A stretch of 64,000 nucleotides of DNA from a virus. Position 1 is the stretch's first letter. Each line of letters starts with the position of its first letter. This document shows, piece by piece, positions 1 through 64,000 of the stretch. A program made the translations under genes and the position numbers. Under the pieces are notes generated by a model. It worked only from the letters and a program-made list of their open reading frames with translations, was not told the DNA's origin and did no database searches. The DNA is taken from the IMG/VR virus record IMGVR_UViG_3300020473_000013, positions 124,001 to 188,000 of that record, one strand, 5' to 3'.

Positions 1-252
1 ATGGACGAGTTCTTCGAGGAGAACCTACGAAGCAACGAAAAGCTGGATGCTCGCGTCGCTGTGGTTCTGACGGGTGAACAGTTAGTGCGGATGGCTCTGA
101 TCGGAAATAGATATGCTGACAAATACAGGGAAATGGAGCTCGATAACGCACTCAAGCTCCTGAAGCCAAAGATCGACAAGCTGGAAGGGAAGAAATATAG
201 CGAGGTGATGGAGCTCCTGAAACAAGCGGAGGCCGGCTATGGCAAGGGTTAA
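1..252 (+). CDS. Hypothetical protein, 83 residues, may be 5'-truncated
   Basis: The frame is open from the first base, which is itself an ATG, so the true start could lie upstream of the window. The product is short, charged and probably helical, with a Lys/Glu-rich second half. I do not recognise a family. Its stop lies 14 bases inside the next gene, whose ribosome site (GGAGG) is in this gene's last codons, so the two are probably translated together. Confidence 0.6.
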   Translation: MDEFFEENLRSNEKLDARVAVVLTGEQLVRMALIGNRYADKYREMELDNALKLLKPKIDKLEGKKYSEVMELLKQAEAGYGKG

Positions 253-1393
253 GCGCGGTACGGGAACAATCAAACGGAAGAACGCCCGTAACTATACACA
301 CAAGCAGGCTCAAGCCCGATTGCAGGAAACTGTCGAACCGTTCAACCAGCAGGTGCTCAACTCCCTGTACGTGGACAGCGTTGAGGTGGACTACTATCAG
401 GCGCAAGCGCGTATAGGTAAGACGTGCACCTGCGAGAAGGTGGAGGTTCGTCCTGAACACAACTCTATCACAGGCCATGAGAACGATTACCATGTTGAAC
501 CTGTGGTGCCGACTGTTGACGAAGACAGCAGCTCGGAACTGGGAGTCCGCCTGCAAGACGACAACCTGTTCGGCGATAGCCCTGCGGAAAAGCTGTACGG
601 CGAAAACGTCATGGACGTCAGTGGGTATGACGACATGGCGGATGACGACATTCCTGAGGAGCTGTATCGGGACGTTACCGCTAAGGAAGGAGACGTTGCT
701 TTCACCGAGACCACCATGTTTGGCTCTAATGCCAACTGCGGTATCTGCTACAAGACGGGCTTCCAGCCGGGATACAAGGCGTACGGCAAACAGCGCCATG
801 TGTTGACGACGTGGGACATCGAGCGGATCAGCGGGTACACGGTGGTAACGACGAACGCTCCAAACTCCATGCGGCGCCAAGGTCCTATCGAGCCCTACAA
901 CTTCGTCGAGTTCGCGATCAACGTTCCCAAATACTTCCAGTCGGTGACGTACAGCCTGCGAAACAATACGCAGGTCCTGACGGGCGAGAAATTCATGATA
1001 GACTGGGAACCCGCATCACTGCGCAAACTCAAGGAGTACGCAGGGAAGACAGCCGTTCTTCAGGTTCAGGCGAAGGAGTTCACGCATCTGGTGCTGGAGT
1101 TCGATCTTGGCATGGACAAGGTACGCGCCAACCTAGGACCTGAGAGCCGTGCGCTGGATTACAGCAAGATGGACGCGCTGTCCAACTTCCCAATCGTGCT
1201 TCCGCCAAATATACATGAGGTTAGCACAGGAGACATCGTTGTGGTGCGCGACCGGCGCCTCGTCCTGAAAGTCATGGACATGGAGAGGAAGATCACCGCA
1301 GACAAGAGGCAACTCGAATGGATGGTTCAGACGAGGCTCGTCCAGAGAACGGAACCGTTAAGAGAAATAGCGAAAGGCCTGAAACTCCTCTAG
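239..1393 (+). CDS. Putative virion structural protein with four-cysteine site
   Basis: This 384-residue protein starts at an ATG six bases after a GGAGG. It has a basic N-terminus (about residues 1-30), a CxC pair at residues 63-65, a long acidic linker (about 98-150) and a CxxC pair at 167-170 inside an NCGICYKTGF segment. The rest is predicted beta-rich. The four cysteines could bind one metal ion. The composition resembles structural proteins of large myoviruses, but I cannot name the part of the particle. It overlaps the gene before it and is followed by a 144-base gap. The virion role is inferred; the cysteine pattern is seen directly. Confidence 0.6.
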   Translation: MARVKRGTGTIKRKNARNYTHKQAQARLQETVEPFNQQVLNSLYVDSVEVDYYQAQARIGKTCTCEKVEVRPEHNSITGHENDYHVEPVVPTVDEDSSSELGVRLQDDNLFGDSPAEKLYGENVMDVSGYDDMADDDIPEELYRDVTAKEGDVAFTETTMFGSNANCGICYKTGFQPGYKAYGKQRHVLTTWDIERISGYTVVTTNAPNSMRRQGPIEPYNFVEFAINVPKYFQSVTYSLRNNTQVLTGEKFMIDWEPASLRKLKEYAGKTAVLQVQAKEFTHLVLEFDLGMDKVRANLGPESRALDYSKMDALSNFPIVLPPNIHEVSTGDIVVVRDRRLVLKVMDMERKITADKRQLEWMVQTRLVQRTEPLREIAKGLKLL

Positions 1394-1397
1394 CCTA

Positions 1398-1422
1398 ACG
1401 CTTCGACGTAACGACGAAGCGT
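1398..1422. repeat. 25-bp imperfect palindrome in a gene gap
   Basis: ACGCTTCGACGT and ACGACGAAGCGT flank a central base, with 11 of 12 positions paired. No T-run follows, so it is not a typical terminator. It lies in the 144-base gap after the 384-residue gene and could be an RNA-processing hairpin or a protein-binding site. The remainder of the gap shows nothing I can name, apart from a GAGAGGG ribosome site just before 1538. Confidence 0.45.
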
Positions 1423-1537
1423 AGCAGGCCGCCTACGCCTTAATTAAGCGGAATGGAGAGTGGGAACGAATCAAAGGGCTGCACGTCCATCACGATAACG
1501 CCGTGAAAACGGTATACGGAAACGAGAGGGTAACCTA

Positions 1538-2158
1538 ATGGATCGTAATCAAGCAATAGCAGGTAACATGATCGCGCTGGCGCGCCGCAAGAAAAAGAAG
1601 GGAAGCTCCCGCTCCCAGATGCTGCGCATGGTAATGCCGATGCTGAGCAGGGAACACGGAGAGAAGCTGGCGGCGGCTATCAAGGACAAGAACGTCACAA
1701 AGCTGCGCCATGTGTGGGACCAGATCAAGAATGATCTGTCTGACAAGCTGGCTGCCGAAGCGAGCGCTATCAACAAGGAAGCCTCGTTCGAGGAAGCGAT
1801 AACTAAAATCTTCGACGACTTGTTCGCGGACCTTGAGACCGCTCAGGCCTCCAACCGTGACCTGTCCAGCCTGTTCGTGGGAAGCTCCGTGATTCCCCGT
1901 CGTAGTCGGGAGCTGGTGGCCAACGGCCGGATCGAGCTTACAGACTACAAAGGCGACACGTTGAATGTTCGCCTGGCCTCGATCAAGGTGAAACAATCCG
2001 GCTCGCCGGACACCAACCCGCAGGTGGACGTGGAAGCTGCGGTGTATCGCAACAAGAGCCGCAACCGCGAGAACACACTCAAGGCCAGCGGTGAACTCGG
2101 GGCGGCGTGCTCCGAAATCGCCATCAGCGCTCTATCGCTCATCGAGAGCGAAGGGTAA
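1538..2158 (+). CDS. Hypothetical protein, 206 residues
   Basis: The start ATG follows a GAGAGGG ribosome site. The N-terminus is very basic (RRKKKKG at about residues 16-22). A helical, charged middle follows, and then a C-terminal half with beta character from about residue 110. No family is recognised. The basic tail suggests contact with nucleic acid or a partner, but this is a guess. It is the last gene of the first + strand block and faces the only confident minus-strand gene across a shared hairpin terminator. Confidence 0.65.
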   Translation: MDRNQAIAGNMIALARRKKKKGSSRSQMLRMVMPMLSREHGEKLAAAIKDKNVTKLRHVWDQIKNDLSDKLAAEASAINKEASFEEAITKIFDDLFADLETAQASNRDLSSLFVGSSVIPRRSRELVANGRIELTDYKGDTLNVRLASIKVKQSGSPDTNPQVDVEAAVYRNKSRNRENTLKASGELGAACSEIAISALSLIESEG

Positions 2159-2166
2159 GAAACAGA

Positions 2167-2193
2167 GGCGGGCAGTCACGGCTGCTCGCCTTT
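2167..2193. terminator. Bidirectional hairpin terminator between convergent genes
   Basis: GGCGGGCAG and CTGCTCGCC form a nine-base-pair stem (one G-U pair) with a six-base loop, followed by TTTC on the + strand and flanked by AAACAGA on the other side. It sits exactly between the ends of the converging genes and overlaps the stop codon of the minus-strand one. Confidence 0.6.
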
Positions 2194-2601
2194 CACGAAC
2201 ATCTGGTCCTCCGATAGTCCTAGCGTACCCCTGCCCCTTTTCACGGCGTTCGATGCAGTAAAGCCGCTGCCGAACGTCGCCCGCACGTATTCCTTCATAG
2301 ACTCCAGCATCGCCTCTTCCCCGCTGTCCTCTACCACACACGCAGCAACCTCGATCCTATCGTGGAACCGCATACGGCTATGTTCGTCCATCGTCCGAAA
2401 GACCTGAAGCATCCTAGCAATATCGAAGGTAGAAGACGGATCGACGAACAGTAACACCACGTCGTCTGTGTTCCGAGACAGCACCTCCAGTATGTCGTCG
2501 AACGTCTTTGGATTGAAGTCCGCAAAGACACATCCGCGTTCCGACTCCGCAACATAACTCCACTTTTCCTTAGGCATGTTCATGTTCTCCGCTTGGCTCA
2601 T
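2176..2601 (-). CDS. Hypothetical acidic protein, the only confident minus-strand gene
   Basis: The 141-residue frame reads as a plausible globular protein: acidic, with a hydrophobic strand (VVLLFVD at about residues 47-53) followed by helices. I chose the ATG at 2599-2601, which has a weak GTGAGA upstream. An internal start about eight codons later, behind GCGGAG, is also possible. No family is recognised. It is transcribed out of the hairpin-rich island towards the preceding block, so it could be an early or regulatory gene. Two direct copies of TCTGTTACA lie about 45-65 bases upstream of it. Confidence 0.65.
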   Translation of the reverse strand: MSQAENMNMPKEKWSYVAESERGCVFADFNPKTFDDILEVLSRNTDDVVLLFVDPSSTFDIARMLQVFRTMDEHSRMRFHDRIEVAACVVEDSGEEAMLESMKEYVRATFGSGFTASNAVKRGRGTLGLSEDQMFVKGEQP

Positions 2602-2644
2602 CGTTTCTCACTTTTTCGAGTGTCGCAAAGCGTCAAAAATCCGG

Positions 2645-2663
2645 TCTGTTACACTCTGTTACA
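2645..2663. repeat. Direct repeat TCTGTTACA x2, operator-like
   Basis: Two identical nine-base copies are spaced ten bases start to start, one helical turn, upstream of the minus-strand gene. Related TGTTAC or GGTTACA words recur at about 2677, 3211 and 3232. The same-face spacing suggests a protein-binding site. Confidence 0.35.
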
Positions 2664-3101
2664 AAAAAGATTAGGTGGTTACATAGGCCTTTGTGTTGGC
2701 CTGCACGGTAGGCTTGACGTGTCGTACCGTCCTTTCTGAAAATTAGCAGTTGTGAGGTTGGTCCCGTTTTGCTTCTAGGTGCTTTCGGCTCAAAACCAAA
2801 AAGTGTCAATGCGTATACGCTAGTAGCGTTGGCGAAGTGCTGCAAGCAGCGAGAGCGCCGCAGCTAACGCGAGCCGCCGCAGGTCGGCGAGAATTAGCGA
2901 GAACGCCGAAGCGTAGCCTGCAAAAGCTGAGCAGGCGCAAGCCGGATCGAGAGTCCGTAGATCGGCTCGCCCGCGAGCGTCGTCCCAGACGTAAGCGAGC
3001 CTCCAGAGCGAAGCGCCAGCGAGCGATCCTCCGTGCGAAGCCGTAGCGTAAGGCACCGTCAGGTGCCGTATGCGACGACATTTTCGCGCACTCCCGCCTC
3101 C

Positions 3102-3129
3102 CGTTAGAAAGCGCGTTAGAAAGCGCGTT
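3102..3129. repeat. 12-bp tandem repeat, about 2.3 copies
   Basis: CGTTAGAAAGCG occurs twice in direct succession and a third partial copy (CGTT) follows. It lies within the hairpin-rich island. Iterons of this kind occur at replication origins, but two copies are few. Confidence 0.45.
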
Positions 3130-3217
3130 CAAGACCAGTTGTTAAACGGCACACCTCTGTCTTAGCTCGGAGTCGGAAGACATCCGACGGTTGATTACGG
3201 AGCGGAGGTCTGTTACC

Positions 3218-3430
3218 ATGGATACATTCGGTTACACTGGGAGATCGGGAAAGGAAATGAGCGGGAAATGCTTATCGGTAACACTCGCCTACGGCTCGCG
3301 TCACCAGCGAGCTTCGCTCGCGTCTCTATCGAGAGGAGGTCGGAAAACCGCTCCGCCTACGGCTCCGCTCTCGGTCGCTTCGCTCCCTCACGGAAATGGA
3401 ACCGCGAATCCTAATTTCCACGTACTGTAA
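3218..3430 (+). CDS. Possible small gene, 70 residues (weak)
   Basis: An ATG follows a good GGAGGT ribosome site by nine bases, and the frame runs to a TAA that is part of the TGTAAAT motif. In two confident genes of this window (ending 6011 and 16333) the stop codon overlaps the same motif, which speaks for this frame. Against it, the sequence passes through the GCGAGC hairpins and codes for a low-complexity Ser/Arg/Pro-rich peptide. I keep it as a possibility only. Confidence 0.25.
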   Translation: MDTFGYTGRSGKEMSGKCLSVTLAYGSRHQRASLASLSRGGRKTAPPTAPLSVASLPHGNGTANPNFHVL

Positions 3431-3432
3431 AT
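3426..3432 (+). promoter_or_regulatory. TGTAAAT motif, putative phage promoter
   Basis: TGTAAAT lies 69 bases upstream of the ATG at 3501, at the downstream edge of the hairpin island. It matches the octamer seen at other gene boundaries except for its last base (C), and lacks the GCA four bases further on, so it is a weaker member. Confidence 0.4.
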
Positions 3433-3500
3433 CGAAACCCTGCAAGCAGGTAAATGCAAGAGCTACGTTCCGCTCGCCGAAAAGTATGCAGGAGCACACC

Positions 3501-3767
3501 ATGCCGAAAGAACGCCTCTATTCCGTCAGTTATATCAGCTTCTTCGATAACGAAATGCACACCGCCTTCGTTATCACTAGCGAAGGTGAAATGGAAGCGC
3601 TACGTTCCGGCCTCCGCCAGATCATGCAGGTCGAAGACGACAATCCCGACGGCACCGGCTTCGATCACTGCAAAACACTGGAGGAAGCGAAGGAGCTAGC
3701 CTTCAACACCGACAGTATGCTGGACGTGAAGCGTTACCGCCGTTCAGAGGCCATCCAGGCTCGTTAG
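3501..3767 (+). CDS. Hypothetical protein, 88 residues
   Basis: I start it at the ATG seven bases after AGGAG. Upstream extension of the frame is possible but has no ribosome site. The product begins MPKERLYSVSYISFF and appears to be a small alpha/beta protein with an acidic middle and a basic C-terminus. It resembles the small accessory proteins common in large phages; no family is recognised. It is the first gene of the block that leads to the DNA modification genes and is followed after ten bases by a TGTAAATA motif. Confidence 0.7.
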   Translation: MPKERLYSVSYISFFDNEMHTAFVITSEGEMEALRSGLRQIMQVEDDNPDGTGFDHCKTLEEAKELAFNTDSMLDVKRYRRSEAIQAR

Positions 3768-3777
3768 CAGCGGAAAG

Positions 3778-3792
3778 TGTAAATAGAGCGCA
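3778..3792 (+). promoter_or_regulatory. TGTAAATA-N4-GCA, putative phage promoter
   Basis: TGTAAATA is followed after GAGC by GCATAGC. It lies between two genes, 36 bases before the ParB-like start. It is one of the best matches to the recurrent boundary motif and would drive the ParB-like and methyltransferase genes. Confidence 0.65.
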
Positions 3793-3821
3793 TAGCCTCA
3801 ATTCAACAGGAGATAATCCCA

Positions 3822-4532
3822 ATGGCTAAGAAGGCACCTTCCGCCGAGAAGAAGGCAAAGTCTACCAAGAAGGCTGCGAAGACAGGCGGCAAGGTCAAGA
3901 AGTCCAAGCTGCCGAAGAAGCTCACGGTCAAAGCGCTCGCAGACGCCAGCGCTGAGTACAACCCGCGTGTCATCAGCGCCCGTCAGCTCAAGGGTCTCCA
4001 GACCTCATACGAGACGTTCGGTGACCTGAGTGGTATCGTGCTCAACCGTGCTACCGACACCATCGTGTCTGGTCACCAGCGCCTCAAGACACTGAAAGGC
4101 AAGAAGACTCGTGTGGTGACCGAGGACCACAAGGATAAGTACGGCACTGTCGAAGTCGGACATATCGAGGTCCTCGAGGATGGTACGCTCACCAAGATTC
4201 CTTTCCGCGTCGTAAACTGGTCCGACGACAAGGCGGAGAAGGCAGCCAACATCGCGGCGAACGCCCACGGCGGGGACTTCGACAACAACAAGCTGGGTAA
4301 GCTGTTGGAGGAGCTGGAACCTACTGAGGCCTTTGAGATCGAGCAGCTCGGTTTGGACCCGTTAACCATTCGCTCGCTCGGTGGTGGAGCCTCCGCTGCT
4401 GAGGAACCCAAGACAAGTAAGAAGGACAAGCCTGTCGAGGGCGAGCAGGATGATGACGATTCGTTCGGCGAGTACGACGAGAACTCCTTCGAGTTTGAAC
4501 ACCAGTGCCCTCGCTGCTCCTTCAAGTGGTGA
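3822..4532 (+). CDS. ParB-like nuclease-fold protein next to DNA methyltransferase
   Basis: 236 residues. The first 37 are a Lys/Ala-rich tail. Residues about 40-170 carry the ParB N-terminal-like fold, seen in NPR (47-49) and IVSGHQR (81-87), the conserved core of phage ParB-domain proteins. After an acidic linker (about 200-225) the protein ends in CPRC (229-232), half of a zinc ribbon. In phages such proteins are commonly coded beside or fused to DNA methyltransferases, as here, where the methyltransferase starts six bases after this stop. A role in guiding or assisting DNA modification is inferred; partition is unlikely without a ParA. Confidence 0.75.
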   Translation: MAKKAPSAEKKAKSTKKAAKTGGKVKKSKLPKKLTVKALADASAEYNPRVISARQLKGLQTSYETFGDLSGIVLNRATDTIVSGHQRLKTLKGKKTRVVTEDHKDKYGTVEVGHIEVLEDGTLTKIPFRVVNWSDDKAEKAANIAANAHGGDFDNNKLGKLLEELEPTEAFEIEQLGLDPLTIRSLGGGASAAEEPKTSKKDKPVEGEQDDDDSFGEYDENSFEFEHQCPRCSFKW

Positions 4533-4537
4533 TCTGA

Positions 4538-5734
4538 ATGGCAAAGAAGAAGACGAAGACCAACGAGAAGTTTGTACCGAAGGACCCTACATCCAAGGTC
4601 GCCAAGATCGACGGCAGGGAAGTCGAGTACAACGGCGTGACGCTGGCTGATGATACCGGCGTCTCCCGCAATCATCTGGCTATCGCCGAGCCGTTGGAAG
4701 GCGGCAAGAGCCTCGTGCCTACGATGGCCAAGATCAATAAGAAGCGCAAGGACTTCACGTCCGTCAGCTTCTTTGCGGGTTGCGGTGGTGCATCCGTCGG
4801 CATGAAGATGGCAGGCTTCAACGTACTGCTATCTAACGAGTTCATTCCCGCGGCTCAGGACACTTATCAGCTCAATCATCCTGGCACCATCCTGAACAAG
4901 TCCGACATTCGTGAACTCGACCCTAAGGCCTTGCTCAAGGAGCTTGGCCTTAAGAAAGGCGAGCTGGATCACATGGACATGAGCCCTCCTTGCAAAGGCT
5001 TCTCCGCTGCAGGTGTTCAGGAAGACGGCTGGAACAAGGAGGTCCTTTACTCCGACGGTGTGAAACAGCGCGTGGATGACCTATTCGATCAAGGCATCCG
5101 GATGCTCAAGGGTATGAAGCCCAAGACGTTTACCGCCGAGAACGTGTCTGGTCTGGTGCGCGGCGTGTCCCGAGGTCTGTTCGCTGAGACCATAGAGGAC
5201 TTCAAGAAGGCCGGCTATCGCGTCAAGGCTGCGATGATCGAGCCCGTGAAGCTCGGCGTCCCGCAGACACGCGCCCGCCTCATCATCATTGGTGTGCGCA
5301 ATGACCTGAAGATGGACCCTGTATTTCCGAAGCCGTTGAAAGGACGGCCCGTTACCGTGCAGGACGTTCTCCCTCACATCGCATACCTCAAGACGAGCCT
5401 CAAGTCTCGCCTGACCTACGTTCCTGCTGACCGCCCTAGCCCCACGATCGTGGCATCCGATTTTGATACAGGGGAGAACGCGCGGTTCAGTTGCGGAGGC
5501 TGGGTAGAAGACGATCAAGGCCGCCGTCGTAAATACACGTTGCCCGAACTCCGCCGCGTCATGTGTTTTCCTGACGACTTCAAGTTGTCTGGGACTCCGC
5601 GCCAGCAATGGGAGCGTCTGGGCCGTTCACATGTCCCTCTCCAGGTTTACCACCTCAGCAAGGCAATCCGGGAGAACGTTCTGGAGCCCTACTATGACAG
5701 CAAGGGAGCGGATTACACCGACACGATTAAGTGA
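4538..5734 (+). CDS. DNA cytosine-C5 methyltransferase with altered motif X
   Basis: 398 residues with the ordered motifs of C5 methyltransferases: I FAGCGGAS (79-86), IV SPPCKGFS with catalytic Cys152, VI ENV (201-203), VIII QTRAR (243-247) and a motif IX-like PELRRVMCFPDDF (336-348). An extra 70-residue charged N-terminus precedes motif I. The usual motif X GN(A/S)VP reads GRSHVP (362-367): the Asn that packs near the cofactor is gone and Arg363 and His365 appear. Motif IV has PPCK rather than PPCQ. It follows the ParB-like gene and precedes a CmoA-like carboxy-SAM synthase and a PP-loop ligase. Family assignment is firm. Use of carboxy-SAM in place of SAM is inference, and the target sequence is unknown. 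Confidence 0.93.
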   Translation: MAKKKTKTNEKFVPKDPTSKVAKIDGREVEYNGVTLADDTGVSRNHLAIAEPLEGGKSLVPTMAKINKKRKDFTSVSFFAGCGGASVGMKMAGFNVLLSNEFIPAAQDTYQLNHPGTILNKSDIRELDPKALLKELGLKKGELDHMDMSPPCKGFSAAGVQEDGWNKEVLYSDGVKQRVDDLFDQGIRMLKGMKPKTFTAENVSGLVRGVSRGLFAETIEDFKKAGYRVKAAMIEPVKLGVPQTRARLIIIGVRNDLKMDPVFPKPLKGRPVTVQDVLPHIAYLKTSLKSRLTYVPADRPSPTIVASDFDTGENARFSCGGWVEDDQGRRRKYTLPELRRVMCFPDDFKLSGTPRQQWERLGRSHVPLQVYHLSKAIRENVLEPYYDSKGADYTDTIK

Positions 5735-5738
5735 CCGC

Positions 5739-6011
5739 ATGACCGACCAAGACCTACACCAACTGAGGGAGCACATCCGTTCCCTTGAAAACCGCCTCCT
5801 CATAATGGGCTTGGCTCGCGAGGAGGCAGTTCAGGAATACCGGGTCCGTGTATCCTCCGAGTTGTCCATTGATCCGGACAGCCCTGGCTTAGCCTGCATG
5901 GAGCGAAGCATGTTCGTCTCCCGAGGCCAGCAGTTGGGGCTGTCCGACTCCGTATTGGAGAGCATGGCTGATGCACTGTTCCCTGCCACCGTCAGACCTG
6001 ACTGTAAATAA
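5739..6011 (+). CDS. Hypothetical small protein, 90 residues
   Basis: Starts at an ATG four bases after the methyltransferase stop, so it is probably translated by coupling; the ribosome site is weak (AAGTGA). The N-terminal half is helical (about residues 3-40) and the C-terminal half is a short mixed domain. No family is recognised. Its final codons, GAC TGT AAA TAA, contain the TGTAAATA motif that probably serves the CmoA-like gene downstream. Operon position suggests an accessory role in DNA modification, but nothing in the sequence proves it. Confidence 0.65.
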   Translation: MTDQDLHQLREHIRSLENRLLIMGLAREEAVQEYRVRVSSELSIDPDSPGLACMERSMFVSRGQQLGLSDSVLESMADALFPATVRPDCK

Positions 6012-6017
6012 AGGGCA
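6003..6017 (+). promoter_or_regulatory. TGTAAATA-N4-GCA, putative phage promoter
   Basis: TGTAAATA overlaps the stop of the 90-residue gene and is followed after AAGG by GCAAAC. It lies 26 bases before the CmoA-like start, a fitting distance for a -10-like element with a short leader. Confidence 0.65.
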
Positions 6018-6036
6018 AACAACCGGAGGATTGACC

Positions 6037-6756
6037 ATGTACGAAGAAGATCGCGTTACCCCGAAGGATAACTGGGAGTTCGACGAGGACGTTGCCAAGT
6101 GCTTCGACAATATGCTGGAGCGCAGTATTCCCATGTATCAGGAAATGCGCAAGCTGTGTCATAAGCTCGGACGCAATTTCGTCCAGCCTCACAATTCCAT
6201 CATCGACCTCGGCGCTAGCCGCGGTGAAGCGCTCCGCCCTTTCATCGAGGACGACACTGCCAACAAATTCATGGCCGTGGAAATCTCCGAGCCTATGCGC
6301 ACTGTCATGCAGGACTTGTACCGGCATAATCCCAAGGTACGTATCTCCGATATGGACCTGCGCAAGCTCGACCAGAACGTGGGCACCCTCAGCTCTCATT
6401 CCATCTCTCTGGCTATGTCCATCCTGACTATCCAGTTCACTCCTATCGAGTATCGCCAGCAGATCATGCAGGCTATCTACGACATGTTGGAGCCCGGTGG
6501 AGCTTTCCTGTTTGTCGAGAAGGTGATCGGCAACACGGCGTCTCTGGACCGCATGTTTGTTCAGGAATACTACGACATGAAGAACCAGAACGGTTACAGC
6601 TACGAGGACATCCAACGCAAGCGCAGTTCCCTCGAAGGTGTTCTGGTTCCCGTGACAGCTAGCTGGAACGAGGACATGTTGAAGAACGCTGGTTTCCGTC
6701 AGGTGGACTGTTTCTACCGCAATCTCAATTTCGCTGGCTGGCTCGCAATCAAGTAA
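6037..6756 (+). CDS. cmoA: CmoA-like carboxy-S-adenosylmethionine synthase
   Basis: 239 residues, started at the ATG after CCGGAGG. It aligns by eye with E. coli CmoA almost end to end: WEFDEDVAKCF (13-23), the SAM-binding loop IIDLGASRGEA (55-65), LTIQF (130-134), LEPGGAFLFVEK (151-162) and NGYS...KRSSLE (185-200). CmoA makes carboxy-SAM from SAM and prephenate. The Arg I remember as binding the added carboxylate (E. coli Arg199) corresponds to Arg196 here and is kept. In bacteria the product serves CmoB in wobble-uridine modification, but no CmoB is seen here. The neighbours are a DNA methyltransferase with altered motif X and an ATP-dependent ligase, so carboxy-SAM may be used on DNA. Plain methyl transfer cannot be excluded. 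Confidence 0.85.
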   Translation: MYEEDRVTPKDNWEFDEDVAKCFDNMLERSIPMYQEMRKLCHKLGRNFVQPHNSIIDLGASRGEALRPFIEDDTANKFMAVEISEPMRTVMQDLYRHNPKVRISDMDLRKLDQNVGTLSSHSISLAMSILTIQFTPIEYRQQIMQAIYDMLEPGGAFLFVEKVIGNTASLDRMFVQEYYDMKNQNGYSYEDIQRKRSSLEGVLVPVTASWNEDMLKNAGFRQVDCFYRNLNFAGWLAIK

Positions 6757-6764
6757 GGTGCATC

Positions 6765-7583
6765 ATGACTCTCCAAGTACGGGAACACATCACCAACACC
6801 GTAGCCAAGACGGGTGACCGATCCTGCTCGGTGCTGATGTCCTCTGGGATCGACAGCCACAGCGTCCTGTTCTCGTGCTTGGACGCTGGTCTGAAACCTG
6901 TAATCACCTCATTCACCTTGGATGACCGCGAGTCTCGCGACTTCCGAGCAGCGCGCCACGCTGCGGCCTACTTCGATCTGGAGTTCAGGCCCGTAGTTCT
7001 CAGCACGGACCTCACCAAGTTGAAGAAGCGCGTTCTCCAGATGGCGCGCCTTGGAGTTAAGGGTAAGACCGCCTTCGAGTGTCTCTGGCCTATGTTTACC
7101 GCGTTCTCTGCAATCAAGGAGGACGTGGTGTTTAGCGGTTACGGCGCCGACGCCTATTTCGCCTTGAGCAAGCGCGGCACCATGCACTATAAGGACGACG
7201 TGAGCAAGTACGCTCTGGAGGCTTTCGAGAAGTACAAGGAGCCCGACTCCCAGCTCAACGTCCTCAAGGCGTTCGCTGCCAAACGCGGTATCACCTACGC
7301 TCCTCCGTGGTTGAACAAGCACATCACCCGCCAGGTTCGGGAGCGTGTCTTCACCTGGGACGAGTTGAATCGGCCCAAGCAAAAGAATCCCGTCCGTGAG
7401 CAGTACGCCGAGTACCTCGCGGGCTGCATGGTGTACAATCATGTAAACTACCAGCTAGGCGACAGCGGAATCTCCGAGTTATTCACCAAACTACTGGACG
7501 ATCCTGTCTGGAACGCTGCGGGCTACAAATCAACCACGGGCATTTTTAACTCCGTGGTTCGAGGGGAGATCACTCAGGTATGA
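6765..7583 (+). CDS. Asparagine-synthetase-like PP-loop ATPase, no glutaminase domain
   Basis: 272 residues. The PP-loop SSGIDS (26-31) replaces the usual SGGxDS, and VVFSGYGADAYF (121-132) matches the GEGADELF signature of the asparagine synthetase C-terminal domain. These enzymes activate a carboxylate as acyl-AMP and pass it to an amine. The N-terminal glutaminase domain of AsnB is absent, so the amine would be free ammonia or another amino compound. It starts eight bases after the CmoA-like stop behind AAGGTG. A carboxymethyl base in DNA would be a logical substrate. Family is confident; substrate is inferred from context only. Confidence 0.8.
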   Translation: MTLQVREHITNTVAKTGDRSCSVLMSSGIDSHSVLFSCLDAGLKPVITSFTLDDRESRDFRAARHAAAYFDLEFRPVVLSTDLTKLKKRVLQMARLGVKGKTAFECLWPMFTAFSAIKEDVVFSGYGADAYFALSKRGTMHYKDDVSKYALEAFEKYKEPDSQLNVLKAFAAKRGITYAPPWLNKHITRQVRERVFTWDELNRPKQKNPVREQYAEYLAGCMVYNHVNYQLGDSGISELFTKLLDDPVWNAAGYKSTTGIFNSVVRGEITQV

Positions 7584-8032
7584 ATCCGTTTACCCATCTA
7601 CGCGCTCAGGTGAAAGCCAATCTGGAGCGCGAAGCGAAGCTGTCTCCTGCAGAGAGACGGCAGCATCAATGGCAGTTCTTCACGACCGTAGGCGAAGTCA
7701 CCTACATCGTAGGCAAAGGCGGTGCCAACACCATGTTCTATATGGTTGGCCAGAACGGTGAACGACACATGTGCAGCCCCAAGGACATGCTGGACATTAT
7801 CAGCTCCTGGGGCCAGTCACGGTTCGCTGTGTACGCTGTCTGTAAGAAGCCCAGCAAGTTCAGCCACGGTCCTTTCCAATCCGAGGAAGAGGCACTCGCC
7901 GTAAAGGATGCGCCGAAAGGAAGCTACATCGTTGGCATCACACCCGAGAACAAGGTGATCAGACTCCACAAGCTCAAGAGCGGCCTGATGGATGACAAGT
8001 GGGTCCCGTTCAAGCCGAAGAAGAAAGGATAG
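7580..8032 (+). CDS. Hypothetical protein translated with the PP-loop enzyme
   Basis: 150 residues, starting in an ATGA overlap with the PP-loop gene, so translation is coupled. It is moderately basic, with a helical N-terminus (about 1-30), a beta-rich middle (TYIVGKGG at about 41-48) and a Lys-rich end. No family is recognised. The tight coupling makes it a candidate accessory factor of the same pathway, for instance a substrate carrier or DNA-binding partner. Confidence 0.7.
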   Translation: MNPFTHLRAQVKANLEREAKLSPAERRQHQWQFFTTVGEVTYIVGKGGANTMFYMVGQNGERHMCSPKDMLDIISSWGQSRFAVYAVCKKPSKFSHGPFQSEEEALAVKDAPKGSYIVGITPENKVIRLHKLKSGLMDDKWVPFKPKKKG

Positions 8033-8036
8033 CACT

Positions 8037-8258
8037 ATGTTTGGATGGCTCCGTCGATTATTCCCTGCGCGTGACTGGTACCGCGAGGGTTGGGACACCG
8101 CTGATAAGGCTATGGAGAGTGCGGTTGATCCTGAGGACACGGCAAAAGAACTCTACATAATGTCCGACGGAGCATTCAACTTCAAGAAACGCCACTACGA
8201 ATTTGATCGAGGGATACAGGCACGACTTGCCGAGCTTGGATACTTCGATAACGATTAA
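8037..8258 (+). CDS. Hypothetical protein, 73 residues
   Basis: The start is the ATG four bases after the previous stop, with AAAGGAT as ribosome site. The protein begins MFGWLRRLFPARDWY, an amphipathic aromatic and basic stretch that could associate with membrane or protein, and continues with two helices rich in Asp/Glu. No family is recognised. It seems to close this operon. The 155 bases that follow (8259-8413) show no gene or clear signal beyond the GGAGAG ribosome site of the lipoprotein. Confidence 0.65.
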   Translation: MFGWLRRLFPARDWYREGWDTADKAMESAVDPEDTAKELYIMSDGAFNFKKRHYEFDRGIQARLAELGYFDND

Positions 8259-8413
8259 ACCACCCGCGGGCGTAGAGGTAGTGTGGGAGACTTTGAAGCT
8301 GCCCGAAAGCAGTGGAGTCGCTAATGTCCTCCGGCATCCGTCCTTCGTGACGTAAAACGCAACACTGCCGCCGATAACCACCATCCGTCCGCACCTTATT
8401 CCGAGGAGAGATC

Positions 8414-8704
8414 ATGCGTAAGGTTCTCGTCCTGACAAGCAGAACGCCCTTGGCTCTGGTCGTTGTGTTGGCTTTAGCAGGAGTGACCGGTTGTTCCGAC
8501 AACGAAGCCGACGCACAGGAGCCTGGCAGATTCACCCGAATCGACAACTTCCGCATCTTCGATGGAGATCGGCGGAAAGAAGGATATACACTACGCGACA
8601 GAGAGACTGGCAACTGCTACCTGTGGTTGTGGGGCGGGTCCGGAAACGGCGGGCCTGCCATTACGTCCATCGACTGTCCAGACCCTGAACAGGAGGCACC
8701 ATGA
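8414..8704 (+). CDS. Small phage lipoprotein
   Basis: 96 residues with a classic lipoprotein signal: basic start (MRKV), a hydrophobic core (about residues 12-23) and a lipobox VTGC ending at Cys27. The mature part is short, beta-like and ends acidic. A GGAGAG site precedes the ATG. Phage lipoproteins made in the infected cell often block superinfection or protect the envelope, and this is the likeliest role, but it is inferred. Its last codons overlap the next start (ATGA), tying it to a metalloprotease-like protein. Confidence 0.8.
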   Translation: MRKVLVLTSRTPLALVVVLALAGVTGCSDNEADAQEPGRFTRIDNFRIFDGDRRKEGYTLRDRETGNCYLWLWGGSGNGGPAITSIDCPDPEQEAP

Positions 8705-9684
8705 CCGTAGCAGTAGAGAAGGACGATTACATCATCGTGAAGCATCGGAACAACAAGCCGACGCTTTGCTTCGTCCTCAACGCCAAGACCAAACGGGCTG
8801 TCATCGAGAAGACCTTGCTGTCCGACGAGCCGGAGCATATCACCTACGAAGACGAGAAGCTCCTGTGCAATCTCGGGCCCAATCCTCAGCACGGGAAAAT
8901 CTACGGTGTTGATGTTACGCCTTACAAGGACACCATCGAGACCAAGCGCTTCGGCCCTATTTTGCTTTTCCGCGACCTGGACAAGAAGGAACTCAAGGCT
9001 CTACGCAAAGCCATGAAGTCCGTGTTCGATATGTTCGAGAAGGAAGCGAGCACCGCGTTTCTTCCGCTGTATCAGATTCACCTCTTGCCGAAGAAGGGTA
9101 AGTACGCCGGCGTGTACATCGCCAAGACCAAAGGTTCCGAAGTATACGATCAGATCAAGCTCCATCCCGAGTCCTTCGCCGACCCTATCTACAACGAGTA
9201 CCTTATCGCCCACGAGTTCGCGCACGGCCTCTGGTACCGTTGCGTTCCACTGGAGCTGCGGGTCAAGTGGATGAAGCTCTACCAGAAACGCCTAAAGCTC
9301 AGCTCCATCGACGAGAAACACCTCGGTGAGTTGTGCCACGACGTTGTTCGGTACGAAGGCGGTATCCGCGACTACATGAAGGAAGTGGCGGACGATGATG
9401 AGAAGCTGGTCATCAAGGAAGTCCTGACCTACTTCAAGAAATATCACAGCATGGCGGCGCAAGACGTTGACCTGATGCTTGCTCACGACAGCGGTAAGCT
9501 GGCTGATATGTGGCCTACCCGCGCCCTGTTGTCCGAGAGCCGGCCTGACATTTCTCAGTATTCGATGACGAAGGTCGAAGAATTTTTCGCCGAGGCCGTA
9601 GCTTATCACTTCTCCGGTCGCCAGCTTCCGAAAGACGTGGCCAAAGGTCTCAAAGCCACCTTCGCAAAGGCGAAACTGGTATGA
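8701..9684 (+). CDS. Zincin-like protein with HEFAH motif
   Basis: 327 residues. LIAHEFAHGLWY (about residues 169-180) is the HExxH zinc site of metalloproteases, and FFAEAVAYH (about 299-307) supplies a plausible third ligand Glu, as in gluzincins. The first 100 residues are a beta-rich domain. There is no signal peptide, so it should act in the cytoplasm or in the virion. It is coupled by an ATGA overlap to the lipoprotein upstream. A peptidase or a structural zincin are both possible. A 20-codon frame in ATGA overlap with the end (9681-9743) is too short to support. A terminator follows. Confidence 0.7.
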   Translation: MTVAVEKDDYIIVKHRNNKPTLCFVLNAKTKRAVIEKTLLSDEPEHITYEDEKLLCNLGPNPQHGKIYGVDVTPYKDTIETKRFGPILLFRDLDKKELKALRKAMKSVFDMFEKEASTAFLPLYQIHLLPKKGKYAGVYIAKTKGSEVYDQIKLHPESFADPIYNEYLIAHEFAHGLWYRCVPLELRVKWMKLYQKRLKLSSIDEKHLGELCHDVVRYEGGIRDYMKEVADDDEKLVIKEVLTYFKKYHSMAAQDVDLMLAHDSGKLADMWPTRALLSESRPDISQYSMTKVEEFFAEAVAYHFSGRQLPKDVAKGLKATFAKAKLV

Positions 9685-9784
9685 GCACTATCACGGTATT
9701 CCTAGAGGCTGGGTGCAAGCGTGCGTTGGCGCCTGCTTCTTGAGTATCGCGCACACCTCTATTAAAACCTCCGTTACATCCTTG

Positions 9785-9807
9785 GGGAGCCTTTGGGCTC
9801 CCTTTTT
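9785..9807 (+). terminator. Rho-independent terminator
   Basis: GGGAGCC and GGCTCCC form a perfect seven-base-pair stem with a four-base loop, followed by five T. It ends the lipoprotein/zincin unit. A TGTAAATA motif begins 12 bases later. Confidence 0.85.
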
Positions 9808-9818
9808 CGTTCCAAAAC

Positions 9819-9833
9819 TGTAAATACTGGACA
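9819..9833 (+). promoter_or_regulatory. TGTAAATA-N4-ACA, putative phage promoter
   Basis: TGTAAATA follows directly after a strong terminator, and CTGG then ACAATAGC comes next. The gene it serves starts 36 bases further on. A terminator immediately upstream argues for a new transcription start here. Confidence 0.65.
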
Positions 9834-9861
9834 ATAGCTTTCTTTACTTTGGTGATTGTAT

Positions 9862-10608
9862 ATGCACGTCTTGGCGGAGATCGTCGAGAGGAATACTGAG
9901 CTTTTTAGCGGAGTGCACCAGCACAGGCCCAACGGCCTGCGGACTGTCCGCCCATTGTATCCCAATCGAATCAAGTTTATTTGTAGCCCTAATCGCTACC
10001 AGTTTTTGTATCCTGGTTTGTACTTTGAAATTCCTGAACGCCTGTCCTTGTATGAGATGGAGTTGTTAGAGTCAGCCGTGCTTAAGGTGCTACGCACTAA
10101 GGCGCACAAGGCAACAACAACTCCTCTCCAGATTCCCGAGACTTTAGGCAGAAAGTTGAGTGCGTCCACGAGTTCGTTCCTGTTCAATGGATTCGTAACG
10201 CGCAAGCACAAGACGTACCTGAAGTCGGCCAAGTGCGTCTGGATCGACCCGACGCCCGGCCTGTACTCTACTTCGATTCTGGAGCCTGAGTACGGGGAGG
10301 TGTTCTCCATCGAGGACACAGGTTCAATCCTGAGTTCCTTGATCACCATGTTGACCCTGTGTTGTGGTCCTGTACGCGACAGTCGGGGAGACGTTGCCAA
10401 GCGCAATATTTCCCTTGTCCGTGCTGCGTATCCCGAGGCGCACACTCCTGACCTGAACATCGGTAAGCTCGGAGAGTTGTCCTTGTCGTTTGGCAGCATC
10501 ACCCTGCAGGACTTCGAGAGTCCCCTGGGTGTAAATGTTGTGCAGGCGATGCTGTACTCTTTCCTGGACCTGCAGACCGATCTATCCAATTACATGAGGT
10601 GGCGTTAA
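9862..10608 (+). CDS. Hypothetical protein upstream of the clamp loader
   Basis: 248 residues, begun at the ATG five bases after GGTGAT. It is mixed alpha/beta with a basic N-terminal third and no recognised motif. It precedes the clamp loader, with which it shares a one-base TAATG overlap, so a link to replication is plausible but unproven. Near its 3' end (10530) it contains TGTAAATG-N4-GCA, which could be an internal promoter for the clamp loader. Confidence 0.7.
   Translation: MHVLAEIVERNTELFSGVHQHRPNGLRTVRPLYPNRIKFICSPNRYQFLYPGLYFEIPERLSLYEMELLESAVLKVLRTKAHKATTTPLQIPETLGRKLSASTSSFLFNGFVTRKHKTYLKSAKCVWIDPTPGLYSTSILEPEYGEVFSIEDTGSILSSLITMLTLCCGPVRDSRGDVAKRNISLVRAAYPEAHTPDLNIGKLGELSLSFGSITLQDFESPLGVNVVQAMLYSFLDLQTDLSNYMRWR
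10530..10544 (+). promoter_or_regulatory. Possible internal promoter TGTAAATG-N4-GCA
   Basis: Inside the preceding gene, 78 bases before the clamp loader ATG. It matches seven of eight bases of the octamer and has GCA at the same distance as the intergenic copies. It could be chance. Confidence 0.3.
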
Positions 10609-11774
10609 TGGCTAAGAAGAAAACATCTAAGTCCGATAAGGAACCCCAGGTTAAGGGAGCGGCTACTAGCCAGTCGCTCGCCGTGAAGTATCGACCGCGG
10701 AAGATGAAGGACCTCGTCGGTCAGAATCACATCACGTCCCAGCTCAAGGGCATGATGAAGCAGAACAAGGTACCGGGAGCTTTCCTGCTGGAAGGTCAAA
10801 CCGGTGGCGGTAAGACAACGCTGGCTCGAATCCTCCATCGGTACCTGAACTGTGAGAAAGGCACGGCGTGCGGCAAGTGTGAGTCCTGCCGCATCAACCC
10901 GAACAGCCATCCCGACCTCGTCTCTATCAACGCGGGTGAGAACGGGCGTGTGGATGACATCCGCAAGCTGATCAAAGGTAGCAAGGTCGCTCCGTATCAC
11001 AACAAGCGCATCATCCTGATCGACGAGGCTCACAAGCTGACTGGTGCTTCTGCCGAGGCTCTGCTTGTTCCGATCGAGGAACCGAGTCGTGATACCATCT
11101 GGATTCTCTGCACCACGAATCCGGAGAAGATGCTGCCAACTATCGTGAACCGCTGCACCCGCTTCACCATGAAGCCTGTGGAGCATGAGCCCATCGTTAA
11201 ACGTCTGGGCGACATTGCGCAGAAGGAAGGCGTGGACCTGTCATCCGAGTCTGGTGTTGAAGCGCTCGGCCTTATCGCCGACTTCTCCAACGGCAGTATG
11301 CGTCAAGCCATCGCGTTGTTGGAGAACGTGCTGTATGCCGCGGCAGGCGGAGCTGACATTAGCAGCAAGGACGTTCTGGCGTCTTTCATCCAGAACTCCG
11401 AGGTCGATCTGGACAAAGCTGCCGTCAGCCTCGTGGCCGCCCTGATGAACAACGACCTCAAAGGCGCTATCCGGTTCGTGCGCAAGGCCGCTAACCCACG
11501 CGGCATGCTTAGCAAGTCCCGCTGGCTCGTCGATTATCTGATCGGCACTAAGACCAAGACCGCCAAGTTCAAGCCGTATTCAGGCCGCGTGTTCGAGAAG
11601 CTGGCGAAAGACAAGGGTATCGAGGTGCGTCTGGACATGCTCCTCATGTTACAGATGGCTCTGGTCGATGCGGAAATGAAGATGAACAGCACGTCCATCG
11701 ACGAGTCCGTTCTTCTCCAGACGGCTATCGCCAAGTTTGCCTTCGATAATGCGGAAGAAGAAGAGGATGAGTAA
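10608..11774 (+). CDS. dnaX: DnaX-like DNA polymerase III clamp loader subunit
   Basis: 388 residues. LAVKYRP (24-30) and the Walker A GQTGGGKT (63-70) are typical of gamma/tau. Four cysteines (82, 88, 91, 94) form the DnaX zinc module. ILIDEAH (136-142) is Walker B, and NRC (181-183) stands where SRC holds the arginine finger. A clamp-loader collar follows, and the end is acidic. The protein would load the DnaN-like clamp coded at 41664. No separate delta or delta' subunit is obvious in the window, so it may work alone, as a homo-oligomer or with host subunits. Start is the ATG after GAGGTGG. It overlaps the 46-residue gene downstream. Confidence 0.92.
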   Translation: MAKKKTSKSDKEPQVKGAATSQSLAVKYRPRKMKDLVGQNHITSQLKGMMKQNKVPGAFLLEGQTGGGKTTLARILHRYLNCEKGTACGKCESCRINPNSHPDLVSINAGENGRVDDIRKLIKGSKVAPYHNKRIILIDEAHKLTGASAEALLVPIEEPSRDTIWILCTTNPEKMLPTIVNRCTRFTMKPVEHEPIVKRLGDIAQKEGVDLSSESGVEALGLIADFSNGSMRQAIALLENVLYAAAGGADISSKDVLASFIQNSEVDLDKAAVSLVAALMNNDLKGAIRFVRKAANPRGMLSKSRWLVDYLIGTKTKTAKFKPYSGRVFEKLAKDKGIEVRLDMLLMLQMALVDAEMKMNSTSIDESVLLQTAIAKFAFDNAEEEEDE

Positions 11775-11907
11775 GCGTCGTCATCCAACTCGGCCTCGCG
11801 TCAGCGTTCAGGTCCTCGATTCGTCTGAGGTTCGCCCGAAACCTGAGCGCGTCGAGTTCATCATCACCGCTCCGAAAGGCCCGATCATCACAGGAGGCAA
11901 GAAATGA
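11767..11907 (+). CDS. Small basic protein, 46 residues
   Basis: An ATG lies in the last codons of the clamp loader behind an AAGAAGAGG ribosome site, and the frame ends in an ATGA overlap with the next gene. Overlap at both ends is the style of real genes here. The peptide begins MSKRRHPTRPRVSVQV and is basic, without a recognised motif. Function unknown. Confidence 0.6.
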   Translation: MSKRRHPTRPRVSVQVLDSSEVRPKPERVEFIITAPKGPIITGGKK

Positions 11908-12242
11908 GCGCACTGATTCCTGGTTCCAAATGGTTCAGCAAGTCCGGTGACCAGTACACCGTTATAGGTGTGACGAACTCTGCCCTCAAGGCAGAAGGCA
12001 TCGAGCCGGGTGAGATCGTGCTGGCCAATGAGCGGGCGTCACCCGATCGGCGTGCCCAATATCCGCTCACGGCCATCATTGTTGGCGGCAACGGTATGTT
12101 GCATGCCTACACTTACGACGATATGGTGGCGTATAACACCTCGCTCGGAACCCTCAACCGCTTCGTCGTCTACAGAGGCCCGGATGGTCTAACATGGGCG
12201 CGCCATCCAGACAGCTTCCTCGAATCAATGACGCCCCAATAA
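11904..12242 (+). CDS. Hypothetical protein, 112 residues
   Basis: Starts in an ATGA overlap, with AGGAGG nine bases upstream. The N-terminal segment GSKWFSKSGDQYTVIGV (about 7-23) resembles small beta-barrel accessory proteins of phages, but I cannot assign a family. It lies between the clamp loader and the MazG-like gene and is probably co-transcribed with them. Confidence 0.7.
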   Translation: MSALIPGSKWFSKSGDQYTVIGVTNSALKAEGIEPGEIVLANERASPDRRAQYPLTAIIVGGNGMLHAYTYDDMVAYNTSLGTLNRFVVYRGPDGLTWARHPDSFLESMTPQ

Positions 12243-12252
12243 GGAGAGTAAC

Positions 12253-12810
12253 ATGGGTAAGAAAAAGCAGAAGCCTCATACCCCGAACCAACCCATCGCA
12301 GACAAGGTGGACGTGCGGACGCCTGTTCCGCGCTCCGACCAGCCAGAGCGAAAGCGTACGGAATCCGTTCAGATTCTCGACGCTGCCACGCACCAGCCCG
12401 TCAATGAGCCTGAACCGGAACAACCGAAGCAGGATGAAGGTGCTGGAGAGCAGCTCGGTTATCAGGAGCGCGTCGATACGTGGCTCCGCGAGACCTTTGG
12501 CGAACGTGTGCCTTACGATAAAACCCAGCGTAACCATCGCTTCCTCGAGGAAGCTCTGGAGCTGGTGCAGGCCTGCCATTGCTCTCGCGAGGAAGCCCAC
12601 AAGCTGGTGGACTACGTGTTCAGCCGTCCGCGAGGTGAGCTACGCCAAGAAGTAGGAGGCGCCGTGCTGTCTCTTGCCGCACTTTGTAACGCACAAGGTG
12701 TGAATATGGATGAGTGCGGCGAAGCAGGCCTTCAAGAGGTCTGGGAGCGCATCCCCGAGATTCGTGAGAAGCAGGCAAACATCCCGATGTTCTCCGCCCT
12801 GCCACGGTAA
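12253..12810 (+). CDS. MazG-like all-alpha NTP pyrophosphohydrolase
   Basis: 185 residues. The first 70 are a disordered Lys/Pro/Glu-rich tail. The domain follows with FLEEALELVQA (about 97-107) and LVDYVFSRPRGELRQEVGG (about 118-136), the pattern of acidic metal-binding helices in the MazG/phosphoribosyl-ATP pyrophosphohydrolase fold common in phages. Such enzymes hydrolyse nucleoside triphosphates, to clear unwanted dNTPs or to counter alarmones. A change of nucleotide pool would fit a phage with modified bases. AAGGAGAG precedes the ATG. Family fairly sure; substrate unknown. Confidence 0.8.
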   Translation: MGKKKQKPHTPNQPIADKVDVRTPVPRSDQPERKRTESVQILDAATHQPVNEPEPEQPKQDEGAGEQLGYQERVDTWLRETFGERVPYDKTQRNHRFLEEALELVQACHCSREEAHKLVDYVFSRPRGELRQEVGGAVLSLAALCNAQGVNMDECGEAGLQEVWERIPEIREKQANIPMFSALPR

Positions 12811-12834
12811 CCAACCAAAAGTAGGGACTGACCT

Positions 12835-15228
12835 GTGATTGAAGTTGATTCCTTTGTACTCCGTAACGTTGTCCATTTTAACGAGGCTAAAGTTCCCGTC
12901 AAAAAGAACTGCGGCCTCGTAATCATTTCTGGGTTGAATAAGGACAGCCGCATCGCGGAAGACCAAAACAACGGAGCGGGAAAGTCCCTTCTATGGAGCG
13001 CTATCCCGAACTGTCGTTATGCGGCTGCCCCTTCCTCCACCCTTAAGAACACCAAGAAAGACATGCTCGATAGCTCCAAGTCGGAGATCGAGATTCGCTT
13101 CCGTAACAACCACGGGCAGAAGGTGAGGTTCATCCAGAAGCCTACCAAGTGGTTGATCGAGGAGCAAGACCCTGAAACTGGTGAGATGGTAGACAGCAAG
13201 GCGCGCACCACTGCCATCCAACAGGAGAAGATGGCGGAGCATTTTCCTCTAACACAGGACGAGTTCTATGCCTATACTTACCTGTCGTCTATTCAAGGGC
13301 AGCGCCTGCACTTTCAAGTGGAGAAGCCGGCAGAACGCCTCAAGTTCATCACCTCTATCTTTCAGCTCGATTCTTACGACAAGCTGAAAAAGTATTTCAC
13401 CAACATGCTTGGTAGGATCAAGGACGAGCAGACCAAGTTCTCCGTCCTGGAGTCCAAGCTGTTGAACGTCAACACCCAGCTCGATAAGGTGGGCTGGACC
13501 GAGGACGACGCCAAGGACGCGAAGAAGGTAAAGGCTGAGTTCGCCGAGCTGCAGGATGAACGCGATTTGGTAGCCAAGAAGCTATCCGAATGCGAGCGGC
13601 TCCTCTCGTCTCTCAAGTCGTTGCTCAAGCTGGTTCGCAAGCGCGATGATCTTCTGGAGTCCTTTAACTCGGATAAGCCCCTTGAAGAAATCGTGGATAA
13701 GCTGCGCAAGCGGAAGAAAGTCATCCGCGAGTACGAAGCCTACCTTAAGTCCATGAAGTCCTACGAACGCAGCACCCAGCGTATTCGTGACAATCTGGAG
13801 GAGTTGGAGAAGCACGATCTGGAGCCCGCCAAGCGTTTGCGTAAGCGTCGCAAGGCTCTTATCAAGCGCGAAGAGGAGCTTCGTGCGCAGTGGGAAGATG
13901 AGCGCGATACCGTTGTCCGCCACGACCGCTGGACTAAGGTATACGACAAGGCAAAGGCCGCCCTGCAAGAACTTGGTTATGATTCTCCTCGGGAGGTCGA
14001 TACCGAGACGGACATAGACGACGAAATCTCCATCTGCCGCACCACGTTGAAGCTGCGTAAGCTATTGGACTCTGATCAAGACTCGCAGTGTCCGACGTGT
14101 ATGCAGTCCGTGGACATGAAGGCGATCACCAAGAACGTCAAGAAAGCTGAAAAGCGTCTGGTCAAACTCCAAGCTCTGGAAGAAGCACGTCAGGTGTACC
14201 GCCGCTGTTCCGACGCACGCACCGAACTCAAGAATATCGGTGACCGCCCTGACATCGAGAGCATCAAGGAGCAGCTCAACGAGGTACGTGCGGAGCGCAA
14301 GTCCATCGACGAGAAGCTCCATACGCATGAGCGCATCGCCGAGCTACGGGAGAACCTGAGCAACATCGAGAAGCCGACCGAACCGTCCAAGACACCTCCC
14401 AAGGGCGCGTCTGTCGATGACATCGACGATGCTCTGGCCCAGTGCCGCGAGCTATCCAACGTCGAGCACTCCATCGATAACATGGTAAGCAACGATGACG
14501 ACCTGGCCAAGGCTCTGGATGATCCTGAGTCCTATACCAGCAAGATGAAGAAGCGGAAGAAGAAGCATCAGGACAAGCTGGAGAAAATCGACGCACGTTA
14601 CCGCAAGCTGGTGAAGAAGAACAGCGACTATGACCTGCGTCTAGGCGAGTATCGTGTCTTGTCCAAGCAGAAGTTGGAACTGGAGTCGGACATGGAGGCA
14701 ATCCGTCCGATTCTGGAGAAGCGCGATCTGTACAAGGCTCTGGAAAAAGCGTACAGCGCCAAAGGCCTGAAGGTAGCTAAGGCAAACGAGATCGTCCGCT
14801 TGCTTGAAGCCAACCTCAATCGTTACTCCAACCTTGTGTTTGCCGAAGCATTCAAGTTCAACGTGTACGCCGCGGAGCAAGGTGTGTTCTGTGAGGTCGA
14901 TCGAGGTAACGGCAAGATAACGGACGTCCGCCTTATGTCTGGAGCGGAATCCGACAGTTTCCGTTTGCTGTTCATGCTTAGCTTGTTGCTAATGATCCCT
15001 GCGGAGCGTCGCACCAACTTCGTCGTGCTGGATGAACCTGATAGTCACATGGACTCGCGCACCCGATCCCTGTTCGCTGAGCGTTTCCTTCCGTTCTTGC
15101 GTGAAGTGGTCCCCCACGTGTTCCTCATCACTCCGAAGGATCACCACCTCTATCAGGAGTGTGAACGCTGGGTAGTCGTTAAAGAAGGTGGTGTGTCTAT
15201 CCTCAATCGCAAAGGTATCGCAGCATGA
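12835..15228 (+). CDS. Rad50/SbcC-like recombination ATPase (T4 gp46-like)
   Basis: 797 residues from a GTG start behind AGGGA. The N-terminal ATPase half has NNGAGKS (about 45-51). Long charged coiled coils run from about 190 to 640, interrupted by the zinc hook CPTC (419-422). The C-terminal half has the ABC signature around LMSGAES (about 699-705) and Walker B VVLDEPD (about 730-736). With the Mre11-like nuclease coded at 16358 it should process DNA ends for recombination-dependent replication. Two small unknown genes lie between the partners, and an ATGA overlap joins it to the first of them. Confidence 0.93.
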   Translation: MIEVDSFVLRNVVHFNEAKVPVKKNCGLVIISGLNKDSRIAEDQNNGAGKSLLWSAIPNCRYAAAPSSTLKNTKKDMLDSSKSEIEIRFRNNHGQKVRFIQKPTKWLIEEQDPETGEMVDSKARTTAIQQEKMAEHFPLTQDEFYAYTYLSSIQGQRLHFQVEKPAERLKFITSIFQLDSYDKLKKYFTNMLGRIKDEQTKFSVLESKLLNVNTQLDKVGWTEDDAKDAKKVKAEFAELQDERDLVAKKLSECERLLSSLKSLLKLVRKRDDLLESFNSDKPLEEIVDKLRKRKKVIREYEAYLKSMKSYERSTQRIRDNLEELEKHDLEPAKRLRKRRKALIKREEELRAQWEDERDTVVRHDRWTKVYDKAKAALQELGYDSPREVDTETDIDDEISICRTTLKLRKLLDSDQDSQCPTCMQSVDMKAITKNVKKAEKRLVKLQALEEARQVYRRCSDARTELKNIGDRPDIESIKEQLNEVRAERKSIDEKLHTHERIAELRENLSNIEKPTEPSKTPPKGASVDDIDDALAQCRELSNVEHSIDNMVSNDDDLAKALDDPESYTSKMKKRKKKHQDKLEKIDARYRKLVKKNSDYDLRLGEYRVLSKQKLELESDMEAIRPILEKRDLYKALEKAYSAKGLKVAKANEIVRLLEANLNRYSNLVFAEAFKFNVYAAEQGVFCEVDRGNGKITDVRLMSGAESDSFRLLFMLSLLLMIPAERRTNFVVLDEPDSHMDSRTRSLFAERFLPFLREVVPHVFLITPKDHHLYQECERWVVVKEGGVSILNRKGIAA

Positions 15229-15563
15229 TCGTACACAGCTCTAAGTACACGCTGACGCTTCCGCGCACCAACCAGCTGGAGCAGTTCAAGCTCTGGCTGG
15301 ATGATACCTTGCTGTCTCGGGACTTCCTTGTTGAGGAGGGCGATGCTGAGGAGTTCTTCATGACTCCTGGAGCTTACCTCCGCATATCCAATCTGGTAAA
15401 ACCTGTCGAAGGCTCCGATACACCCAGCCCGTCAGGAGGCACTATCATAGGCACGCTGTGTGGTGTGCGTGTGCGCTCTCCTCTGTTTGTTCGCTCGGAG
15501 CTTCGCGATCTGGAAGGCCTGGCGGACATGCAACTCGAATACAGAATAATCAGGAGCGAATGA
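15225..15563 (+). CDS. Hypothetical protein between gp46-like and gp47-like genes
   Basis: 112 residues, coupled by ATGA overlaps at both ends. The composition is mixed alpha/beta; no motif is recognised. Its position within the Rad50/Mre11 cluster suggests it is co-regulated with recombination genes, and it might be a small partner of that complex. Confidence 0.7.
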   Translation: MIVHSSKYTLTLPRTNQLEQFKLWLDDTLLSRDFLVEEGDAEEFFMTPGAYLRISNLVKPVEGSDTPSPSGGTIIGTLCGVRVRSPLFVRSELRDLEGLADMQLEYRIIRSE

Positions 15564-16333
15564 TGCGCGTGTTCGGCTCAGCCAACCATTCTCCGGACTT
15601 CCTCATCCGTTACTTGTACCGCAAGCTCAACGTCCCTCTGGATTCCATCTTGATCGTCAGCTCCGGAGACACGCTGGCGCGCAAGACCAATAACACACAC
15701 TTCATCTTTCTAGGCTCTGCCGCACTACGCCGTAACCTGGACACGGTTAACTCCAGGAAGTACAACGGCAAGGTAGGCATTGTTTGCGCGTCGCCTCTCC
15801 ACCTGCATGAGTTCGACGCGGTCCTTCCTTTGGATTACTCAGAGTCAGATAATCCTCATCTGGATGCGTTCGAGCTTGGTCCTATAGCTCGACGCGCCTT
15901 CAACATGGCGGACGTTAAGGTGCGCTATGAGAAGCGAGATTACACCGACGTTGTTCAGGCCAAAGTGGAATCGTTTACGGGTATCCTGACTCAATTCATG
16001 ACGTTCGTATACACGACTCCCAGCGCTACGCACCAAAAGCCTATAAAGGAGCTCGCTTGCACATGGCTTGTGTCAGGCGAGGATCACAAGGTGTTGGTGG
16101 ACCGCCTTGAAACCCTGATCAAAACCGTTCCTCTTACAGACAAACAACAGGCCAAGTTTCTGTCTCTAATGACATCCGCCGATGCTGGCACGTATGGTGT
16201 TGCCTTGCAGGAGGCCAAGGAGTGCGAGTCCGTCGATAGTACCGAGTTCAAAGCCGTGGCGTCCAAGTACGCTGTCTCGGCGTATGAAATGCGCTATATT
16301 CTGTCCGTGGCTTCGACTGCCAAGTGTAAATAG
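15560..16333 (+). CDS. Hypothetical protein, 257 residues
   Basis: Starts with ATGATG in an ATGA overlap, eight bases after AGGAG. The first half looks like a Rossmann-type alpha/beta fold (ILIVSSGDTLARKTNN at about 27-42, then KVGIVCAS). The second half is helical. No family is certain. The final codons AAG TGT AAA TAG carry the TGTAAATA motif that precedes the Mre11-like gene. Possibly a replication or recombination accessory protein, by neighbourhood. Confidence 0.7.
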   Translation: MMRVFGSANHSPDFLIRYLYRKLNVPLDSILIVSSGDTLARKTNNTHFIFLGSAALRRNLDTVNSRKYNGKVGIVCASPLHLHEFDAVLPLDYSESDNPHLDAFELGPIARRAFNMADVKVRYEKRDYTDVVQAKVESFTGILTQFMTFVYTTPSATHQKPIKELACTWLVSGEDHKVLVDRLETLIKTVPLTDKQQAKFLSLMTSADAGTYGVALQEAKECESVDSTEFKAVASKYAVSAYEMRYILSVASTAKCK

Positions 16334-16339
16334 AGAGCA
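16325..16339 (+). promoter_or_regulatory. TGTAAATA-N4-GCA, putative phage promoter
   Basis: TGTAAATA overlaps the stop of the upstream gene and is followed after GAGA by GCAGAC, with the Mre11-like start 25 bases beyond the octamer. The next bases closely resemble those at 46229 (TGTAAATAGAGAGCA in both). Confidence 0.7.
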
Positions 16340-16357
16340 GACACGAACGGAGGCACT

Positions 16358-17425
16358 ATGAGTCGCACACTTGAGGCAATCGCCACATCAGACTGGCACT
16401 TCATGGGGTTGGCCAAGCACTTCCCCAACCACGTTGAACGCACCATCTACGAGCTGGACAAAATCTACCAGTACGCTGTGGCGAATGGCATCCCCTATGT
16501 CCTTGTGCCCGGCGACATTAGCGATACTCCTCACATGCCGTACGAGGTCTACATCGCTCTGGTGCTGTTCCTCAAGAAGTACGACGGTCTGGTGGAGACG
16601 CACTACATTCCCGGCAACCATGACTTCTCCGACGTGAAGAAGACTAGCATGGACCTGCTGAGCGTCCTCCAACAAAACCAGTTCTTCGAGTCGTTCCACC
16701 TTCACATGGGACACACGGAAATAGAGCTTGAGGACGTGCCTATAAACTTCCTTCCATACCCGTGGAACGAGGCTCCTGCATCTGACATTCCGCATCTGAA
16801 CTTCTCCCATATCTCCTACAACGGAGCAATCGGGGACAACGGGCGAAAGATACGGGTGAAGGACGAGTTTATTCAGAACCCTGGCGACTTCAACATCAGT
16901 GGTCATATCCACCAGTATCAGTATATGGAGTCCAAGCGCGCCTTGTACTGCGGCAACCCCTTCCAAAAGAACTTCGGAGAGAAGCTGCCCAAAGGGTTCG
17001 TCCACTTCAAGGCAAAGCTAAAGGACGAGCGGATCGCGTTCAAGCACAAGTTCGTGGATAACAAACCTGACTTCCGCCTCATTAACATGAACATCGAGTC
17101 GCGGGAAGACTTCGCCCGACTGTCCGACAGTGATTCTATACGGTACAAGTTATGGCTTGCTGCGGGTGTAGAGATTCCTAAGGACCTTCGCCTACGCTTT
17201 CCTAACATAACAGGCGGCATCTTTGATCTGGATTCCAAGGTGCGCGCGCAAGATCGGGAAGAAGTGAAGACGTTGATCCAGGACCCAAGCGCTAATCAGG
17301 TGGACCTCATGTACGGACTCAAGGACTACATGAAAGGCGCAGGCTTCAAGAAACGGGACTATCAGGAAGCGCGGTCCCTTGTTAAACAGGCGGCCAACGA
17401 ATTGGGCCTCGACCTTGTGGAGTGA
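16358..17425 (+). CDS. Mre11/SbcD-like nuclease (T4 gp47-like)
   Basis: 355 residues with the metallophosphoesterase series in order: SDWHF (11-15), PGDISD (about 49-54), GNHDF (about 87-91), FSHI (about 149-152) and SGHIHQ (about 180-185). These ligate the two metal ions. The C-terminal third would contact the Rad50-like ATPase. The pair trims DNA ends to give 3' overhangs. A CGGAGG site precedes the ATG and a TGTAAATA motif lies just upstream, so it may be transcribed separately from its partner. Confidence 0.93.
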   Translation: MSRTLEAIATSDWHFMGLAKHFPNHVERTIYELDKIYQYAVANGIPYVLVPGDISDTPHMPYEVYIALVLFLKKYDGLVETHYIPGNHDFSDVKKTSMDLLSVLQQNQFFESFHLHMGHTEIELEDVPINFLPYPWNEAPASDIPHLNFSHISYNGAIGDNGRKIRVKDEFIQNPGDFNISGHIHQYQYMESKRALYCGNPFQKNFGEKLPKGFVHFKAKLKDERIAFKHKFVDNKPDFRLINMNIESREDFARLSDSDSIRYKLWLAAGVEIPKDLRLRFPNITGGIFDLDSKVRAQDREEVKTLIQDPSANQVDLMYGLKDYMKGAGFKKRDYQEARSLVKQAANELGLDLVE

Positions 17426-17427
17426 TC

Positions 17428-17871
17428 ATGTCTAAGACCCATCGTTTCTACCACATCTGTGACCCCAATCTTCCAGTTGCTCGTGCCTGGGGTCGCCAGC
17501 GTACCCGTATGGGTAGAGCCCATATATTCCTACTTTTGGAGAGCGGTCCTGAGTTCGTGGGTGCGTGCGAGGTGACTGTCTCTCGCAAACACCGCGGCAA
17601 TAAGTCCATGTCCACTGGGATCGGCGTGCCGCTCGACATGGCAAAACGTTTGGCAGACTTGAGCTTGTCGCGAGTCTATATGCTGTACACGGAGCTTGTT
17701 CGCTTCGACGATGAGGATGCGTTCGTGCGCAGCGTTATCGAGTCCTTGTCTCCCAAGGAATCCGATTATTGGCACCCTCCTGCAGGGTTCCGCCTTAAGG
17801 ATTACCAGAAGCCCGCGGCGGAGTTCGTCGAGAGAAAGCTGTCTGAGAATCCGACAGTGTCTCTATTGTAA
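17428..17871 (+). CDS. Hypothetical protein, 147 residues
   Basis: I start it at the ATG five bases after GGAG rather than at the GTG overlapping the Mre11 stop. The N-terminal half is basic and beta-rich, with a VSRKHRGNKSM segment at about 51-61; the C-terminal half is helical. No family is recognised. It ends the recombination unit ahead of the structured leader of the H1-like gene. Confidence 0.65.
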   Translation: MSKTHRFYHICDPNLPVARAWGRQRTRMGRAHIFLLLESGPEFVGACEVTVSRKHRGNKSMSTGIGVPLDMAKRLADLSLSRVYMLYTELVRFDDEDAFVRSVIESLSPKESDYWHPPAGFRLKDYQKPAAEFVERKLSENPTVSLL

Positions 17872-17910
17872 CGATAGGAAATTTTTTGGAGGTAACTCCT
17901 CACAATAATA

Positions 17911-17987
17911 ATTTGTACATGTCACCGGAGTGCGGGGCGACCCGGGCGCAAGCCCTTCGCTCCGGCAACGTTGCTACGTGTACAAAT
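17911..17987 (+). promoter_or_regulatory. Structured 5' leader of the H1-like gene
   Basis: ATTTGTACA and TGTACAAAT close a long hairpin. Inside it CCGGAG pairs with CTCCGG around a GC-rich loop. It ends 18 bases before the ATG at 18006, and the ribosome site (TTGGAGG) lies just outside the stem. A small GGAG/CTCC hairpin at about 17888-17899 precedes it. This could control translation or stabilise the message of an abundant protein. Confidence 0.5.
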
Positions 17988-18005
17988 CAATTGGAGGCTT
18001 CCATC

Positions 18006-18920
18006 ATGGCCACTCGTAAGAAGACCCCTGCCAACGCAGTGAAGGACCCGATGCAGAAGAAGCGTCGGGTGAAGAAGGACACCAGCGCTGAGGCGCAGAA
18101 GAAGCGCCGCGCCGCTCGTCAGGACTACCAGAAGAACAAGTCCAAGGCGAAGCAGGAACGTGCCAAGCGCGAACGCACCATGACTCCGAAGGAGAAGCAG
18201 GCCAAGAAGGAGCGTGCATACGTCAACCGCCTGCGTCGCAAGGGCGAGTCCGATGCTCAGATCAAGGTCAAGCTGAAGGACTACCGCGCCAAGCTGAAGG
18301 GCATGCCGACTACCGCCCAGAAGCGCAAGGAGAAACTGGCAGCTACCCGTCAGCGTTTCGCTGATCGTCGCCAGAAGCTGATGGAGCGTTCCAAGACTAC
18401 CCGCGAGGCGTACAAGGCGCAGCGCGAGAAGAACGCCCAGAAGGCCACTCCGGCCGCTCGGAAAGCCGCCAACGCCAAGGCCAAGGCTGCCTACCAGAAG
18501 AAGATGGCAGCTATCAAGGATCAGCGCGCCAAGCTGACCGCGCAGCGTAAGGAAGCAATCGCCAAGCACAAGGCCGATGCTCCTGCCAAGAAGGCCCCGG
18601 CCAAGGCAGCTCCGGCTAAGGCAGCTCCGAAGGCAGCAGCCAAGAAGGCCCCGGCTAAGAAAGCCGCTGGCACCAAGGCTTCCACTGCCAAGAAGACCAC
18701 TGGTACCAAGGCAGCAGCCAAGAAGACCACCGGCACCAAGACCGCAGCCAAGAAGGCTCCGGCTAAGAAAGCCGCTGGCACCAAGGCAGCCGGTACCAAG
18801 ACCGCAGCCAAGAAGGCCCCGGCCAAGAAGGCCCCGGCCAAGAAGGCTCCGGCAAAGGGTGGCGCCGCCAAGAAGGAAGGCTCCGTCCCGCGTCGTCGCG
18901 GTCGCGCCAAGTCTGAATAA
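18006..18920 (+). CDS. Histone H1-like / AlgP-like DNA-binding protein
   Basis: 304 residues, extremely Lys/Ala-rich. Residues 1-190 are charged helices with many KAK and RK pairs. From about 195 on the chain is a repeat array of AKKAPAKKAAGTKA type and ends in RRRGRAK. Such tails bind and compact DNA without sequence preference, like histone H1 and Pseudomonas AlgP. Here it may package phage DNA, coat it in the cell or affect host nucleoid structure. Its own leader hairpin and a strong terminator make it a single-gene unit, which suggests high expression. Codons AAG, GCC and GCT dominate, as expected for such a composition. Confidence 0.85.
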   Translation: MATRKKTPANAVKDPMQKKRRVKKDTSAEAQKKRRAARQDYQKNKSKAKQERAKRERTMTPKEKQAKKERAYVNRLRRKGESDAQIKVKLKDYRAKLKGMPTTAQKRKEKLAATRQRFADRRQKLMERSKTTREAYKAQREKNAQKATPAARKAANAKAKAAYQKKMAAIKDQRAKLTAQRKEAIAKHKADAPAKKAPAKAAPAKAAPKAAAKKAPAKKAAGTKASTAKKTTGTKAAAKKTTGTKTAAKKAPAKKAAGTKAAGTKTAAKKAPAKKAPAKKAPAKGGAAKKEGSVPRRRGRAKSE

Positions 18921-18960
18921 TTTTACGCACGCTGCGTAGAACAGACGATAAACCCTAAGA

Positions 18961-19000
18961 AACGCGCAGTGGGCTAACACCTGCTGCGCGTTTTTTTTTT
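18961..19000 (+). terminator. Strong rho-independent terminator
   Basis: AACGCGCAG and CTGCGCGTT make a nine-base-pair stem, and the T-run (18991-19000) is ten bases long. It ends the H1-like transcript. Confidence 0.9.
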
Positions 19001-19016
19001 CGCACAAGGACTTAGT

Positions 19017-20132
19017 ATGAGCGACTCCCTCAAGCAATTGGATAAGAGCAAAAACATGGAGGACCTTAGGTCTGCTAGGTCCTTCAACGAAATCGTGGTA
19101 GTCTTGAGTCGTATTAAGAATGCCGCGTCCAGTATCAACTCTAAGCTCAGCCGCAAGTTAGAGAAGGTGCAGACCTCAGAGGTTGAGATACCCATTTCCG
19201 AACAACAGGAAGGAGAGTTCTCTTTGGATCGCTCCTCCCTCAAAGCATCGCATGAGGACCTTGAGTCTCTCCAGATGTTCACGTACCAGCTCCACTTTGC
19301 CCGATCTATTTCCGGGGTTGTGTCGAGCGACGCGAAGATGGAGAAGTTTCGCAAGCTGTGCGAGCAGCTGGATGCCGTCCTGATAAAGACCCAGAACATG
19401 GCATTCAAGTATCTGAACGCTGTAGGTTCTCGCGTGGAGCCTGCGCGATTGGGTACCTTCGCATCACGTGCCGAGAAATACCTGGCAAAACTGACGGACT
19501 CCAGTCGTGTCAACTCGTTCGTAGTGCCGGATGCCGCATTCAAGGTATCGTTCACGCACTACGTCGTGGTTCACAATGTCCCTACCCAGAATGGCTACGT
19601 GCTATCCGAGCTACTGGTAGCCCTACACGCTGACAACAACTATGATAACACCTTCTCCTACTCTATCTCATTCCCAGATCGGGTAGGAGATGCGTCGGAG
19701 CGTTTCACCATATCCAATCCCAAGCAGTTAACCCGCGCTCTGGATACCCATCTATTTGAAGGTTTCGAGATTCAAACGATAGGTGAACTGGAATCCGGCT
19801 CCAAGCGCTATATCGAGACGATGCCTAACGTGTTGTCCACCTATGTGGATGATAACAACTTGGTGATCGAACTTGAGTCCGGAGTTACAGGGTCCGACGT
19901 TAACTCCGTCCTTACCAAACTCCTGCCCTGCGCGCATACCGCTCTTGGTGTTTCCGATCCTAGAACGGACATCGTACATCGTGTAGCACAAGGCCCTCGA
20001 GGCAACAAAACCATCAGAATCCAGTTATCGGATCGTAATTTCTACAATCAAGGCGCCTTCAAACAGCTTCGCAAGATGTTGGCGCTGGATTCTAGGACCT
20101 ACAAGGCCGTTATGTCTGCAACCAAGGGGTAA
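19017..20132 (+). CDS. Hypothetical protein, possible paralogue of the next gene
   Basis: 371 residues: helical or coiled-coil N-terminus (about 1-170), a central beta domain (about 175-250) and a C-terminal alpha/beta domain with a YVDDNNLVIELESG segment (about 276-289). AAGGAC precedes the ATG. The order of parts and the LVIEL-type strand resemble the next protein, suggesting an old duplication. No family is recognised; a virion role is possible. Confidence 0.7.
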   Translation: MSDSLKQLDKSKNMEDLRSARSFNEIVVVLSRIKNAASSINSKLSRKLEKVQTSEVEIPISEQQEGEFSLDRSSLKASHEDLESLQMFTYQLHFARSISGVVSSDAKMEKFRKLCEQLDAVLIKTQNMAFKYLNAVGSRVEPARLGTFASRAEKYLAKLTDSSRVNSFVVPDAAFKVSFTHYVVVHNVPTQNGYVLSELLVALHADNNYDNTFSYSISFPDRVGDASERFTISNPKQLTRALDTHLFEGFEIQTIGELESGSKRYIETMPNVLSTYVDDNNLVIELESGVTGSDVNSVLTKLLPCAHTALGVSDPRTDIVHRVAQGPRGNKTIRIQLSDRNFYNQGAFKQLRKMLALDSRTYKAVMSATKG

Positions 20133-20136
20133 CCAC

Positions 20137-21354
20137 ATGCTCGCAAACTACGTGCGCTCGAAATTCCGTAGCCTACGGGAGATCGTGCAATTCATCAAGA
20201 AGGCCTCGGCCTCTGCCATCATCCGCCTGTTCAACACGCGACGGTCACGCTATGAGGACCTCATTCAGCGTATGGACTCGTTTACGCACGTTGTTCAGGC
20301 ATCGGACGACGTGACGGAGATCGACGTTACGGGCTCCAAGCCGAAGCCTGACGGTAAGATCAACGGTAAGAGCGTGAAGACTGTCCGGTTCCGTGACGGT
20401 ATCGCCCTGCCTATTATCGGCTTCAAGGCCCCCAATCGTCAACAACTGGCGAAAGACGTCCAGATGTTCGATGAGGCCGAACAGTACATGCAGGAACTCA
20501 AGGAAATGATCGACCGTCTCAGTAAGAAGACGGACGCCGCTTCCAAGAAGTTCGTGAAGGAGATGCAGACCTACCGCAATACCATCAAGGAAAAGCGGGA
20601 CGCCTTGTACGACACCATCGAGGAACTGTCGGACAAGCACGCGCCGGACGAGATGATGCAGCTCGCGCACCAGCTCATGCAGCACGTCAACGATACCATT
20701 CCGGCTGATGCCTACTCCGAAATGGGTTGGGACCTCCATATCTCCAGCCAGAACTCGCTGACCAGTAAGAAGCGAGAGCCCATCGAGTTCACCTACTACC
20801 TGTATATCGACGACCTGAACAAAGACCAGTTCAAGAGCGAGCAGCTGGTGATCGTCCTGACTGGGGTAGTGCATGAGGTTAAATCAACCAAGGCTCGCGG
20901 CAAGCCGTCATTCTATTTGACGTTCCACATGACCGCCTTGCCTCAGTTCATGTCGCCTGGCAGCTTCAAGATCGGCCAACAGCTCTCGGGACAGACCATC
21001 AACTCCTTGGTCTCCTCGGCCAAGCGTGAGGCTACCAAGCTGATCTCCCTACACAGCATGTTGCCTTCGATCGGCCGCCGCAAGATCAATGTCACCCAGC
21101 AGCAGCTACGGCATAGCGGTATCCTGGATTTGGATGGCATCGTGGATGTGGACGTCGAGGACGACGAAATCGTGATCGACCTCTCTCAGGTGAGCGACGA
21201 TGTTATTCGCGACGAAATGTGGCCGGAGATCATTGTCTACCTGCGCAAGCTCCTCCGCGCTCCGAAGAAGTCCAGCTTCGTCTACAACATCGAGAAGGTG
21301 GGCCGTCACAAGGTGATGCACGTCACCAATGTGAAGAACGTCACCGACAACTAA
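20137..21354 (+). CDS. Hypothetical protein, coiled coil plus beta domains
   Basis: 405 residues. Basic N-terminus, a coiled coil around 110-185, a beta domain with FTYYLYIDDLNKDQF (about 215-229), and a C-terminal domain with VDVEDDEIVIDLSQ (about 330-343). AAGGGG precedes the ATG. It parallels the protein upstream in layout. It could be part of the capsid interior or a neck component; there is no direct evidence. Confidence 0.7.
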   Translation: MLANYVRSKFRSLREIVQFIKKASASAIIRLFNTRRSRYEDLIQRMDSFTHVVQASDDVTEIDVTGSKPKPDGKINGKSVKTVRFRDGIALPIIGFKAPNRQQLAKDVQMFDEAEQYMQELKEMIDRLSKKTDAASKKFVKEMQTYRNTIKEKRDALYDTIEELSDKHAPDEMMQLAHQLMQHVNDTIPADAYSEMGWDLHISSQNSLTSKKREPIEFTYYLYIDDLNKDQFKSEQLVIVLTGVVHEVKSTKARGKPSFYLTFHMTALPQFMSPGSFKIGQQLSGQTINSLVSSAKREATKLISLHSMLPSIGRRKINVTQQQLRHSGILDLDGIVDVDVEDDEIVIDLSQVSDDVIRDEMWPEIIVYLRKLLRAPKKSSFVYNIEKVGRHKVMHVTNVKNVTDN

Positions 21355-21372
21355 TCCGACGTAGGAGGCACC

Positions 21373-22368
21373 ATGATCCATCAACGATCAGCGTCCACGT
21401 TTCGCGTGGTCGAGTGGCCCACGTCTCAGGCATCGCACTTTCGCATCTTCAATACGCCCAAGTTGCGGTACGACCTGTCCGTGCTTGTGGACTTCCTGGC
21501 TCAGGCGCTGTATGAGACCAACAAGGCGTTCGTCCGTTACTCCACGTTCTCGCTCGTTAACGTGGTGAGCCCGATCGCCGGCCTCAGCTTTGGATATGAC
21601 AAGCCTCCTTATGAGGACATTCGTCATTTCCATCCTCTGTCGTTCACTTTCGCCTTCACACGGCGCGACGAGTACAATGGGGAGATTCGCCCGCGCTTCC
21701 AGATGCGGCCTGCGCAGTACGTGACGTTCTGGGGCCACACGCAGATCGGTAACGCCGACTTCGTGACGATCAACGTACCGAAGCGCGTTATGCGGGACGT
21801 GCGCCTCCTGACTCCCAATATGCGTGAGATGGAGTGGTTGTACATGGCGATCGGAGCGTGGTCCAAGAACTTCGCTCAGCGCTTTGACTTCTACACGCGG
21901 AAAGGCTGGTACAACAGTGATCCCATCTCGGTAGAGACGGCACGCGCCAAGTTCTACTACCAGAAGATGCAGCACCTGTTCAAGCACGTCCCATACGATC
22001 AGTGGGGTTACGCCAAGGATATGTGGGAGTTGGCTCCTAACTTCCTGAACCCGAAAGCTGCAAACACGGACTTCATCGACTACTATTGTCGGTACCTGGC
22101 GCATGACTACTACCGTAAGTATAGCGTGCCCAACGTGCAGAAGATCGAGAAGCTGGCCGAGAAGTACGTAGCATCCGGCGTGTTGGATGCACTGCCTATG
22201 GTTGTGCCCGACGCGGAACAAGGCGACGCCCCCGGAGAAACCTTCTCCCGTAATCTCACAACCGTCTTGGACATGCTGGGCGGAAACTTGAACCTGCTGG
22301 CCGATCGCAGCGATGTCCAGAATATCGCTCGTGACCTGCTCTCAGGAAACCTAAGGGGAGCACAATGA
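21373..22368 (+). CDS. Putative virion structural protein, 331 residues
   Basis: Starts after GTAGGAGG. It is rich in aromatic residues (many Tyr, Phe, Trp) and has an acidic C-terminal third with a LLADRSDVQNIARDLL helix. The aromatic beta-rich core looks like a structural protein. The next gene starts inside its stop codon (ATGA), so the two are coupled and may be parts of one assembly. No family is recognised. Confidence 0.65.
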   Translation: MIHQRSASTFRVVEWPTSQASHFRIFNTPKLRYDLSVLVDFLAQALYETNKAFVRYSTFSLVNVVSPIAGLSFGYDKPPYEDIRHFHPLSFTFAFTRRDEYNGEIRPRFQMRPAQYVTFWGHTQIGNADFVTINVPKRVMRDVRLLTPNMREMEWLYMAIGAWSKNFAQRFDFYTRKGWYNSDPISVETARAKFYYQKMQHLFKHVPYDQWGYAKDMWELAPNFLNPKAANTDFIDYYCRYLAHDYYRKYSVPNVQKIEKLAEKYVASGVLDALPMVVPDAEQGDAPGETFSRNLTTVLDMLGGNLNLLADRSDVQNIARDLLSGNLRGAQ

Positions 22369-23603
22369 GCAATGAGATAGTAACGGTATTGGAGGGCGAA
22401 ACTTGCACGTTGGTCGAATCGTTCGTGGACGAGTTTGACGAACCGCTTGACCTCGCCAACACGGAGCCGGGCCCTATCGTCCGTGTGTTCGACGACACGA
22501 AGGAAATGGTGATCGAGCAGATTGCCGTTCCTGATCCGAACGGGCAGCCCGGCGACTGGTCCGTCGATGTCTCCATGCCCAAGATCGGGCTATCGGAGAA
22601 GAAGCAGTTTACCGCGCACTGGACGTACAAGTCGGCAGAAGGTGACATCCACCGCTCTAAGCAGGCGCTGTTCGTGGAGCCTGACTCCGAGGAGCGCGAT
22701 TCGGACGTCCTGGTAATCAGCGGTCGCGATAAGGTGATGCAGCTCATCCTCCCTATCGCGTTCGAGCGTCCTGTGGAGAAGAAGGAAGGCGACGTGAAGA
22801 ATCGCATTCCTGCCACGCCTGGCAAACCTGGGGACACGCTCCGCTTCTCCCTGTTCCGGAATAACATGGCTATATTCGGCGAGGAAGGGCTGAGCAGCGA
22901 TGATCCTGACAGCGGTATCCACATCGAAACCCACATCAACAAGACAGTGGTGACGTTGCCTGCAGCGGTCGGCGCTCCTAAGATGGAGCCTCTGATCATG
23001 CTGGTGGAGCATAACAAGCCCGGCGTGATGATGCCTCAGACGCTGACCTACAAGGTATGGGCTATCACGCCTCAGGTCCTCGTCGCAGCCTCCCAGCTGG
23101 AGGACTTCATCAACAAGGCTCGCATCCAGAACGTGATCCCGGAGCTGGACTACACGCAGGCGGACCTGATTCAGTACCTGCATCGTGGGCTGGCACTGTT
23201 CAACTCGTTCCCTCCGCACACGTCCAGTTTCAACGGAAACAACATGCAGGGGATTATCCTCGACGCATGGCTACAGTGTAGCTCGTACTACGCTCTGGCT
23301 TCCCAGCTTCAAGCTGAAGGTGCCATGGCATTCGACTTCTCTGGTCAATCCGTCAGCTTGAACGTGGATCGCACGCCTACGATTGAAGGTGCGCTCGGTC
23401 GCGTGGAGAGCGCGCTGGAGCAGAACGTCAAGCCCCTCAAGAAACTGCTGGCTAAGGCTGGCGTGCTTGGCGGGGATGGATCGCAAGGCGGACAAGCTAT
23501 CAACGGCGCTCACAGCCTTGGTACTTTGGGTGTTCTCAACGCTCCGACCACTCGACTGCCTCATGCAGGTCACCGTGGTTCTTGGTTCCGCCCGTTTTAC
23601 TAG
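22365..23603 (+). CDS. Putative virion structural protein, 412 residues
   Basis: Coupled by ATGA to the gene before it, with GGGGAG upstream. It begins with two probable Ig-like or beta-sandwich domains (about 1-230), followed by a helical part around QADLIQYLHRGLALFNSF (about 265-282) and AMAFDFSGQSVSLNVDRT (about 321-338), a layout typical of myovirus neck or adaptor proteins. The tail is Gly-rich. A virion role is likely; the precise part is unknown. Confidence 0.65.
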   Translation: MSNEIVTVLEGETCTLVESFVDEFDEPLDLANTEPGPIVRVFDDTKEMVIEQIAVPDPNGQPGDWSVDVSMPKIGLSEKKQFTAHWTYKSAEGDIHRSKQALFVEPDSEERDSDVLVISGRDKVMQLILPIAFERPVEKKEGDVKNRIPATPGKPGDTLRFSLFRNNMAIFGEEGLSSDDPDSGIHIETHINKTVVTLPAAVGAPKMEPLIMLVEHNKPGVMMPQTLTYKVWAITPQVLVAASQLEDFINKARIQNVIPELDYTQADLIQYLHRGLALFNSFPPHTSSFNGNNMQGIILDAWLQCSSYYALASQLQAEGAMAFDFSGQSVSLNVDRTPTIEGALGRVESALEQNVKPLKKLLAKAGVLGGDGSQGGQAINGAHSLGTLGVLNAPTTRLPHAGHRGSWFRPFY

Positions 23604-23769
23604 GATGTACTCGCGGCAGCGTCTGTGTTATACTGGTCTTTTCAGGGATAGCACTGGCGCTTTTGCTACGGTTACGGAAATAGGTAAGGCCCGCTCGGTG
23701 GTACCTCCTACCTAATCGTAATTTATCCACGCTATAGCAAGCATTCCGTTCCTATATAGGAGAATCAAA
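23604..23769 (+). promoter_or_regulatory. Leader region with possible host-type promoter
   Basis: This 166-base gap holds TGTGTTATACT (TATACT at 23629-23634), a fair -10 with an extended TG, but no good -35. A GGTGGTACCTCC segment and TATAGGAG before the ATG follow. No TGTAAATA is present. The gap isolates the next gene as its own unit. Confidence 0.4.
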
Positions 23770-24660
23770 ATGAGCAGCATGAATCATTCCCGCAGCGTCG
23801 TGGACTCTATGGTGTCCGACCTGCGTAAGGCCCGCAAGCCGCACATCAACATCGTGGACATCGCTCGCACGTCCAACGAAGGCTTCGCTCGCGTCACTGC
23901 CTCGGTAACTCACACCTCCGCCAGTCGTCAGGATCACAGCCAGGTGCTGTCCGCTCTGAGCGAGAAGTTGGGTGCCAAGGTTCGCCCCATCGAGGGTTCC
24001 TTCCATGCTGTGGCAGGAAACAGCGTAGGAGACACTATCAGCGGTATCGTGACCTCCAACCCGGAAGTCGTCGCCTATGACGAGAACATCGCCGAAGGCT
24101 TCAAAGCCATCGCAGGCAACATGTTCATGGATGACGAGGAACAGCTCTGGGCCCTGCGCAAGACTGAGGCAGGTGACCTGCTGGTCAAGAGCCGCGGCAA
24201 GGAAGATGCCGACATCATTTCCGACCTGATGACCTCCCTGTCCAGCGCGGACGTTGGCACCATGGCGTTCGAGGCTCAGGCCAGCGCTCAGCGTGACGAA
24301 GGTATCCGCTGCGGTCTCCAAGGTGGCGACTTCATCACCTTCGTGAACCCCGAGACCGAAGACGTGCAATTCGGTGCCGTGGTGGCCTCCGTGTGCGATG
24401 ATACGGGTCGCGAGACTGGTAATGTGGTCGTGCAGTCCGTCGAGGCGTCCTCCAAGCCGGTCATGATCGACCGTCAGATGACTCTCGGCAAGTTCGATGA
24501 TGTGGACTTCGACGACACGGGTCTGGTGGATGACAACGTGGCCGAGGCCAGTGCGCATACTCTGGACTTCATCGCCTCCTACTACCAGCGTCTGTTCCAG
24601 CGCGATCCGAGCTACTACGAGAAGTTCATGGAGCGCTGGATGGCCCACACCTTCGGCTAA
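23770..24660 (+). CDS. Candidate abundant virion protein, 296 residues
   Basis: It has its own leader, a good AGGAG site and a terminator, and its codons are strongly biased (CTG, GGC, CGC, AAG), all signs of high expression. The protein is acidic, mixed alpha/beta, with DDVDFDDTGLVDDN (about 239-252) and an aromatic C-terminal helix ending WMAHTFG. Its size and setting suit a capsid, decoration or tail-tube-like protein, but I find no family signature. Mass spectrometry of particles would settle it. Confidence 0.6.
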   Translation: MSSMNHSRSVVDSMVSDLRKARKPHINIVDIARTSNEGFARVTASVTHTSASRQDHSQVLSALSEKLGAKVRPIEGSFHAVAGNSVGDTISGIVTSNPEVVAYDENIAEGFKAIAGNMFMDDEEQLWALRKTEAGDLLVKSRGKEDADIISDLMTSLSSADVGTMAFEAQASAQRDEGIRCGLQGGDFITFVNPETEDVQFGAVVASVCDDTGRETGNVVVQSVEASSKPVMIDRQMTLGKFDDVDFDDTGLVDDNVAEASAHTLDFIASYYQRLFQRDPSYYEKFMERWMAHTFG

Positions 24661-24675
24661 TCTGGTTCAAGGTCA

Positions 24676-24700
24676 AAGGGCGCATCTTGTGTGCGCCCTT
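24676..24700 (+). terminator. Hairpin terminator
   Basis: AAGGGCGCA and TGCGCCCTT form a perfect nine-base-pair stem with a seven-base loop. The T-tract is short (TTAT). It probably terminates or stabilises the abundant upstream message. Confidence 0.65.
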
Positions 24701-24719
24701 ATCCGCCTAGGAGGCAAGT

Positions 24720-25463
24720 ATGCGTGTAGAGATACCGATGCAGGTTTCTGAGTCCGCGGCAGTTCGCACTGTCAAGAATCCCGAACTGCAGGAGAAGTCT
24801 ACGATTCCCACAATCAAGCAAGCTGAGAAAGAGAAGCTGGCGCGCCAGAAGGCAAACGCTCGCATCCTGTTCGGCTCACGCTGGGAATCCATCTTCAACG
24901 GTCTCAAGGACTTCGAGTCCAAGCCCGAGCTTGTTATTCCGTGCGCCAGCAAGTTACTCCAGGTTCTGGACAAGGCGGACGGTGACAAGCTGGAGAAATT
25001 CGCCGAGTTCAAGGCGATCAAGTCATTCGTCAAATCTGTGGAAAAGCTGGTCGATGCAAAGACTATGAAGGAGCTTTTCGCTGCGTCCAATACGCTGCGC
25101 TTGCCGAAGCCCCTGCAGTCCATCCACGACTCGTTCCCGCAGTGGGGAATGAAGCAGAACTCCAAGTACACTCCGACGGTGAAGCTGGGTTCCGCACACG
25201 GCGACGAGCTGCGCAAGCTGGAGTACATCAAGGAATCCAAGGCCCACTTTATCCAGCACATCAAGGATGGACTGATGCGAAATCATTCCTACTTGAAGCT
25301 GGAGATCAAGAACAGCAAGATGGACGATCCTTCCGGGAAGGGCAAGATCGAAGTGGCCTCGTTCTACCTGACTAACGGCAGTAAATCTGCTCTGGTCGGA
25401 CGATGGCAGCGCGGTGGCCAAGGCTGGCATTACGATCGGTTGCCTAAGTCCATCGCACGCTAA
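24720..25463 (+). CDS. Hypothetical protein, 247 residues
   Basis: Begins after TAGGAGG. Basic and mostly helical, Lys-rich throughout, with a beta-like C-terminal end (VASFYLTNG at about 215-223, then GRWQRGGQGWHY). No family is recognised. It precedes two Lys-rich proteins of unknown role and an HNH endonuclease, an order that could belong to DNA packaging or head assembly, but nothing diagnostic is seen. Confidence 0.65.
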   Translation: MRVEIPMQVSESAAVRTVKNPELQEKSTIPTIKQAEKEKLARQKANARILFGSRWESIFNGLKDFESKPELVIPCASKLLQVLDKADGDKLEKFAEFKAIKSFVKSVEKLVDAKTMKELFAASNTLRLPKPLQSIHDSFPQWGMKQNSKYTPTVKLGSAHGDELRKLEYIKESKAHFIQHIKDGLMRNHSYLKLEIKNSKMDDPSGKGKIEVASFYLTNGSKSALVGRWQRGGQGWHYDRLPKSIAR

Positions 25464-25475
25464 CAGGAGTTCGTC

Positions 25476-26444
25476 ATGGCCCGCAGCAGAGGTATTAGAG
25501 AAGTCGATGTTTCCGGCGGCGGGCACATCGACGATCGTGGTCGGCATATCAACACAGACATTCCCCAGGAAGCTCGTGGCAAAGGCTCAACCGGGAAGTC
25601 GAATGCCAAGAAACGCCTCAAGCAGTCTCAGTCCAAGGCTAAGAAGAGGCAGGACGAGATTCAGGAGGAGCTGGACAGCGAGAAGCCTAAGAAGAAAAAG
25701 CGCGCCAAGAAAGACAGGGAAGAGGACGTTAACGACTTGAGCGCCGCCGTCCAGAAAAAGAAGTCGAAGAAAACCAAGACTAAGCCGTCCAAACCTAAAT
25801 CGAAACACGCTGAGGAAGACGGCACTCCCAAGAAGAAAAAGAAAAAGAAAAAGAAGACCGTCGGTGAGCTGTTAGAAGAAGGAAAGACGGAGCAAGCTCG
25901 CAAGAAGGTAAATAAGCTGGCCTCCAAGGCAGTTGCTATATCGGGCGATGTTGAGCCTGTGGTCGAGGAAGCGCAGCCTGTTAGCGGGCACTACGTTCGT
26001 TCCGGAGGTAACTCGGAAGCGGACTTCCTCGATGAGTACCACCACATCTACGGTACTCTGGGCTCCATCATCCGCAAGTTGGAAGATCGGATGACGGATG
26101 GTGACGCTCAAGTGAGCAGCAAGGATGTCTATGCTCTGATGACCATGTACAGTCAGATGCGTGAGACCATTGCTGACATGCGCTCCATCAAGGACATGAA
26201 CGATCAGGCTGAGGACCTGGCCCAGCAAGTGTTCGACCCTGCGGCCAAGAGTTCCGGCGAAGCCCTTGTTAGCCTCTACTTCAAGGTCACCACGGACATT
26301 CGCCAGAAGGTCAGTGATCCTTCTACCGTAGAGGAGCTTATCGCCACTCTCAAGGTGGACGTTGCTGATCAGGCGAGCAATCTCCAACAGCAATTCGACA
26401 TCGCACGTTCCCGCATCGTGGACGTCCTGAACGGAGGACGCTAG
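25476..26444 (+). CDS. Lys-rich protein with helical C-terminal domain
   Basis: 322 residues. Residues about 30-150 are a very basic, low-complexity stretch including nine consecutive lysines. The rest (about 175-322) is a helical, acidic domain. The A-rich coding of the lysine run is a possible slippage site. Basic low-complexity plus helical body could suit a DNA-binding, scaffold or terminase-related role. I do not recognise it. AGGAG precedes the ATG, and the HNH gene starts at the next base after its stop. Confidence 0.65.
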   Translation: MARSRGIREVDVSGGGHIDDRGRHINTDIPQEARGKGSTGKSNAKKRLKQSQSKAKKRQDEIQEELDSEKPKKKKRAKKDREEDVNDLSAAVQKKKSKKTKTKPSKPKSKHAEEDGTPKKKKKKKKKTVGELLEEGKTEQARKKVNKLASKAVAISGDVEPVVEEAQPVSGHYVRSGGNSEADFLDEYHHIYGTLGSIIRKLEDRMTDGDAQVSSKDVYALMTMYSQMRETIADMRSIKDMNDQAEDLAQQVFDPAAKSSGEALVSLYFKVTTDIRQKVSDPSTVEELIATLKVDVADQASNLQQQFDIARSRIVDVLNGGR

Positions 26445-26771
26445 ATGGCTAAACGTGTGAAAGTAGGACCTCCCAAGGTGGGAGCGAAGACAGTAGCCAA
26501 GGTGCGGCGCACACGGCAACAAGCGTATGGTTCGCGTCAGGACTGGGGAGAGATTTCCGCTGCCGTCAAACGGCGCGATGGTCATAAGTGTCGCAAGTGT
26601 CCGGCCACCGACTACCTGCAGGTGGACCACATCATCCCTGTTCACAAAGGAGGGAGAACGATTATGTCCAACCTGTGGACTTTATGCGACCTGTGCCATT
26701 CCAAGCGACCAGGCCACAAGCGAGCCAAACACCTTATCCTTCACAAACGCAACGCTGAGAGAAAACGATGA
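26445..26771 (+). CDS. HNH endonuclease
   Basis: 108 residues. A basic N-terminus is followed by CRKC (about 49-52), VDHIIPVHKGG (about 60-70), the Asn in MSNLW and CDLCH (about 81-85), the full zinc-bound HNH pattern. Phage HNH proteins either aid packaging with terminase or act as homing endonucleases. This one lies inside an operon, in frame order and overlapping the next gene by ATGA, so it looks resident rather than invasive. GGAGG lies upstream of the ATG. Confidence 0.85.
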   Translation: MAKRVKVGPPKVGAKTVAKVRRTRQQAYGSRQDWGEISAAVKRRDGHKCRKCPATDYLQVDHIIPVHKGGRTIMSNLWTLCDLCHSKRPGHKRAKHLILHKRNAERKR

Positions 26772-27547
26772 AACTCAGTGTATCCAGCAAGCTGACCCTG
26801 TTGTTCCGCGAGCTGGGTGTTCCCGCCCGTGGCGAATTGAAAAATTCCTTTCCCACAGTGGTGAGTAGCGATTACCTTCCCGTATGGCAGGAGTTCATCA
26901 AGACTCGCGCCATCACCGACCTTATGCGAGCATTCGGTAAAGACGGGCTTGGGCGCTACTACGTTTGTGCGGCTTTCGTGTCTTACGTTGAGAGCCTCGA
27001 CCCAAAGGCTGTGGCCTCGAAGGTCAACCTCCTCAACTCCGCCGACTTCTATCGCCCATCCTCATCGTACCGGAAGATGACCGACTACCTCAACAGGAAG
27101 CGCATCATTTCCTCGTTGAACCTAAGCCGGTATTCCCACAAGTACGATATGAGTGCAGATCACTCCGATTGGCTGCGAGCCCTTATGTACCCGAAGTGCT
27201 CCGGCATCGCCATCTACAAAGTTCAAGGCAGGCAACCATTTGACAAGCTGATCCACTCGTTGGTGCCCACGCTTTTCAAGTCTGTTCCGTACGAACTGCG
27301 TAGGGAGGTAAATGGCAAGACCCGGAAAGTGCTGCGCGCCGAGGAGCAGATCGCCTCCAGCTTGGGCTGGTTTTCGTTATTGGAAGATGATGATGTGTCC
27401 CTGCACATGGCACGGGCTCAGTACGGTACCGTCATCTTCAAGTACCAGATCAAGTCAGAGGTAGTCGTATTTCACGGAGCCAAACCCGTGAATAAGGCGG
27501 AAAAGGACCTCAGAAAGCGCCATGAGCGGGCTATCATCCTGCCCTAA
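26768..27547 (+). CDS. Hypothetical protein, 259 residues
   Basis: Coupled to the HNH gene by an ATGA overlap. Basic, mixed alpha/beta, with no motif I can name. It is the last gene before a TGTAAACT element, which suggests the transcription unit ends about here. Confidence 0.65.
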   Translation: MKLSVSSKLTLLFRELGVPARGELKNSFPTVVSSDYLPVWQEFIKTRAITDLMRAFGKDGLGRYYVCAAFVSYVESLDPKAVASKVNLLNSADFYRPSSSYRKMTDYLNRKRIISSLNLSRYSHKYDMSADHSDWLRALMYPKCSGIAIYKVQGRQPFDKLIHSLVPTLFKSVPYELRREVNGKTRKVLRAEEQIASSLGWFSLLEDDDVSLHMARAQYGTVIFKYQIKSEVVVFHGAKPVNKAEKDLRKRHERAIILP

Positions 27548-27550
27548 CAG

Positions 27551-27558
27551 TGTAAACT
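27551..27558 (+). promoter_or_regulatory. TGTAAACT, weaker member of the boundary motif
   Basis: It starts three bases after a stop codon and 33 bases before the next ATG. It matches the first six bases of the octamer. The gap is only 36 bases long, and the position relative to the start equals that of the strong copies. Confidence 0.4.
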
Positions 27559-27583
27559 ACGTGTACAGTCCAAGAGGTGTACC

Positions 27584-28099
27584 ATGCAAATGAGCCTAAC
27601 CGATGCCATTGAGAGCATCGCTGGGACATCAGAATTGGCGGACGCCATCATCGCCCGGCGGTTTGGCGATATGGAGTCGTTGTCTGCGTCCCAGAGTACC
27701 ACCACGTTGACCGACGATCAGTACCAGGACATCATCGACGATATTCTGGCTAATCGGTTCGACACCAAGAACTCCGATGGCGCTCGCCAGCTTATGCTGG
27801 TTGTGTTGCGGTTGCTCGACGAGCTTTCTTCTGCGCAGGACCGCGATCAGGGTGAGGAGAAGGATCACGATACGGAGGTCGACGAGCGCAACATGGAGAA
27901 ACTCGCCCAGTTTCGCGAGGCTATCCAAGGCGCACGTATCGGGGACCTCCGCTGTTACTACACGGATTCCCTTTTCAAGGGCATGAAGCAGGAAACGCGG
28001 AGTTTGGTGGCACAGGCTCTTGTGGAGTACAGCCACTCGCTCGACAAGGAGCCAGATCGTCTCTGGGTCTCACTCATGCAAAACAATGGCATCATGTAG
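27584..28099 (+). CDS. Acidic helical protein, 171 residues
   Basis: Starts after AAGAGGTG. Predicted all-helical and acidic, with a charged linker (about 85-105). No family is recognised. It lies 11 bases before the giant SNF2-type gene and could be its partner or regulator by position. Confidence 0.65.
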   Translation: MQMSLTDAIESIAGTSELADAIIARRFGDMESLSASQSTTTLTDDQYQDIIDDILANRFDTKNSDGARQLMLVVLRLLDELSSAQDRDQGEEKDHDTEVDERNMEKLAQFREAIQGARIGDLRCYYTDSLFKGMKQETRSLVAQALVEYSHSLDKEPDRLWVSLMQNNGIM

Positions 28100-28110
28100 G
28101 AGCCGAATCT

Positions 28111-31100
28111 ATGGGTACTCAATTTGAGGAAGACCTCAAAAAGGTCCATCAGACGTTGAACGAGGGAGAGGCCGGTGCTGGTCCTATCGCTCCTGCCGTC
28201 GCTACGTCCGAAGGCTTCAAGCCTTCCGTGTTCAGTTCTCTCGCTGCCGCCTCCGATGAAGATGGCGCTGGCGACTCCATTATTTCCTCGCAGCTCGTTC
28301 GTGTGAACCTTCCCAAGGAACGCATGTCAGCTTACGAGGACTTCTTCTTTCCGAAGCGCACGGCTCAGTTCCTGCCGCTGATCGACGAACTCGCTACCAT
28401 CTCAGCCCGCACCAGTGGGTTTTTCGCGCTTCTGCGGTTCTGCCTGGCTAATGCTCGTCGTCTGGCCGCTCTCGACAAGACGGAGCGTGCTGCTGCCGTC
28501 AATCGCGAGGCTGAGCGCATCCTGAAGAACGTCTCCAGCTCCGACAAGTCGGATAGCGTGGGTGAGTTCCTCGACATCATGAACGCGGGTAACAGCCACG
28601 TCATCGTTCCGTCGGATCGCTATGATAGCGGACTGGACATCCAGTTCATCGGCTCTCCTGCTGCTCCTTCCTCTGCCGTTTCCACCAAGGTTCCGACGCT
28701 CAGCCTCCCGTACGGTGAGTACAGCGTGATCGACCTGCTACCTCGCGGCAAGGCCAACGACTCTCGGTACGAGTACGAGTATCTGGAAGCCTACGCGACC
28801 GAGTTGTCGCAAGCGTGTGTCAAGGTCGGCGAGGAAGTCCTCAAGCTGATCCTTGGGGAACAGGCCACCTCCTATACCGACGCCGGCAAGCGTGTGGTTC
28901 GGACATTACCTCTGAACTTCGACTTCCAGCAGATCAACCACATGTTCTTCGACCACACGGGTATCATCCTGACTGTGGACTTCATGGAGAACATCAACTC
29001 CGACGTGGCCAAGCACTTCGGAGAGTTCCTGAGTGCGAACGTCATCCGTACGCCCAAGAACAACCTGATCCGCGAAGTCCAGAATCGCATGGATCGGAAT
29101 GCACGTGAGGCCGAGGACCCGGATAACCCTGCGCCAGTCGCTCCCGACTTCATCGAGAAGATCATGACTCGGGAAGGCATGGCGCTGAGCCAGGTGCTGT
29201 CGTTCTCCTTCACCATCAACCTGCCGTCCGACATCGCGCACTACATCACGCAGGCTGAGGAAGGTGAGCGTCCGTCCCTCCTGTCGCTTCACAACTGGGC
29301 TAGCATCTGGACCCGCCGTCACATGCGCCGCAAGGGTGCGCGTACTCAGGGCGGTCGCATCAAACGCTCCGAAATGCCCAAGTTCGTGCTGCCTCTGTCC
29401 AAGGCGCAGCGTGCGACCGAGGTGCGTACCGAGAACGGCTTCCACGTCGAACCTGGTAAGGGCGACGACCACAACGTCTTCATCGCTCCGTCTGGTGCGC
29501 TCCAGTTCGCTCCGCCTACCGAGGCTAAGGACGCGATCAAGGAGAACCTGGACAACTACGAGCGGGACATGGAGGAGTACCTGAACTTCTGCTTCGAGCA
29601 TGGGTTCCCGGTACAGAAAGGCGCTACTCTCCCGCGCGAGGTTGTGGTTGATCGTGCTGACCCTGCTCTTGCCAAGCAGTTCACCGAGCTGCACAACAAG
29701 GTCCACCGGTACAACGGCAAGCTCCTGTCCTACGACTGGGATTACAACAACATCATCACCGCGAACGCTCAGAACCCGACCTCGATCGTGGCTAACGACA
29801 TGGTCGGTGCGGCCACTGTGGACTCGCTCACCTTGGCTGATTATCTGGGCTTCAACTTCGCCGAGGAAGGTGAGCAGCCTATCCGTAAAGGCTTTGGCGA
29901 CTCTCTGGTGCTGCTGACCAACACCACGCTGGAGAAAGATGGCCGTGCCTCTGACGTGGTGGGCACTACCTCAGACCCGACCATATTCCTGAAGTCAGGC
30001 GGTATCGCTTCCGACCTCCTTAGCTTCTACGCCTACTGTTGGGCTCAGGAGCGTGTACCTGGTCTGCAAGACCTCGTCACCGAAGCGATGAAAGAACTCG
30101 GCCTCAGCGAGCTTGGGACCTTCGACGCTACCCAGCTCTCTGGCATGGTCAGCCCGGGTGGTAGTGTCGCCGAGTCTTACACCAACACCGTCACCGATAT
30201 TCAGCGGTTCATCACCAGTGCGCTCAACCAGACAATGCTGCACTGTGCTGGCGGTCCTATGTTCCGTCAGATGATCGCGGATGAGAACGAGGGTGCCAGC
30301 TACGGGGAAATCGAGGAGCAGATGCGCGAGCATCCGCACTACTTCAACCCTGTCAATAGTCCTGCGGCCGACTTCGGCAACCTCTACAACTACGTCGGCG
30401 GCATGGTCTTCAAGCTGGCAATGGAGCACCTAACCAAGGTCGAGCTGAAGGACCTGTTCAGCATCGAGCCTCCGGTTCAGGCCAACGCCTACAACACGCT
30501 GAGCAAGCCGAACTTCTCATCCGTGTCCAAGCGTATCATGCCTCTCGCGGTCCTGTTCAGCAAGTACGTGCCGAACGCCGAGCAGATTCTTCGCGAAGCC
30601 GATGAAATGATGGAGGCCAATCGGGCTGACGACTCACTGGACGAGAGCGACATTCGCGTATCCGGTGCTGTGGACGGCGCCCAGATGTTCCCGCACCAAG
30701 TGCGCGCACATCAGAGTCTCCGTAAGCGTCCCAAGTTCTCCATCCTCGACATCGCACCTGGCGGCGGTAAGACTACGCTCGGTGTTACCGACATTGGTTC
30801 GATGGTCACCGAACTCAATGAGATCGGCGGCAAGAACGTCAAGCCCATCATCCTGTGTCCGGACGGCCTGATTAAGAACTGGGTCGATGACATGAAAATC
30901 TTTACCGGGACCAAGTGGAACATGATCCCGGTGAACAAGCACGTCATCAATCGGTGGGGCTATGAGAAGCTGGAGGAACTGATCCGTGAGGCGCCGGTGA
31001 ATACCATCGTCGTTTGTGGATTCAACTTCCTGACCTCTCGGCGCGAGACTGTGGTGTTCGGCACCCATAGTTCTCGCGTGTCCAACAACCTTGAGTTCAT

Positions 31101-34100
31101 GAAGCGGTTTGCCTTCGATTATATCTGCATCGACGAATCGCACAAGCTCAAGAATAAGAACTCTCAACGCCACAAGACCATCAAGCAGCTCACCACTGCT
31201 TCCCACGTGCGGTTCATCCGCCTCGCCACTGGTACGCTCATCAGCAACCGTGTGGATGACATCGTGGGTCAAGCCAGCCTGTGCAACGGCCACATCTTCC
31301 GCGACGGTGAAGTGTCCAACGCCTCAGTCGCTGATTCTGTGGAGCGCCGCATCGAAATGAACGGCGATGAGGTTCCTGTCTGGGAAGTGGACAGCCCTCA
31401 GCGTGCTCGCCAGAAGCTCAGCCGTTACGCCTCGGTCATCACGATGAAGAAGAAGGAGTGGGCCTTCATGTTGCCTTCTCCTATCGAGACTTTCATCGCG
31501 GTGCCTATGGTCCCGTCCGATGACGGTAACGCTAGTCCCGAGGACATTCAGCTCGGCGAAATGCACAAGCAGCTCTACGATGCGGTGTTGCAGGAGTCAG
31601 TCGAGGAACTGGAGCAGCTTCTCAAGAAGGCCAAGTCTCGTCGCAGCGCGGGTGAGGATGACGAGGACGAAGGCGGCGAGGATGAAGGTGCCAGCGAAGG
31701 TAACATGGAGATGGAGGAGAACGAAGAACTCTCCATGCTCAATGCTGCTGAGCTCCGTCCTTATCTGGCTCGTATCGAGCGCCTCGTTACCAACCCGATG
31801 GCCGATCCTCTGGCTCCGGACATCTTCGGTGCTGCCGGTGTTCAGGACTACCACTCCACCAAGGCGCGCTACATCGCCAATCGGATCGACAAGCACTTCA
31901 ATCCTGAGAAGTGGAGTAAGGACAAGGTCTACAAGGAGTACACGCTCCTCGAACACAACGGCAAGCTGTACCTCAGCCGTAAGCTCGACAAGTCCACGTC
32001 TACTCCTGGCGACCTTCCCGAGACGACTCGCGGCAAGTCTCCTGAGGAGGATACGGAGACCTGGAAGGAAGAACCTGAAGGCAAGGTCATCGTCTTCTGC
32101 CGTTACACCAACAGCGTCAATGGTGTGTTCGCCGCGCTTCCCGAGCACTACAAGCGTATTGCCGTGAAGTTCACTGGCGAAGAAGACGACAAGTGGGGCA
32201 ATCTGGATTCGTTCCTGAACGATCCCAAGACCAAGATTCTGGTCGCCAACGAAATGGGTATCGCGGAAGGTCACAACATGCAGTTGGCCTCTCGCATCAT
32301 CCGTGTCGAAAGTCCGTGGGCGCCCGGCGATCTGGACCAGTCGTCCTCGCGTATCTTCCGTCCTGATCCAAGCGCTCAGAAGGACATGGTGAAGAACGGT
32401 AAGCCCGGCGAGCTGTCGCGTGAAGCGATCTTCCTCGATTGGATTCTCTGCGATTCTACGATGGAGGTTGCCAAACAGGCTCGACTCATCGCCAAAATCT
32501 TCAACAAGGCGCGGTTCGACGAGGCGGAGAACGAGACCTACAACGACGTCCTCAGCGAGTTTGAGCTGGACGAGATTCGGATGAGCCTCGACACTCTGCG
32601 TTCGCGTGCGTCACTGGAAGACTTTAGCGAGTACGTGGAAGCCTACGCTACCCTGAACGGGATTCAGCGTGAGGAGTTCCATGAAATGCGGGTCAACATG
32701 GATCACACCATGAAGGACCTGGAAGCGCAGCCTGAGGTTCCTGGGTCTGCGAAAATCCAGACTCCTTTCGTGTCGAACCAGAAGCCGGAAGACCCGGAAG
32801 GGCTACAGCTCGTCTCTCTGCGTAACATGCTCCGCAACGAGCAGCACCGTGAATTGGCGCAGGACCCGACGAAGCTGGAAGGCATGCCTGTCGTCACCGA
32901 CCTCGGTAAAGGCCGTATCGCTAAGGTGCGCGTGCGCTATCTCAAGCGTGCTGTCCTTGACGAGGAAGGACACCCGGTCAAGACTCGCGGTGGCTCCATT
33001 AAGAAGGAGGACGTGCTGGACGGTCAAGGACGTAAGGTCGTCGATCCTGACAACCCGATCGTCAGCTTCGTGGTGAAGCAGGCAGGCACTAACGAGATTC
33101 TTCCTTCGTTCAGTGACACAGGTGTGGTGTTCATGCCTACCAAGCTGGATGCCAAGACTGCGAAGCGCGACTTCCACGTTAACAACCTCCGTACCACCAA
33201 GACAGAGGAGCGAAAAGCCCAACGTCAGGCGGAGTCTGCCCGCGAGGCCGAACGTAAGCGTGAGCGCACTGCTGAGGAGGAACGTCGCAAGGAAGAGGAA
33301 CGTGAGCTGGTACGCGAGGAGCGTCGTCGTCGCAAGATGAAGAAGGAGGCGGAAGCTCGCAAGGAAGCCGCGAAGGACGGACGTAAGCGCCGCAAGAACC
33401 TGGAGGAAGGCCAGCCGGTCAACAAAGGGATCAAGCGCGTTAAGGACGTGCCTCCTATTAAGCGGGGCCGCATGGATGAGCAGGACGAGGACATGTCCAT
33501 CACCTTACATCCTGCGTACTTCCACGGGTACCTTACTCTTGAACTCAAGGGCGATGCTGCGGATGCCAAGCGCCTCAAGAAGTTCGGCTTTAAGCCTACA
33601 GGCCCGTACGCCTACGTGACGGCGGACCGGTACAGCCGCTTCGATAAGGTTCTTGATTACCTTGAGGATCACTTCCAGCTCTCCAACGCTAGTATAGGGC
33701 GTCTGGATGAGATTCAGGATGCGTTCGAGGAAGGACCCAAAGGCGTCTACCGCATGGAGCTCGCTCCGCAACGGTCACTGCCGTACTTCTTCGCAACTCG
33801 GAAGCGGCCCGTCCAAAAGCGTAACGAGATTCGCCCGTACCCAATCGTCATGCCTAATGAGCTGCAGGTAGCCGTCGATCTCAAGACGAACCCTGCAATT
33901 CGCAAGCATGTCGGGAAAGCGGTGCCGGGCGCAGCGACCAAGTGGCAGCAAAGCGATGGTCACCTCCTGTACTTCGCCTCCGCCAAGAAGGACCTGCGTG
34001 CTAAGGTGCGCGACCTCAAGAAGGCCGGGTTCACTATCGAGAACGAGGCAGAACTCAGTAAGGAGATAACCAGCATTCGTTTCCGCGCTTCTTCCAACAA

Positions 34101-34107
34101 GAAATAG
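28111..34107 (+). CDS. Giant SNF2-family ATPase/helicase, 1,998 residues
   Basis: By far the largest gene in the window. An N-terminal region of about 850 residues matches nothing I know. The two RecA-like lobes follow: FPHQVRAH and the Walker A APGGGKTT (about 880-887), DESHK (about 1007-1011), LATGTLISNR as motif III, then GKVIVFCRY (about 1320) and EGHNMQLASR...SSSRIFRP (about 1384-1420) as motifs V and VI. An acidic insert splits the second lobe (about 1175-1215). A highly charged coiled coil runs from about 1690 to 1770, and further folded domains end the chain. SNF2 proteins move along or remodel protein-DNA complexes. Unlike P1 DarB, no methyltransferase motif is seen in the N-terminus. 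It may be virion-borne or act on coated DNA, both unproven. Confidence 0.88.
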   Translation: MGTQFEEDLKKVHQTLNEGEAGAGPIAPAVATSEGFKPSVFSSLAAASDEDGAGDSIISSQLVRVNLPKERMSAYEDFFFPKRTAQFLPLIDELATISARTSGFFALLRFCLANARRLAALDKTERAAAVNREAERILKNVSSSDKSDSVGEFLDIMNAGNSHVIVPSDRYDSGLDIQFIGSPAAPSSAVSTKVPTLSLPYGEYSVIDLLPRGKANDSRYEYEYLEAYATELSQACVKVGEEVLKLILGEQATSYTDAGKRVVRTLPLNFDFQQINHMFFDHTGIILTVDFMENINSDVAKHFGEFLSANVIRTPKNNLIREVQNRMDRNAREAEDPDNPAPVAPDFIEKIMTREGMALSQVLSFSFTINLPSDIAHYITQAEEGERPSLLSLHNWASIWTRRHMRRKGARTQGGRIKRSEMPKFVLPLSKAQRATEVRTENGFHVEPGKGDDHNVFIAPSGALQFAPPTEAKDAIKENLDNYERDMEEYLNFCFEHGFPVQKGATLPREVVVDRADPALAKQFTELHNKVHRYNGKLLSYDWDYNNIITANAQNPTSIVANDMVGAATVDSLTLADYLGFNFAEEGEQPIRKGFGDSLVLLTNTTLEKDGRASDVVGTTSDPTIFLKSGGIASDLLSFYAYCWAQERVPGLQDLVTEAMKELGLSELGTFDATQLSGMVSPGGSVAESYTNTVTDIQRFITSALNQTMLHCAGGPMFRQMIADENEGASYGEIEEQMREHPHYFNPVNSPAADFGNLYNYVGGMVFKLAMEHLTKVELKDLFSIEPPVQANAYNTLSKPNFSSVSKRIMPLAVLFSKYVPNAEQILREADEMMEANRADDSLDESDIRVSGAVDGAQMFPHQVRAHQSLRKRPKFSILDIAPGGGKTTLGVTDIGSMVTELNEIGGKNVKPIILCPDGLIKNWVDDMKIFTGTKWNMIPVNKHVINRWGYEKLEELIREAPVNTIVVCGFNFLTSRRETVVFGTHSSRVSNNLEFMKRFAFDYICIDESHKLKNKNSQRHKTIKQLTTASHVRFIRLATGTLISNRVDDIVGQASLCNGHIFRDGEVSNASVADSVERRIEMNGDEVPVWEVDSPQRARQKLSRYASVITMKKKEWAFMLPSPIETFIAVPMVPSDDGNASPEDIQLGEMHKQLYDAVLQESVEELEQLLKKAKSRRSAGEDDEDEGGEDEGASEGNMEMEENEELSMLNAAELRPYLARIERLVTNPMADPLAPDIFGAAGVQDYHSTKARYIANRIDKHFNPEKWSKDKVYKEYTLLEHNGKLYLSRKLDKSTSTPGDLPETTRGKSPEEDTETWKEEPEGKVIVFCRYTNSVNGVFAALPEHYKRIAVKFTGEEDDKWGNLDSFLNDPKTKILVANEMGIAEGHNMQLASRIIRVESPWAPGDLDQSSSRIFRPDPSAQKDMVKNGKPGELSREAIFLDWILCDSTMEVAKQARLIAKIFNKARFDEAENETYNDVLSEFELDEIRMSLDTLRSRASLEDFSEYVEAYATLNGIQREEFHEMRVNMDHTMKDLEAQPEVPGSAKIQTPFVSNQKPEDPEGLQLVSLRNMLRNEQHRELAQDPTKLEGMPVVTDLGKGRIAKVRVRYLKRAVLDEEGHPVKTRGGSIKKEDVLDGQGRKVVDPDNPIVSFVVKQAGTNEILPSFSDTGVVFMPTKLDAKTAKRDFHVNNLRTTKTEERKAQRQAESAREAERKRERTAEEERRKEEERELVREERRRRKMKKEAEARKEAAKDGRKRRKNLEEGQPVNKGIKRVKDVPPIKRGRMDEQDEDMSITLHPAYFHGYLTLELKGDAADAKRLKKFGFKPTGPYAYVTADRYSRFDKVLDYLEDHFQLSNASIGRLDEIQDAFEEGPKGVYRMELAPQRSLPYFFATRKRPVQKRNEIRPYPIVMPNELQVAVDLKTNPAIRKHVGKAVPGAATKWQQSDGHLLYFASAKKDLRAKVRDLKKAGFTIENEAELSKEITSIRFRASSNKK

Positions 34108-34118
34108 ATCGGCACTCA

Positions 34119-34149
34119 GGGGGGAGGGCAATCGCTCTCCCCCTTTTTT
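34119..34149 (+). terminator. Rho-independent terminator after the giant gene
   Basis: GGGGGAGGG and CTCTCCCCC pair (one G-U) around a short loop, followed by six T. It ends just 19 bases before the next ATG, so the ribosome site of that gene lies directly behind it. Confidence 0.85.
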
Positions 34150-34168
34150 GCAGTTCGGGAGACCAACC

Positions 34169-34780
34169 ATGGTTATTGTTGTAACAGGTCCCGCGTACAG
34201 CGGCCGCCTCACTATGGCTAACGCTATAGTGTCTCACGTAGACGGCGCCATATCGGTTCCAGTTGTGACCACACAACGGAATGAAGCCGATGAGCACCTT
34301 CCGTACACCACAGTTGATCGAGAAACGTTCGAGTCTATGCGGGATGAAGGCAGGTTGATCGCCATAACGACGTTCGGTGAGCACCTCTATGGATTCGACA
34401 AGGATGCGCTGGTTCCACGCGCAGGACAGATTCCTGTGGTGATCAGCGATGCTCGCTCCGCATACAAACTGGGCGAGTATCTTACCGCAGAAGGCGTGCA
34501 AGGTATTTGCGTCTATATGCACTGTTCCGTCCGCACAATGTTGTTCCGCAGAGCGACGTTGTGCCGCGTATATTCCGACGATGATCTGGCCGTCGTTCAC
34601 GATGTATACGGCGACCATTCCATCCAGTACAGTCGCCTCCACCGCTTGTCCGACTCAGGCAAAGGTTTCATCAAGGTCATCCCCGTGAACTCGGACACTA
34701 TGGCGAGCCGCAGTTATCCCGAGAAGTTTATCAAGCCTCTGATCGGCCAACTGCTCAATACGGCCCGGTTAGAAAGGTAA
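34169..34780 (+). CDS. Guanylate-kinase-like protein with degenerate P-loop
   Basis: 203 residues, started at the ATG eight bases after GGGAGA. The layout follows guanylate kinase: a P-loop GPAYSGRLT (7-15) where GPSGSGKST is usual, TTQRNEADEHLPYTTVD as the GMP-binding region, FESMRDEGRLIA, and HLYGFDKDAL in place of the YGTPKSAV stretch. The invariant P-loop Lys is Arg13, so catalysis may be lost or altered. It might bind a modified nucleotide or act as a regulator. A deoxynucleotide kinase for an unusual base would suit a modifying phage, but this is speculation. Confidence 0.75.
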   Translation: MVIVVTGPAYSGRLTMANAIVSHVDGAISVPVVTTQRNEADEHLPYTTVDRETFESMRDEGRLIAITTFGEHLYGFDKDALVPRAGQIPVVISDARSAYKLGEYLTAEGVQGICVYMHCSVRTMLFRRATLCRVYSDDDLAVVHDVYGDHSIQYSRLHRLSDSGKGFIKVIPVNSDTMASRSYPEKFIKPLIGQLLNTARLER

Positions 34781-34807
34781 TTTATGTAGTCAACAAGGAG
34801 ATTCATT

Positions 34808-35308
34808 ATGCAGACTCGCAAGCCTCAACTGCAACGGCAGCAGGTCATCATGGCAAAGCTGGGCTTCTACCGCCACCGGTGTGACGGCATCTGGGGCCCG
34901 GAGTCAATCGCGGCCAAACGTAAGTGGGAGGCCGATCGCTCGTTCATCCCAGCGCTTCCTAACAACGGGCTTCCGTTCGGCGAGCGCGATCCATTCCCGA
35001 AAGGCATCTTCGTCAAGCGTCCTGAACGCCTGCTTACAATGGCGGACCTGACCTATGAGGAAGAGGAGAGATTTCTGCGCCGAGGTATGAAGACCTCAAA
35101 GGCGGATCAGGAGTCCGAATCTCCGCAGGAGCTTGATACTGTTCAGGACTCCGCCTCTGAGTCCGAGCCGGAACAGGAAGACACTAGCGAGCCTGCAAGT
35201 GAACAGCCCGAACCGAACAGCGTCCCTTCCTACTCTCCTGAGCCTCAGCAGGAAGAAGCGCCGCCCGTTCCTCAATTCACAGGCAAGAAGAAAAAGAAGC
35301 GGGGATAA
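34808..35308 (+). CDS. Protein with peptidoglycan-binding-like domain and acidic tail
   Basis: 166 residues. QQVIMAKLGFYRHRCDGIWG (about 11-30) fits the helical peptidoglycan-binding repeat found in lysins (Q...L..LGFY...DGIWGP). A Ser/Glu/Pro-rich, disordered tail (about 95-160) ends in a lysine run. No catalytic domain is present, so it is not an endolysin by itself. The same motif occurs in small phage proteins without known cell-wall function. An ATG behind AAGGAG is chosen. Confidence 0.55.
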   Translation: MQTRKPQLQRQQVIMAKLGFYRHRCDGIWGPESIAAKRKWEADRSFIPALPNNGLPFGERDPFPKGIFVKRPERLLTMADLTYEEEERFLRRGMKTSKADQESESPQELDTVQDSASESEPEQEDTSEPASEQPEPNSVPSYSPEPQQEEAPPVPQFTGKKKKKRG

Positions 35309-35309
35309 C

Positions 35310-36083
35310 ATGCTCAATATCGAACTGTCCGCTTTTGCTGTACGCGCTAGTCGGTTCGAGGATGCCTACCTGTTCGCCCACTTCGAGAACGATGATGACT
35401 TCAAGAGTACGGAGTTCACGTCGGACTATCTCGGTTACTTCGGATTCGGAGCAGGTATGCCTCGCCGTGCGTCAACGACCGCACCTGATTGGGCTTATCA
35501 GCTCCAGTTCTTCGAGTTTCCAAGCCTGAACGGAGAGAAGGAGCACCTGAGCCACCTGCCTGACGACGAGCTTCAAGCTACGGTGTTGGCAAACCAGATT
35601 CGACGCATGTACGACTTGCTCGACTGGTACCGCAGACAGCACAACATCCTGATCGACATTGGGGACATTCGTGCGTTCGTCGACCTGCTCGGGGATTACA
35701 TGTCCCATGAGTTTTCCTACGACTTCCTTGACACCGTTATGGAAGGGTTCAACGGGCATGTCCGCAGCAATCGTCCCAAGTACGAACATCGTACCGGGGC
35801 GGTCGCTATGCACGTCTCTAAGGACGGTAATAGCCACTTGATGCTCGCTGGTCCAAAGGTGGACACGTCTTCCTTGCCTGAGCTGGGCGTGCGCCCCGTT
35901 GATCTAACGGGCGATTACTCCATCTTCAAGTGGGAACACGTCTCCCAACTCGGTTCCGTGCAGAACGTTATGAGCATCCTGAAGTCCATGCGTCCGCACA
36001 AGTTCACGACTAAGGATAGAGACGAGCAGGACAGGATGATTGACAACATTCATCACCAGCTCTCCCTCATCCGACATTTCTAA
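35310..36083 (+). CDS. Hypothetical protein, 257 residues
   Basis: The ATG overlaps the preceding TAA by one base (TAACATG context) behind GCGGGGAT. The N-terminal third is aromatic and beta-rich; a helical region follows (about 85-150). No family is recognised. It leads into two further genes of unknown role with only short gaps. Confidence 0.65.
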   Translation: MLNIELSAFAVRASRFEDAYLFAHFENDDDFKSTEFTSDYLGYFGFGAGMPRRASTTAPDWAYQLQFFEFPSLNGEKEHLSHLPDDELQATVLANQIRRMYDLLDWYRRQHNILIDIGDIRAFVDLLGDYMSHEFSYDFLDTVMEGFNGHVRSNRPKYEHRTGAVAMHVSKDGNSHLMLAGPKVDTSSLPELGVRPVDLTGDYSIFKWEHVSQLGSVQNVMSILKSMRPHKFTTKDRDEQDRMIDNIHHQLSLIRHF

Positions 36084-36095
36084 GAGGTATATCCA

Positions 36096-36464
36096 ATGTC
36101 CGTCAACATTCTCGGTGCTAAGCCGCCTTCAAACGGTGTTGGCACCCAAGCGATTCCGCAAGACTTCCGCGCTCCCATCCGCTACAAGGTGAAGCCGGAA
36201 GACGGCGTGGAACAGATCATCCTGCTTCCGCACAGCTTCCAGTGGTGTACCGTCAGCGTCGCACCTTCCGTAGGAAGTACCGCTACGCTGTACCGTACTG
36301 TCAGCTCTCCTGAGCGCATCCGTCAGGGGAAGGCTATCTGGCACAAGTGGGACCACGGCGAGATCAATGCTCCTGCCTACTACGACTGGGAGAACCCGTG
36401 GGTGGCGTTCAAGATCGAATGTAGCGGCCCTACTCTAGTAGAGATCGTGGCCAAATACGCATAG
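36096..36464 (+). CDS. Hypothetical beta-rich protein, 122 residues
   Basis: Starts after AAGAGG. The chain is predicted mostly beta, with VEIVAKYA at the end, like a small beta-sandwich or head-fibre or decoration protein. No family is recognised. It lies between two unknown genes in a run of short gaps. Confidence 0.65.
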   Translation: MSVNILGAKPPSNGVGTQAIPQDFRAPIRYKVKPEDGVEQIILLPHSFQWCTVSVAPSVGSTATLYRTVSSPERIRQGKAIWHKWDHGEINAPAYYDWENPWVAFKIECSGPTLVEIVAKYA

Positions 36465-36476
36465 GAGAAAGCAGCA

Positions 36477-37550
36477 ATGACAGTACGTGTTTATGGAGAA
36501 GCCTTCTTCGCCTTGGCTTCCGCCAAAAAGAAGGACCCGACCAAGTACGCCTGGTACCAGATTACCCGCGGTAAGGTGAAGCTCGACAACCATCACAAGA
36601 CCTTCGAGGTGGAGCTGAGCAAGGGTGAGAAGTTCGGGTTGAAGCGTTACCGTAACGACTTCTTCCTTATCGACGAGGACGACCTCACCATTCAGTTCAA
36701 GCTGAGTGCCGAGGAAGCTAAGGAGGTGGTGCGTCGATCCAAAGGGTTCTCAGGCAAGATTGACGGCAAGGACGTGAATCCTGGCGTGTTCGAGTTCGAC
36801 GGTCAGCCTCCCAAAGGCCACAAGAAGCCTGGACCCAAGCCTAAGACCAAAACGCCGGCTGCTAAGACTCGCGGTAAGTCCCAGGCAGCCAAGGCGCGAA
36901 CTCAGGCCACCAAAGTGAACAAGCTCCTCCGCCAGTTCTCTGGTGAAGATAAGGAAGTGGTTCGCTCCGTCGTCGAGTCCCTGCGAGATAACGACTTAGA
37001 GTCCGCTGGTCACACCCTGAAGACCGCAGACACTGCCGTGCGGGAACCTGTGCTCGATGTCATCGACCGTGAGTATTGGCCTGCGCTCGGGTTCAAAGCC
37101 CCTGTCTCTAAGCCGTCATCTTCTCGCCGCAAGAAAGCTGCCCGGAAGCCGCAGACCAAGGCCAGCAAGCATCCTGGGCTGGAGATTCCGCAGGGCCAGA
37201 CAGCCAAGCAGGACAAGCAGGGCGAGAACCTGAAGCGTATCGCCGAGAAGGATATTACGCCTACGCTCAAAAAATTCGGCCTGAAGTTGGAGCGTGTTGC
37301 TGGTTCTCCTTCCGACTGGGTCGCTACAACTGCTGTCGATGCTAAGACTATCCGCACTATCAAGGACACGTTCCAGAATGCGGGGTGGAAGATCGACTAT
37401 CGGAAAGGAGGCAGTAAGACGCGCCGGCGAGGTGTTGGAGGCTCCTTCACGTACATGAACATCGCTCTAACAGGAGCCAATCGCCACATCACCATTCAAA
37501 CCACAGGCAAGAGCAAAGGCCGTCTCGTCATTCGCTCTGGGAAAAGCTAA
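36477..37550 (+). CDS. Basic protein sharing an N-terminal domain with the 59675 gene
   Basis: 357 residues. Residues 9-75 (FFALASAKKKDPTKYAWYQI and on through FGLKRYRNDFFLIDEDD) align by eye with the N-terminus of the 464-residue protein at 59675. A Lys/Pro-rich linker (about 110-145), a helical segment and another basic linker (about 215-240) lead to a C-terminal alpha/beta domain (about 250-357). The shape suggests a nucleic-acid or protein-binding adaptor. TAGGAG precedes the ATG. Confidence 0.7.
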   Translation: MTVRVYGEAFFALASAKKKDPTKYAWYQITRGKVKLDNHHKTFEVELSKGEKFGLKRYRNDFFLIDEDDLTIQFKLSAEEAKEVVRRSKGFSGKIDGKDVNPGVFEFDGQPPKGHKKPGPKPKTKTPAAKTRGKSQAAKARTQATKVNKLLRQFSGEDKEVVRSVVESLRDNDLESAGHTLKTADTAVREPVLDVIDREYWPALGFKAPVSKPSSSRRKKAARKPQTKASKHPGLEIPQGQTAKQDKQGENLKRIAEKDITPTLKKFGLKLERVAGSPSDWVATTAVDAKTIRTIKDTFQNAGWKIDYRKGGSKTRRRGVGGSFTYMNIALTGANRHITIQTTGKSKGRLVIRSGKS

Positions 37551-37562
37551 CCGGAAGGGCCT

Positions 37563-37886
37563 ATGGTAACTAAACTGAAAGACTCCAACTTCTCGGAGGC
37601 GCTTGCTTCGGAGAAGCCTGTTCTCGTCCTGTTTAGTGCGCACTGGAGCGGTCACTCTGAACTAATGGAGAAGGTCGTCGAAGGTATCGCTGAACGGGAC
37701 GATTCTATCGACATCTATACGGCACCTGCCGTCGATTGTACGAGGACTATCGCCAAGTTTGGTATTCGTACCGTTCCCACGCTGGCTCTGTTCGATCAGT
37801 CAACGTTGGTTGGTATACGTATCGGCCCTCAGCTTTCGGAGAATGTCACCAAATTCATCCAATCCTCCTTAAAGAAGGAATCATGA
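37563..37886 (+). CDS. Thioredoxin-like protein lacking both active-site cysteines
   Basis: 107 residues, full thioredoxin length. SAHWSGHS (25-32) lies at the place of ATWCGPC: both catalytic cysteines are Ser (29, 32). The later TVPTL keeps the cis-proline. Disulfide chemistry is therefore excluded. It lies two genes before a family A DNA polymerase. In phage T7 host thioredoxin clamps a family A polymerase to DNA without using its redox function, so a processivity role is attractive, although a DnaN-like clamp is also coded here. A TGTAAAGA motif follows. Confidence 0.8.
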   Translation: MVTKLKDSNFSEALASEKPVLVLFSAHWSGHSELMEKVVEGIAERDDSIDIYTAPAVDCTRTIAKFGIRTVPTLALFDQSTLVGIRIGPQLSENVTKFIQSSLKKES

Positions 37887-37914
37887 TGGGTACGTCTCGG
37901 GTGTTGCTACACGG

Positions 37915-37922
37915 TGTAAAGA
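37915..37922 (+). promoter_or_regulatory. TGTAAAGA, putative promoter for a small gene
   Basis: In the gap after the thioredoxin-like gene and 29 bases before the ATG of the 58-residue gene. It matches the octamer except for one base and has a fitting position. Confidence 0.4.
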
Positions 37923-37951
37923 CATAGTGATACCTGAAGTACGAGGCCGCT

Positions 37952-38128
37952 ATGTTCGATAACAGTTGCATCACCCCGCTCCGCAAGCACAAGCCACACA
38001 TCGTCCTGATAGGAGGCTACTGGAGAGTAAGCAAGCTCCACAAGCCTTACATCAACAGTGTGTGGTGGAATCACGCGCACGCCTTTATCACGCGCCTCAA
38101 TTCCGAGCAGCGTCCCAATGAAGCCTAA
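37952..38128 (+). CDS. Small conserved-type phage protein, 58 residues
   Basis: An ATG six bases after CGAGG opens a 58-codon frame that ends directly before a strong terminator, and a TGTAAAGA element lies upstream, so it forms a complete small unit. The core KPHIVLIGGYWRVSKLHKPY, followed by a WWNHAHAF segment, looks like a small protein of unknown function that recurs in many phages. No function can be given. Confidence 0.7.
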   Translation: MFDNSCITPLRKHKPHIVLIGGYWRVSKLHKPYINSVWWNHAHAFITRLNSEQRPNEA

Positions 38129-38130
38129 GG

Positions 38131-38165
38131 AAAAGCCCCGATCGCCTAGTGCCTTCGGGGCTTTT
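38131..38165 (+). terminator. Rho-independent terminator
   Basis: AAAAGCCCCGA and TCGGGGCTTTT form a perfect 11-base-pair stem with a T-run. A TGTAAATA element starts 16 bases after it, marking the border between two transcription units. Confidence 0.92.
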
Positions 38166-38180
38166 TCGTGTCTATGGAAC

Positions 38181-38195
38181 TGTAAATATCTGGCA
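38181..38195 (+). promoter_or_regulatory. TGTAAATA-N4-GCA, putative promoter of the DNA polymerase
   Basis: TGTAAATA, then TCTG, then GCATAAGC. It sits between a perfect terminator and the polymerase start (41 bases beyond the octamer). Together with the copy at 9819 it shows the terminator-motif-gene arrangement most clearly. Confidence 0.7.
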
Positions 38196-38228
38196 TAAGC
38201 GATACACGCTTTGTTCGGAGTCCATTTT

Positions 38229-41210
38229 ATGAAGAAGCCCAAGTATGTAGACTTGAGCTACAGGTTCTCCCCATCGTATCGGAATCTCCAAAACGATTTC
38301 AGTTACGTGCAGTTGGCCAAGCATAAGACCTCGAAGTCTAAGGAGAAGATTCTCCTTGTGCTGGACTACATGCCTACGGAGGACCTGAAGTCTGGTCGTA
38401 TTCTCTCAGGTGCCACAGGGACGTTGCTCAAACGCATCCTCCAGGTATCCAATCAGTTTTACGGTGAAGAAAGGACACTCGACAGCTATAACTGGCTAGC
38501 GGTGTCCTATCATGCGTTCAAGACCTCTGGTGAGAGCCCTGCCTTCAAGGAGGGAGCCCACAAGGAATTCCGGAAACGTCTCAACCACATCATTGCTGAG
38601 TACAAGCCCGACACGGTGATCACCTTCGGCCCTGATCCTTACAAGGCGCTGAATGGCACCAAGATCAACGAGTACAACGGTAAGCTGCACCATCTGTTCG
38701 GCGTCCCGACCCCGACCACCATCAAGCACAAGGGCGAGAAGCACAAGTTCAAGCATGTGCCTTCCCTCAGCCTGAATACGCTGGTGAACGACGCTGGCAA
38801 GGGTAGCGAGATGGCGCTCGCCGGTTACGTGGCACGTAACCTCGTGAACGGCCTACACGGCAAGCTCAAGTACCGCATACCGAAGCGGCCCGACTACCAG
38901 ACAACACTTATCGACACCGTGGAGAAGTTCGATAAGATGTTGAAGAAGTTGCTGCGGGCCAAGTACGTGGCAATCGACACGGAGACGGAGAACCTAAACA
39001 GGCGCGCTAACAGGATGCTGACGCTCCAGTTCGCCTGTAGTACCAAGCGTGCGTTCGTTTTACCGTACTTCCACAAGGACAGCCCGTTCACCGCGCAAGA
39101 GCTGGAGTACATCGCCAAGAAGCTCCGCAAGTTCTTCGAGGTGAAGAACGAGAACAAGTACCACGTATTCGCCAACGCCACGTTCGATCTGACGGTCCTC
39201 CGCAAGAACCTCGGCATCCGGTACTTCAAGACGCAGGTGTGGGACCTGTTCGCCGCCGAGTTCGCGCTCGACGAGAACATGAAGTTCCTTAGCGGCGTCA
39301 CAGGCCACTATTACTACAGCCTGCTCAACCTGAGTATGCAGTACGGGTGCCCTGCGTATTACGAGGCGGAGTTCGGCAAGGAGAACAGGAAGACCATTGT
39401 CTCCGCCGACCTGAACGACGCGCTCCTGGAATACTGTTCGCTGGACGTTGTGATACCGCTGCACATCATGCGGGTCCAGATGGAGCGGGCGGCCGACATC
39501 GAATACGAGAAATACGAGTCCATCGTATCGGAGCAGATCAGTGACATGCTCCACTCGTTCTCTACGTTCGAGTACAACGGCGCCTACACGGACATCGAGT
39601 ACCTGTTCTACCTCAAGACGAAGGACAGTCCGATCCGTGCGGAAATGCTCAAGATCGAGGAGCGCCTCAAGAATACCAAAGGCGTCCAGAAAGCCAACAA
39701 GATACTCAGTAAGAAGAAAGGCGCTCCGACTGTCGGCCTGTGGGGCAAGTCCACCTTCGACCTGTTCGACATCGGCAAGCAGGACCACCAGCGCCTCCTG
39801 TTCTTCGACATCCTCAAGCTCAAGCCGTTGCAGAAGGGTAAGTCCGGGCACGGCAAGATCGACAAGAAGTTTCAGGAGAAGTATTCGGACGTCGAGGAGG
39901 TCAAGCTCTACTCCGAGCTCCAGAAAGCCAAAAAGCTGTTCAATGCCTACGTCAAGTCCTTCATCAAGAACTGGGGAGAAGACGAGGACATGCGGTTCGA
40001 CCGTCGCATCCGTCCTCACTTCAAGTTCCTCGACGTTGTGACGGGTCGTACATCAGCCCAGAAGCCCTCGCTTCACCAGATTCCTTCTCGGTCCGAACTA
40101 GGCAAGCATATCAAGCGCCTGTTCATCACCGAGGAAGGTCGCATCATGATCAAGGTCGACTATGCTGCGCACGAGGTGCGCTGTTGGTCCTTGTTCACAG
40201 GCGATAAAGATGTGGCCAACCTGTTTGGTAAGGGTATGGACATGCGCCAGCGCTACAAGCTGGCACCTGATCCTGGCCTCCTCAAGAAGATCGACCTCGA
40301 GGGCGACGTTCACAAGATCAACGCCAGTTACTTCTTCGGCGTACCGATCGAGAAGGTGGACAAGCCGATTCGTAACGCGGTTAAGCAGGTTATCTTCGGT
40401 CTGATCTACCAGCAGGGTCTGAAAGGTCTGGCTGAATCGACAGGCCAACCGCTCGCCGTCATCGAGAAGCTGGTCGAACAGTTCAAGAAGAAGTACCCGG
40501 TCGGTGTATCGTGGTTCGACGACATCAAAGGGTTTGCTCGCAATCACCTATACGTCGAGTCTCCGCTCGGTCGCCGCCGTCACGTTTGGGGTCTGTTGAT
40601 TCCCGACGATGCTCCGAATGCTGATTCGTGCAAGGCGCGTAACGAGCGTCAGAGCGTGAACAGTCCTATTCAGGGTATGGGTTCCGACTTCCTGATCAAT
40701 GGTAGTCGCCAGATCGAACGCCTACGCTTCGAGCATTTGCAGGAGACCGGTCACTACCCTGACTTCTATCAGGCTAACTCGGTGCACGACTCCATCATCT
40801 TTAGCTGTGCTATCGAGGACTTCTGGACAGCCATCAAGATCATCGAGGAAGGTCTCACCGCCGCCGTTGCAGAGGTGTCCTACGAGCGTCACGGTATGGA
40901 GTTCCATGTTCCGCTGGAGATCGACTTCGAGATTGGCTCCAACGAGCGTGATGTCGAGGGTTGGGATTACAGCATGGAGCATCTGTCCAAGATCATCAAG
41001 GGTACGGCCAAGACTCACAAGGAGTGGGAATATAAGGCCAAGGTCAAGACGATGCACGACGACATCATGTACCAGCAGTACGACCAGATGCCTGATTGGG
41101 CTAAGAAGCAGTGCTGGAATCTCGGTTGGAAGCTCAAGGGTATGAAGAAAGACCCTCGCTCCAAGAAAGACAAGCACAAGGTTGTCACCGAGAGAAAGAA
41201 GGCGGCCTAA
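38229..41210 (+). CDS. Family A DNA polymerase with UDG-like and exonuclease domains
   Basis: 993 residues from the ATG after CGGAG. Residues about 30-215 resemble the uracil-DNA-glycosylase fold, an N-terminal domain also known in SPO1-type polymerases. The 3'-5' exonuclease starts with AIDTETENL (about 248-256, Asp250). The polymerase has motif A VDYAAHEVR (Asp644), motif B RNAVKQVIFGLIY (about 715-727) and motif C SVHDSII (Asp854). The usual Glu after the motif C Asp is Ser, and FGLIYQQG departs from FGxxYG. This should be the replicative enzyme, helped by the clamp at 41664 and perhaps the thioredoxin-like protein upstream. No 5'-nuclease domain is present. Confidence 0.92.
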   Translation: MKKPKYVDLSYRFSPSYRNLQNDFSYVQLAKHKTSKSKEKILLVLDYMPTEDLKSGRILSGATGTLLKRILQVSNQFYGEERTLDSYNWLAVSYHAFKTSGESPAFKEGAHKEFRKRLNHIIAEYKPDTVITFGPDPYKALNGTKINEYNGKLHHLFGVPTPTTIKHKGEKHKFKHVPSLSLNTLVNDAGKGSEMALAGYVARNLVNGLHGKLKYRIPKRPDYQTTLIDTVEKFDKMLKKLLRAKYVAIDTETENLNRRANRMLTLQFACSTKRAFVLPYFHKDSPFTAQELEYIAKKLRKFFEVKNENKYHVFANATFDLTVLRKNLGIRYFKTQVWDLFAAEFALDENMKFLSGVTGHYYYSLLNLSMQYGCPAYYEAEFGKENRKTIVSADLNDALLEYCSLDVVIPLHIMRVQMERAADIEYEKYESIVSEQISDMLHSFSTFEYNGAYTDIEYLFYLKTKDSPIRAEMLKIEERLKNTKGVQKANKILSKKKGAPTVGLWGKSTFDLFDIGKQDHQRLLFFDILKLKPLQKGKSGHGKIDKKFQEKYSDVEEVKLYSELQKAKKLFNAYVKSFIKNWGEDEDMRFDRRIRPHFKFLDVVTGRTSAQKPSLHQIPSRSELGKHIKRLFITEEGRIMIKVDYAAHEVRCWSLFTGDKDVANLFGKGMDMRQRYKLAPDPGLLKKIDLEGDVHKINASYFFGVPIEKVDKPIRNAVKQVIFGLIYQQGLKGLAESTGQPLAVIEKLVEQFKKKYPVGVSWFDDIKGFARNHLYVESPLGRRRHVWGLLIPDDAPNADSCKARNERQSVNSPIQGMGSDFLINGSRQIERLRFEHLQETGHYPDFYQANSVHDSIIFSCAIEDFWTAIKIIEEGLTAAVAEVSYERHGMEFHVPLEIDFEIGSNERDVEGWDYSMEHLSKIIKGTAKTHKEWEYKAKVKTMHDDIMYQQYDQMPDWAKKQCWNLGWKLKGMKKDPRSKKDKHKVVTERKKAA

Positions 41211-41226
41211 CAGTCGGAGAACAATA

Positions 41227-41649
41227 ATGGCACTGATTCGATTCGGCGTCGAGGTTGATAGACCTCTCGCCACTTTCTTCCAGCTCACTGGGTTGGACGA
41301 AACCGAAGTTCCGCGAATCATCCGCGACTCTCCTCGCCTGTGCATGAAGACCTGCGTTACGCGGGAAAACGGCGGTGATACTATAGACACTAGCCGTATC
41401 GACATGTATTTGGAGACTCTGGAGAACGCTGTAAATAAACACGCAGAGAGACAACTGGAGAAAAATGGGTTCAAGGCCCGCGATCCTAAGATAAGGGTCG
41501 TTTGCTGTTTTGTCGAAGACGAGGACCTGAGTAAGAAGGCTCGTGGAGACGGCACACTCCAGATCAAATTCTACCGCTGTGACGCGCTGGAACCCAAACC
41601 CGGCTCCCGCCTCATCGGAATACTGAATCGCACCGAGACGTACCATTAA
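41227..41649 (+). CDS. Hypothetical protein between polymerase and clamp
   Basis: 140 residues, started after CGGAGAA. Basic, alpha/beta, with no motif recognised. Its place between the polymerase and sliding clamp genes suggests a replisome or nucleotide function. The octamer TGTAAATA occurs inside it at 41430, 227 bases ahead of the clamp gene, the only exact copy I see within a confident gene body. Confidence 0.7.
   Translation: MALIRFGVEVDRPLATFFQLTGLDETEVPRIIRDSPRLCMKTCVTRENGGDTIDTSRIDMYLETLENAVNKHAERQLEKNGFKARDPKIRVVCCFVEDEDLSKKARGDGTLQIKFYRCDALEPKPGSRLIGILNRTETYH
41430..41437 (+). promoter_or_regulatory. Possible internal promoter TGTAAATA
   Basis: An exact octamer within a coding region, upstream of the clamp gene. 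GCA follows after five rather than four bases. It could give extra clamp transcription or be chance. Confidence 0.25.
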
Positions 41650-41663
41650 GGAGATAGGCAGTA

Positions 41664-42854
41664 ATGCTCAAGAAAATTTCAATCAAGACTGGCGCTAGCT
41701 TCGGGTTCGTCTGCGAGTCCTCTAAGTTGTCAGGTGCTATTACCAAGGCTCTGACGGTAAGCTCCTTTTCCAACAGCGCGGATAGCGAGAAGCACCACTT
41801 CATCCTGTCCAGCAAGGGAAACCTGTATGTCATCGGCTATTCGCCTGAGACATTCATCATCATTCAGGTTCCCAATGTCGAAACAGAGAAGGATGGCATC
41901 CTCGGCTTCACTCCTGGCATCTTGCAAGGCTTGATCAAGAACAGGAAAGAGCTGGAGTTCAGCTTCAACAAGGGCCAGCTCGACTTCAAGGCTATCAAGG
42001 GCAAGTACAGTGCCAACATCGAGACCATTGCCGTCACCGATGATCACGTTCCTCATATCGAGCGGATGCTTAACCCTAAGTCCAAAACTAAGGCCAGTTC
42101 CATGAGCGGGTCGCTGCTGGAGGAGATTCGTAAGGGCGTGAAGTGCGCGGACCTGCGCGACTTCTATAACGACGAGCAAATCCTCTGCGCCATCCGCGTC
42201 AAGAAGAATACGCTCGACGTGTCGGCCCATGATAACTTCCACATGTCCTACTACAAGGCTCAGGTGGAGGACGCCAACGACTTCGAGCTGGCGATCCCTG
42301 TCAACACTTTCAAGCTGATCGACCGCTTTATCTCCGACGAGAAGGAAGATGCTGACTTCTTCCTCGACAACAAGCAGTTCCGCATTGTGGGCAAGACCTA
42401 CATGGTGACCCTGCCTCCTGTACAGGTAGACGAGGACTACTTCGACCGCGTGCCCGGGTACATTCAGTCCCTCAAGAACCCGCTGGTCCAGTTGAAGTTC
42501 AACGCCGAGGCTATCCGCACAGTGGACAACATGTTCACCATAGCGGACGACGAGACGCGCCTCAGCCTGACAGTCCAGAAGTCGGGCACAGTCGGTATTT
42601 CGCTGGCTACCGAGAGCGGCAAGATCAGTGACGGGTTCAAGTCGAAGAAAGTGAGCATCGACGGTATGGACAAGGTCTCCTTTATGATTGACCCTCGCAT
42701 CTTCGCCGACCTGTTTGGCAAGGTGCGTGATCGTAAGGAGGTTCCGATGCGCCTGTTCAGTAAGAGGAACAAGGGCGTGTCTTCCTGCTTCATGATTTCC
42801 GGTTCTACCGAGACGTCCAAGTCCTTTCTGGTAGGTACGTACTATGAAGAATAA
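41664..42854 (+). CDS. dnaN: DnaN-like sliding clamp
   Basis: 396 residues, near the three-domain length of bacterial beta clamps (about 366). The pattern of strands is right: LSSKGNLYVIGYSPETFIII (about 49-68) like the DnaN consensus L..G.L.L.ATD, FELAIPVNTFKLIDRFI (about 205-221) as the second-domain repeat, and FMIDPRIFADLF (about 336-347) as the third. No catalytic residues are expected. A DnaX-type loader is coded at 10608, which supports the call. AAGGAGA precedes the ATG. In T4 the clamp also activates late promoters, of interest given the TGTAAATA elements. Confidence 0.72.
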   Translation: MLKKISIKTGASFGFVCESSKLSGAITKALTVSSFSNSADSEKHHFILSSKGNLYVIGYSPETFIIIQVPNVETEKDGILGFTPGILQGLIKNRKELEFSFNKGQLDFKAIKGKYSANIETIAVTDDHVPHIERMLNPKSKTKASSMSGSLLEEIRKGVKCADLRDFYNDEQILCAIRVKKNTLDVSAHDNFHMSYYKAQVEDANDFELAIPVNTFKLIDRFISDEKEDADFFLDNKQFRIVGKTYMVTLPPVQVDEDYFDRVPGYIQSLKNPLVQLKFNAEAIRTVDNMFTIADDETRLSLTVQKSGTVGISLATESGKISDGFKSKKVSIDGMDKVSFMIDPRIFADLFGKVRDRKEVPMRLFSKRNKGVSSCFMISGSTETSKSFLVGTYYEE

Positions 42855-43287
42855 AGGGAAGATCAGCTTCCTGCATTCTTTGGTCGACCCGTTCGAGTAT
42901 AGCCCGAACGCTCTCAACTCCTTCGAGGAGTTGGGGGCGGGTCCGCAAGGCGAGTACCACGTCGCCGTGTTTTTCCGCAACGTGGTAGCTTCCGTTCTCC
43001 AGATCGACTACAAGAATCCGATCAGAAGCACCAAACACTCCACTCTATACAACATCACCAACACGGGAGGCACCGTCTACGGCCTCCTTTTCGTCGTCAA
43101 TCAAGACAAGTTCCGCATAGGTTCCAATCACATGGTGATCGACGGCGATAAGGCTACCGTTGGAGACTTCTCTCCATTCCCGTTCTCCGGTGACAAGTAT
43201 AGCGTGTCCATGTACCGGGATAGTGCCGATACCCTGTTGGTCAACGTCGGTGAATCCGATTCAAAACTCGTAGTGTTGGATGACTAG
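42844..43287 (+). CDS. Hypothetical protein, 147 residues
   Basis: Overlaps the end of the clamp gene by 11 bases, so translation is coupled. Beta-rich with an acidic C-terminus; no family recognised. It sits in the replication block between clamp and helicase. Confidence 0.7.
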   Translation: MKNKGKISFLHSLVDPFEYSPNALNSFEELGAGPQGEYHVAVFFRNVVASVLQIDYKNPIRSTKHSTLYNITNTGGTVYGLLFVVNQDKFRIGSNHMVIDGDKATVGDFSPFPFSGDKYSVSMYRDSADTLLVNVGESDSKLVVLDD

Positions 43288-43289
43288 CC

Positions 43290-43832
43290 ATGGCAGATAA
43301 ACAAGACCTGTTGCGGATCAAGCGCTTGATCCAAAAGGACAAGCGCGTCAAGAAACTGGACCGCGCGTTCGAGCAACTTGCCGAGTACAACCTTCCTATC
43401 AGGGAAATGTACGAGGAGATCGAGCGCATCCACATGACGCGGAAGACGCGACACTTGGACAAGAGCAGCGAGACGTTCGTGCAGGACGTTACCGACGCCA
43501 TGCTCAACGATCAGGCCAGCCGTTCCCGCCTTACCGAACTCCTGATGTCGTGTATCCACGCGAAGCGCAATCTGGAGAACACGCTGGAGAACCTGGAGGG
43601 CTACCTGATGATCGAGTACGCTGACCAGCTATCTCCCATCCGAACCAAGGCGGAGCGCACCAACTTCATCAGCCACCATGTGATGTCCAAGTACCACAAG
43701 TACATCGACCGCGTGGCTCGCATCAAGGAGGCCGCCGAGCTGGCTACGGTGGACATCGACAAAGCCGGTTATATGCACCGTAATCTTATCGAAGCCATCA
43801 AGCTGGCTGCTGGTCGCCGCGAGGTGATGTAG
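43290..43832 (+). CDS. Helical protein in the replication block, 180 residues
   Basis: Begins two bases after the preceding stop (GGATGA as weak ribosome site). Predicted entirely helical, with a basic N-terminus (about 1-30) and a heptad-like middle. It precedes the UvsW-like helicase. A helicase or recombination mediator such as a UvsY-type protein would fit in place and shape, but sequence evidence is absent. Confidence 0.7.
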   Translation: MADKQDLLRIKRLIQKDKRVKKLDRAFEQLAEYNLPIREMYEEIERIHMTRKTRHLDKSSETFVQDVTDAMLNDQASRSRLTELLMSCIHAKRNLENTLENLEGYLMIEYADQLSPIRTKAERTNFISHHVMSKYHKYIDRVARIKEAAELATVDIDKAGYMHRNLIEAIKLAAGRREVM

Positions 43833-43837
43833 CGCAC

Positions 43838-43852
43838 TGTAAAGACGTTGCA
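43838..43852 (+). promoter_or_regulatory. TGTAAAGA-N4-GCA, putative phage promoter
   Basis: TGTAAAGA then CGTT then GCATATTC, in the 50-base gap before the helicase. One octamer base differs, but GCA is at the standard distance. Confidence 0.5.
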
Positions 43853-43882
43853 TATTCATCCTAAGAACCATAGGGACCCAAT

Positions 43883-45535
43883 GTGCCTAAACACGACTAT
43901 GACGACGAGACCATCATCGTCCGGGACAAGATATACGTCCCGGCGGATACTGTGGATGTAGAGGCCGCCCAAAACGCCTACACTCACTACATGTATGATG
44001 AGAAGAATTGCAAGCGGTGCCCGAATCGTCCACTGCGTCACAACTTCGAGTGTGACCAGTGCTTGTCTTTCAAGGGCGCCATTGCTACCTGCAACACCAC
44101 GTTCAAGAACGGCATCGAGTATGTAGGTCTTCCTCTGGGCGACCGTTTGAAAGTGGAGCGGAAGGTCGGATTCGACATGTCCGACTACAAGATCATCGAC
44201 ATGCGGAAGAAGCCCAAGTTCGATTATCCTATTAAGCTCCGCAAGAGTTTCAAGCTCCGCGATTACCAGGAAGAGGCTGAGAACGCTTGGTGGGACTACA
44301 AGCACGGCCTGATCGTGGCACCACCCCGCTCGGGTAAGACTCCGACGATGTTGCACCTTGCGGTGCGTATCGGATACCGGATGATCTTGCTTGCCAACCA
44401 GCATGAGTTCCTCCAGCAGTTCGTGGAACACATCGAGGAGCTGACCAACCTTCCGCATCTTGAGAAGAAGTACGGCGTGAAGTTGTACGGGTTCCCGAAG
44501 AAGATCGAGGACTTCGACACGCTCCAGATCGCGGTCTGTACATACCAACAGTTCGTTAGCGAGAAAAATGGGCAGGAACGCTTTAAGCGTGCCATCAAGA
44601 ACTTCGGCACGGTCGGCGTCGATGAGGTACACAAGGCCAACGCCAACGAGTTCGCCCGCGTCATCAACCGCTGGCCTGCTCGCGTGAAGTTTGGTGTGAC
44701 GGGTACCGATAAGCGGAAAGACGGTCGCCACATCGTATCAGCGGAGATTATCGGTCCCGTGGCTGCCCGTGTGGAGATCGACCAGCTCACTCCAAAGCTC
44801 GTCGTCCACGTCTGCGACTATGTGAAGTCGCGCAGCAAGTTCCGAGGTCCTGCTGGATTCACCTATGCTTGCCAGTTCCTCGCCAAGCATGAGAAACGTA
44901 TGGACGAGATTCTGTCCTACGTCCTCAAGGACTTATCGAAAGGCCACAGCATCGTCATCCCAGTGATGTTCAAGGAGCACGTCTGGGACCTCGTCAAGCG
45001 CATCAACGATCTTGCAGGTGACGAGGTGGCTAAAGGCTTCGTCGGCGGCGGAGGCAAGCGCAACAAGGAGCAACGCGAGAAGATCATTGAGGAAGCTCGC
45101 GAAGGCAAGGTACGTGTAGTCGTCGGTATCCGCAGTATCATTCAGCTCGGTATCAACATCCCCCGTTGGTCCTGCCTGTACTATATCGTGCCTATGAGCA
45201 ACGAGCCGAACTGGAAGCAGGAGTCCTCTCGTATCCTGACGCCGATGGAGAACAAGCGACAGCCGTTGATCCGTATGTTCGTCGATCCTGAGATCGGCCT
45301 TAGCCTAGGCTGCTTCGTTAGCACCTACAAGTCCTCCATGAAGTTCAAGCACGCGCCTACCGACACCGCTCGCGAGCGTGCAGGCGAAATGTTTGAGCTG
45401 CAAGGTGCAGGGCGCCGCAGTCTTGAGGAGGATAGCGGTATCGAGATCGACTATGACGCCGACGAGAACTATCAAGGCGGCAAACGTAAGTCCAAACCCA
45501 AAAAGAAGAAGGCGAGCGGCCTCTTCGGACGTTAA
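43883..45535 (+). CDS. UvsW-like superfamily 2 DNA helicase
   Basis: 550 residues from a GTG start (the ATG two bases upstream is out of frame). Residues 43-60 hold CKRC and CDQC, a four-cysteine zinc site. DYQEEAENA is the Q-like motif, APPRSGKT (146-153) Walker A, VDEVH (about 247-251) motif II, GVTGTD motif III, and WKQESSRIL (about 443-451) motif VI. T4 UvsW unwinds branched DNA and helps switch from origin to recombination-driven replication. The tail is Lys-rich. Zinc module plus the DEVH box mark it as different from the SNF2 protein upstream. Confidence 0.88.
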   Translation: MPKHDYDDETIIVRDKIYVPADTVDVEAAQNAYTHYMYDEKNCKRCPNRPLRHNFECDQCLSFKGAIATCNTTFKNGIEYVGLPLGDRLKVERKVGFDMSDYKIIDMRKKPKFDYPIKLRKSFKLRDYQEEAENAWWDYKHGLIVAPPRSGKTPTMLHLAVRIGYRMILLANQHEFLQQFVEHIEELTNLPHLEKKYGVKLYGFPKKIEDFDTLQIAVCTYQQFVSEKNGQERFKRAIKNFGTVGVDEVHKANANEFARVINRWPARVKFGVTGTDKRKDGRHIVSAEIIGPVAARVEIDQLTPKLVVHVCDYVKSRSKFRGPAGFTYACQFLAKHEKRMDEILSYVLKDLSKGHSIVIPVMFKEHVWDLVKRINDLAGDEVAKGFVGGGGKRNKEQREKIIEEAREGKVRVVVGIRSIIQLGINIPRWSCLYYIVPMSNEPNWKQESSRILTPMENKRQPLIRMFVDPEIGLSLGCFVSTYKSSMKFKHAPTDTARERAGEMFELQGAGRRSLEEDSGIEIDYDADENYQGGKRKSKPKKKKASGLFGR

Positions 45536-45544
45536 GGAGATTCT

Positions 45545-45904
45545 GTGTTTATCCTCGACCAAAACACTAGAGAGGTCCAAGCTTGGTTTGCACCGGGCTG
45601 CCCTCCTCTGTTCTTCATCAGCACGGACGCAGGTCCTCTTATGGACCCTCGCATCGTGCATAGCTTGCAAGAACTGCTGGATACGTTCTGTGCCGACCTC
45701 GACTCTCCGAGCGCGGACATCGTTAACCTCGTCGCCTTCTTCAACAGAGGGCCGATCAATCCTCCTTGGGTTATACGGCATGACGGTGATATACAAAACG
45801 CTATCAATCGCGTGCTAGTGTCCAACTATCCGTATCGCGATGTGATCGAAACGGACATGGAAAACCTGCGCGACTTCTTCCCCGCACCTGACAACGACCA
45901 GTAA
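45545..45904 (+). CDS. Hypothetical protein, 119 residues
   Basis: Starts at GTG behind TAAGGAG. Acidic alpha/beta protein, no motif recognised. Follows the helicase by nine bases and precedes a membrane protein by eight. Confidence 0.65.
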   Translation: MFILDQNTREVQAWFAPGCPPLFFISTDAGPLMDPRIVHSLQELLDTFCADLDSPSADIVNLVAFFNRGPINPPWVIRHDGDIQNAINRVLVSNYPYRDVIETDMENLRDFFPAPDNDQ

Positions 45905-45912
45905 GGAAAATC

Positions 45913-46227
45913 ATGGAACTGCCCACCTTCATGTACGCCGCATCCGTCATCCTCCTCATCGTCAACAGCGTCCTGCTCATAGTGATGCTCGCTCTCTTTC
46001 GCCTCGGTATTTTCCGCGGGCCTCGCGGCTTCAACGGACCTCCTGGCGCTATGGGTGCGATGGGTGAACCTGCGTCCATCATCAGCTTCATCGCCGTACT
46101 GTCGAGTCTGGACGATCTTCCTGACGATCCTGAGCACGCCGACTGCTATATCGTCAACGGGCGTTACATGGTGTACTCCAACGTGGAGGAGAAGTTTCAG
46201 GATGCTGGGTCCATAAGCCGTGCGTAA
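45913..46227 (+). CDS. Membrane protein with short collagen-like stretch
   Basis: 104 residues. A single hydrophobic helix (about 8-31) is followed by six Gly-X-Y triplets (GPRGFNGPPGAMGAMGEP, about 36-53) and an acidic soluble domain. A short collagen-like neck after a transmembrane helix suggests a trimer at the inner membrane. Function unknown; envelope or lysis-related roles are possible. AAGGAAA precedes the ATG. Confidence 0.7.
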   Translation: MELPTFMYAASVILLIVNSVLLIVMLALFRLGIFRGPRGFNGPPGAMGAMGEPASIISFIAVLSSLDDLPDDPEHADCYIVNGRYMVYSNVEEKFQDAGSISRA

Positions 46228-46228
46228 G

Positions 46229-46243
46229 TGTAAATAGAGAGCA
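46229..46243 (+). promoter_or_regulatory. TGTAAATA-N4-GCA, putative phage promoter
   Basis: TGTAAATAGAGAGCA starts two bases after a stop codon, identical over 15 bases to the copy at 16325. The next gene starts 46 bases beyond the octamer. Confidence 0.7.
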
Positions 46244-46281
46244 TCAGCTAACGAATAGCGCATTGTATATTTGAGGATCGC

Positions 46282-46941
46282 ATGTCCGCCAATCCACTAA
46301 AAGCCCCGAAGTTGAAGTTCCGCTTCGAAGGCAAACGACAGAAGGTAATGCGATCCCGGGGTGTTGATGGTGTTTTGTTCGCAGGCCAGAGGAATGCTTT
46401 TGAGTTCGACATAGCTGCGGTCCGAATGAAACCTGATATTCCCGGGATCATTACCAAAGGTATCTCGGTAAAGCGTCAGGTCAAGACGCTGACCAAATTG
46501 TTTTCCAATCCGCTGCGCGGGCACCCTGTCATAGGCATAGGTAGCTTTCCGTCTGACCTGCGGGCCAAGATGCTAGCCGCTAATCTTATGGATCGCGCAA
46601 TCATGGCTCAAGACTTGGCTAAGCGCGGTCGACTAGCCATTCGCGATTATCCTCTGTGGCACAAAGTCTACGGCGGGCTCGGTGACCCTCTGCGTGATAA
46701 AGGACTGCCTGATAATCCAAGCATGTTGATCATATCTAACGTGGATGCCGACAGCACCTCGTTCAAGATAGAGAAGGTGCGAGATATTCTGGAACAGAAC
46801 ACCCACATTCCGCGCGTCGTCGTGGTAAGCGGTTGCGACCCTATGTGGTTCTTTGCAACCAAGCTTCACATGCCTATGGATTATGGCTACTATATAGGTG
46901 CGGATAACCGCGAAGGGAAAGGGAGCATACTGGACCTATGA
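46282..46941 (+). CDS. Hypothetical protein, 219 residues
   Basis: Basic N-terminus, then an alpha/beta domain. MLIISNVD (about 149-156) and RVVVVSGCDPMWF (about 176-188) resemble the later strands of a P-loop ATPase such as DnaC, but no Walker A is present, so an ATPase call is not supported. GAGGAT precedes the ATG. Confidence 0.65.
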   Translation: MSANPLKAPKLKFRFEGKRQKVMRSRGVDGVLFAGQRNAFEFDIAAVRMKPDIPGIITKGISVKRQVKTLTKLFSNPLRGHPVIGIGSFPSDLRAKMLAANLMDRAIMAQDLAKRGRLAIRDYPLWHKVYGGLGDPLRDKGLPDNPSMLIISNVDADSTSFKIEKVRDILEQNTHIPRVVVVSGCDPMWFFATKLHMPMDYGYYIGADNREGKGSILDL

Positions 46942-47246
46942 CCATTACAAGACTTCCCATGCCTCCTCGTATGAAGAAGCACTGGCAGGAAAAGCAACGC
47001 TCCGCGATCGAGGCCAGAATACTTCCTCGGTTACTCAAGCCTGAGACTCGCGAGCTTTGCCACTTCCAGCTCAACGGAGGTTTCAGTCTCACCATCTATC
47101 CTGTGGAGGGACAGGACAGATTTGCCTTGCGTCGAGTGTTGGCTGAGTTGGAGAGCGCGGGTGTTGTGGCTAACTCCATCTTGTTTCATAACGAACTCCA
47201 GACACAGCTTCAATTTGGATGGCGCGACGCGCTGCACCAAGAATAA
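46938..47246 (+). CDS. Hypothetical protein, 102 residues
   Basis: Coupled to the previous gene by ATGA. Basic N-terminus (MPPRMKKHWQEK) and a small alpha/beta body; no family recognised. Confidence 0.65.
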   Translation: MTITRLPMPPRMKKHWQEKQRSAIEARILPRLLKPETRELCHFQLNGGFSLTIYPVEGQDRFALRRVLAELESAGVVANSILFHNELQTQLQFGWRDALHQE

Positions 47247-47256
47247 GGAACCACCC

Positions 47257-47775
47257 ATGAAATTCATATCTAGCCTGTTGGACGCGCTACTCGGTAAACC
47301 CTTCTCCGTACGGGATGAGCCGGACCTGAGCCCTATTAAGGATGCTTCCAAGCTGCTTCGCGCTGTCGATCCGTATATTGAAGGTATGCGCGAAGAGGTT
47401 GAGGTGTGCGGTTCATCCGGCTGGATTTCCATCGAGTCAGAAGGTCTAATCGAGTCCAGACTCGTTAAGTACGGTCCATCCGCAGCTATGATGACAGGTA
47501 CCGCTCTTGAATGTCGCACTCGACGCGGTACGCGCTTCGACCGTCTCTGCGTTTCATGGTTTGACCTCATACACCACTACGGTCGCAGCCTTGTAACGGA
47601 CGACGGTCCAAATCCTGCCGACTTGAAAGGTTCGACGGCTACCCTTCTGGGTGTGTTTCCGCAGGTCGAGACACATGAAGTTATATCGTACCGAGAGACG
47701 CAGGTCGGCCAGTTAGTTTCTAAGCCGACAGGATTCATCAAGTGGTTGTTCGTCTATGACTGCTCTATAACATGA
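47257..47775 (+). CDS. Hypothetical protein, 172 residues
   Basis: I choose the ATG behind ATAAGGAA. Upstream codons of the same frame run inside the previous gene and lack a ribosome site. Mixed alpha/beta, possibly with a short amphipathic N-terminal helix (MKFISSLLDALLG). Coupled by ATGA to the SLOG-type gene. Confidence 0.65.
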   Translation: MKFISSLLDALLGKPFSVRDEPDLSPIKDASKLLRAVDPYIEGMREEVEVCGSSGWISIESEGLIESRLVKYGPSAAMMTGTALECRTRRGTRFDRLCVSWFDLIHHYGRSLVTDDGPNPADLKGSTATLLGVFPQVETHEVISYRETQVGQLVSKPTGFIKWLFVYDCSIT

Positions 47776-48122
47776 GGCTTGGAGTAGTTGGCAGCCGGGA
47801 TTTCGGGGATGACGAGCTTGTTTGGAGCACGCTCGACTGGGTTCATGCTACATACGGTATCACCGAAATAATCTCCGGAGGTGCCCGCGGTCCAGATCGC
47901 GAGTCCGTGCGCTGGGCTAAAGCCAACAACATTCCTGTGACCGAGCACCTTGCGGACTGGGAAAAGCATGGACGGGCGGCTGGATACATTCGTAACCATG
48001 ACATCGTGACGGATAGCGAGCGGATACTAGCCTTCTGGGATGGGGTTTCCAAAGGTACGTACCATTCAATCACTCTGGCTCGCCGACACAAAATACCCCG
48101 TAAGATTATCTACCCTTTATAA
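47772..48122 (+). CDS. SLOG-superfamily nucleotide-binding protein (YspA/DUF2493-like)
   Basis: 116 residues with the short Rossmann signature of this family: VVGSRDF (5-11), IISGGARGPDR (34-44), then ADWEKHGRAAGYIRN (about 61-75). Such proteins bind nucleotides or nucleotide-like signals and are frequent in phages and defence loci. The ligand is unknown. A sensor or hydrolase of a signalling nucleotide is possible. Start in ATGA overlap with the previous gene. Confidence 0.8.
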   Translation: MRLGVVGSRDFGDDELVWSTLDWVHATYGITEIISGGARGPDRESVRWAKANNIPVTEHLADWEKHGRAAGYIRNHDIVTDSERILAFWDGVSKGTYHSITLARRHKIPRKIIYPL

Positions 48123-48132
48123 GGATACCTAT

Positions 48133-49011
48133 ATGGTACCCCAACATGCTCAACTACCCGTGCCGACTTTCCTTCCTGTGCTCTACGCGGGCGATCCGGA
48201 CTACGAGAAGACCCTCGACGACCGTATCGCCGAGACGTCCGCTAAGATGGAAAGTCTGCGTGCGAAGCGTAAAAGCATCGAGAACGAAATGGAGCGCGTG
48301 TCTATGTTGTACCGCGCTCAGTTTCCTAATGTCGCCCAAGGCATCATTGCTGCCGACGAGGAGATCGCAGAGGCTCAGACCGAACTCATGCTCCTTCTCG
48401 GCAATCCTGAAGGCGATGAGAGCGCTCCCGAAGGCGAAGAAGATGAACAACCGGAAGACGTATCGCACGACGAGAAGAAAGCGCGCAAGGCACGAAAGCG
48501 TAACTCCAAGGACATCTACGGCAAAATTTGTAACCTGTGCCACCCCGACAAGAACAAGGGTCTGGAACAGGACCGTCTGGATGAGCTTACCGAGCTGTTT
48601 ATCGAAGCGACCGATGCTTACAAGGCTCGCAACCTCGAACGCCTGATTGAGATTTACGCTACCGTCATGGCGCTCCGCTCTGGCAAGTCCGACCATGAGA
48701 TTGCCGAGGAGAAGCGCAAGCGCCTGGAGTACCTTCTGGACACGGTGGAAGGTCAGCAGCGGCAGATCGATCAACTGCGTGAGCACGTCGTCTACCACGT
48801 CATGGAGCTTCACAACTCTGGCAACCGTGGTCGCGCCAAGTCTATTTACGGTCAGGTGTTCCGGCACATGCTGCAGGAGCGTCACAGTATGCTCAACGGC
48901 ATCCGCTCGGAAATCGCCAAGATCAAGCGTATGCGCAATGGTGACCCGGAGCCGCCTCCCGGCCCTGACGGCTATGAGTTCACAGTCTCATTCAACTACG
49001 GAGATACCTGA
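48133..49011 (+). CDS. Phage J-domain-like protein
   Basis: 292 residues from the ATG ten bases after AAGGAT. A coiled coil (about 25-90), an acidic linker and a basic patch lead to KICNLCHPDKNKG (131-143), which keeps the HPD signature of J-domains, followed by the AYKARNLERL helix. A second charged helical part ends the chain. J-domains stimulate DnaK. The phage protein may recruit host chaperones to replication or assembly. The next start overlaps the stop (TGATG). Confidence 0.75.
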   Translation: MVPQHAQLPVPTFLPVLYAGDPDYEKTLDDRIAETSAKMESLRAKRKSIENEMERVSMLYRAQFPNVAQGIIAADEEIAEAQTELMLLLGNPEGDESAPEGEEDEQPEDVSHDEKKARKARKRNSKDIYGKICNLCHPDKNKGLEQDRLDELTELFIEATDAYKARNLERLIEIYATVMALRSGKSDHEIAEEKRKRLEYLLDTVEGQQRQIDQLREHVVYHVMELHNSGNRGRAKSIYGQVFRHMLQERHSMLNGIRSEIAKIKRMRNGDPEPPPGPDGYEFTVSFNYGDT

Positions 49012-49694
49012 TGGAAATGGTTAAGCACGACCGCCTTGTTCTGTGTTCTGATACGCTGTCCATCTCGCAGTACAAACGCATTCTGGATGTCATTCAGGAC
49101 CAACACCCGTTCGCCGACATCCATGGCGCCAACGTCAAGTACATCGACTCCGAGGTGACGATTACCACCGTCAAGGACACGCGAGATTCCTCCGCCTTCA
49201 CCGTAAAGATCGGGATGCGCGCTCTCGGTGACTCCGTCGTGTTCTCTCAAGGCTCTCAGGAGCTCTTGGATATGATGGAGGAGAATCCCGGCGAGGACCC
49301 GTATCATCAGCGCGAGTACAGCGGCAAGTCGATGTTCGAGACGATCACCGAGTACCTGGAGCGCAACGGTAGCAATCGCAAGGCTTTCTCTGCCTCGTCT
49401 ATCGGTCGCCTGAAAGGAGCCAAGTGCATCTTCGGTGCTTATAGCGGTAAGTATCACATGCACGACATCTTCCCAGGGTTCGCGGCCTTCTTGTCTGTTC
49501 GCCACGCGAAGTCAACCCATCTGTTCGAGCTGTATCGGGATGATGAGCTTACAGGGTATCTGGCGTTCGACAACGATACGCGGGATGCCTTGATCTTCAA
49601 CACCGACCAGCAACTGATATTCGCTGGTCGTCTGGAATGTCTCGATGACATGCTCACCGCGCTGCGCCTCGTAGGCGTTCGCACCTCGTATTAA
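49011..49694 (+). CDS. Hypothetical protein, 227 residues
   Basis: Begins inside the J-domain gene's stop (TGATG). Alpha/beta, slightly acidic; no motif recognised. Possibly a partner of the J-domain protein because of the coupling. Confidence 0.65.
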   Translation: MEMVKHDRLVLCSDTLSISQYKRILDVIQDQHPFADIHGANVKYIDSEVTITTVKDTRDSSAFTVKIGMRALGDSVVFSQGSQELLDMMEENPGEDPYHQREYSGKSMFETITEYLERNGSNRKAFSASSIGRLKGAKCIFGAYSGKYHMHDIFPGFAAFLSVRHAKSTHLFELYRDDELTGYLAFDNDTRDALIFNTDQQLIFAGRLECLDDMLTALRLVGVRTSY

Positions 49695-49703
49695 GGACTC
49701 CTC

Positions 49704-50285
49704 ATGAGCCGTACCGTAGCAACCATTGATCTGGAGAGTATGTCTCTCCGTACCGATGCTGTGATCGTATCCGTCGGTGTTGTGTTCTTCGATCTGGAGG
49801 AAGTGGACACGTTCGAGGACCTCCTTAAGCGAGGTACAATCTTGTACGTCAGTGCTGAGGAGCAAGCCAAGAATGGAGGGCGGCGAGCTGACTCTGACAC
49901 GCTGGATTGGTGGCGCAAGCGTCCGGAAGACGTGCAGGACCAGTTGAGCCATAAGGGCGTGTCGCCTGCAATGTTGGCTGACCTGATGACTCAGATGATG
50001 TGGGCCAACAATACGAAGCGCAACAACACCCGCTGGTACGCCCGCGGCCCTCAGTTTGACATTGCCAAGCTGGAAGACCTGTTCTGGCAGTTCGAGGTTA
50101 CCAGCCCTTGGCATTACCGCAAGCCTCGGTGCTCCCGCACATTCTTAGAGGAGCACGGCGTCGAGGATGATGGCAAGATCGCGTTTCCTGCAGGAATGAT
50201 TCCGCATAACGCTCTCCATGACGCTGCGTTCGAGGCTTTCATGATGCAACGCGCCTACAACGGCGTCCCGATGATCGTTAACTAG
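49704..50285 (+). CDS. DEDD 3'-5' exonuclease, Rv2179c/RNase T-like
   Basis: 193 residues. TIDLES (7-12) is motif I (Asp9, Glu11). LDWWRKRP and ARGPQFDIAKLEDL (motif II Asp) follow, then YRKPRCSRT and HNALHDAAFEA (motif III His and Asp). This order is that of the short exoribonucleases found in many phages. It may degrade RNA or trim DNA ends. AAGGAC precedes the ATG. Confidence 0.82.
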   Translation: MSRTVATIDLESMSLRTDAVIVSVGVVFFDLEEVDTFEDLLKRGTILYVSAEEQAKNGGRRADSDTLDWWRKRPEDVQDQLSHKGVSPAMLADLMTQMMWANNTKRNNTRWYARGPQFDIAKLEDLFWQFEVTSPWHYRKPRCSRTFLEEHGVEDDGKIAFPAGMIPHNALHDAAFEAFMMQRAYNGVPMIVN

Positions 50286-50294
50286 GAGTCTACC

Positions 50295-50651
50295 ATGCCC
50301 AACACTACCGCGCCCGGCACTTCTCGCTCTGTTGGTGTTCTGTCCGAGGGAGTTCGAGGCGGAGCCGCTCCGGTCGATGATAACGACCCTCGCAATGTCG
50401 TCAATGCGTCCTCCTATCAGGAGTTAGAAGCCCTTCTCGTGGACATCGCTGAACTCGAAGATCAGCTCGGCCATCTGGAGACAAAACTGGGCCCGATCCT
50501 CAATCCTGCTCTGACGGGTGTTGGTGAAGGTACGAACTCCGATAAGCGCGAGGAGACTAGCGTGATGCGTGAGCGTATTCGCGGCGGTCGGGCACACGTG
50601 GAGCGCCTGTCCGGCATCCTGGGCGACATCCGCCGCCGTATCGACCTGTAA
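50295..50651 (+). CDS. Hypothetical helical protein, 118 residues
   Basis: Starts after TAGGAG. Disordered first 35 residues, then two long helices likely to form a hairpin or coiled coil. Last gene before a terminator and the tail sheath unit; it may be a small virion or chaperone protein. Confidence 0.65.
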   Translation: MPNTTAPGTSRSVGVLSEGVRGGAAPVDDNDPRNVVNASSYQELEALLVDIAELEDQLGHLETKLGPILNPALTGVGEGTNSDKREETSVMRERIRGGRAHVERLSGILGDIRRRIDL

Positions 50652-50690
50652 CACTCTGTCCTTTTGTTCCCGAAATTCCCTGCGTGATTT

Positions 50691-50722
50691 GGCACCTTCA
50701 GGCAACTGTCGGTGCCTTTTTT
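50691..50722 (+). terminator. Rho-independent terminator
   Basis: GGCACC and GGTGCC close a stem that continues inside as CAG/CTG around GCAA; six T follow. It ends the accessory unit ahead of the tail sheath gene. Confidence 0.8.
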
Positions 50723-50755
50723 GTGTCTACGGTCCTCAGTCCAACCTACTCACAA

Positions 50756-50838
50756 TATAATTTAGAGCGTGGTGTCTGAGACGAAACTGGCCGAGTTTCG
50801 ATAACGACCATCTATAAGAAACGCTAGAAGGAGTTTCG
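50756..50838 (+). promoter_or_regulatory. Tail sheath promoter and leader with alternative hairpins
   Basis: TATAAT (50756-50761) is a perfect -10 but no -35 is evident and no TGTAAATA is present. In the leader CGAAACT (50782-50788) can pair with AGTTTCG at 50794-50800 or with an identical AGTTTCG at 50832-50838 that abuts the AAGGAG ribosome site. The second pairing would hide the site. Confidence 0.45.
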
Positions 50839-50841
50839 AGA

Positions 50842-52473
50842 ATGAATACAGTGTACCCCAGCGCGGGCGTGTACCCCAATGAGACGGACCTGTCTCAGCG
50901 CGTCGCCGCGGTGTCCACCAGCATCGGAGCTATCATCGGTGCTGCACGGAAAGGCCCTGTTGGCAAGCGCGTCCTGATTACTGACACCGCTGAGCTTTCC
51001 CAGACGTTCGGTGATCCCAGCGCCCGTTGGTATCAATACATGATGTACTGTGCCGACGCATTCATCCGCAAGAGCAACCAGCTCTATGTCACCCGTGTGG
51101 TAAACGGCGCGCTTACCGCCGGTGCCTACCTGACTGTGGACGACCCGCAGGCTTCGACCCCGATCATGTCACTGACCAATTTCGATGACGGATCGAACAA
51201 CCCGCAAGGCGTGGACGACCCGATGAACAATCTGGCGTTCTCTGCCGAGCAGGCGGATTTGGAGAGCACCATGCTTTTCATCTGCGCTGATAACCCCGGC
51301 GAGTGGAACAACAAGATTTCTGTTCGTATCGTGCCTTCCAACCCCAAGGGCCTGCCTGTCGGCGAAGGGCACGATCCTCACCATTTCTACATCGAGGTGT
51401 ACTACGACTACACAGGTCCTAACAACCTGCCGGTCGAGAAGTTCCTCGTCAGCCGCCGTCAGGGTGAAGTGGACGGTGCCGGCCGTGCCTTGTTCGTCGA
51501 GGACGTGGTGAACAGCGGAAGTCGCTACATCAAGGTGCGCAACAACGCGCAGTGTCCCGAGTACGGCGTCTACAACACCGTGTTCGAGTTCCTGGCAGGA
51601 GGTACCGACGGCGACCCTGTTACCCACGATCAGGTGGCCGAAGCATGGTCCCTGTATGAGGACCCGGAAGAGATCGACGTTAACATCCTGATCAACGGAG
51701 GCTACGCTTCTCCGACGGTGCACCGCACCATGATCGCTCTAGCTGAAGGGCGTGGTGATGCGACTGCTGTTCTGGATATGCCCGACGAGTATTACGAGGT
51801 GGCGGATGCTGTGAACTACCGCCGTAACGACCTCAACGTCAATTCCAGCTACGGTGCTATCTACGGTCCTTGGGTGCAGATTCGGGATACGGCGAACAAC
51901 AAGAAGATTTTTGTTCCGCCTTCTGGTCTGGTTGCCGGAGCCTATGCTGCTACCGACAGCAACCGTGCTCTCTGGTTCGCGCCTGCTGGTCTGAGTCGTG
52001 GCGGCCTGTCCGTGCTGGGCATCCGCAAGAAGTACAATCAGGGTTCACGCGATGCTCTGGACCGTGCGCAGATCAACCCGATCCGTTTCATGCCTGGTCG
52101 TGGCTATGTTGTCTGGGGACAGGAAACTCTCCAGTCTCACGCCAGCGCTCTGTCGAACGTCAACGTGCGCCGCCTCATCAACTACATCAAGAAGTCCGTC
52201 AGTACCGCGGCGAACGTTGGTGTGTTCGATCCGAACGATACATTCCTGCGTACCCGACTCAGCGGTATCGCTGAGAGCTTCCTGAAGCCTATTCGCAACG
52301 GTCGCGGCCTTTACTCGTTCGAGGTCATCTGCGACGAGAGGAACAATAAGGCTGACAACATCGCTAACGGCGACATCATTCTGGACATCTATGCTGATCC
52401 TGTGATTCCTGCCAAGCAGATTCACCTGACCGCTCACGTCCAGCCCACAGGTTCTACTTTCGAGGGCGGATAA
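50842..52473 (+). CDS. Contractile tail sheath protein
   Basis: 543 residues. The N-terminus, PSAGVYPNETDLSQRVAAVS and on through IGAARKGPVGKRVLIT, is typical of sheath proteins, and the C-terminal domain has the sheath ending (NVRRLINYIKKSV at about 434-446, then a final beta strand region with ITLDIYADPVIPAK-like sequence). It forms the outer cylinder that contracts on infection, so the phage is a myovirus. Its own promoter-like leader and codon bias suggest strong expression. AAGGAG precedes the ATG. The tail tube gene is not evident next to it. Confidence 0.92.
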   Translation: MNTVYPSAGVYPNETDLSQRVAAVSTSIGAIIGAARKGPVGKRVLITDTAELSQTFGDPSARWYQYMMYCADAFIRKSNQLYVTRVVNGALTAGAYLTVDDPQASTPIMSLTNFDDGSNNPQGVDDPMNNLAFSAEQADLESTMLFICADNPGEWNNKISVRIVPSNPKGLPVGEGHDPHHFYIEVYYDYTGPNNLPVEKFLVSRRQGEVDGAGRALFVEDVVNSGSRYIKVRNNAQCPEYGVYNTVFEFLAGGTDGDPVTHDQVAEAWSLYEDPEEIDVNILINGGYASPTVHRTMIALAEGRGDATAVLDMPDEYYEVADAVNYRRNDLNVNSSYGAIYGPWVQIRDTANNKKIFVPPSGLVAGAYAATDSNRALWFAPAGLSRGGLSVLGIRKKYNQGSRDALDRAQINPIRFMPGRGYVVWGQETLQSHASALSNVNVRRLINYIKKSVSTAANVGVFDPNDTFLRTRLSGIAESFLKPIRNGRGLYSFEVICDERNNKADNIANGDIILDIYADPVIPAKQIHLTAHVQPTGSTFEGG

Positions 52474-52502
52474 TCGTCCTCCCTCTATCTGAGGAAAGCA
52501 AC

Positions 52503-52616
52503 GTGACCGATATCCAACGACTGACACGGGCGGCAACCATCGCCCGTTCGGTATCCACTCTCCTCGACCAGTGCTATCAAGCGCACGTCGTGGCAGCAAA
52601 TCAAACGCGAGGCTAA
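52503..52616 (+). CDS. Possible small gene after the sheath, 37 residues
   Basis: GTG five bases after GAGGAAA opens a 37-codon frame ending two bases before the next ATG, so it fills the gap neatly. It contains an ACGGGCG/CGCCCGT hairpin (about 52529-52550), which could instead be a transcription or stability element. No family. Kept as uncertain. Confidence 0.4.
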   Translation: MTDIQRLTRAATIARSVSTLLDQCYQAHVVAANQTRG

Positions 52617-52618
52617 TC

Positions 52619-53257
52619 ATGGAACTTCGACTGCAAAATCTCATCGAGGACTTCGAGCGCGTATCCAACGTCCGGAACCTCGACGAGAACAACCCGATCG
52701 TGATGCGGCTCAGTCACCCGACCAACGCCTCGGTGCATGTCATCGTGTGCGCGCTGACCGAGCCCGAAACTCTGGTGCTCCCGCTGAACGTCACGTGGTT
52801 CGTGTACGATCCGCTGCACAAGTTCTACCGCCAGGCTCTCCGCCGTAAGAGCAAGGACTCCGATCCTACAGGTGAGTTCTCCCATACGTGGGAGCGCGTC
52901 GAAACCTACGATGAAGTGTTCGTCGATCAGTATTATGACGCTGACGATACGGACAAGCTCAGCGATAACTCAGGTCCTGACGTTGCTCAGCCTTCCGTGC
53001 TTGGCATCGCGCGTCTGTCCGTTGAAGCCGAGGTAGCGTCCAATCCTGTCGTCGTTGCCGAAGGTGACCCTCGCCTGAGCGATGCACGCGAACCTCTGGC
53101 CCACACGCACCCGGAACGTCCCGCTCGACAGCTTCGCACTTCCGAAGGTGTTGTCACCATCGAAGGTTCCGCCGAGCCTGTGACTGGTGCCGTCCTCGTA
53201 GCAACGGGACCCAACACCGCTGAGTGGCGCAAGCTCCGCACTTCCGACATCCGCTGA
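52619..53257 (+). CDS. Fibre or baseplate protein, paralogue of the N-terminus of the Ig-repeat protein
   Basis: 212 residues. LPLNVTW plus QALRR and the DPRLSDAREPLAHTHP segment (about 151-166) match the next protein's N-terminal 230 residues, where LPLNVTW, KALRR and PRQPLPHQHP occur in the same order. The DPRLSDAR...HTHP pattern is frequent in phage tail-fibre proteins. It may be the short base of a fibre or an attachment plug competing for the same site. ATG after a short gap with CGAGG. Confidence 0.75.
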   Translation: MELRLQNLIEDFERVSNVRNLDENNPIVMRLSHPTNASVHVIVCALTEPETLVLPLNVTWFVYDPLHKFYRQALRRKSKDSDPTGEFSHTWERVETYDEVFVDQYYDADDTDKLSDNSGPDVAQPSVLGIARLSVEAEVASNPVVVAEGDPRLSDAREPLAHTHPERPARQLRTSEGVVTIEGSAEPVTGAVLVATGPNTAEWRKLRTSDIR

Positions 53258-53271
53258 TAAGGGAGCATCCC

Positions 53272-56200
53272 ATGAATCGACTGGAACAATTCGTCGATCG
53301 GTTGATGGCGGTTGCCGATAAGCGTAACCTCGCTTACGAAAACCCCGTCACCATTATGATCGACGTAGGCCAGGAGCAGTTTTACGTGGTGGTCAGCCAT
53401 GCTGAACCTAACCACGTGACTCTGCCTCTAAACGTCACATGGATCGTAGCCGATCCCGAAAGCCCGAACTACCGCAAGGCCCTGCGCCGTGCTTCCGCTC
53501 TACCGTTCGATGGACTGCGTAACACCTGGGCGGAGCTTCGTACCTACGAAGACTTCACCGAGGAACTCCAGTTCTGGGACCTGAGCGCCACCTTCCAGTT
53601 CGGTGAGATTCAGGTTCCCGGCGTCAAGGAGGCCACTCCTACCCGTCGCGGTCTGTTCTCTCTGAATCGCGAAGCTGGTGACCCTGACGATCCTGTCGTG
53701 GTAGGTGACAACGACGAGCGCATGTCCAATCCGCGCCAGCCGCTCCCTCACCAACATCCCCTGCTTCCGAGCACCATGCTGGCAGGCAGCACAGGCATCA
53801 ACGAGTTCTACGTCATCATCAGCGAAGGAGGTAGTCCCGCCGAAGGTCAGATTCTCTGTTTGACCGAGCCTGGGGATGAAGAAGGTGAATGGAACGGTAT
53901 CTGGCGCTACCCGACTGCGGCTGACATCGTGTATGACGGTCCGACGGTTCAAGAAATCGTTATCAACGGCCCCGCCGACGATCAAGTCGAAGAGGGTACT
54001 CCTGTTCCGTTCACGGCTACCGCCGTGTTTACCGACGGTTCAACCATCGAGTCTATCGCTGCGGAGTGGGAGATCATCGCCAATACTGGTGCAGGTACGA
54101 TCAGCACCAGCACAGGTGTCTTCACCTCAGCGGACGTGTCAGGTGATCAGGTCGTCCGTATCCGAGCCTCCTGGGTTCACGAGGAGAGCGGCGAGCAGCA
54201 TCAGGGTACCTACGACCTTACCGTGATCGACACCACGGTCGTGGCCGTGCTGGAGCGTATTGAACTCTCGGGTGTTGATTCCATCGACGAAGGTGGCAAC
54301 ACTTCCCAGTTCACCGTCACCGCGTTCTACGATGACGGCTCCAGCCGCGGTGTTACGCCCACCACCTTCACTTCGAGCAACCTGTCCGCTGGTTCCTTGA
54401 ACAGCAGTACCGGTATGTTCACGAGTGCGGTGGATGTGGTGAACAACCAGACCACAACCCTGAACGCGACCTACACCGAGAACGGCGTAACCGTGTCCGA
54501 TGCTCTCGACCTCACCGTAGTGGACACCACGGTGTACCCGGAGAGCGCGGTCATTCAGGGCCCGGTCGTTGTCGCCGAGAACACCGAGGAAACATACGTC
54601 CTCGTCGTCACGTTTACCGACCAGACCTCCAGCCAGGTCGCGGTGTCCGACTGGGCTATCGACAATGCTAGCGCAGGTGTTATCGGGTCTTCCGACGGCG
54701 TACTTCAGGCCCCGACCAACCTCGACGCGGACGAGATCGCTACGATCAGCGCTAGCTTCACGTCCAATGGGCGTACCGTGAACGCCAGTTACGAAATCAC
54801 CGTGACTGACGAGACCGTGTACCCTGTCAATGCTACCGTCGTTGGTCCGAACCAGATCGACGAAGGTGAAGTGGTTACCTACCAACTCGAAGTCGAGTTC
54901 AGCGACGGTACCACCAGCTTCGTCTCCGTGTCCGACTGGTCTCATGATACTGCGTCCGCAGGTAGCATCGGTCCTTCCAGTGGTGAGTTCACCGCCTCGG
55001 AGGTTACCGCGAACACCGACACTGTCATCAGTGCTAGCTACACTCAGTCTGGTGACACCGTGTCGGACACTCTGACGCTGACCGTGCTCGATACCACGAA
55101 CTACCCGGTGTCTGCTCGCATTGTCGGCAACGCTACCATGGGCGAAGGCTCCACTCAGGACCTGGACCTCGAGGTCACCTACCAGGACAACACAACAGCT
55201 ATGGTTGTCGCCGATTCCTGGGTGAGCTCCGACGACACGCTACTCCCTGTATCAGCCATCGGTGAGGTCGTGGCTAAGGATGGTCTTCGCACTGACAGCT
55301 TTGCTACCATCACCGCCAACTACTCCGAGAACGGCGTCGACCTCGCACCGACTCTCACGATCACTGTGACTGACGATACCCTGTACCCGACAGGTGCTCA
55401 GATTCTCGGTCCTATCGTGGTCAACGAAGGTACCACTGTCGGTTACTCTCTCGAAGTCACCTACGAGGGTGGTGGGAAGCAGGTGGAGCCGGTCAATACC
55501 TTCGCAATCGACAACGCCTCAGCCGGCACCATTACTAACGATGGTCGTCTGTCTGCGCCTGCCGATGTGACCTCCGATGTTGCGACGCAAGTTAGCGCCA
55601 GCTTCACTCTCGACGGCACCACCGTCAGCGCTACTCTCGACATCACCGTGACGGACGACACCGTCTATCCTGCCAGCGCTCAGATTCTGGGTCCTGTTAG
55701 CATCGACGAGGAGACCGTTCACACCTACGAGCTGGAGGTTACCTACACAGATGCTACGAAGGGTGTCGTGACCGTAAGCGACTGGGACAGCAGCAACACC
55801 GCTGCCGCCACCATCGATACGTCCACGGGTCAGCTCACCGCGCTCAGCCTTGCGGAAGACGCGATGACCACCATCAGCGCCAGCTTCACTGAGAACGGCA
55901 CGACCGTTGGAGACACCATGGACATCACTGTCCGTGACGTTACCAACTACCCCGTCAGCGCCCAGATTCTCGGCGTTGCATCCGTTCCAGAGAACGGTAC
56001 CGCCACCTATGAACTGGAAGTTACGTTCAAGGACAGCACCGTTCAGAAGATGCCTGTTACCAACTGGGCTTCTTCCAACACCAACGCTGGTGTCATCAAC
56101 GCAACCACGGGCGCGTTCCAAGCGCGTGCTAACGTGACCGCTGACGTGAACACCACCATCAGCGCCAGCTACACTGCCTTTGGGCAGACTGTTAGCGACA

Positions 56201-57768
56201 CGCATCTGGTGACCGTGACCGACGAAACTGCGTACCCAGTGTCCGCAACCCTCAACGGTCCTGTCACTGTGGACGAGAACACCGACGCCCAGTACACTCT
56301 GCGCGTAGTGTTCGACGACAGCTCCGAGCGTGACGTGCCTGCCACTGACTGGGCTGTGGACAACCCTGCCGCAGGCTCCATCGTGGCAGACACTGGTGTG
56401 TTCAGTGCTGCCGAGAACGGTACTGGTGCCAACATCACTACCGTCGTGTCCGCTTCGTGGAATGTGGATGGCGTTGAAGTGTCCGACCAGAAGACTATCG
56501 GCGTTGTCGATACGACCGTGTACCTCGAATCCGCTGAGGTGCAGGGTGCTGGCTCTGTGGACGAGGGTGCTTCCGAGACGTACCAGCTTCGCGTCTTCTA
56601 CACCGATGGTTCCGACCGCGTGGTATCCGTCGAAGACTGGGGCATCGACAGCGGCGGCGCGTTCGCTACTATCGACCCGGTCACCGGCGTGCTCACCGCG
56701 GACGCCAACTTCATCGGCGACAAGACTGTGACCATCAGTGCGTCGTTCACCGAAGGCGGTATTACCGTCGGCGACAACCTGCTGATCAACCTGGCTGACG
56801 TGATCCTGCGTCCCATCAGCCTCGACATCAGCGGTCAGAACGAAATCGACGAGGGACAGTCCGACACCTACAGCGCAGTGGTGACTTACGATAACGGTTC
56901 CACCGCGTCTGTCTCCCTGACTGATTGGGCTACGGATAACGCTGCCGCTTCCATCGACGCCACAACTGGGGAGCTGACTGCGAATCAGGTGGACGCAGAT
57001 ACCGACGTGATCATCACCGGTTCCTACACGGAGAACGGTGCAACCGCGAACGGTTCGTTCACCATGCGCGTCATCGACGTGTACGCTGTCTCCGCCGCTA
57101 TCACTGGTCCGACGTCCGTACTGGAAGGCACCACCGCTCAGTACGAAATGAACGTGACTTTCAGCGACAGTTCCGTGGATACTCGCGCTATCAGCGACTG
57201 GGCTACCTCGGATGAGGCTGTGGCGACCATCGACGCTTCCACCGGCGAACTGACCGCCGTGATGCTCGATGCTGATACTCCTGTCACGATCAGTGGTTCG
57301 TATACCGAGAACGGCTACACGGTTAATGCGACGCTTGACATCACCGTGACCGACACTCCGCCTGTGACGCAGGCTCTGCCGAAGTGGGGCTACGCTCCGT
57401 ATGCTGGTCCTGATCTGACGGCCGCAGGCGACACCGTTCAGTCGTTCCTAGACGCTTTGCCTAGCGACATGCCGAGCGAGAGCAACGGCGAGGAGTTCAC
57501 CTACGACCTTCCGGATGGGAACACTTATGCGTACTTCGCGCATCCGAAGTCGCTGGGTCTCGCCACGTTCACCGACACGGCTAACAACTTCGCCGGTTCG
57601 TGGGACGGTGCTTCGTGGCAGAGCGATCTGTCCAACATGGACAACACCGGTCCGATCGAGGTGACCTACGACGATGGTTCTGGTCCGGCCCAGTGGTACG
57701 TATATCGTACTGATTGGCCTGGACCCAGCAACAATCCGTCCACCTTCCGGGTCGATTACGCGGGCTAA
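53272..57768 (+). CDS. Long fibre-like protein with about 12 Ig-like repeats
   Basis: 1,498 residues. The N-terminal domain (1-230) is paralogous to the preceding protein. Then come about 12 bacterial Ig-like (BIG2-type) repeats of roughly 90-95 residues, each with an initial GPxxxxEG/EN segment, a W-containing middle, GxITxxTGxFTA and a TISASYTENGxTVSD strand, joined by VTDxTVYP linkers. The last 130 residues (from about 1370) are a module found again at the ends of the next two fibre genes. Ig repeats on virions bind cell-surface glycans weakly. This could be a tail fibre or whisker. GGGAGC precedes the ATG. Confidence 0.88.
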   Translation: MNRLEQFVDRLMAVADKRNLAYENPVTIMIDVGQEQFYVVVSHAEPNHVTLPLNVTWIVADPESPNYRKALRRASALPFDGLRNTWAELRTYEDFTEELQFWDLSATFQFGEIQVPGVKEATPTRRGLFSLNREAGDPDDPVVVGDNDERMSNPRQPLPHQHPLLPSTMLAGSTGINEFYVIISEGGSPAEGQILCLTEPGDEEGEWNGIWRYPTAADIVYDGPTVQEIVINGPADDQVEEGTPVPFTATAVFTDGSTIESIAAEWEIIANTGAGTISTSTGVFTSADVSGDQVVRIRASWVHEESGEQHQGTYDLTVIDTTVVAVLERIELSGVDSIDEGGNTSQFTVTAFYDDGSSRGVTPTTFTSSNLSAGSLNSSTGMFTSAVDVVNNQTTTLNATYTENGVTVSDALDLTVVDTTVYPESAVIQGPVVVAENTEETYVLVVTFTDQTSSQVAVSDWAIDNASAGVIGSSDGVLQAPTNLDADEIATISASFTSNGRTVNASYEITVTDETVYPVNATVVGPNQIDEGEVVTYQLEVEFSDGTTSFVSVSDWSHDTASAGSIGPSSGEFTASEVTANTDTVISASYTQSGDTVSDTLTLTVLDTTNYPVSARIVGNATMGEGSTQDLDLEVTYQDNTTAMVVADSWVSSDDTLLPVSAIGEVVAKDGLRTDSFATITANYSENGVDLAPTLTITVTDDTLYPTGAQILGPIVVNEGTTVGYSLEVTYEGGGKQVEPVNTFAIDNASAGTITNDGRLSAPADVTSDVATQVSASFTLDGTTVSATLDITVTDDTVYPASAQILGPVSIDEETVHTYELEVTYTDATKGVVTVSDWDSSNTAAATIDTSTGQLTALSLAEDAMTTISASFTENGTTVGDTMDITVRDVTNYPVSAQILGVASVPENGTATYELEVTFKDSTVQKMPVTNWASSNTNAGVINATTGAFQARANVTADVNTTISASYTAFGQTVSDTHLVTVTDETAYPVSATLNGPVTVDENTDAQYTLRVVFDDSSERDVPATDWAVDNPAAGSIVADTGVFSAAENGTGANITTVVSASWNVDGVEVSDQKTIGVVDTTVYLESAEVQGAGSVDEGASETYQLRVFYTDGSDRVVSVEDWGIDSGGAFATIDPVTGVLTADANFIGDKTVTISASFTEGGITVGDNLLINLADVILRPISLDISGQNEIDEGQSDTYSAVVTYDNGSTASVSLTDWATDNAAASIDATTGELTANQVDADTDVIITGSYTENGATANGSFTMRVIDVYAVSAAITGPTSVLEGTTAQYEMNVTFSDSSVDTRAISDWATSDEAVATIDASTGELTAVMLDADTPVTISGSYTENGYTVNATLDITVTDTPPVTQALPKWGYAPYAGPDLTAAGDTVQSFLDALPSDMPSESNGEEFTYDLPDGNTYAYFAHPKSLGLATFTDTANNFAGSWDGASWQSDLSNMDNTGPIEVTYDDGSGPAQWYVYRTDWPGPSNNPSTFRVDYAG
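57379..57765 (+). repeat. Fibre-end module, copy 1 of 3
   Basis: Codes for about 129 residues, beginning PKWGYAPYAG and holding YAYFAHPKSLG, GSWDGASW and QWYVYRTDWPG. DNA identity with copy 2 is high over the HPKSLG and WYVYRTDW codons. Confidence 0.8.
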
Positions 57769-57781
57769 GCCCAAACCAACG

Positions 57782-57805
57782 GGGCGCATCCAACCGGGTG
57801 CGTCC
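57782..57805 (+). terminator. Hairpin after the Ig-repeat gene
   Basis: GGGCGCATCC and GGGTGCGTCC pair over ten positions with two G-U pairs around AACC. The T-run is broken (TACTCTCTC). Partial termination is likely. Confidence 0.5.
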
Positions 57806-57829
57806 TACTCTCTCTATCTGAGGTGAATC

Positions 57830-58351
57830 ATGGCAATCCCAATTTCCTCGTATCTCTCGAAGGCGAGTGCCGCCATTCCGTTCCTTCTCAAGGACACCGA
57901 TCTGCGGGGCGGCTTCCGCTGTGTGGCCGATGCTACAGCCCGCGACGCTATCCACGTCGGCGCCAAGACTCACGGCATGCTGGTGTTCGTTATCGCTGAC
58001 GCTACGTATTGGCGCTGGAACAACGACACCGCCGCGTGGGACTCCTGGGACGTGACGGGGCTGGTCAGTCTGGGTGCAGGTATCAAGCGTGACACCAACA
58101 GCGCTCTCGCCGTCGATACCGGGCACCTGAATACCATCTACGCGCTCAAGACTCACACCCATGAAATCAGTGGTGTGAACAACCTCCAGCAGACGCTCGA
58201 CAGCAAGGCCGCCGTGTCGCACAATCACACCTTCGCGTCGCTGCAAAGCGTCCCCAAGGTGACCGCGATGCCCGGCGTCACCGTATCGACTGCGGAGCCC
58301 GGCAGTACCGATGGTGAAGATGGAGACCTCTGGTTCGTCGTTCCCGCCTAA
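57830..58351 (+). CDS. Tail-fibre-associated protein with HTHE and HNH-type His motifs
   Basis: 173 residues after CTGAGGTG. KTHTHEISGV (about 106-115) and SHNHTF (about 130-135) are the paired His motifs that hold iron or other metals in needle-like trimeric fibre tips and fibre shafts. The end EDGDLWFVVPA resembles short fibre capsules. The genes around it are fibre parts, so it belongs with them. Exact role unknown. Confidence 0.75.
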   Translation: MAIPISSYLSKASAAIPFLLKDTDLRGGFRCVADATARDAIHVGAKTHGMLVFVIADATYWRWNNDTAAWDSWDVTGLVSLGAGIKRDTNSALAVDTGHLNTIYALKTHTHEISGVNNLQQTLDSKAAVSHNHTFASLQSVPKVTAMPGVTVSTAEPGSTDGEDGDLWFVVPA

Positions 58352-58369
58352 TAGCTAGAGGTTCATATT

Positions 58370-58921
58370 ATGCCTTTGATCACAAAGACCGGAGGCGCTT
58401 GGAACCAACTGCTTCAAGGCGACGTCCATGTGAACGACGGTGGCGCTATGAAAGCCGCCGACCAGGTGTTCGTGAAGGATAATGGCGTTTGGGTACCTAT
58501 GTTCGAGAGTCTGACACAACCCCGCTGGGGCTATGCGTCCTATGCAGGGCCGACTCTTTCGGACAACGGGTACCTCGGTGCTCAGTCGTTCATCGAGGAG
58601 AACCTCACTACCTTGATGGCCAGCGACGCGGACAATCTGGAGTTTACATACGACCTCCCTGATGGTCAGACCTACGCATACTTCGCTCATCCGAAGTCGC
58701 TGGGCCTTGCTGTGTTTACGGACACGGTATCCAGCTTCGCCGGAGCGTGGGATGGCGCCAAGTGGCTCGAAGACCTCAGCAACATGGACGAGACTGGACC
58801 CATCGAGGTAACCTTCGATGCAGGTAACGGTCCCGAGCAGTGGTACGTATATCGTACTGACTGGTCAGGTCCCAGTTCTGAACCCACTACGTTCCGAGTC
58901 GAATACCCCAATCGCTCGTAG
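58370..58921 (+). CDS. Short fibre protein with shared end module
   Basis: 183 residues. The N-terminal 45 (MPLITKTGGAWNQL...WVPMFE) match those of the next protein, and the remainder from PRWGYASYAG is the fibre-end module. It may be an alternative tip, an accessory subunit or a decoy for the same receptor-binding position. AGAGG precedes the ATG. Confidence 0.8.
   Translation: MPLITKTGGAWNQLLQGDVHVNDGGAMKAADQVFVKDNGVWVPMFESLTQPRWGYASYAGPTLSDNGYLGAQSFIEENLTTLMASDADNLEFTYDLPDGQTYAYFAHPKSLGLAVFTDTVSSFAGAWDGAKWLEDLSNMDETGPIEVTFDAGNGPEQWYVYRTDWSGPSSEPTTFRVEYPNRS
58520..58918 (+). repeat. Fibre-end module, copy 2 of 3
   Basis: Codes for about 133 residues; the same landmarks as copy 1 (YAYFAHPKSLG, GAWDGAKW, QWYVYRTDWSG). 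Close relationship to copy 1 points to a fairly recent duplication. Confidence 0.8.
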
Positions 58922-58932
58922 ACGTGACGGAG

Positions 58933-58955
58933 AGCGGTCCTGCGGGGCCGCTTTT
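58933..58955 (+). terminator. Rho-independent terminator between fibre genes
   Basis: AGCGGTCC and GGGCCGCT pair over eight positions (one T-G) with a TGCG loop, then TTTT. Confidence 0.75.
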
Positions 58956-58977
58956 CGTATCTACGCAGGAGTTCCAC

Positions 58978-59559
58978 ATGCCCTTACTTACCAAACAGTC
59001 GGGGGCTTGGACGGATTTGGCAGCGAGCGCTGTCTTCTTGTTCCACTCTGGACAGATCAAGAACCCGACCCAAGCCTTCATCAAGCGAGCAGGATCATGG
59101 CAGCCAGTATTCGATGCTGGGAATCCATGGCCTGCTTCTCCTCTCCCTGCAGGTACGCCTCGCTTCGGTGTCGCACAGTTCTCCGACACCGACTTCACAG
59201 GAGGCAAGACCGACCCCAACCCAGCTGGCGATCCGTACATCCGCTGGTCAGGCGTTCAAGAGTTCATGGATACCGTACTGCTACAACAAGGTACGGACAT
59301 AGACCTTAACGTTCCCTACCCTGAGTATGGTTACTTCGCGCATCCGAAGTCCATGGGTACCGCATCTATTGTCGATAATGCGTTCGGCTTTGAAGGCGGT
59401 TGGGACGGCGCAGCATGGGAAGAAGACGGCGGCACGGGCTCTACCACAGGTCCTGTCGAGGTGACCTACGATGATGGCGACGGACCCAAACAGTGGCTCG
59501 TCTATCGTACAGACTACTCAGGCCTCGGTCAGATGTCTTGGTCTGCCACCATCTCCTGA
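58978..59559 (+). CDS. Short fibre protein, divergent paralogue of the preceding gene
   Basis: 193 residues from the ATG behind GCAGGAG. Upstream frame codons lie over the terminator, so the later start is right. It shares the MPLLTKQSGAW start and the end module (EYGYFAHPKSMG, GGWDGAAW, QWLVYRTDYSG) but has diverged more than the other two copies and carries an insert after PRFGVAQF. The gene likely arose from the same duplication series. Confidence 0.8.
   Translation: MPLLTKQSGAWTDLAASAVFLFHSGQIKNPTQAFIKRAGSWQPVFDAGNPWPASPLPAGTPRFGVAQFSDTDFTGGKTDPNPAGDPYIRWSGVQEFMDTVLLQQGTDIDLNVPYPEYGYFAHPKSMGTASIVDNAFGFEGGWDGAAWEEDGGTGSTTGPVEVTYDDGDGPKQWLVYRTDYSGLGQMSWSATIS
59158..59556 (+). repeat. Fibre-end module, copy 3 of 3 (divergent)
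   Basis: Codes for about 133 residues. HPKS, WDGA and VYRTD landmarks kept, intervening loops differ from copies 1 and 2. Confidence 0.75.
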
Positions 59560-59566
59560 CGAAAGC

Positions 59567-59574
59567 TGTAAATT
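59567..59574 (+). promoter_or_regulatory. TGTAAATT, putative phage promoter
   Basis: Seven of eight octamer bases, beginning eight bases after a stop codon. It lies ahead of a structured leader and 100 bases before the next ATG. Confidence 0.45.
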
Positions 59575-59585
59575 GTAGATATAAA

Positions 59586-59656
59586 GTGCGTGCCGCGCAC
59601 GGGCAGGCCCTGTAATTGGTAGCCTTGCCCAAATCTGATTATGGGGCCTACGCCCC
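59586..59656 (+). promoter_or_regulatory. Leader with three successive hairpins
   Basis: GTGCG/CGCAC (59586-59600), GGGCA-GGC/GCC-TTGCCC (59601-59630) and GGGGC/GCCCC (59643-59656) follow each other, then CTCTTTGGAGAGG with the ribosome site. The last hairpin and the T-rich run could act as an attenuator. No known riboswitch family is recognised. Confidence 0.45.
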
Positions 59657-59674
59657 TCTCTTTGGAGAGGATTT

Positions 59675-61069
59675 ATGTTCTTTGTATCCCTAGCCGCCAA
59701 CATTGACCCGGACGACTATGCTTGGCTGGTGTTCACCCGTGCGACGAAGATGCGCCTCAAAGGCTATCACCAACGCCATGTTCTCAATCTGGAGAAAGGT
59801 GACATCTTTGGCGTCCGCCGTACGCGGTCCAACACCTACCAGTTAGTCAAGTCTGACTCGATGCACATTTTGTATCGCAACATCAAGCCGAAGACGCACG
59901 ATAACATTCTGAACAACAGTATTCCTTACAAGGGACCGACTCCTTCCAAGCAGGAGGTTGAGGAAGGGTTTGTGCGGCCTCGCAAGGTGTCTACGCGGGA
60001 GCCTAGCCAACGCTCCAACAAGCGCACCGACGACTACTTTAAGCCGTCCAAACAGCGTATTACCGAGAAGTACGAGATCGACCAGTCCAACTATCAGTGG
60101 CGCAAGCTCAAGGAAGGGCCCATCCGCGTCCTTAGTAAGAAGCAAGGCAAGGCGCGCGGTATTCTGCGTTCTGGTGATGTGGTAGGTATGCGTTTCCGCA
60201 GCCCTGCCCGAGGCGGTTATGTTCTTCTGGACGGTAACGTTCGTGTTCACGTTTCCCACGAAATGTACACCGAGATAGTCCACGCCTCCCGTGTCGTACC
60301 TGATAGTGAGCAGCGCTCGGACGTGGTTGATCTTGGCAAGAACGTTTCCGAGGAAAAGCTCAAGGAGCAAGAGGCTAAGCGAAAGAAAGCACTTCCTGTT
60401 AAGCGTAAGCCTGCCGCTCCTCCAGAAGACATCGAGGAGGAGCCCATCCAGAAGATGTACGACATCGACGAGGTGGACGAAGACTTCCACGCTCGGACTA
60501 AGCGTCGCGCCAAAACACAGCGCAATTTGCGCAGGACAATCCGCAAGCTGTTGGAGGTACCGGAGCAGGATACTTGGGTAGAGAACGAGGATGAAGGTTT
60601 CGAGGACGAAGGTGAAGCCCCTGTTCAAGGTACCCCGGAATCTGGAGACGAGTTCGAGCCTGAGGATGAAAGCACGCCTGAAGAGGAGCCTGATCTGGAC
60701 GAAGACGCTGATCTGGATGAAGATGAGGACGAGGACGAGGACGAAGAAGATACCTCTCCTGCTATCGAACAGCTTGAACCCGGCACCGTCTTCCGTATGA
60801 CGAAAGGCAGCAACCGTACTTTTGTCGTGGTCGAATCTAATCCTATGGAGCGCAACGAGAACCTGGTGGAACTCACTCTGTTCGATCCTGCTGCTGGTGG
60901 TGATGATGACTACGACATGTACCGCCTCCGTCTTAACGTCAACATGCCGATGTCCAAGTTCAAGGAGAGCGCCGAGGTTTCGGCTGAACCCTTCGATCCC
61001 AAAAAACTCAAAGAACTACAGGACAGTGTAGAGTATGCTGACATTAAATCTATCTCTCTCGTCAAGTAG
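59675..61069 (+). CDS. Acidic multi-domain protein, N-terminus paralogous to the 36477 gene
   Basis: 464 residues. Residues 1-70 share FFxxLAxxxxDPxxYAW and FGxxRxRxxxxxL spacing with the 36477 protein. A second domain (about 145-215, GDVVGMRFRSPARGGYVLLDG) and a third (about 365-440, GTVFRMTKGSNRTFVVVE) look like further versions of the same beta-rich fold. Between them is a very acidic low-complexity run (about 310-360). Role unknown; it precedes the ligase and may be replication-linked. GGAGAGG precedes the ATG. Confidence 0.7.
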   Translation: MFFVSLAANIDPDDYAWLVFTRATKMRLKGYHQRHVLNLEKGDIFGVRRTRSNTYQLVKSDSMHILYRNIKPKTHDNILNNSIPYKGPTPSKQEVEEGFVRPRKVSTREPSQRSNKRTDDYFKPSKQRITEKYEIDQSNYQWRKLKEGPIRVLSKKQGKARGILRSGDVVGMRFRSPARGGYVLLDGNVRVHVSHEMYTEIVHASRVVPDSEQRSDVVDLGKNVSEEKLKEQEAKRKKALPVKRKPAAPPEDIEEEPIQKMYDIDEVDEDFHARTKRRAKTQRNLRRTIRKLLEVPEQDTWVENEDEGFEDEGEAPVQGTPESGDEFEPEDESTPEEEPDLDEDADLDEDEDEDEDEEDTSPAIEQLEPGTVFRMTKGSNRTFVVVESNPMERNENLVELTLFDPAAGGDDDYDMYRLRLNVNMPMSKFKESAEVSAEPFDPKKLKELQDSVEYADIKSISLVK

Positions 61070-61079
61070 GAACCGTGTC

Positions 61080-63047
61080 GTGCCTAAACGTCCTGAAGGT
61101 GTCTCCTTAGCTGCGTTCAACCGTGATCCGGGTGTGTACGCGGAGAAGCTCAACCGTACGCAATCCATCGGTCTGGCGAAGTACCTCGACTACTGGTACC
61201 ACGAGAAAAACAAGCCAAAGTCTGAGGACGAGGCCTACGACATCCTGCTCGATCTCATTCAGGCCCGCTGGCCCAAAGCTCGCTACCTGAAGAAGGTCGG
61301 CCATAAGGTCGTAACGAAAGGCCGCAAGGAGGTCCAGCTTCCGATCTTCATGCCCTCTCTCGACAAGGCCAAGGCGGATACGAAGAACCTGCCCAAGTTC
61401 CTGTCCGGCGCATTCGTCGTGTCGGACAAGCTCGACGGTATCAGCCTTCTGCTAGAGTATCGCAACGGCATTCCCTACGCCTGCTACACGCGGGGCGACG
61501 GAACTAAGGGGCAGGACGTATCTGGTGTCATCCCCGCCCTCAATATACCGAAGCGTATCACCGACAAGTCTACCGTGCTGGTTCGGTGCGAGTTCATCAT
61601 CAAGCGTACCACATTCAACAAACGCCACTCTAAGGCACAAGGCAAAGGCGAGTATAAGACTAGCCGAAACATGGGTGGTGGCCTTCTCACTCGCAACGAG
61701 CCTTCCAAAGCGGTGAGCGACTTCGATGTGAAGGCCTACGAGATTTCCAAAGGCAAGGGCGCGGGTAAGCCGCTGAGTTCTCAGCTCGCGTACCTCAAGC
61801 GGCAAGGCTTTACCGTGGTACGCCACAAGAAGTACAGCTCCTTGACCGTCGATCAACTGACCGAGCTTCTGGAGCAGTTCCGCTCCACAGCCAAGTATGA
61901 CATCGACGGCATCGTGGTGACGAAGGACAAGTCGTACTCCATCACACGCTCCAACCCGAAGCACGCCAAGGCGTTCAAGATGAACTCCCTCGCCGCATCC
62001 AAGGTGGTGAAGATCAAGGACATCGAGTGGCGTCGCTCGCGCTACGGTAAGCTGGTGCCGCGTGTTATCCTCGACCCGATCGAACTCGGCGGTGTCACGG
62101 TGACCTACCTCACAGGTCACAACTTCTACTATATCCAGCACGGCTTTCGATACCAAGATCGTAACAAGGGTTTGCCTGTTCGCCCCTTGGGCAAAGGTGC
62201 TGAGATTCGCGTCATCCGCAGTGGCGATGTTATTCCGTGGATCATGGAAGTCGTCAAGCCTGTTCGCAAGCCCTCGCAACCTCAGGAACCTTTCACTCTC
62301 GACGAGTCTGGGGTGTTCGCTATGGCCGTGCGGGAGAAAGGTGCCAAGGACCCTGCGCTTCGTAAGCAACGTATCACCCATTTCTTTAGTGCCATGAAGA
62401 TGAAGGGTGTGAAGGCAGGACAGATAGAGCGCTTGTACGATGCAGGTTTCCGCACGTTGCGCAGCATTCTCCATGCTACAGAGGACAAGCTGCTGAATGC
62501 CGGGTTTAAGGAGAAGACTGCTCAGAACATCACGACCACCGTGCGCAAAGGTCTGGCCGATGCCACGTTCGCTAAAACTGCCTACGCCAGCTCCGTTTTC
62601 GGGGACAAGATCGGCGAGTCTAAGATGCAGGCCGTGATCGACGCATATCCTGACATCATGGAGCGCGTCGATACGTTCAGCGCTCAGGAGCTACAGGAGC
62701 AGATCGAGGAGATCGAAGGCATCAAGACGCAAGCTCGCGTGATAGCTCGGCGTCTGCCCAAGTTCGCCAAGTTCCTTGAGCGTAACCGCATTCAGCTCGT
62801 GGGTGAGGTCGCTCAGGTACAGGAGAGCAATAAGCTGGAAGGTATCAAGGTGTTGTTCACTTCCGTGCGTGATGATGACCTGCTTCAATCCATCAAGGCG
62901 AACGGCGGCGACAAGGCCTCTTCGGTCAAGTCAGCCACCCATCTAGTCGTCAAGCCCGGCGCGTCGAACAAGAAGACTGCCGAGGCGGAGGACAAGGGCA
63001 TCCCGATCATGACTGTGGACGAGTTCCGCAAGAAGTTCAAGCTGTGA
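61080..63047 (+). CDS. ligA: NAD-dependent DNA ligase without zinc finger
   Basis: 655 residues from a GTG nine bases after AGGA; the upstream ATG in frame lies inside the previous gene. Domain Ia, needed for NAD, is seen in KPKSEDEAYDILLDLI (about 45-60). The adenylation Lys is Lys117 in SDKLDG. Downstream RGDGTKGQDVSG and VVTKD-type motifs complete the nucleotidyltransferase fold; an OB fold, helix-hairpin-helix repeats (about 440-570) and a C-terminal BRCT domain (about 582-655) follow. The four-cysteine zinc module of bacterial LigA is missing. It would seal Okazaki fragments. Activity is likely, since other phage NAD ligases also lack parts. Confidence 0.92.
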   Translation: MPKRPEGVSLAAFNRDPGVYAEKLNRTQSIGLAKYLDYWYHEKNKPKSEDEAYDILLDLIQARWPKARYLKKVGHKVVTKGRKEVQLPIFMPSLDKAKADTKNLPKFLSGAFVVSDKLDGISLLLEYRNGIPYACYTRGDGTKGQDVSGVIPALNIPKRITDKSTVLVRCEFIIKRTTFNKRHSKAQGKGEYKTSRNMGGGLLTRNEPSKAVSDFDVKAYEISKGKGAGKPLSSQLAYLKRQGFTVVRHKKYSSLTVDQLTELLEQFRSTAKYDIDGIVVTKDKSYSITRSNPKHAKAFKMNSLAASKVVKIKDIEWRRSRYGKLVPRVILDPIELGGVTVTYLTGHNFYYIQHGFRYQDRNKGLPVRPLGKGAEIRVIRSGDVIPWIMEVVKPVRKPSQPQEPFTLDESGVFAMAVREKGAKDPALRKQRITHFFSAMKMKGVKAGQIERLYDAGFRTLRSILHATEDKLLNAGFKEKTAQNITTTVRKGLADATFAKTAYASSVFGDKIGESKMQAVIDAYPDIMERVDTFSAQELQEQIEEIEGIKTQARVIARRLPKFAKFLERNRIQLVGEVAQVQESNKLEGIKVLFTSVRDDDLLQSIKANGGDKASSVKSATHLVVKPGASNKKTAEAEDKGIPIMTVDEFRKKFKL

Positions 63048-63055
63048 GGTGATGG

Positions 63056-63577
63056 ATGAAGATCGAAAGAGCAGGGTTGGTCGGTGGGTATTTCGAGGAG
63101 TTTCGACTTCCTACAGAAGGCGAAGAGGCTCAGTCTTTAGTGGCGGTTCCTGATGGAATTGTTGTGAAGACCCAAACGGGCGATCGCCCTGTTCCTAGAG
63201 CCTTAGAGGACTTCCTGTCTCCCGGTAGCTTCACATTCACTATCCCTGCAGGCATGACGAGCTTGAAGTACACTCTCTCCGGAGGCGCTGGAGGGTCTGG
63301 AACCGGGTTCTGGGGAGGTAGATACTATGTATCCTACGGAGGCGCTGGAGCCCTCGTAGAAGGCACGTTAGATGTGACAGGCGGACAGGTCGTCAACGTT
63401 ACTGTAGGGGCCATGGGTGATCGCTCGGACGGGTATGCCACGGTTATGGAGATTGACGGACGGCGTATACAAGCTCTAGGCGGCGAGCGCGGTCAAGGGT
63501 GGGGTGTCAATGGGGACCCGGCGCTGCCCTTAGGAGGATCAGACTCTAATGGTTACGCTATGTTTGACAGGGGATAA
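63056..63577 (+). CDS. Glycine-rich virion-type protein
   Basis: 173 residues behind GAGGTG. A short N-terminal part (MKIERAGLVGGYFEEF) is followed by a beta-rich domain with glycine-rich loops (SGGAGGSGTGFWGG at about 81-94), like the glycine-rich proteins of phage tail tips. The next gene starts the same way and is a paralogue. Function as a fibre or tip component is inferred. Confidence 0.65.
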   Translation: MKIERAGLVGGYFEEFRLPTEGEEAQSLVAVPDGIVVKTQTGDRPVPRALEDFLSPGSFTFTIPAGMTSLKYTLSGGAGGSGTGFWGGRYYVSYGGAGALVEGTLDVTGGQVVNVTVGAMGDRSDGYATVMEIDGRRIQALGGERGQGWGVNGDPALPLGGSDSNGYAMFDRG

Positions 63578-63579
63578 GT

Positions 63580-64000
63580 ATGAAGATCGAAAAGGCACAC
63601 ATGGTGGGAGGATCCTTAGAACGTCTGTCTCTTCCCACGGTCGGCGATCCCTCGACTGGGGCTCTTGTTGTCCAGGATAGCGACATCCACATAGGCATGA
63701 ACGATCAGTTCAACTCCCTCCGTCCAGAGTTCTCATTTAGCGCTCCAGGGCCTGGGACGTATACCATGACCGTGCCGTACGGCGTACACCGCATAGTCTG
63801 TAACCTGCGCGGAGCAGGAGGCGGAGGCGGCGGCGCCGGACTGCATCCGAACTCGATCTACACGCATCGAGACGCTAACGGTGGCAGCGGAGGGGATGGT
63901 GCTCGACTGTACGAATACATAGACGTGTCCCCTTTTGATGAGATTCGCCTGATTGTTGGACAAGGTGGGTCCGCAGGATCCAACAGGACCGGATATAACG
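63580..64000 (+). CDS. Glycine-rich virion-type protein, truncated by the window end
   Basis: An ATG behind GGGGATA opens a frame that has no stop before base 64000 (140 codons seen). MKIEKAHMVGGS parallels the previous protein's start, and GAGGGGGGAGLH (about 79-90) falls in the same place as its glycine-rich stretch. The two are tandem paralogues. Confidence 0.7.
   Translation, partial: MKIEKAHMVGGSLERLSLPTVGDPSTGALVVQDSDIHIGMNDQFNSLRPEFSFSAPGPGTYTMTVPYGVHRIVCNLRGAGGGGGGAGLHPNSIYTHRDANGGSGGDGARLYEYIDVSPFDEIRLIVGQGGSAGSNRTGYN

What the first reader, a model, noticed from the sequence alone, without database searches (positions are those of the whole stretch)
4538..7583. Candidate DNA hypermodification pathway: cytosine C5-transferase + carboxy-SAM synthase + amide-forming PP-loop enzyme
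Seen: a cytosine-C5 DNA methyltransferase (398 aa), a CmoA-like carboxy-SAM synthase (239 aa) and an asparagine-synthetase-like PP-loop enzyme without glutaminase domain (272 aa) lie together, with a ParB-like protein upstream and coupled unknown genes. Known: CmoA makes carboxy-SAM from SAM and prephenate; C5 methyltransferases can be altered to use carboxy-SAM, giving 5-carboxymethylcytosine; asparagine-synthetase-type domains activate carboxylates for amidation. Inferred: the phage makes 5-carboxymethylcytosine in its DNA and then amidates it with ammonia or an amine. This would shield DNA from restriction. I cannot check whether such a natural system has already been published.
Basis: partly seen in the sequence, partly recalled or inferred. 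Interest (0 to 1): 0.95.

Follow-up and report, generated by a model that had tools for sequence, protein, structure and literature searches.

The report
Phage carboxymethylcytosine-and-amide DNA modification genes
A jumbo phage carries the three genes of a recently published pathway that puts a carboxymethyl group on cytosine in its DNA and then joins an amine to it, so the idea is correct but already known; what stays open is which amine this branch attaches and what a small conserved companion protein does.

Summary
In detail: a C5-cytosine transferase (4538-5734), a CmoA-like carboxy-SAM synthase (6037-6756) and an amidase-less asparagine-synthetase-type ligase (6765-7583) form one gene run behind a ParB-like gene, in a 224.8-kb phage record syntenic with jumbo phage PaBG. 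The window's transferase is nearest to the SpCmoX crystal structure (8yf3) and keeps every named carboxy-SAM pocket residue, including the diagnostic Arg350; its CmoA keeps Arg199; its ligase keeps the invariant PP-loop and models confidently as the synthetase half of beta-lactam/asparagine synthetases. So it is a new member of a known system, with no chemistry yet for this phage. Beyond the paper: the ligase falls in a jumbo-phage clade separate from the proven glycine ligase, so the amine is unknown; a 150-aa protein (7580-8032) lies within 7 kb of CmoA and CmoY in 20 of 20 distinct loci and is missing from two related phages that lack CmoA/CmoX/ParB; those two carry another modification cassette at the same place; and Erwinia-type relatives have an intein at CmoX's catalytic cysteine and racemase/DgcN genes beside CmoY.

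The parts
3822..4532 (+). ParB-like protein (236 aa) with a C-terminal CPRC knuckle, directly upstream of CmoX
   Evidence: phrog_620 1.8e-31; 52% identical to the PaBG ParB-like protein at the same place; absent from the two related records that lack CmoX and CmoA
4538..5734 (+). CmoX: candidate DNA cytosine C5-carboxymethyltransferase (398 aa; possible internal start at 4724)
   Evidence: PF00145 5.5e-45; 8yf3 SpCmoX 1.9e-48; F25, E47, F48, D69, SPPC98 and R350 of SpCmoX all kept, HhaI has GFPC and N
5739..6011 (+). 90-aa ORF between CmoX and CmoA; no relative found, gene status unsure
   Evidence: no family match and no relative in the fetched loci
6037..6756 (+). CmoA: candidate carboxy-SAM synthase (239 aa)
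   Evidence: 4gek 1.9e-27; TIGR00740 1.7e-42, below cut-off; Arg199 of E. coli CmoA kept; 28.6% identical to the proven SpCmoA
6765..7583 (+). CmoY: candidate ATP-dependent amide ligase acting on carboxymethylcytosine DNA (272 aa, no glutaminase domain)
   Evidence: PF00733 1.9e-10; 31.6% identical to SpCmoY; invariant G28, D30, D59, K101, G125, P204, K207; model pLDDT 96.7, best folds beta-lactam synthetase and asparagine synthetase
7580..8032 (+). p150: conserved 150-aa companion protein of the Cmo genes in PaBG/Erwinia-type jumbo phages, function unknown
   Evidence: phrog_23597 2.4e-46; found in 53 phage records; CmoA and CmoY within 7 kb in 20 of 20 distinct loci; absent from the two related records without CmoA/CmoX; ATG overlaps the CmoY stop

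Best explanation
This is a CmoA-CmoX-CmoY DNA hypermodification module of a PaBG-like jumbo phage. CmoA turns SAM and prephenate into carboxy-SAM. CmoX flips out a cytosine, attacks C6 with its SPPC cysteine and transfers the carboxymethyl group to C5, with Arg350 holding the carboxylate, giving 5-carboxymethylcytosine in finished phage DNA. CmoY adenylates that carboxylate with ATP and lets an amine displace AMP, giving an amide. The likeliest amine is glycine or another small alpha-amino acid; free ammonia or another amine is not excluded. The bulky base would shield the DNA from host restriction. p150 and the ParB-like protein are inferred helpers. Shown by others for S-B43: carboxy-SAM synthesis, carboxymethyl transfer, glycine ligation, HhaI resistance of 5cxmC DNA, 5gcxmC in virion DNA. 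Shown here: homology, pocket residues, ligase fold, co-occurrence. Inferred: every activity in this phage, the amine and the sequence motif.
For: Best PDB match of the transferase is the carboxy-SAM-bound SpCmoX structure (structure described in PMC12783734); all pocket residues including R350 kept. CmoA keeps Arg199, the residue that contacts the carboxylate of carboxy-SAM in E. coli CmoA (PMC4482062). No CmoB family (PF08003) in the 224.8-kb record, with E. coli as a positive control. Ligase has the invariant PP-loop residues and the asparagine/beta-lactam synthetase fold. Same gene set in PaBG, L133 and PaBG-like contigs; of 29 distinct CmoX loci with at least 3 kb on both sides, 25 have CmoA and 18 have CmoA and CmoY nearby. 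CmoX, CmoA, ParB and p150 are missing together from two related records.
Against: No nucleoside analysis of this phage or its close relatives was found in the papers searched. The CmoA model score is below NCBI's equivalog cut-off, although SpCmoA, which is active, even has Glu where E. coli has Arg199. Ligase identity to SpCmoY is only 31.6% and it sits in another clade, so glycine cannot be carried over by homology. CmoX's sequence motif cannot be predicted.
Confidence: 0.87

Rival explanations
1. Same pathway, but the ligase uses free ammonia, giving 5-(carbamoylmethyl)cytosine rather than an amino-acid amide.
For: Other CmoY homologs carry a glutaminase domain and were proposed to use glutamine-derived ammonia (PMC12783734); the window's ligase clade differs from the glycine clade at several aligned sites (S256/G259 against R/D, Q163 against G).
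Against: The window's ligase has no glutaminase domain; related short ligases sit beside racemase and DgcN genes, which fits amino-acid-like amines.
Confidence: 0.15
2. Ordinary 5-methylcytosine methyltransferase next to unrelated tRNA or metabolic enzymes; CmoA boosts host tRNA wobble modification and the PP-loop enzyme acts on a tRNA or small molecule.
For: CmoA is a tRNA-pathway enzyme in bacteria, and PHROG labels the phage homologs tRNA methyltransferase.
Against: CmoX keeps the carboxy-SAM arginine that replaces the methyltransferase asparagine; no CmoB in the record; no tRNA genes in the window; the three genes travel together across diverse phages and have a proven joint DNA function in S-B43.
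Confidence: 0.04
3. The pathway stops at 5-carboxymethylcytosine in DNA, and the ligase acts on another carboxylate, as it may in the relatives that have a ligase but no CmoX or CmoA.
For: L134 and L138 keep ligases of this wider clade without CmoA or CmoX in their records.
Against: In S-B43 the ligase acts on 5cxmC DNA and no unligated 5cxmC is left in virion DNA; in the window the ligase lies directly behind CmoA.
Confidence: 0.06

Closest known systems
CmoA-CmoX-CmoY of Synechococcus phage S-B43 (5-glycylcarboxymethylcytosine; PMC12783734, MN018232.1)
   Same: Same three enzyme families clustered; same carboxy-SAM pocket residues in CmoX; same short, glutaminase-free ligase type.
   Different: Gene order (A-Y-X against ParB-X-A-Y-p150); 36% (CmoX), 29% (CmoA), 32% (CmoY) identity; ligase in a separate clade; ParB and p150 found in the window but not in the S-B43 locus.
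Cmo cluster of Pseudomonas jumbo phage PaBG (KF147891), annotated as DNA cytosine methylase, tRNA (cmo5U34)-methyltransferase and asparagine synthase
   Same: Same genes and flanks: ParB, CmoX 51%, CmoA 46%, CmoY 38%, p150 46%, then peptidase and, further on, DnaX, SbcC and DHH genes.
   Different: p150 lies between CmoA and CmoY; an extra 203-aa gene follows CmoY. No chemistry of PaBG DNA was found in its genome paper.
Asparagine synthetase B / beta-lactam synthetase, synthetase domain
   Same: PP-loop, adenylate-forming amide-bond fold.
   Different: No N-terminal glutaminase domain; the carboxylate substrate is proposed to be a DNA base.

Membership tests
CmoX (DNA cytosine C5-carboxymethyltransferase) | C5-MTase with the SPPC catalytic motif | tested here: met
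   SPPC at the aligned site
CmoX (DNA cytosine C5-carboxymethyltransferase) | Arg350, which binds the carboxymethyl carboxylate, in place of the methyltransferase Asn | tested here: met
   Arg in the window and PaBG; Asn in HhaI
CmoX (DNA cytosine C5-carboxymethyltransferase) | Transfers carboxymethyl, not methyl, to cytosine C5 | not testable with these tools
   needs enzyme assay or LC-MS
CmoA (carboxy-SAM synthase) | CmoA sequence family, with the Arg199 carboxylate contact | tested here: met
   4gek 1.9e-27; Arg199 kept; role of Arg-199 from PMC4482062
CmoA (carboxy-SAM synthase) | Score above the NCBIfam TIGR00740 equivalog cut-off | tested here: not met
   145.8 against 193.3 bits; the cut-off was not tested on proven phage CmoA here, so this argues only that it is not the bacterial tRNA-pathway type
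CmoY (5cxmC amide ligase) | Asn_synthase/PP-loop fold with catalytic residues, linked to CmoA and CmoX | tested here: met
CmoY (5cxmC amide ligase) | Glycine as the amine | tested here: inconclusive
   separate clade from SpCmoY with clade-specific residues; the paper's supplementary pocket figure could not be read

The most novel reading that the evidence does not exclude
The jumbo-phage CmoY clade joins an amine other than glycine to 5-carboxymethylcytosine, with p150 as a needed partner, so these phages carry a DNA base that has not been described.
Probability: 0.35. Interest if true: 0.6.

Novelty: new member of a known kind. Interest (0 to 1): 0.38.

Why it matters
It extends a newly found DNA modification to PaBG-type jumbo phages, marks a ligase clade whose amine is open, and names a companion protein (p150) to test. 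PaBG is in culture, so the product could be read by one nucleoside LC-MS run. Modified DNA of this kind bears on restriction evasion, phage engineering, and enzymes that attach chosen amines to DNA.

Tried and rejected
Single-protein scans of viral contigs with CmoA and CmoY found no relatives, and the 10-row ligase alignment was too diverse to search with; narrower alignments worked. The ligase has no PDB relative by sequence, so a fold search was used. p150 gave no informative fold match in the PDB, and in the viral library only its PaBG homolog; a faint likeness to human PURA (E 0.62) was not followed. The idea that Erwinia phages lack CmoX and use an adenine methylase was dropped: their CmoX lies about 17 kb away, split by an intein. 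The large CmoX insertion was first taken for a target-recognition domain; it is an intein. The tRNA reading was tested with a CmoB search and rejected. Supplementary files of the CmoX paper could not be read, so the published glycine-pocket residues were not compared.

Full report
What was checked. Family and structure searches agree: PF00145 5.5e-45 and PDB 8yf3 1.9e-48 for CmoX, 4gek 1.9e-27 and TIGR00740 1.7e-42 (below its cut-off) for CmoA, PF00733 1.9e-10 and phrog_26038 3.5e-66 for CmoY. A ParB-like protein (phrog_620) precedes CmoX. The window is bases 124001-188000 of a 224,853-base virus record.

Already published. Yang et al. (Nat Commun, December 2025, PMC12783734) showed that Synechococcus phage S-B43 makes carboxy-SAM with CmoA, 5-carboxymethylcytosine with CmoX at GC motifs, and its glycine amide with CmoY; virion DNA holds the glycine amide and no free 5cxmC. 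They report thousands of CmoX homologs, often with CmoA, ligases and ParBc proteins, and suspect other amines in other ligase clusters. The main text does not mention PaBG, Erwinia, jumbo phages, inteins or racemases.

Is the window a member? All SpCmoX pocket residues named in the paper (F25, E47, F48, D69, S95-P-P-C98, R350) are present at aligned sites; HhaI has GFPC and N instead. CmoA keeps Arg199, the carboxylate contact of E. coli CmoA. CmoY keeps the residues invariant over 64 phage ligases (G28, D30, D59, K101, G125, P204, K207) and is modelled at mean pLDDT 96.7 with best folds beta-lactam synthetase and asparagine synthetase. No CmoB family was found in the record. By sequence, membership is met; activity is untested.

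The phage and its kin. Gene order and flanks match Pseudomonas phage PaBG: ParB, CmoX, CmoA, p150, CmoY, then peptidase, DnaX, SbcC and a DHH gene. L133 (261-kb record) has the window's exact order ParB-X-A-Y-p150. About 50 Erwinia, Dickeya and Yersinia jumbo-phage records carry CmoA, CmoY and p150 together, with ParB-CmoX about 17 kb away.

What is new here. (1) Ligase clade: in a 70-row tree the window's ligase groups with jumbo-phage ligases (16 rows, SH-aLRT 98), apart from the S-B43 ligase, with clade-specific residues (S256, G259, Q163 against R, D, G). It was a quick tree without bootstraps. Glycine is therefore possible but not given. (2) p150: found in 53 phage records, the same lineage as the closest Cmo clusters; CmoA and CmoY lie within 7 kb in 20 of 20 distinct loci, in several different orders; absent from two related records that lack CmoA, CmoX and ParB. 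This points to a role in the module, though shared descent explains part of it and those records may be incomplete. Its model (pLDDT 90) matches no solved fold usefully.

Mechanism. SAM + prephenate to carboxy-SAM (CmoA); carboxymethyl transfer to C5 of cytosine in DNA through the usual C6 covalent intermediate (CmoX); ATP-driven adenylation and amidation (CmoY). The first two steps are very likely here; amidation is likely; the amine is open: I give about 0.5 to glycine, about 0.15 to ammonia and the rest to other amines. The likely benefit is protection from restriction; S-B43 5cxmC DNA resisted HhaI.

Verdict. Interest is moderate, for the open amine, p150, and the side observations listed.

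Noticed in passing
L138:4906-9467 (record G003) and L134:3180-9439 (record G002): The relative with the most similar neighbouring genes (DnaX 82%, peptidase 75%, SbcC 61%) has no CmoX, CmoA, ParB or p150 but, at the same place, a CmoY-like ligase beside an SPPY amino-methyltransferase-like protein, a thymidylate-synthase-like protein, a PALP-type PLP enzyme related to the 'threonine dehydratase' of Pseudomonas phage MP1412, and a 212-220-aa protein (GNAT in L134). It looks like a swap of DNA modification cassettes and a possibly undescribed ligase-dependent pathway.
   Followed up: partly
L010:1486-3591, L011:1486-3615, L012:1486-3564 (homologs in L013): CmoX of Erwinia, Dickeya and Yersinia jumbo phages is interrupted by an intein (Hint_2, Intein_splicing) placed exactly between SPP and the catalytic Cys, so splicing would be needed to form the active site.
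   Followed up: partly
L015:2229-6944, L007:4893-7432, L008:6825-7397, L003:8849-9499: CmoY of Alexandravirus and related phages sits beside an alanine-racemase domain protein, a DgcN/DUF1611 protein and a glutamate-racemase-like family, suggesting D-amino acids or derivatives as the amine.
   Followed up: partly
L014:4032-4670 and L005:8760-9407: A 2-oxoglutarate/Fe(II) oxygenase lies next to CmoY in Erwinia phage Y3 and Salmonella phage Sen-NF; a further oxidation step is possible.
   Followed up: no
L006:5308-7826: Staphylococcus phage vB-SscS-F1 has CmoA, CmoY and a C5-MTase whose motif is GSPC with no Arg at the aligned 350 site: either a different carboxymethyltransferase or a misaligned one.
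   Followed up: no
L004:7977-8729: Alcaligenes phage Afa-NA1 has the closest CmoA among the phage records (51%) but no CmoX or CmoY within 8 kb; annotated adenine methylases lie on both sides.
   Followed up: no
L148-L159 and similar loci: Ligases of the window's wider clade sit beside more distant CmoA-like (E about 1e-32) and C5-MTase-like (E about 1e-22) proteins; whether these still use carboxy-SAM is unknown.
   Followed up: no

Follow-up and report, generated by a model that had tools for sequence, protein, structure and literature searches.

Which group does a viral DNA cytosine C5-methyltransferase (C5-MTase) place on its target base when the asparagine of its motif X has given way to a basic residue and a carboxy-SAM (Cx-SAM) synthase is encoded close by? 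The question is raised by a stretch of 64,000 nucleotides (the window), part of a 224,853-base IMG/VR record. The initial annotation had pointed to a motif X changed from the GN(A/S)VP of ordinary SAM-dependent C5-MTases to GRSHVP, and to a nearby synthase gene. Both observations are borne out: the altered motif is read directly from the codons at 5609-5641, and CmoA is encoded downstream of the MTase gene. The relevant features are given below, with CmoX residues counted from the start at 4538.

3822-4532, plus strand: ParB-like protein, 236 aa, directly upstream of CmoX (PHROGs phrog_620, E 1.8e-31) and in the same place in phage PaBG
4538-5734, plus strand: CmoX, predicted DNA cytosine C5-carboxymethyltransferase, 398 aa (PF00145; best PDB match 8YF3)
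4982-4993, plus strand: SPPC motif, S149-P-P-C152, with the catalytic Cys152 (sequence and alignments)
5609-5641, plus strand: motif X, W358-E-R-L-G-R363-S-H-V-P-L368, containing the E-R-x-G-R signature by which the CmoA-linked type is recognised
5624-5626, plus strand: Arg363 codon CGT, counterpart of SpCmoX Arg350 (gap-free 8YF3 alignment; role of Arg350 from PMC12783734)
5739-6011, plus strand: small ORF of 90 aa, lying after CmoX and before CmoA (ORF list), which may not be a gene
6037-6756, plus strand: CmoA, carboxy-SAM synthase, 239 aa (EcCmoA 4gek, E 2e-27 over residues 11-239; phrog_4752, E 9.4e-75)
6622-6624, plus strand: CmoA Arg196, equivalent to EcCmoA Arg199 (alignment with 4gek; role of Arg199 from PMC3663124)
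6765-7583, plus strand: CmoY-like ATP-dependent amide ligase, 272 aa (PF00733, E 1.9e-10; 28% identical to SpCmoY)

A biochemical precedent is available from Yang et al. (Nat Commun, December 2025; PMC12783734), who characterised CmoX, CmoA and CmoY of Synechococcus phage S-B43. In that system CmoA makes carboxy-SAM, CmoX produces 5-carboxymethylcytosine at GC, and CmoY joins glycine to the 5-carboxymethylcytosine. In the 1.9 A structure of SpCmoX, Arg350 replaces Asn304 of M.HhaI, touches the carboxymethyl group of Cx-SAM and holds its carboxylate; the wild-type enzyme accepts only Cx-SAM, and the R350N variant neither Cx-SAM nor SAM (PMC12783734). The same study lists 5,615 CmoX candidates, defined by SPPC and Arg350, from collections including IMG/VR, the source of the window record too. 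Since December 2025 the feature is no longer novel, and the window gene fits the published CmoX definition, with SPPC (S149-C152) and the motif-X Arg (R363) both present. What is new here, at the level of sequence comparison, is the linkage between Arg and cmoA across 186 viral MTases, the Asn/Arg swaps in bacteria and the occurrence of E-R-x-G-R in separate lineages.

Translation of 4538-5734 gives 398 uninterrupted residues with a match to the Pfam DNA_methylase family (PF00145, E 5.5e-45); no second PF00145 match was found elsewhere in the 224,853-base record, of which CmoX is the sole C5-MTase. SpCmoX (8YF3) is the top solved match of the predicted structure (mean pLDDT 82) as well as the best PDB match by sequence (phmmer). 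Alignments equate Cys152 with Cys98 of SpCmoX and Cys81 of HhaI, and the SpCmoX residues of the Cx-SAM pocket, Phe25, Glu47, Phe48, Asp69, Cys98 and Arg350, correspond to F79, E101, F102, D123, C152 and R363 of the window protein, with F79, E101, F102 and D123 invariant in the homologue alignment. The true start may lie later, up to ~60 codons downstream, since disorder is predicted for most of the first ~52 residues and the PaBG homologue begins near residue 53.

The register of motif X had been left ambiguous by one residue in the initial annotation, with either Arg or Ser at the Asn position. A gap-free phmmer pairing of WERLGRSHVPL in the window with TERVGRMVPPL in 8YF3 settles the matter in favour of Arg363 and against Ser, since the paired Arg, counted along the chain, is Arg350, the residue equated with M.HhaI Asn304 in the crystal paper (PMC12783734). 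The proposal that a basic residue at this position denotes a natural carboxy-SAM enzyme is supported, having been demonstrated experimentally in the homologue SpCmoX, and the analogy with M.MpeI N374K made in the initial annotation is drawn in the same publication (PMC12783734). In both enzymes the motif-X Asn is replaced by a basic residue and Cx-SAM is used (predicted for the window); they differ in that M.MpeI carries an engineered Lys and targets CG, whereas the window has a natural Arg and belongs to a dedicated family. The suggestion that His365 (CAT, 5630-5632) might be the relevant basic residue did not hold up: it stands where a nearly invariant Val is expected, and the position is Val in 63/71 and His in 2/71 of the Arg-type viral sequences. 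His365 was rejected as a second carboxylate ligand and, judging from this conservation pattern, is probably irrelevant.

Arginine residues of C5-MTases often contact DNA, and Arg363 might bind a DNA phosphate or the flipped base in place of the cofactor carboxylate. We consider this extremely improbable, because the equivalent Arg directly contacts Cx-SAM in the 1.9 A crystal (PMC12783734) and the switch between Asn and Arg follows the presence of cmoA.

The window protein shares with SpCmoX the C5-MTase fold, SPPC, the motif-X Arg and the residues of the adenine/ribose site. It differs in overall sequence (37% identity), in the loop after the Arg, which is locally unusual (GRSHVPL as compared to GRMVPPL in SpCmoX and GR(S/A/M)VPP in the family), and in a different and shorter target-recognition region, SpCmoX requiring GC. 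M.HhaI and M.HaeIII have in common with the window protein the fold, the catalytic Cys and the ENV and QxRxR motifs, but they carry the motif-X Asn and use SAM.

Viral contigs were fetched with MTase, CmoA and CmoY queries, and a contrast set with ordinary phage MTases; the window MTase used alone as a query returned nothing from the viral contigs, and an alignment query was needed. In viral loci, 182/182 matches to the CmoX profile spanning the motif-X site have Arg, as do 31/31 rows of an alignment, which argues that its presence is not due to chance. After thinning, 186 non-redundant viral MTases were aligned to the window, residues were read by alignment column, and the presence of cmoA within 5 kb was scored. 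The initial annotation had proposed to compare homologues that do and do not have a neighbouring cmoA, and the outcome is clear-cut: 71 of the 186 are of the Arg type and 66 of these 71 have cmoA within 5 kb, as against none of the 107 enzymes of the Asn type (84/186) or Met type (23/186). A Gly type (3/186) has cmoA within 5 kb in all three cases, and 5/186 have no letter at the site. The Arg types share Glu359 (71/71) and Arg360 (70/71), while the viral Asn and Met types as a rule lack both. Fisher's test of Arg against cmoA in the 186 viral MTases gives 2.6e-39, uncorrected for descent and locus picking. Independent pairs were too few for a sign test to reach significance, so that the Fisher value serves as a description and not as a descent-corrected test. 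When loci were picked by the MTase alone (n=80), CmoA was present in 67/80. A few Arg-type homologues are without cmoA in the stretch seen, and the host CmoA could serve these enzymes, as E. coli CmoA does in PMC12783734.

These results bear on a more conventional reading, according to which the window enzyme is an ordinary SAM-dependent 5-methylcytosine MTase that merely tolerates Arg in motif X, the neighbouring CmoA serving tRNA wobble modification. The familiar role of CmoA is in tRNA cmo5U synthesis, and the window enzyme has an ordinary C5-MTase fold. Nonetheless, we regard this reading as very improbable given the perfect conservation of the Arg in the CmoX family and its tracking of cmoA, the SpCmoX wild-type and R350N data showing use of Cx-SAM only, and the lack of CmoB in S-B43, which carries the same genes (PMC12783734).

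Two side observations from the viral loci may be recorded. Alcaligenes phage Afa-NA1 encodes a CmoA 51% identical to that of the window (L005:7977-8729), and its complete genome gave no C5-MTase match. An intein-like insertion immediately in front of the catalytic Cys interrupts the CmoX-type MTases of Erwinia jumbo phages and, at the same site, one enzyme with GFPC in place of SPPC (L004:16486-18591, L008:30052-32154 and L118:10703-12613).

Bacterial genomes provide natural swaps at the same position. Close homologues with ERLGRAVPP and an adjacent cmoA occur in Verrucomicrobia, Streptomyces, Nonomuraea and Scytonema, while close SPPC homologues in Acidobacteriia MAGs (L397, L403, L408, L423) read ERLGNSVPP and have no cmoA nearby. 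When the C-terminal region was left out of the tree, the Asn sequences from Acidobacteriia were nested within the same Arg clade as the window (branches of 98% and 96%). This looks like a return to Asn accompanied by loss of cmoA, and the sequences suggest that the acidobacterial enzymes have likely reverted to SAM use. CmoX-CmoA pairs were also seen in the chromosomes of Streptomyces sp. CCM_MD2014 (L415), in L411 and L430, and in Verrucomicrobia MAG contigs (e.g. L410, L426), with five or more copies in some Verrucomicrobia MAGs; CmoY is present as well at the majority of loci from Streptomyces and Nonomuraea. The bacterial loci may be proviral, since some of the neighbouring genes are ParB-like or encode a phage-type DNA polymerase.

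The Arg is not confined to a single lineage. Among viral loci picked by CmoA are MTases that have GFPC or SYPC in the place of SPPC and still read E-R-x-G-R in motif X (L089:6241-7320, L115:10698-11573, L147:1998-2969, L218:4274-5161, L103:10627-12066 and L130:10689-11885); the 11 GFPC Arg-type representatives all have cmoA within 5 kb (11/11). In a quick tree that left out the motif-X region and carries SH-aLRT support only, these 11 are placed among the Asn types, and forcing every Arg type into one clade lowers the log-likelihood by 181 and is rejected (AU p 3e-70). The GFPC Arg types may form one group: a single GFPC Arg clade is not rejected (AU p 0.44), and more than one origin among them is not forced. 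The splitting of the SPPC Arg types by a Met type in the quick tree is unsupported, and holding them together raised the likelihood. A C-terminal swap as the source of the Arg in GFPC enzymes was judged unlikely: the letters flanking motif X remain lineage-specific (L147 DAQRYERCGRAVTVNVIYE as compared to Asn-type L326 DTQRYRQLGNAVTVNVVYE), a pattern better explained by local substitution than by exchange of a domain. In the staphylococcal phages PhiSepi-HH3 and vB-SscS-F1 a C5-MTase adjoins CmoA, and in F1 also CmoY, yet motif X reads VVGGVINQ without Arg; these enzymes (L215:6672-7676, L006:6819-7823) are the sole C5-MTase of their complete genomes, and either another residue holds the carboxylate or SAM is used. 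Taken together, it is probable that the change from Asn to Arg, along with the new Glu and Arg of E-R-x-G-R, arose more than once in C5-MTases teamed with a phage CmoA, in the SPPC lineage and separately in the GFPC (and SYPC) types, and that at least one further CmoA-linked lineage, that of the staphylococcal phages, uses or coexists with carboxy-SAM without the Arg. The GFPC and SYPC types fall outside the published SPPC criterion, although the authors of PMC12783734 may already be aware of this.

The genes that flank cmoX complete the locus. CmoA, which is preceded by a GGAGG ribosome-binding site, shows full-length homology to EcCmoA and retains as Arg196 the equivalent of Arg199, which is salt-bridged to the Cx-SAM carboxylate in the E. 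coli enzyme (PMC3663124). The 90-aa ORF at 5739-6011 has no family match in Pfam or PHROGs. The ligase consists of the Asn-synthase ATP-pyrophosphatase domain alone, without a glutaminase domain, and adjoins cmoA; its predicted structure is nearest to beta-lactam synthetase and asparagine synthetase, and a PDB match by sequence was not found. The carboxymethyl mark could be the end product, with the CmoY-like protein working elsewhere, for instance in tRNA or nucleotide modification. Many cmoX-cmoA loci are devoid of cmoY, and the window ligase is just 28% identical to SpCmoY. Against this, CmoY-type genes lie beside CmoA and CmoX in 46/80 of the MTase-selected viral loci, and the window gene follows cmoA immediately and retains the ATP loop and the core; we therefore hold it unlikely that the ligase is foreign to the pathway, and favour its action on the carboxymethyl mark. 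A 2OG-Fe(II) oxygenase (PF13640) is encoded next or close to the CmoY-type gene of Erwinia phage Yoloswag and of Salmonella phage Sen-NF (L004:4194-4835, L007:8760-9407), where a further step on the amide is possible; no such 2OG oxygenase was found in the record of the window.

The order parB-cmoX-cmoA-cmoY differs from the cmoA-cmoY-cmoX of S-B43, which has in common with the window a cmoA and an Asn-synthase-type ligase adjoining cmoX; ParB-domain genes often accompany CmoX (PMC12783734). Pseudomonas phage PaBG (KF147891, 125896-129859) shares the ParB-like protein, the MTase (51% identical, GRSVPP), CmoA and the Asn-synthase gene, and in both genomes peptidase, DnaX and SbcC follow in the same order, from which we conclude that the window probably derives from a PaBG-like jumbo phage. 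In PaBG, unlike the window, cmoA and cmoY are separated by a gene of 150 aa. An equally long gene (150 aa) comes right after the ligase in the window (7580-8032); its sole match is phrog_23597, of unknown function.

In our view the window very likely contains a phage DNA hypermodification cassette in which CmoA, the Arg363-bearing CmoX and the CmoY-like ligase act in series. CmoA (6037-6756) would convert SAM and prephenate to carboxy-SAM. Cys152 of CmoX would attack C6 of cytosine, and the enzyme would move the carboxymethyl group to C5, yielding 5-carboxymethylcytosine, with Arg363 pairing with the cofactor carboxylate and thereby selecting Cx-SAM over SAM. Finally the CmoY-like ligase (6765-7583) would adenylate the new carboxylate with ATP and couple a free amine to it (glycine in the one homologue tested), and the bulky mark would most likely shield the phage DNA from host nucleases. 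The case draws on sequence, register, conservation, genomic linkage and predicted fold, all three reactions having been shown elsewhere for homologues; the activity of the window proteins, the amine and the protective role are what we infer from it. The low identities to SpCmoX (37%) and SpCmoY (28%), the unusual loop, the Arg-less staphylococcal lineage and the few Arg types without cmoA count against the cassette. With Arg363 in place of Asn, it is almost certainly a carboxymethyl and not a methyl group that is put on the cytosine of the phage DNA.

The comparative data alone support the notion that one residue marks a DNA MTase as part of either a methylating or a carboxymethylating system. 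This residue changes with cmoA both ways: Arg was gained in separate lineages, and within an Arg clade Asn appears where the synthase gene is missing. Candidate carboxymethyltransferases are extended past the published set by the separate GFPC-type and Arg-less lineages, which also offer ready-made pairs for the comparison of cofactor choice. The window itself adds a diverged member of the CmoX family and a CmoY-like ligase, and possibly a new base modification.
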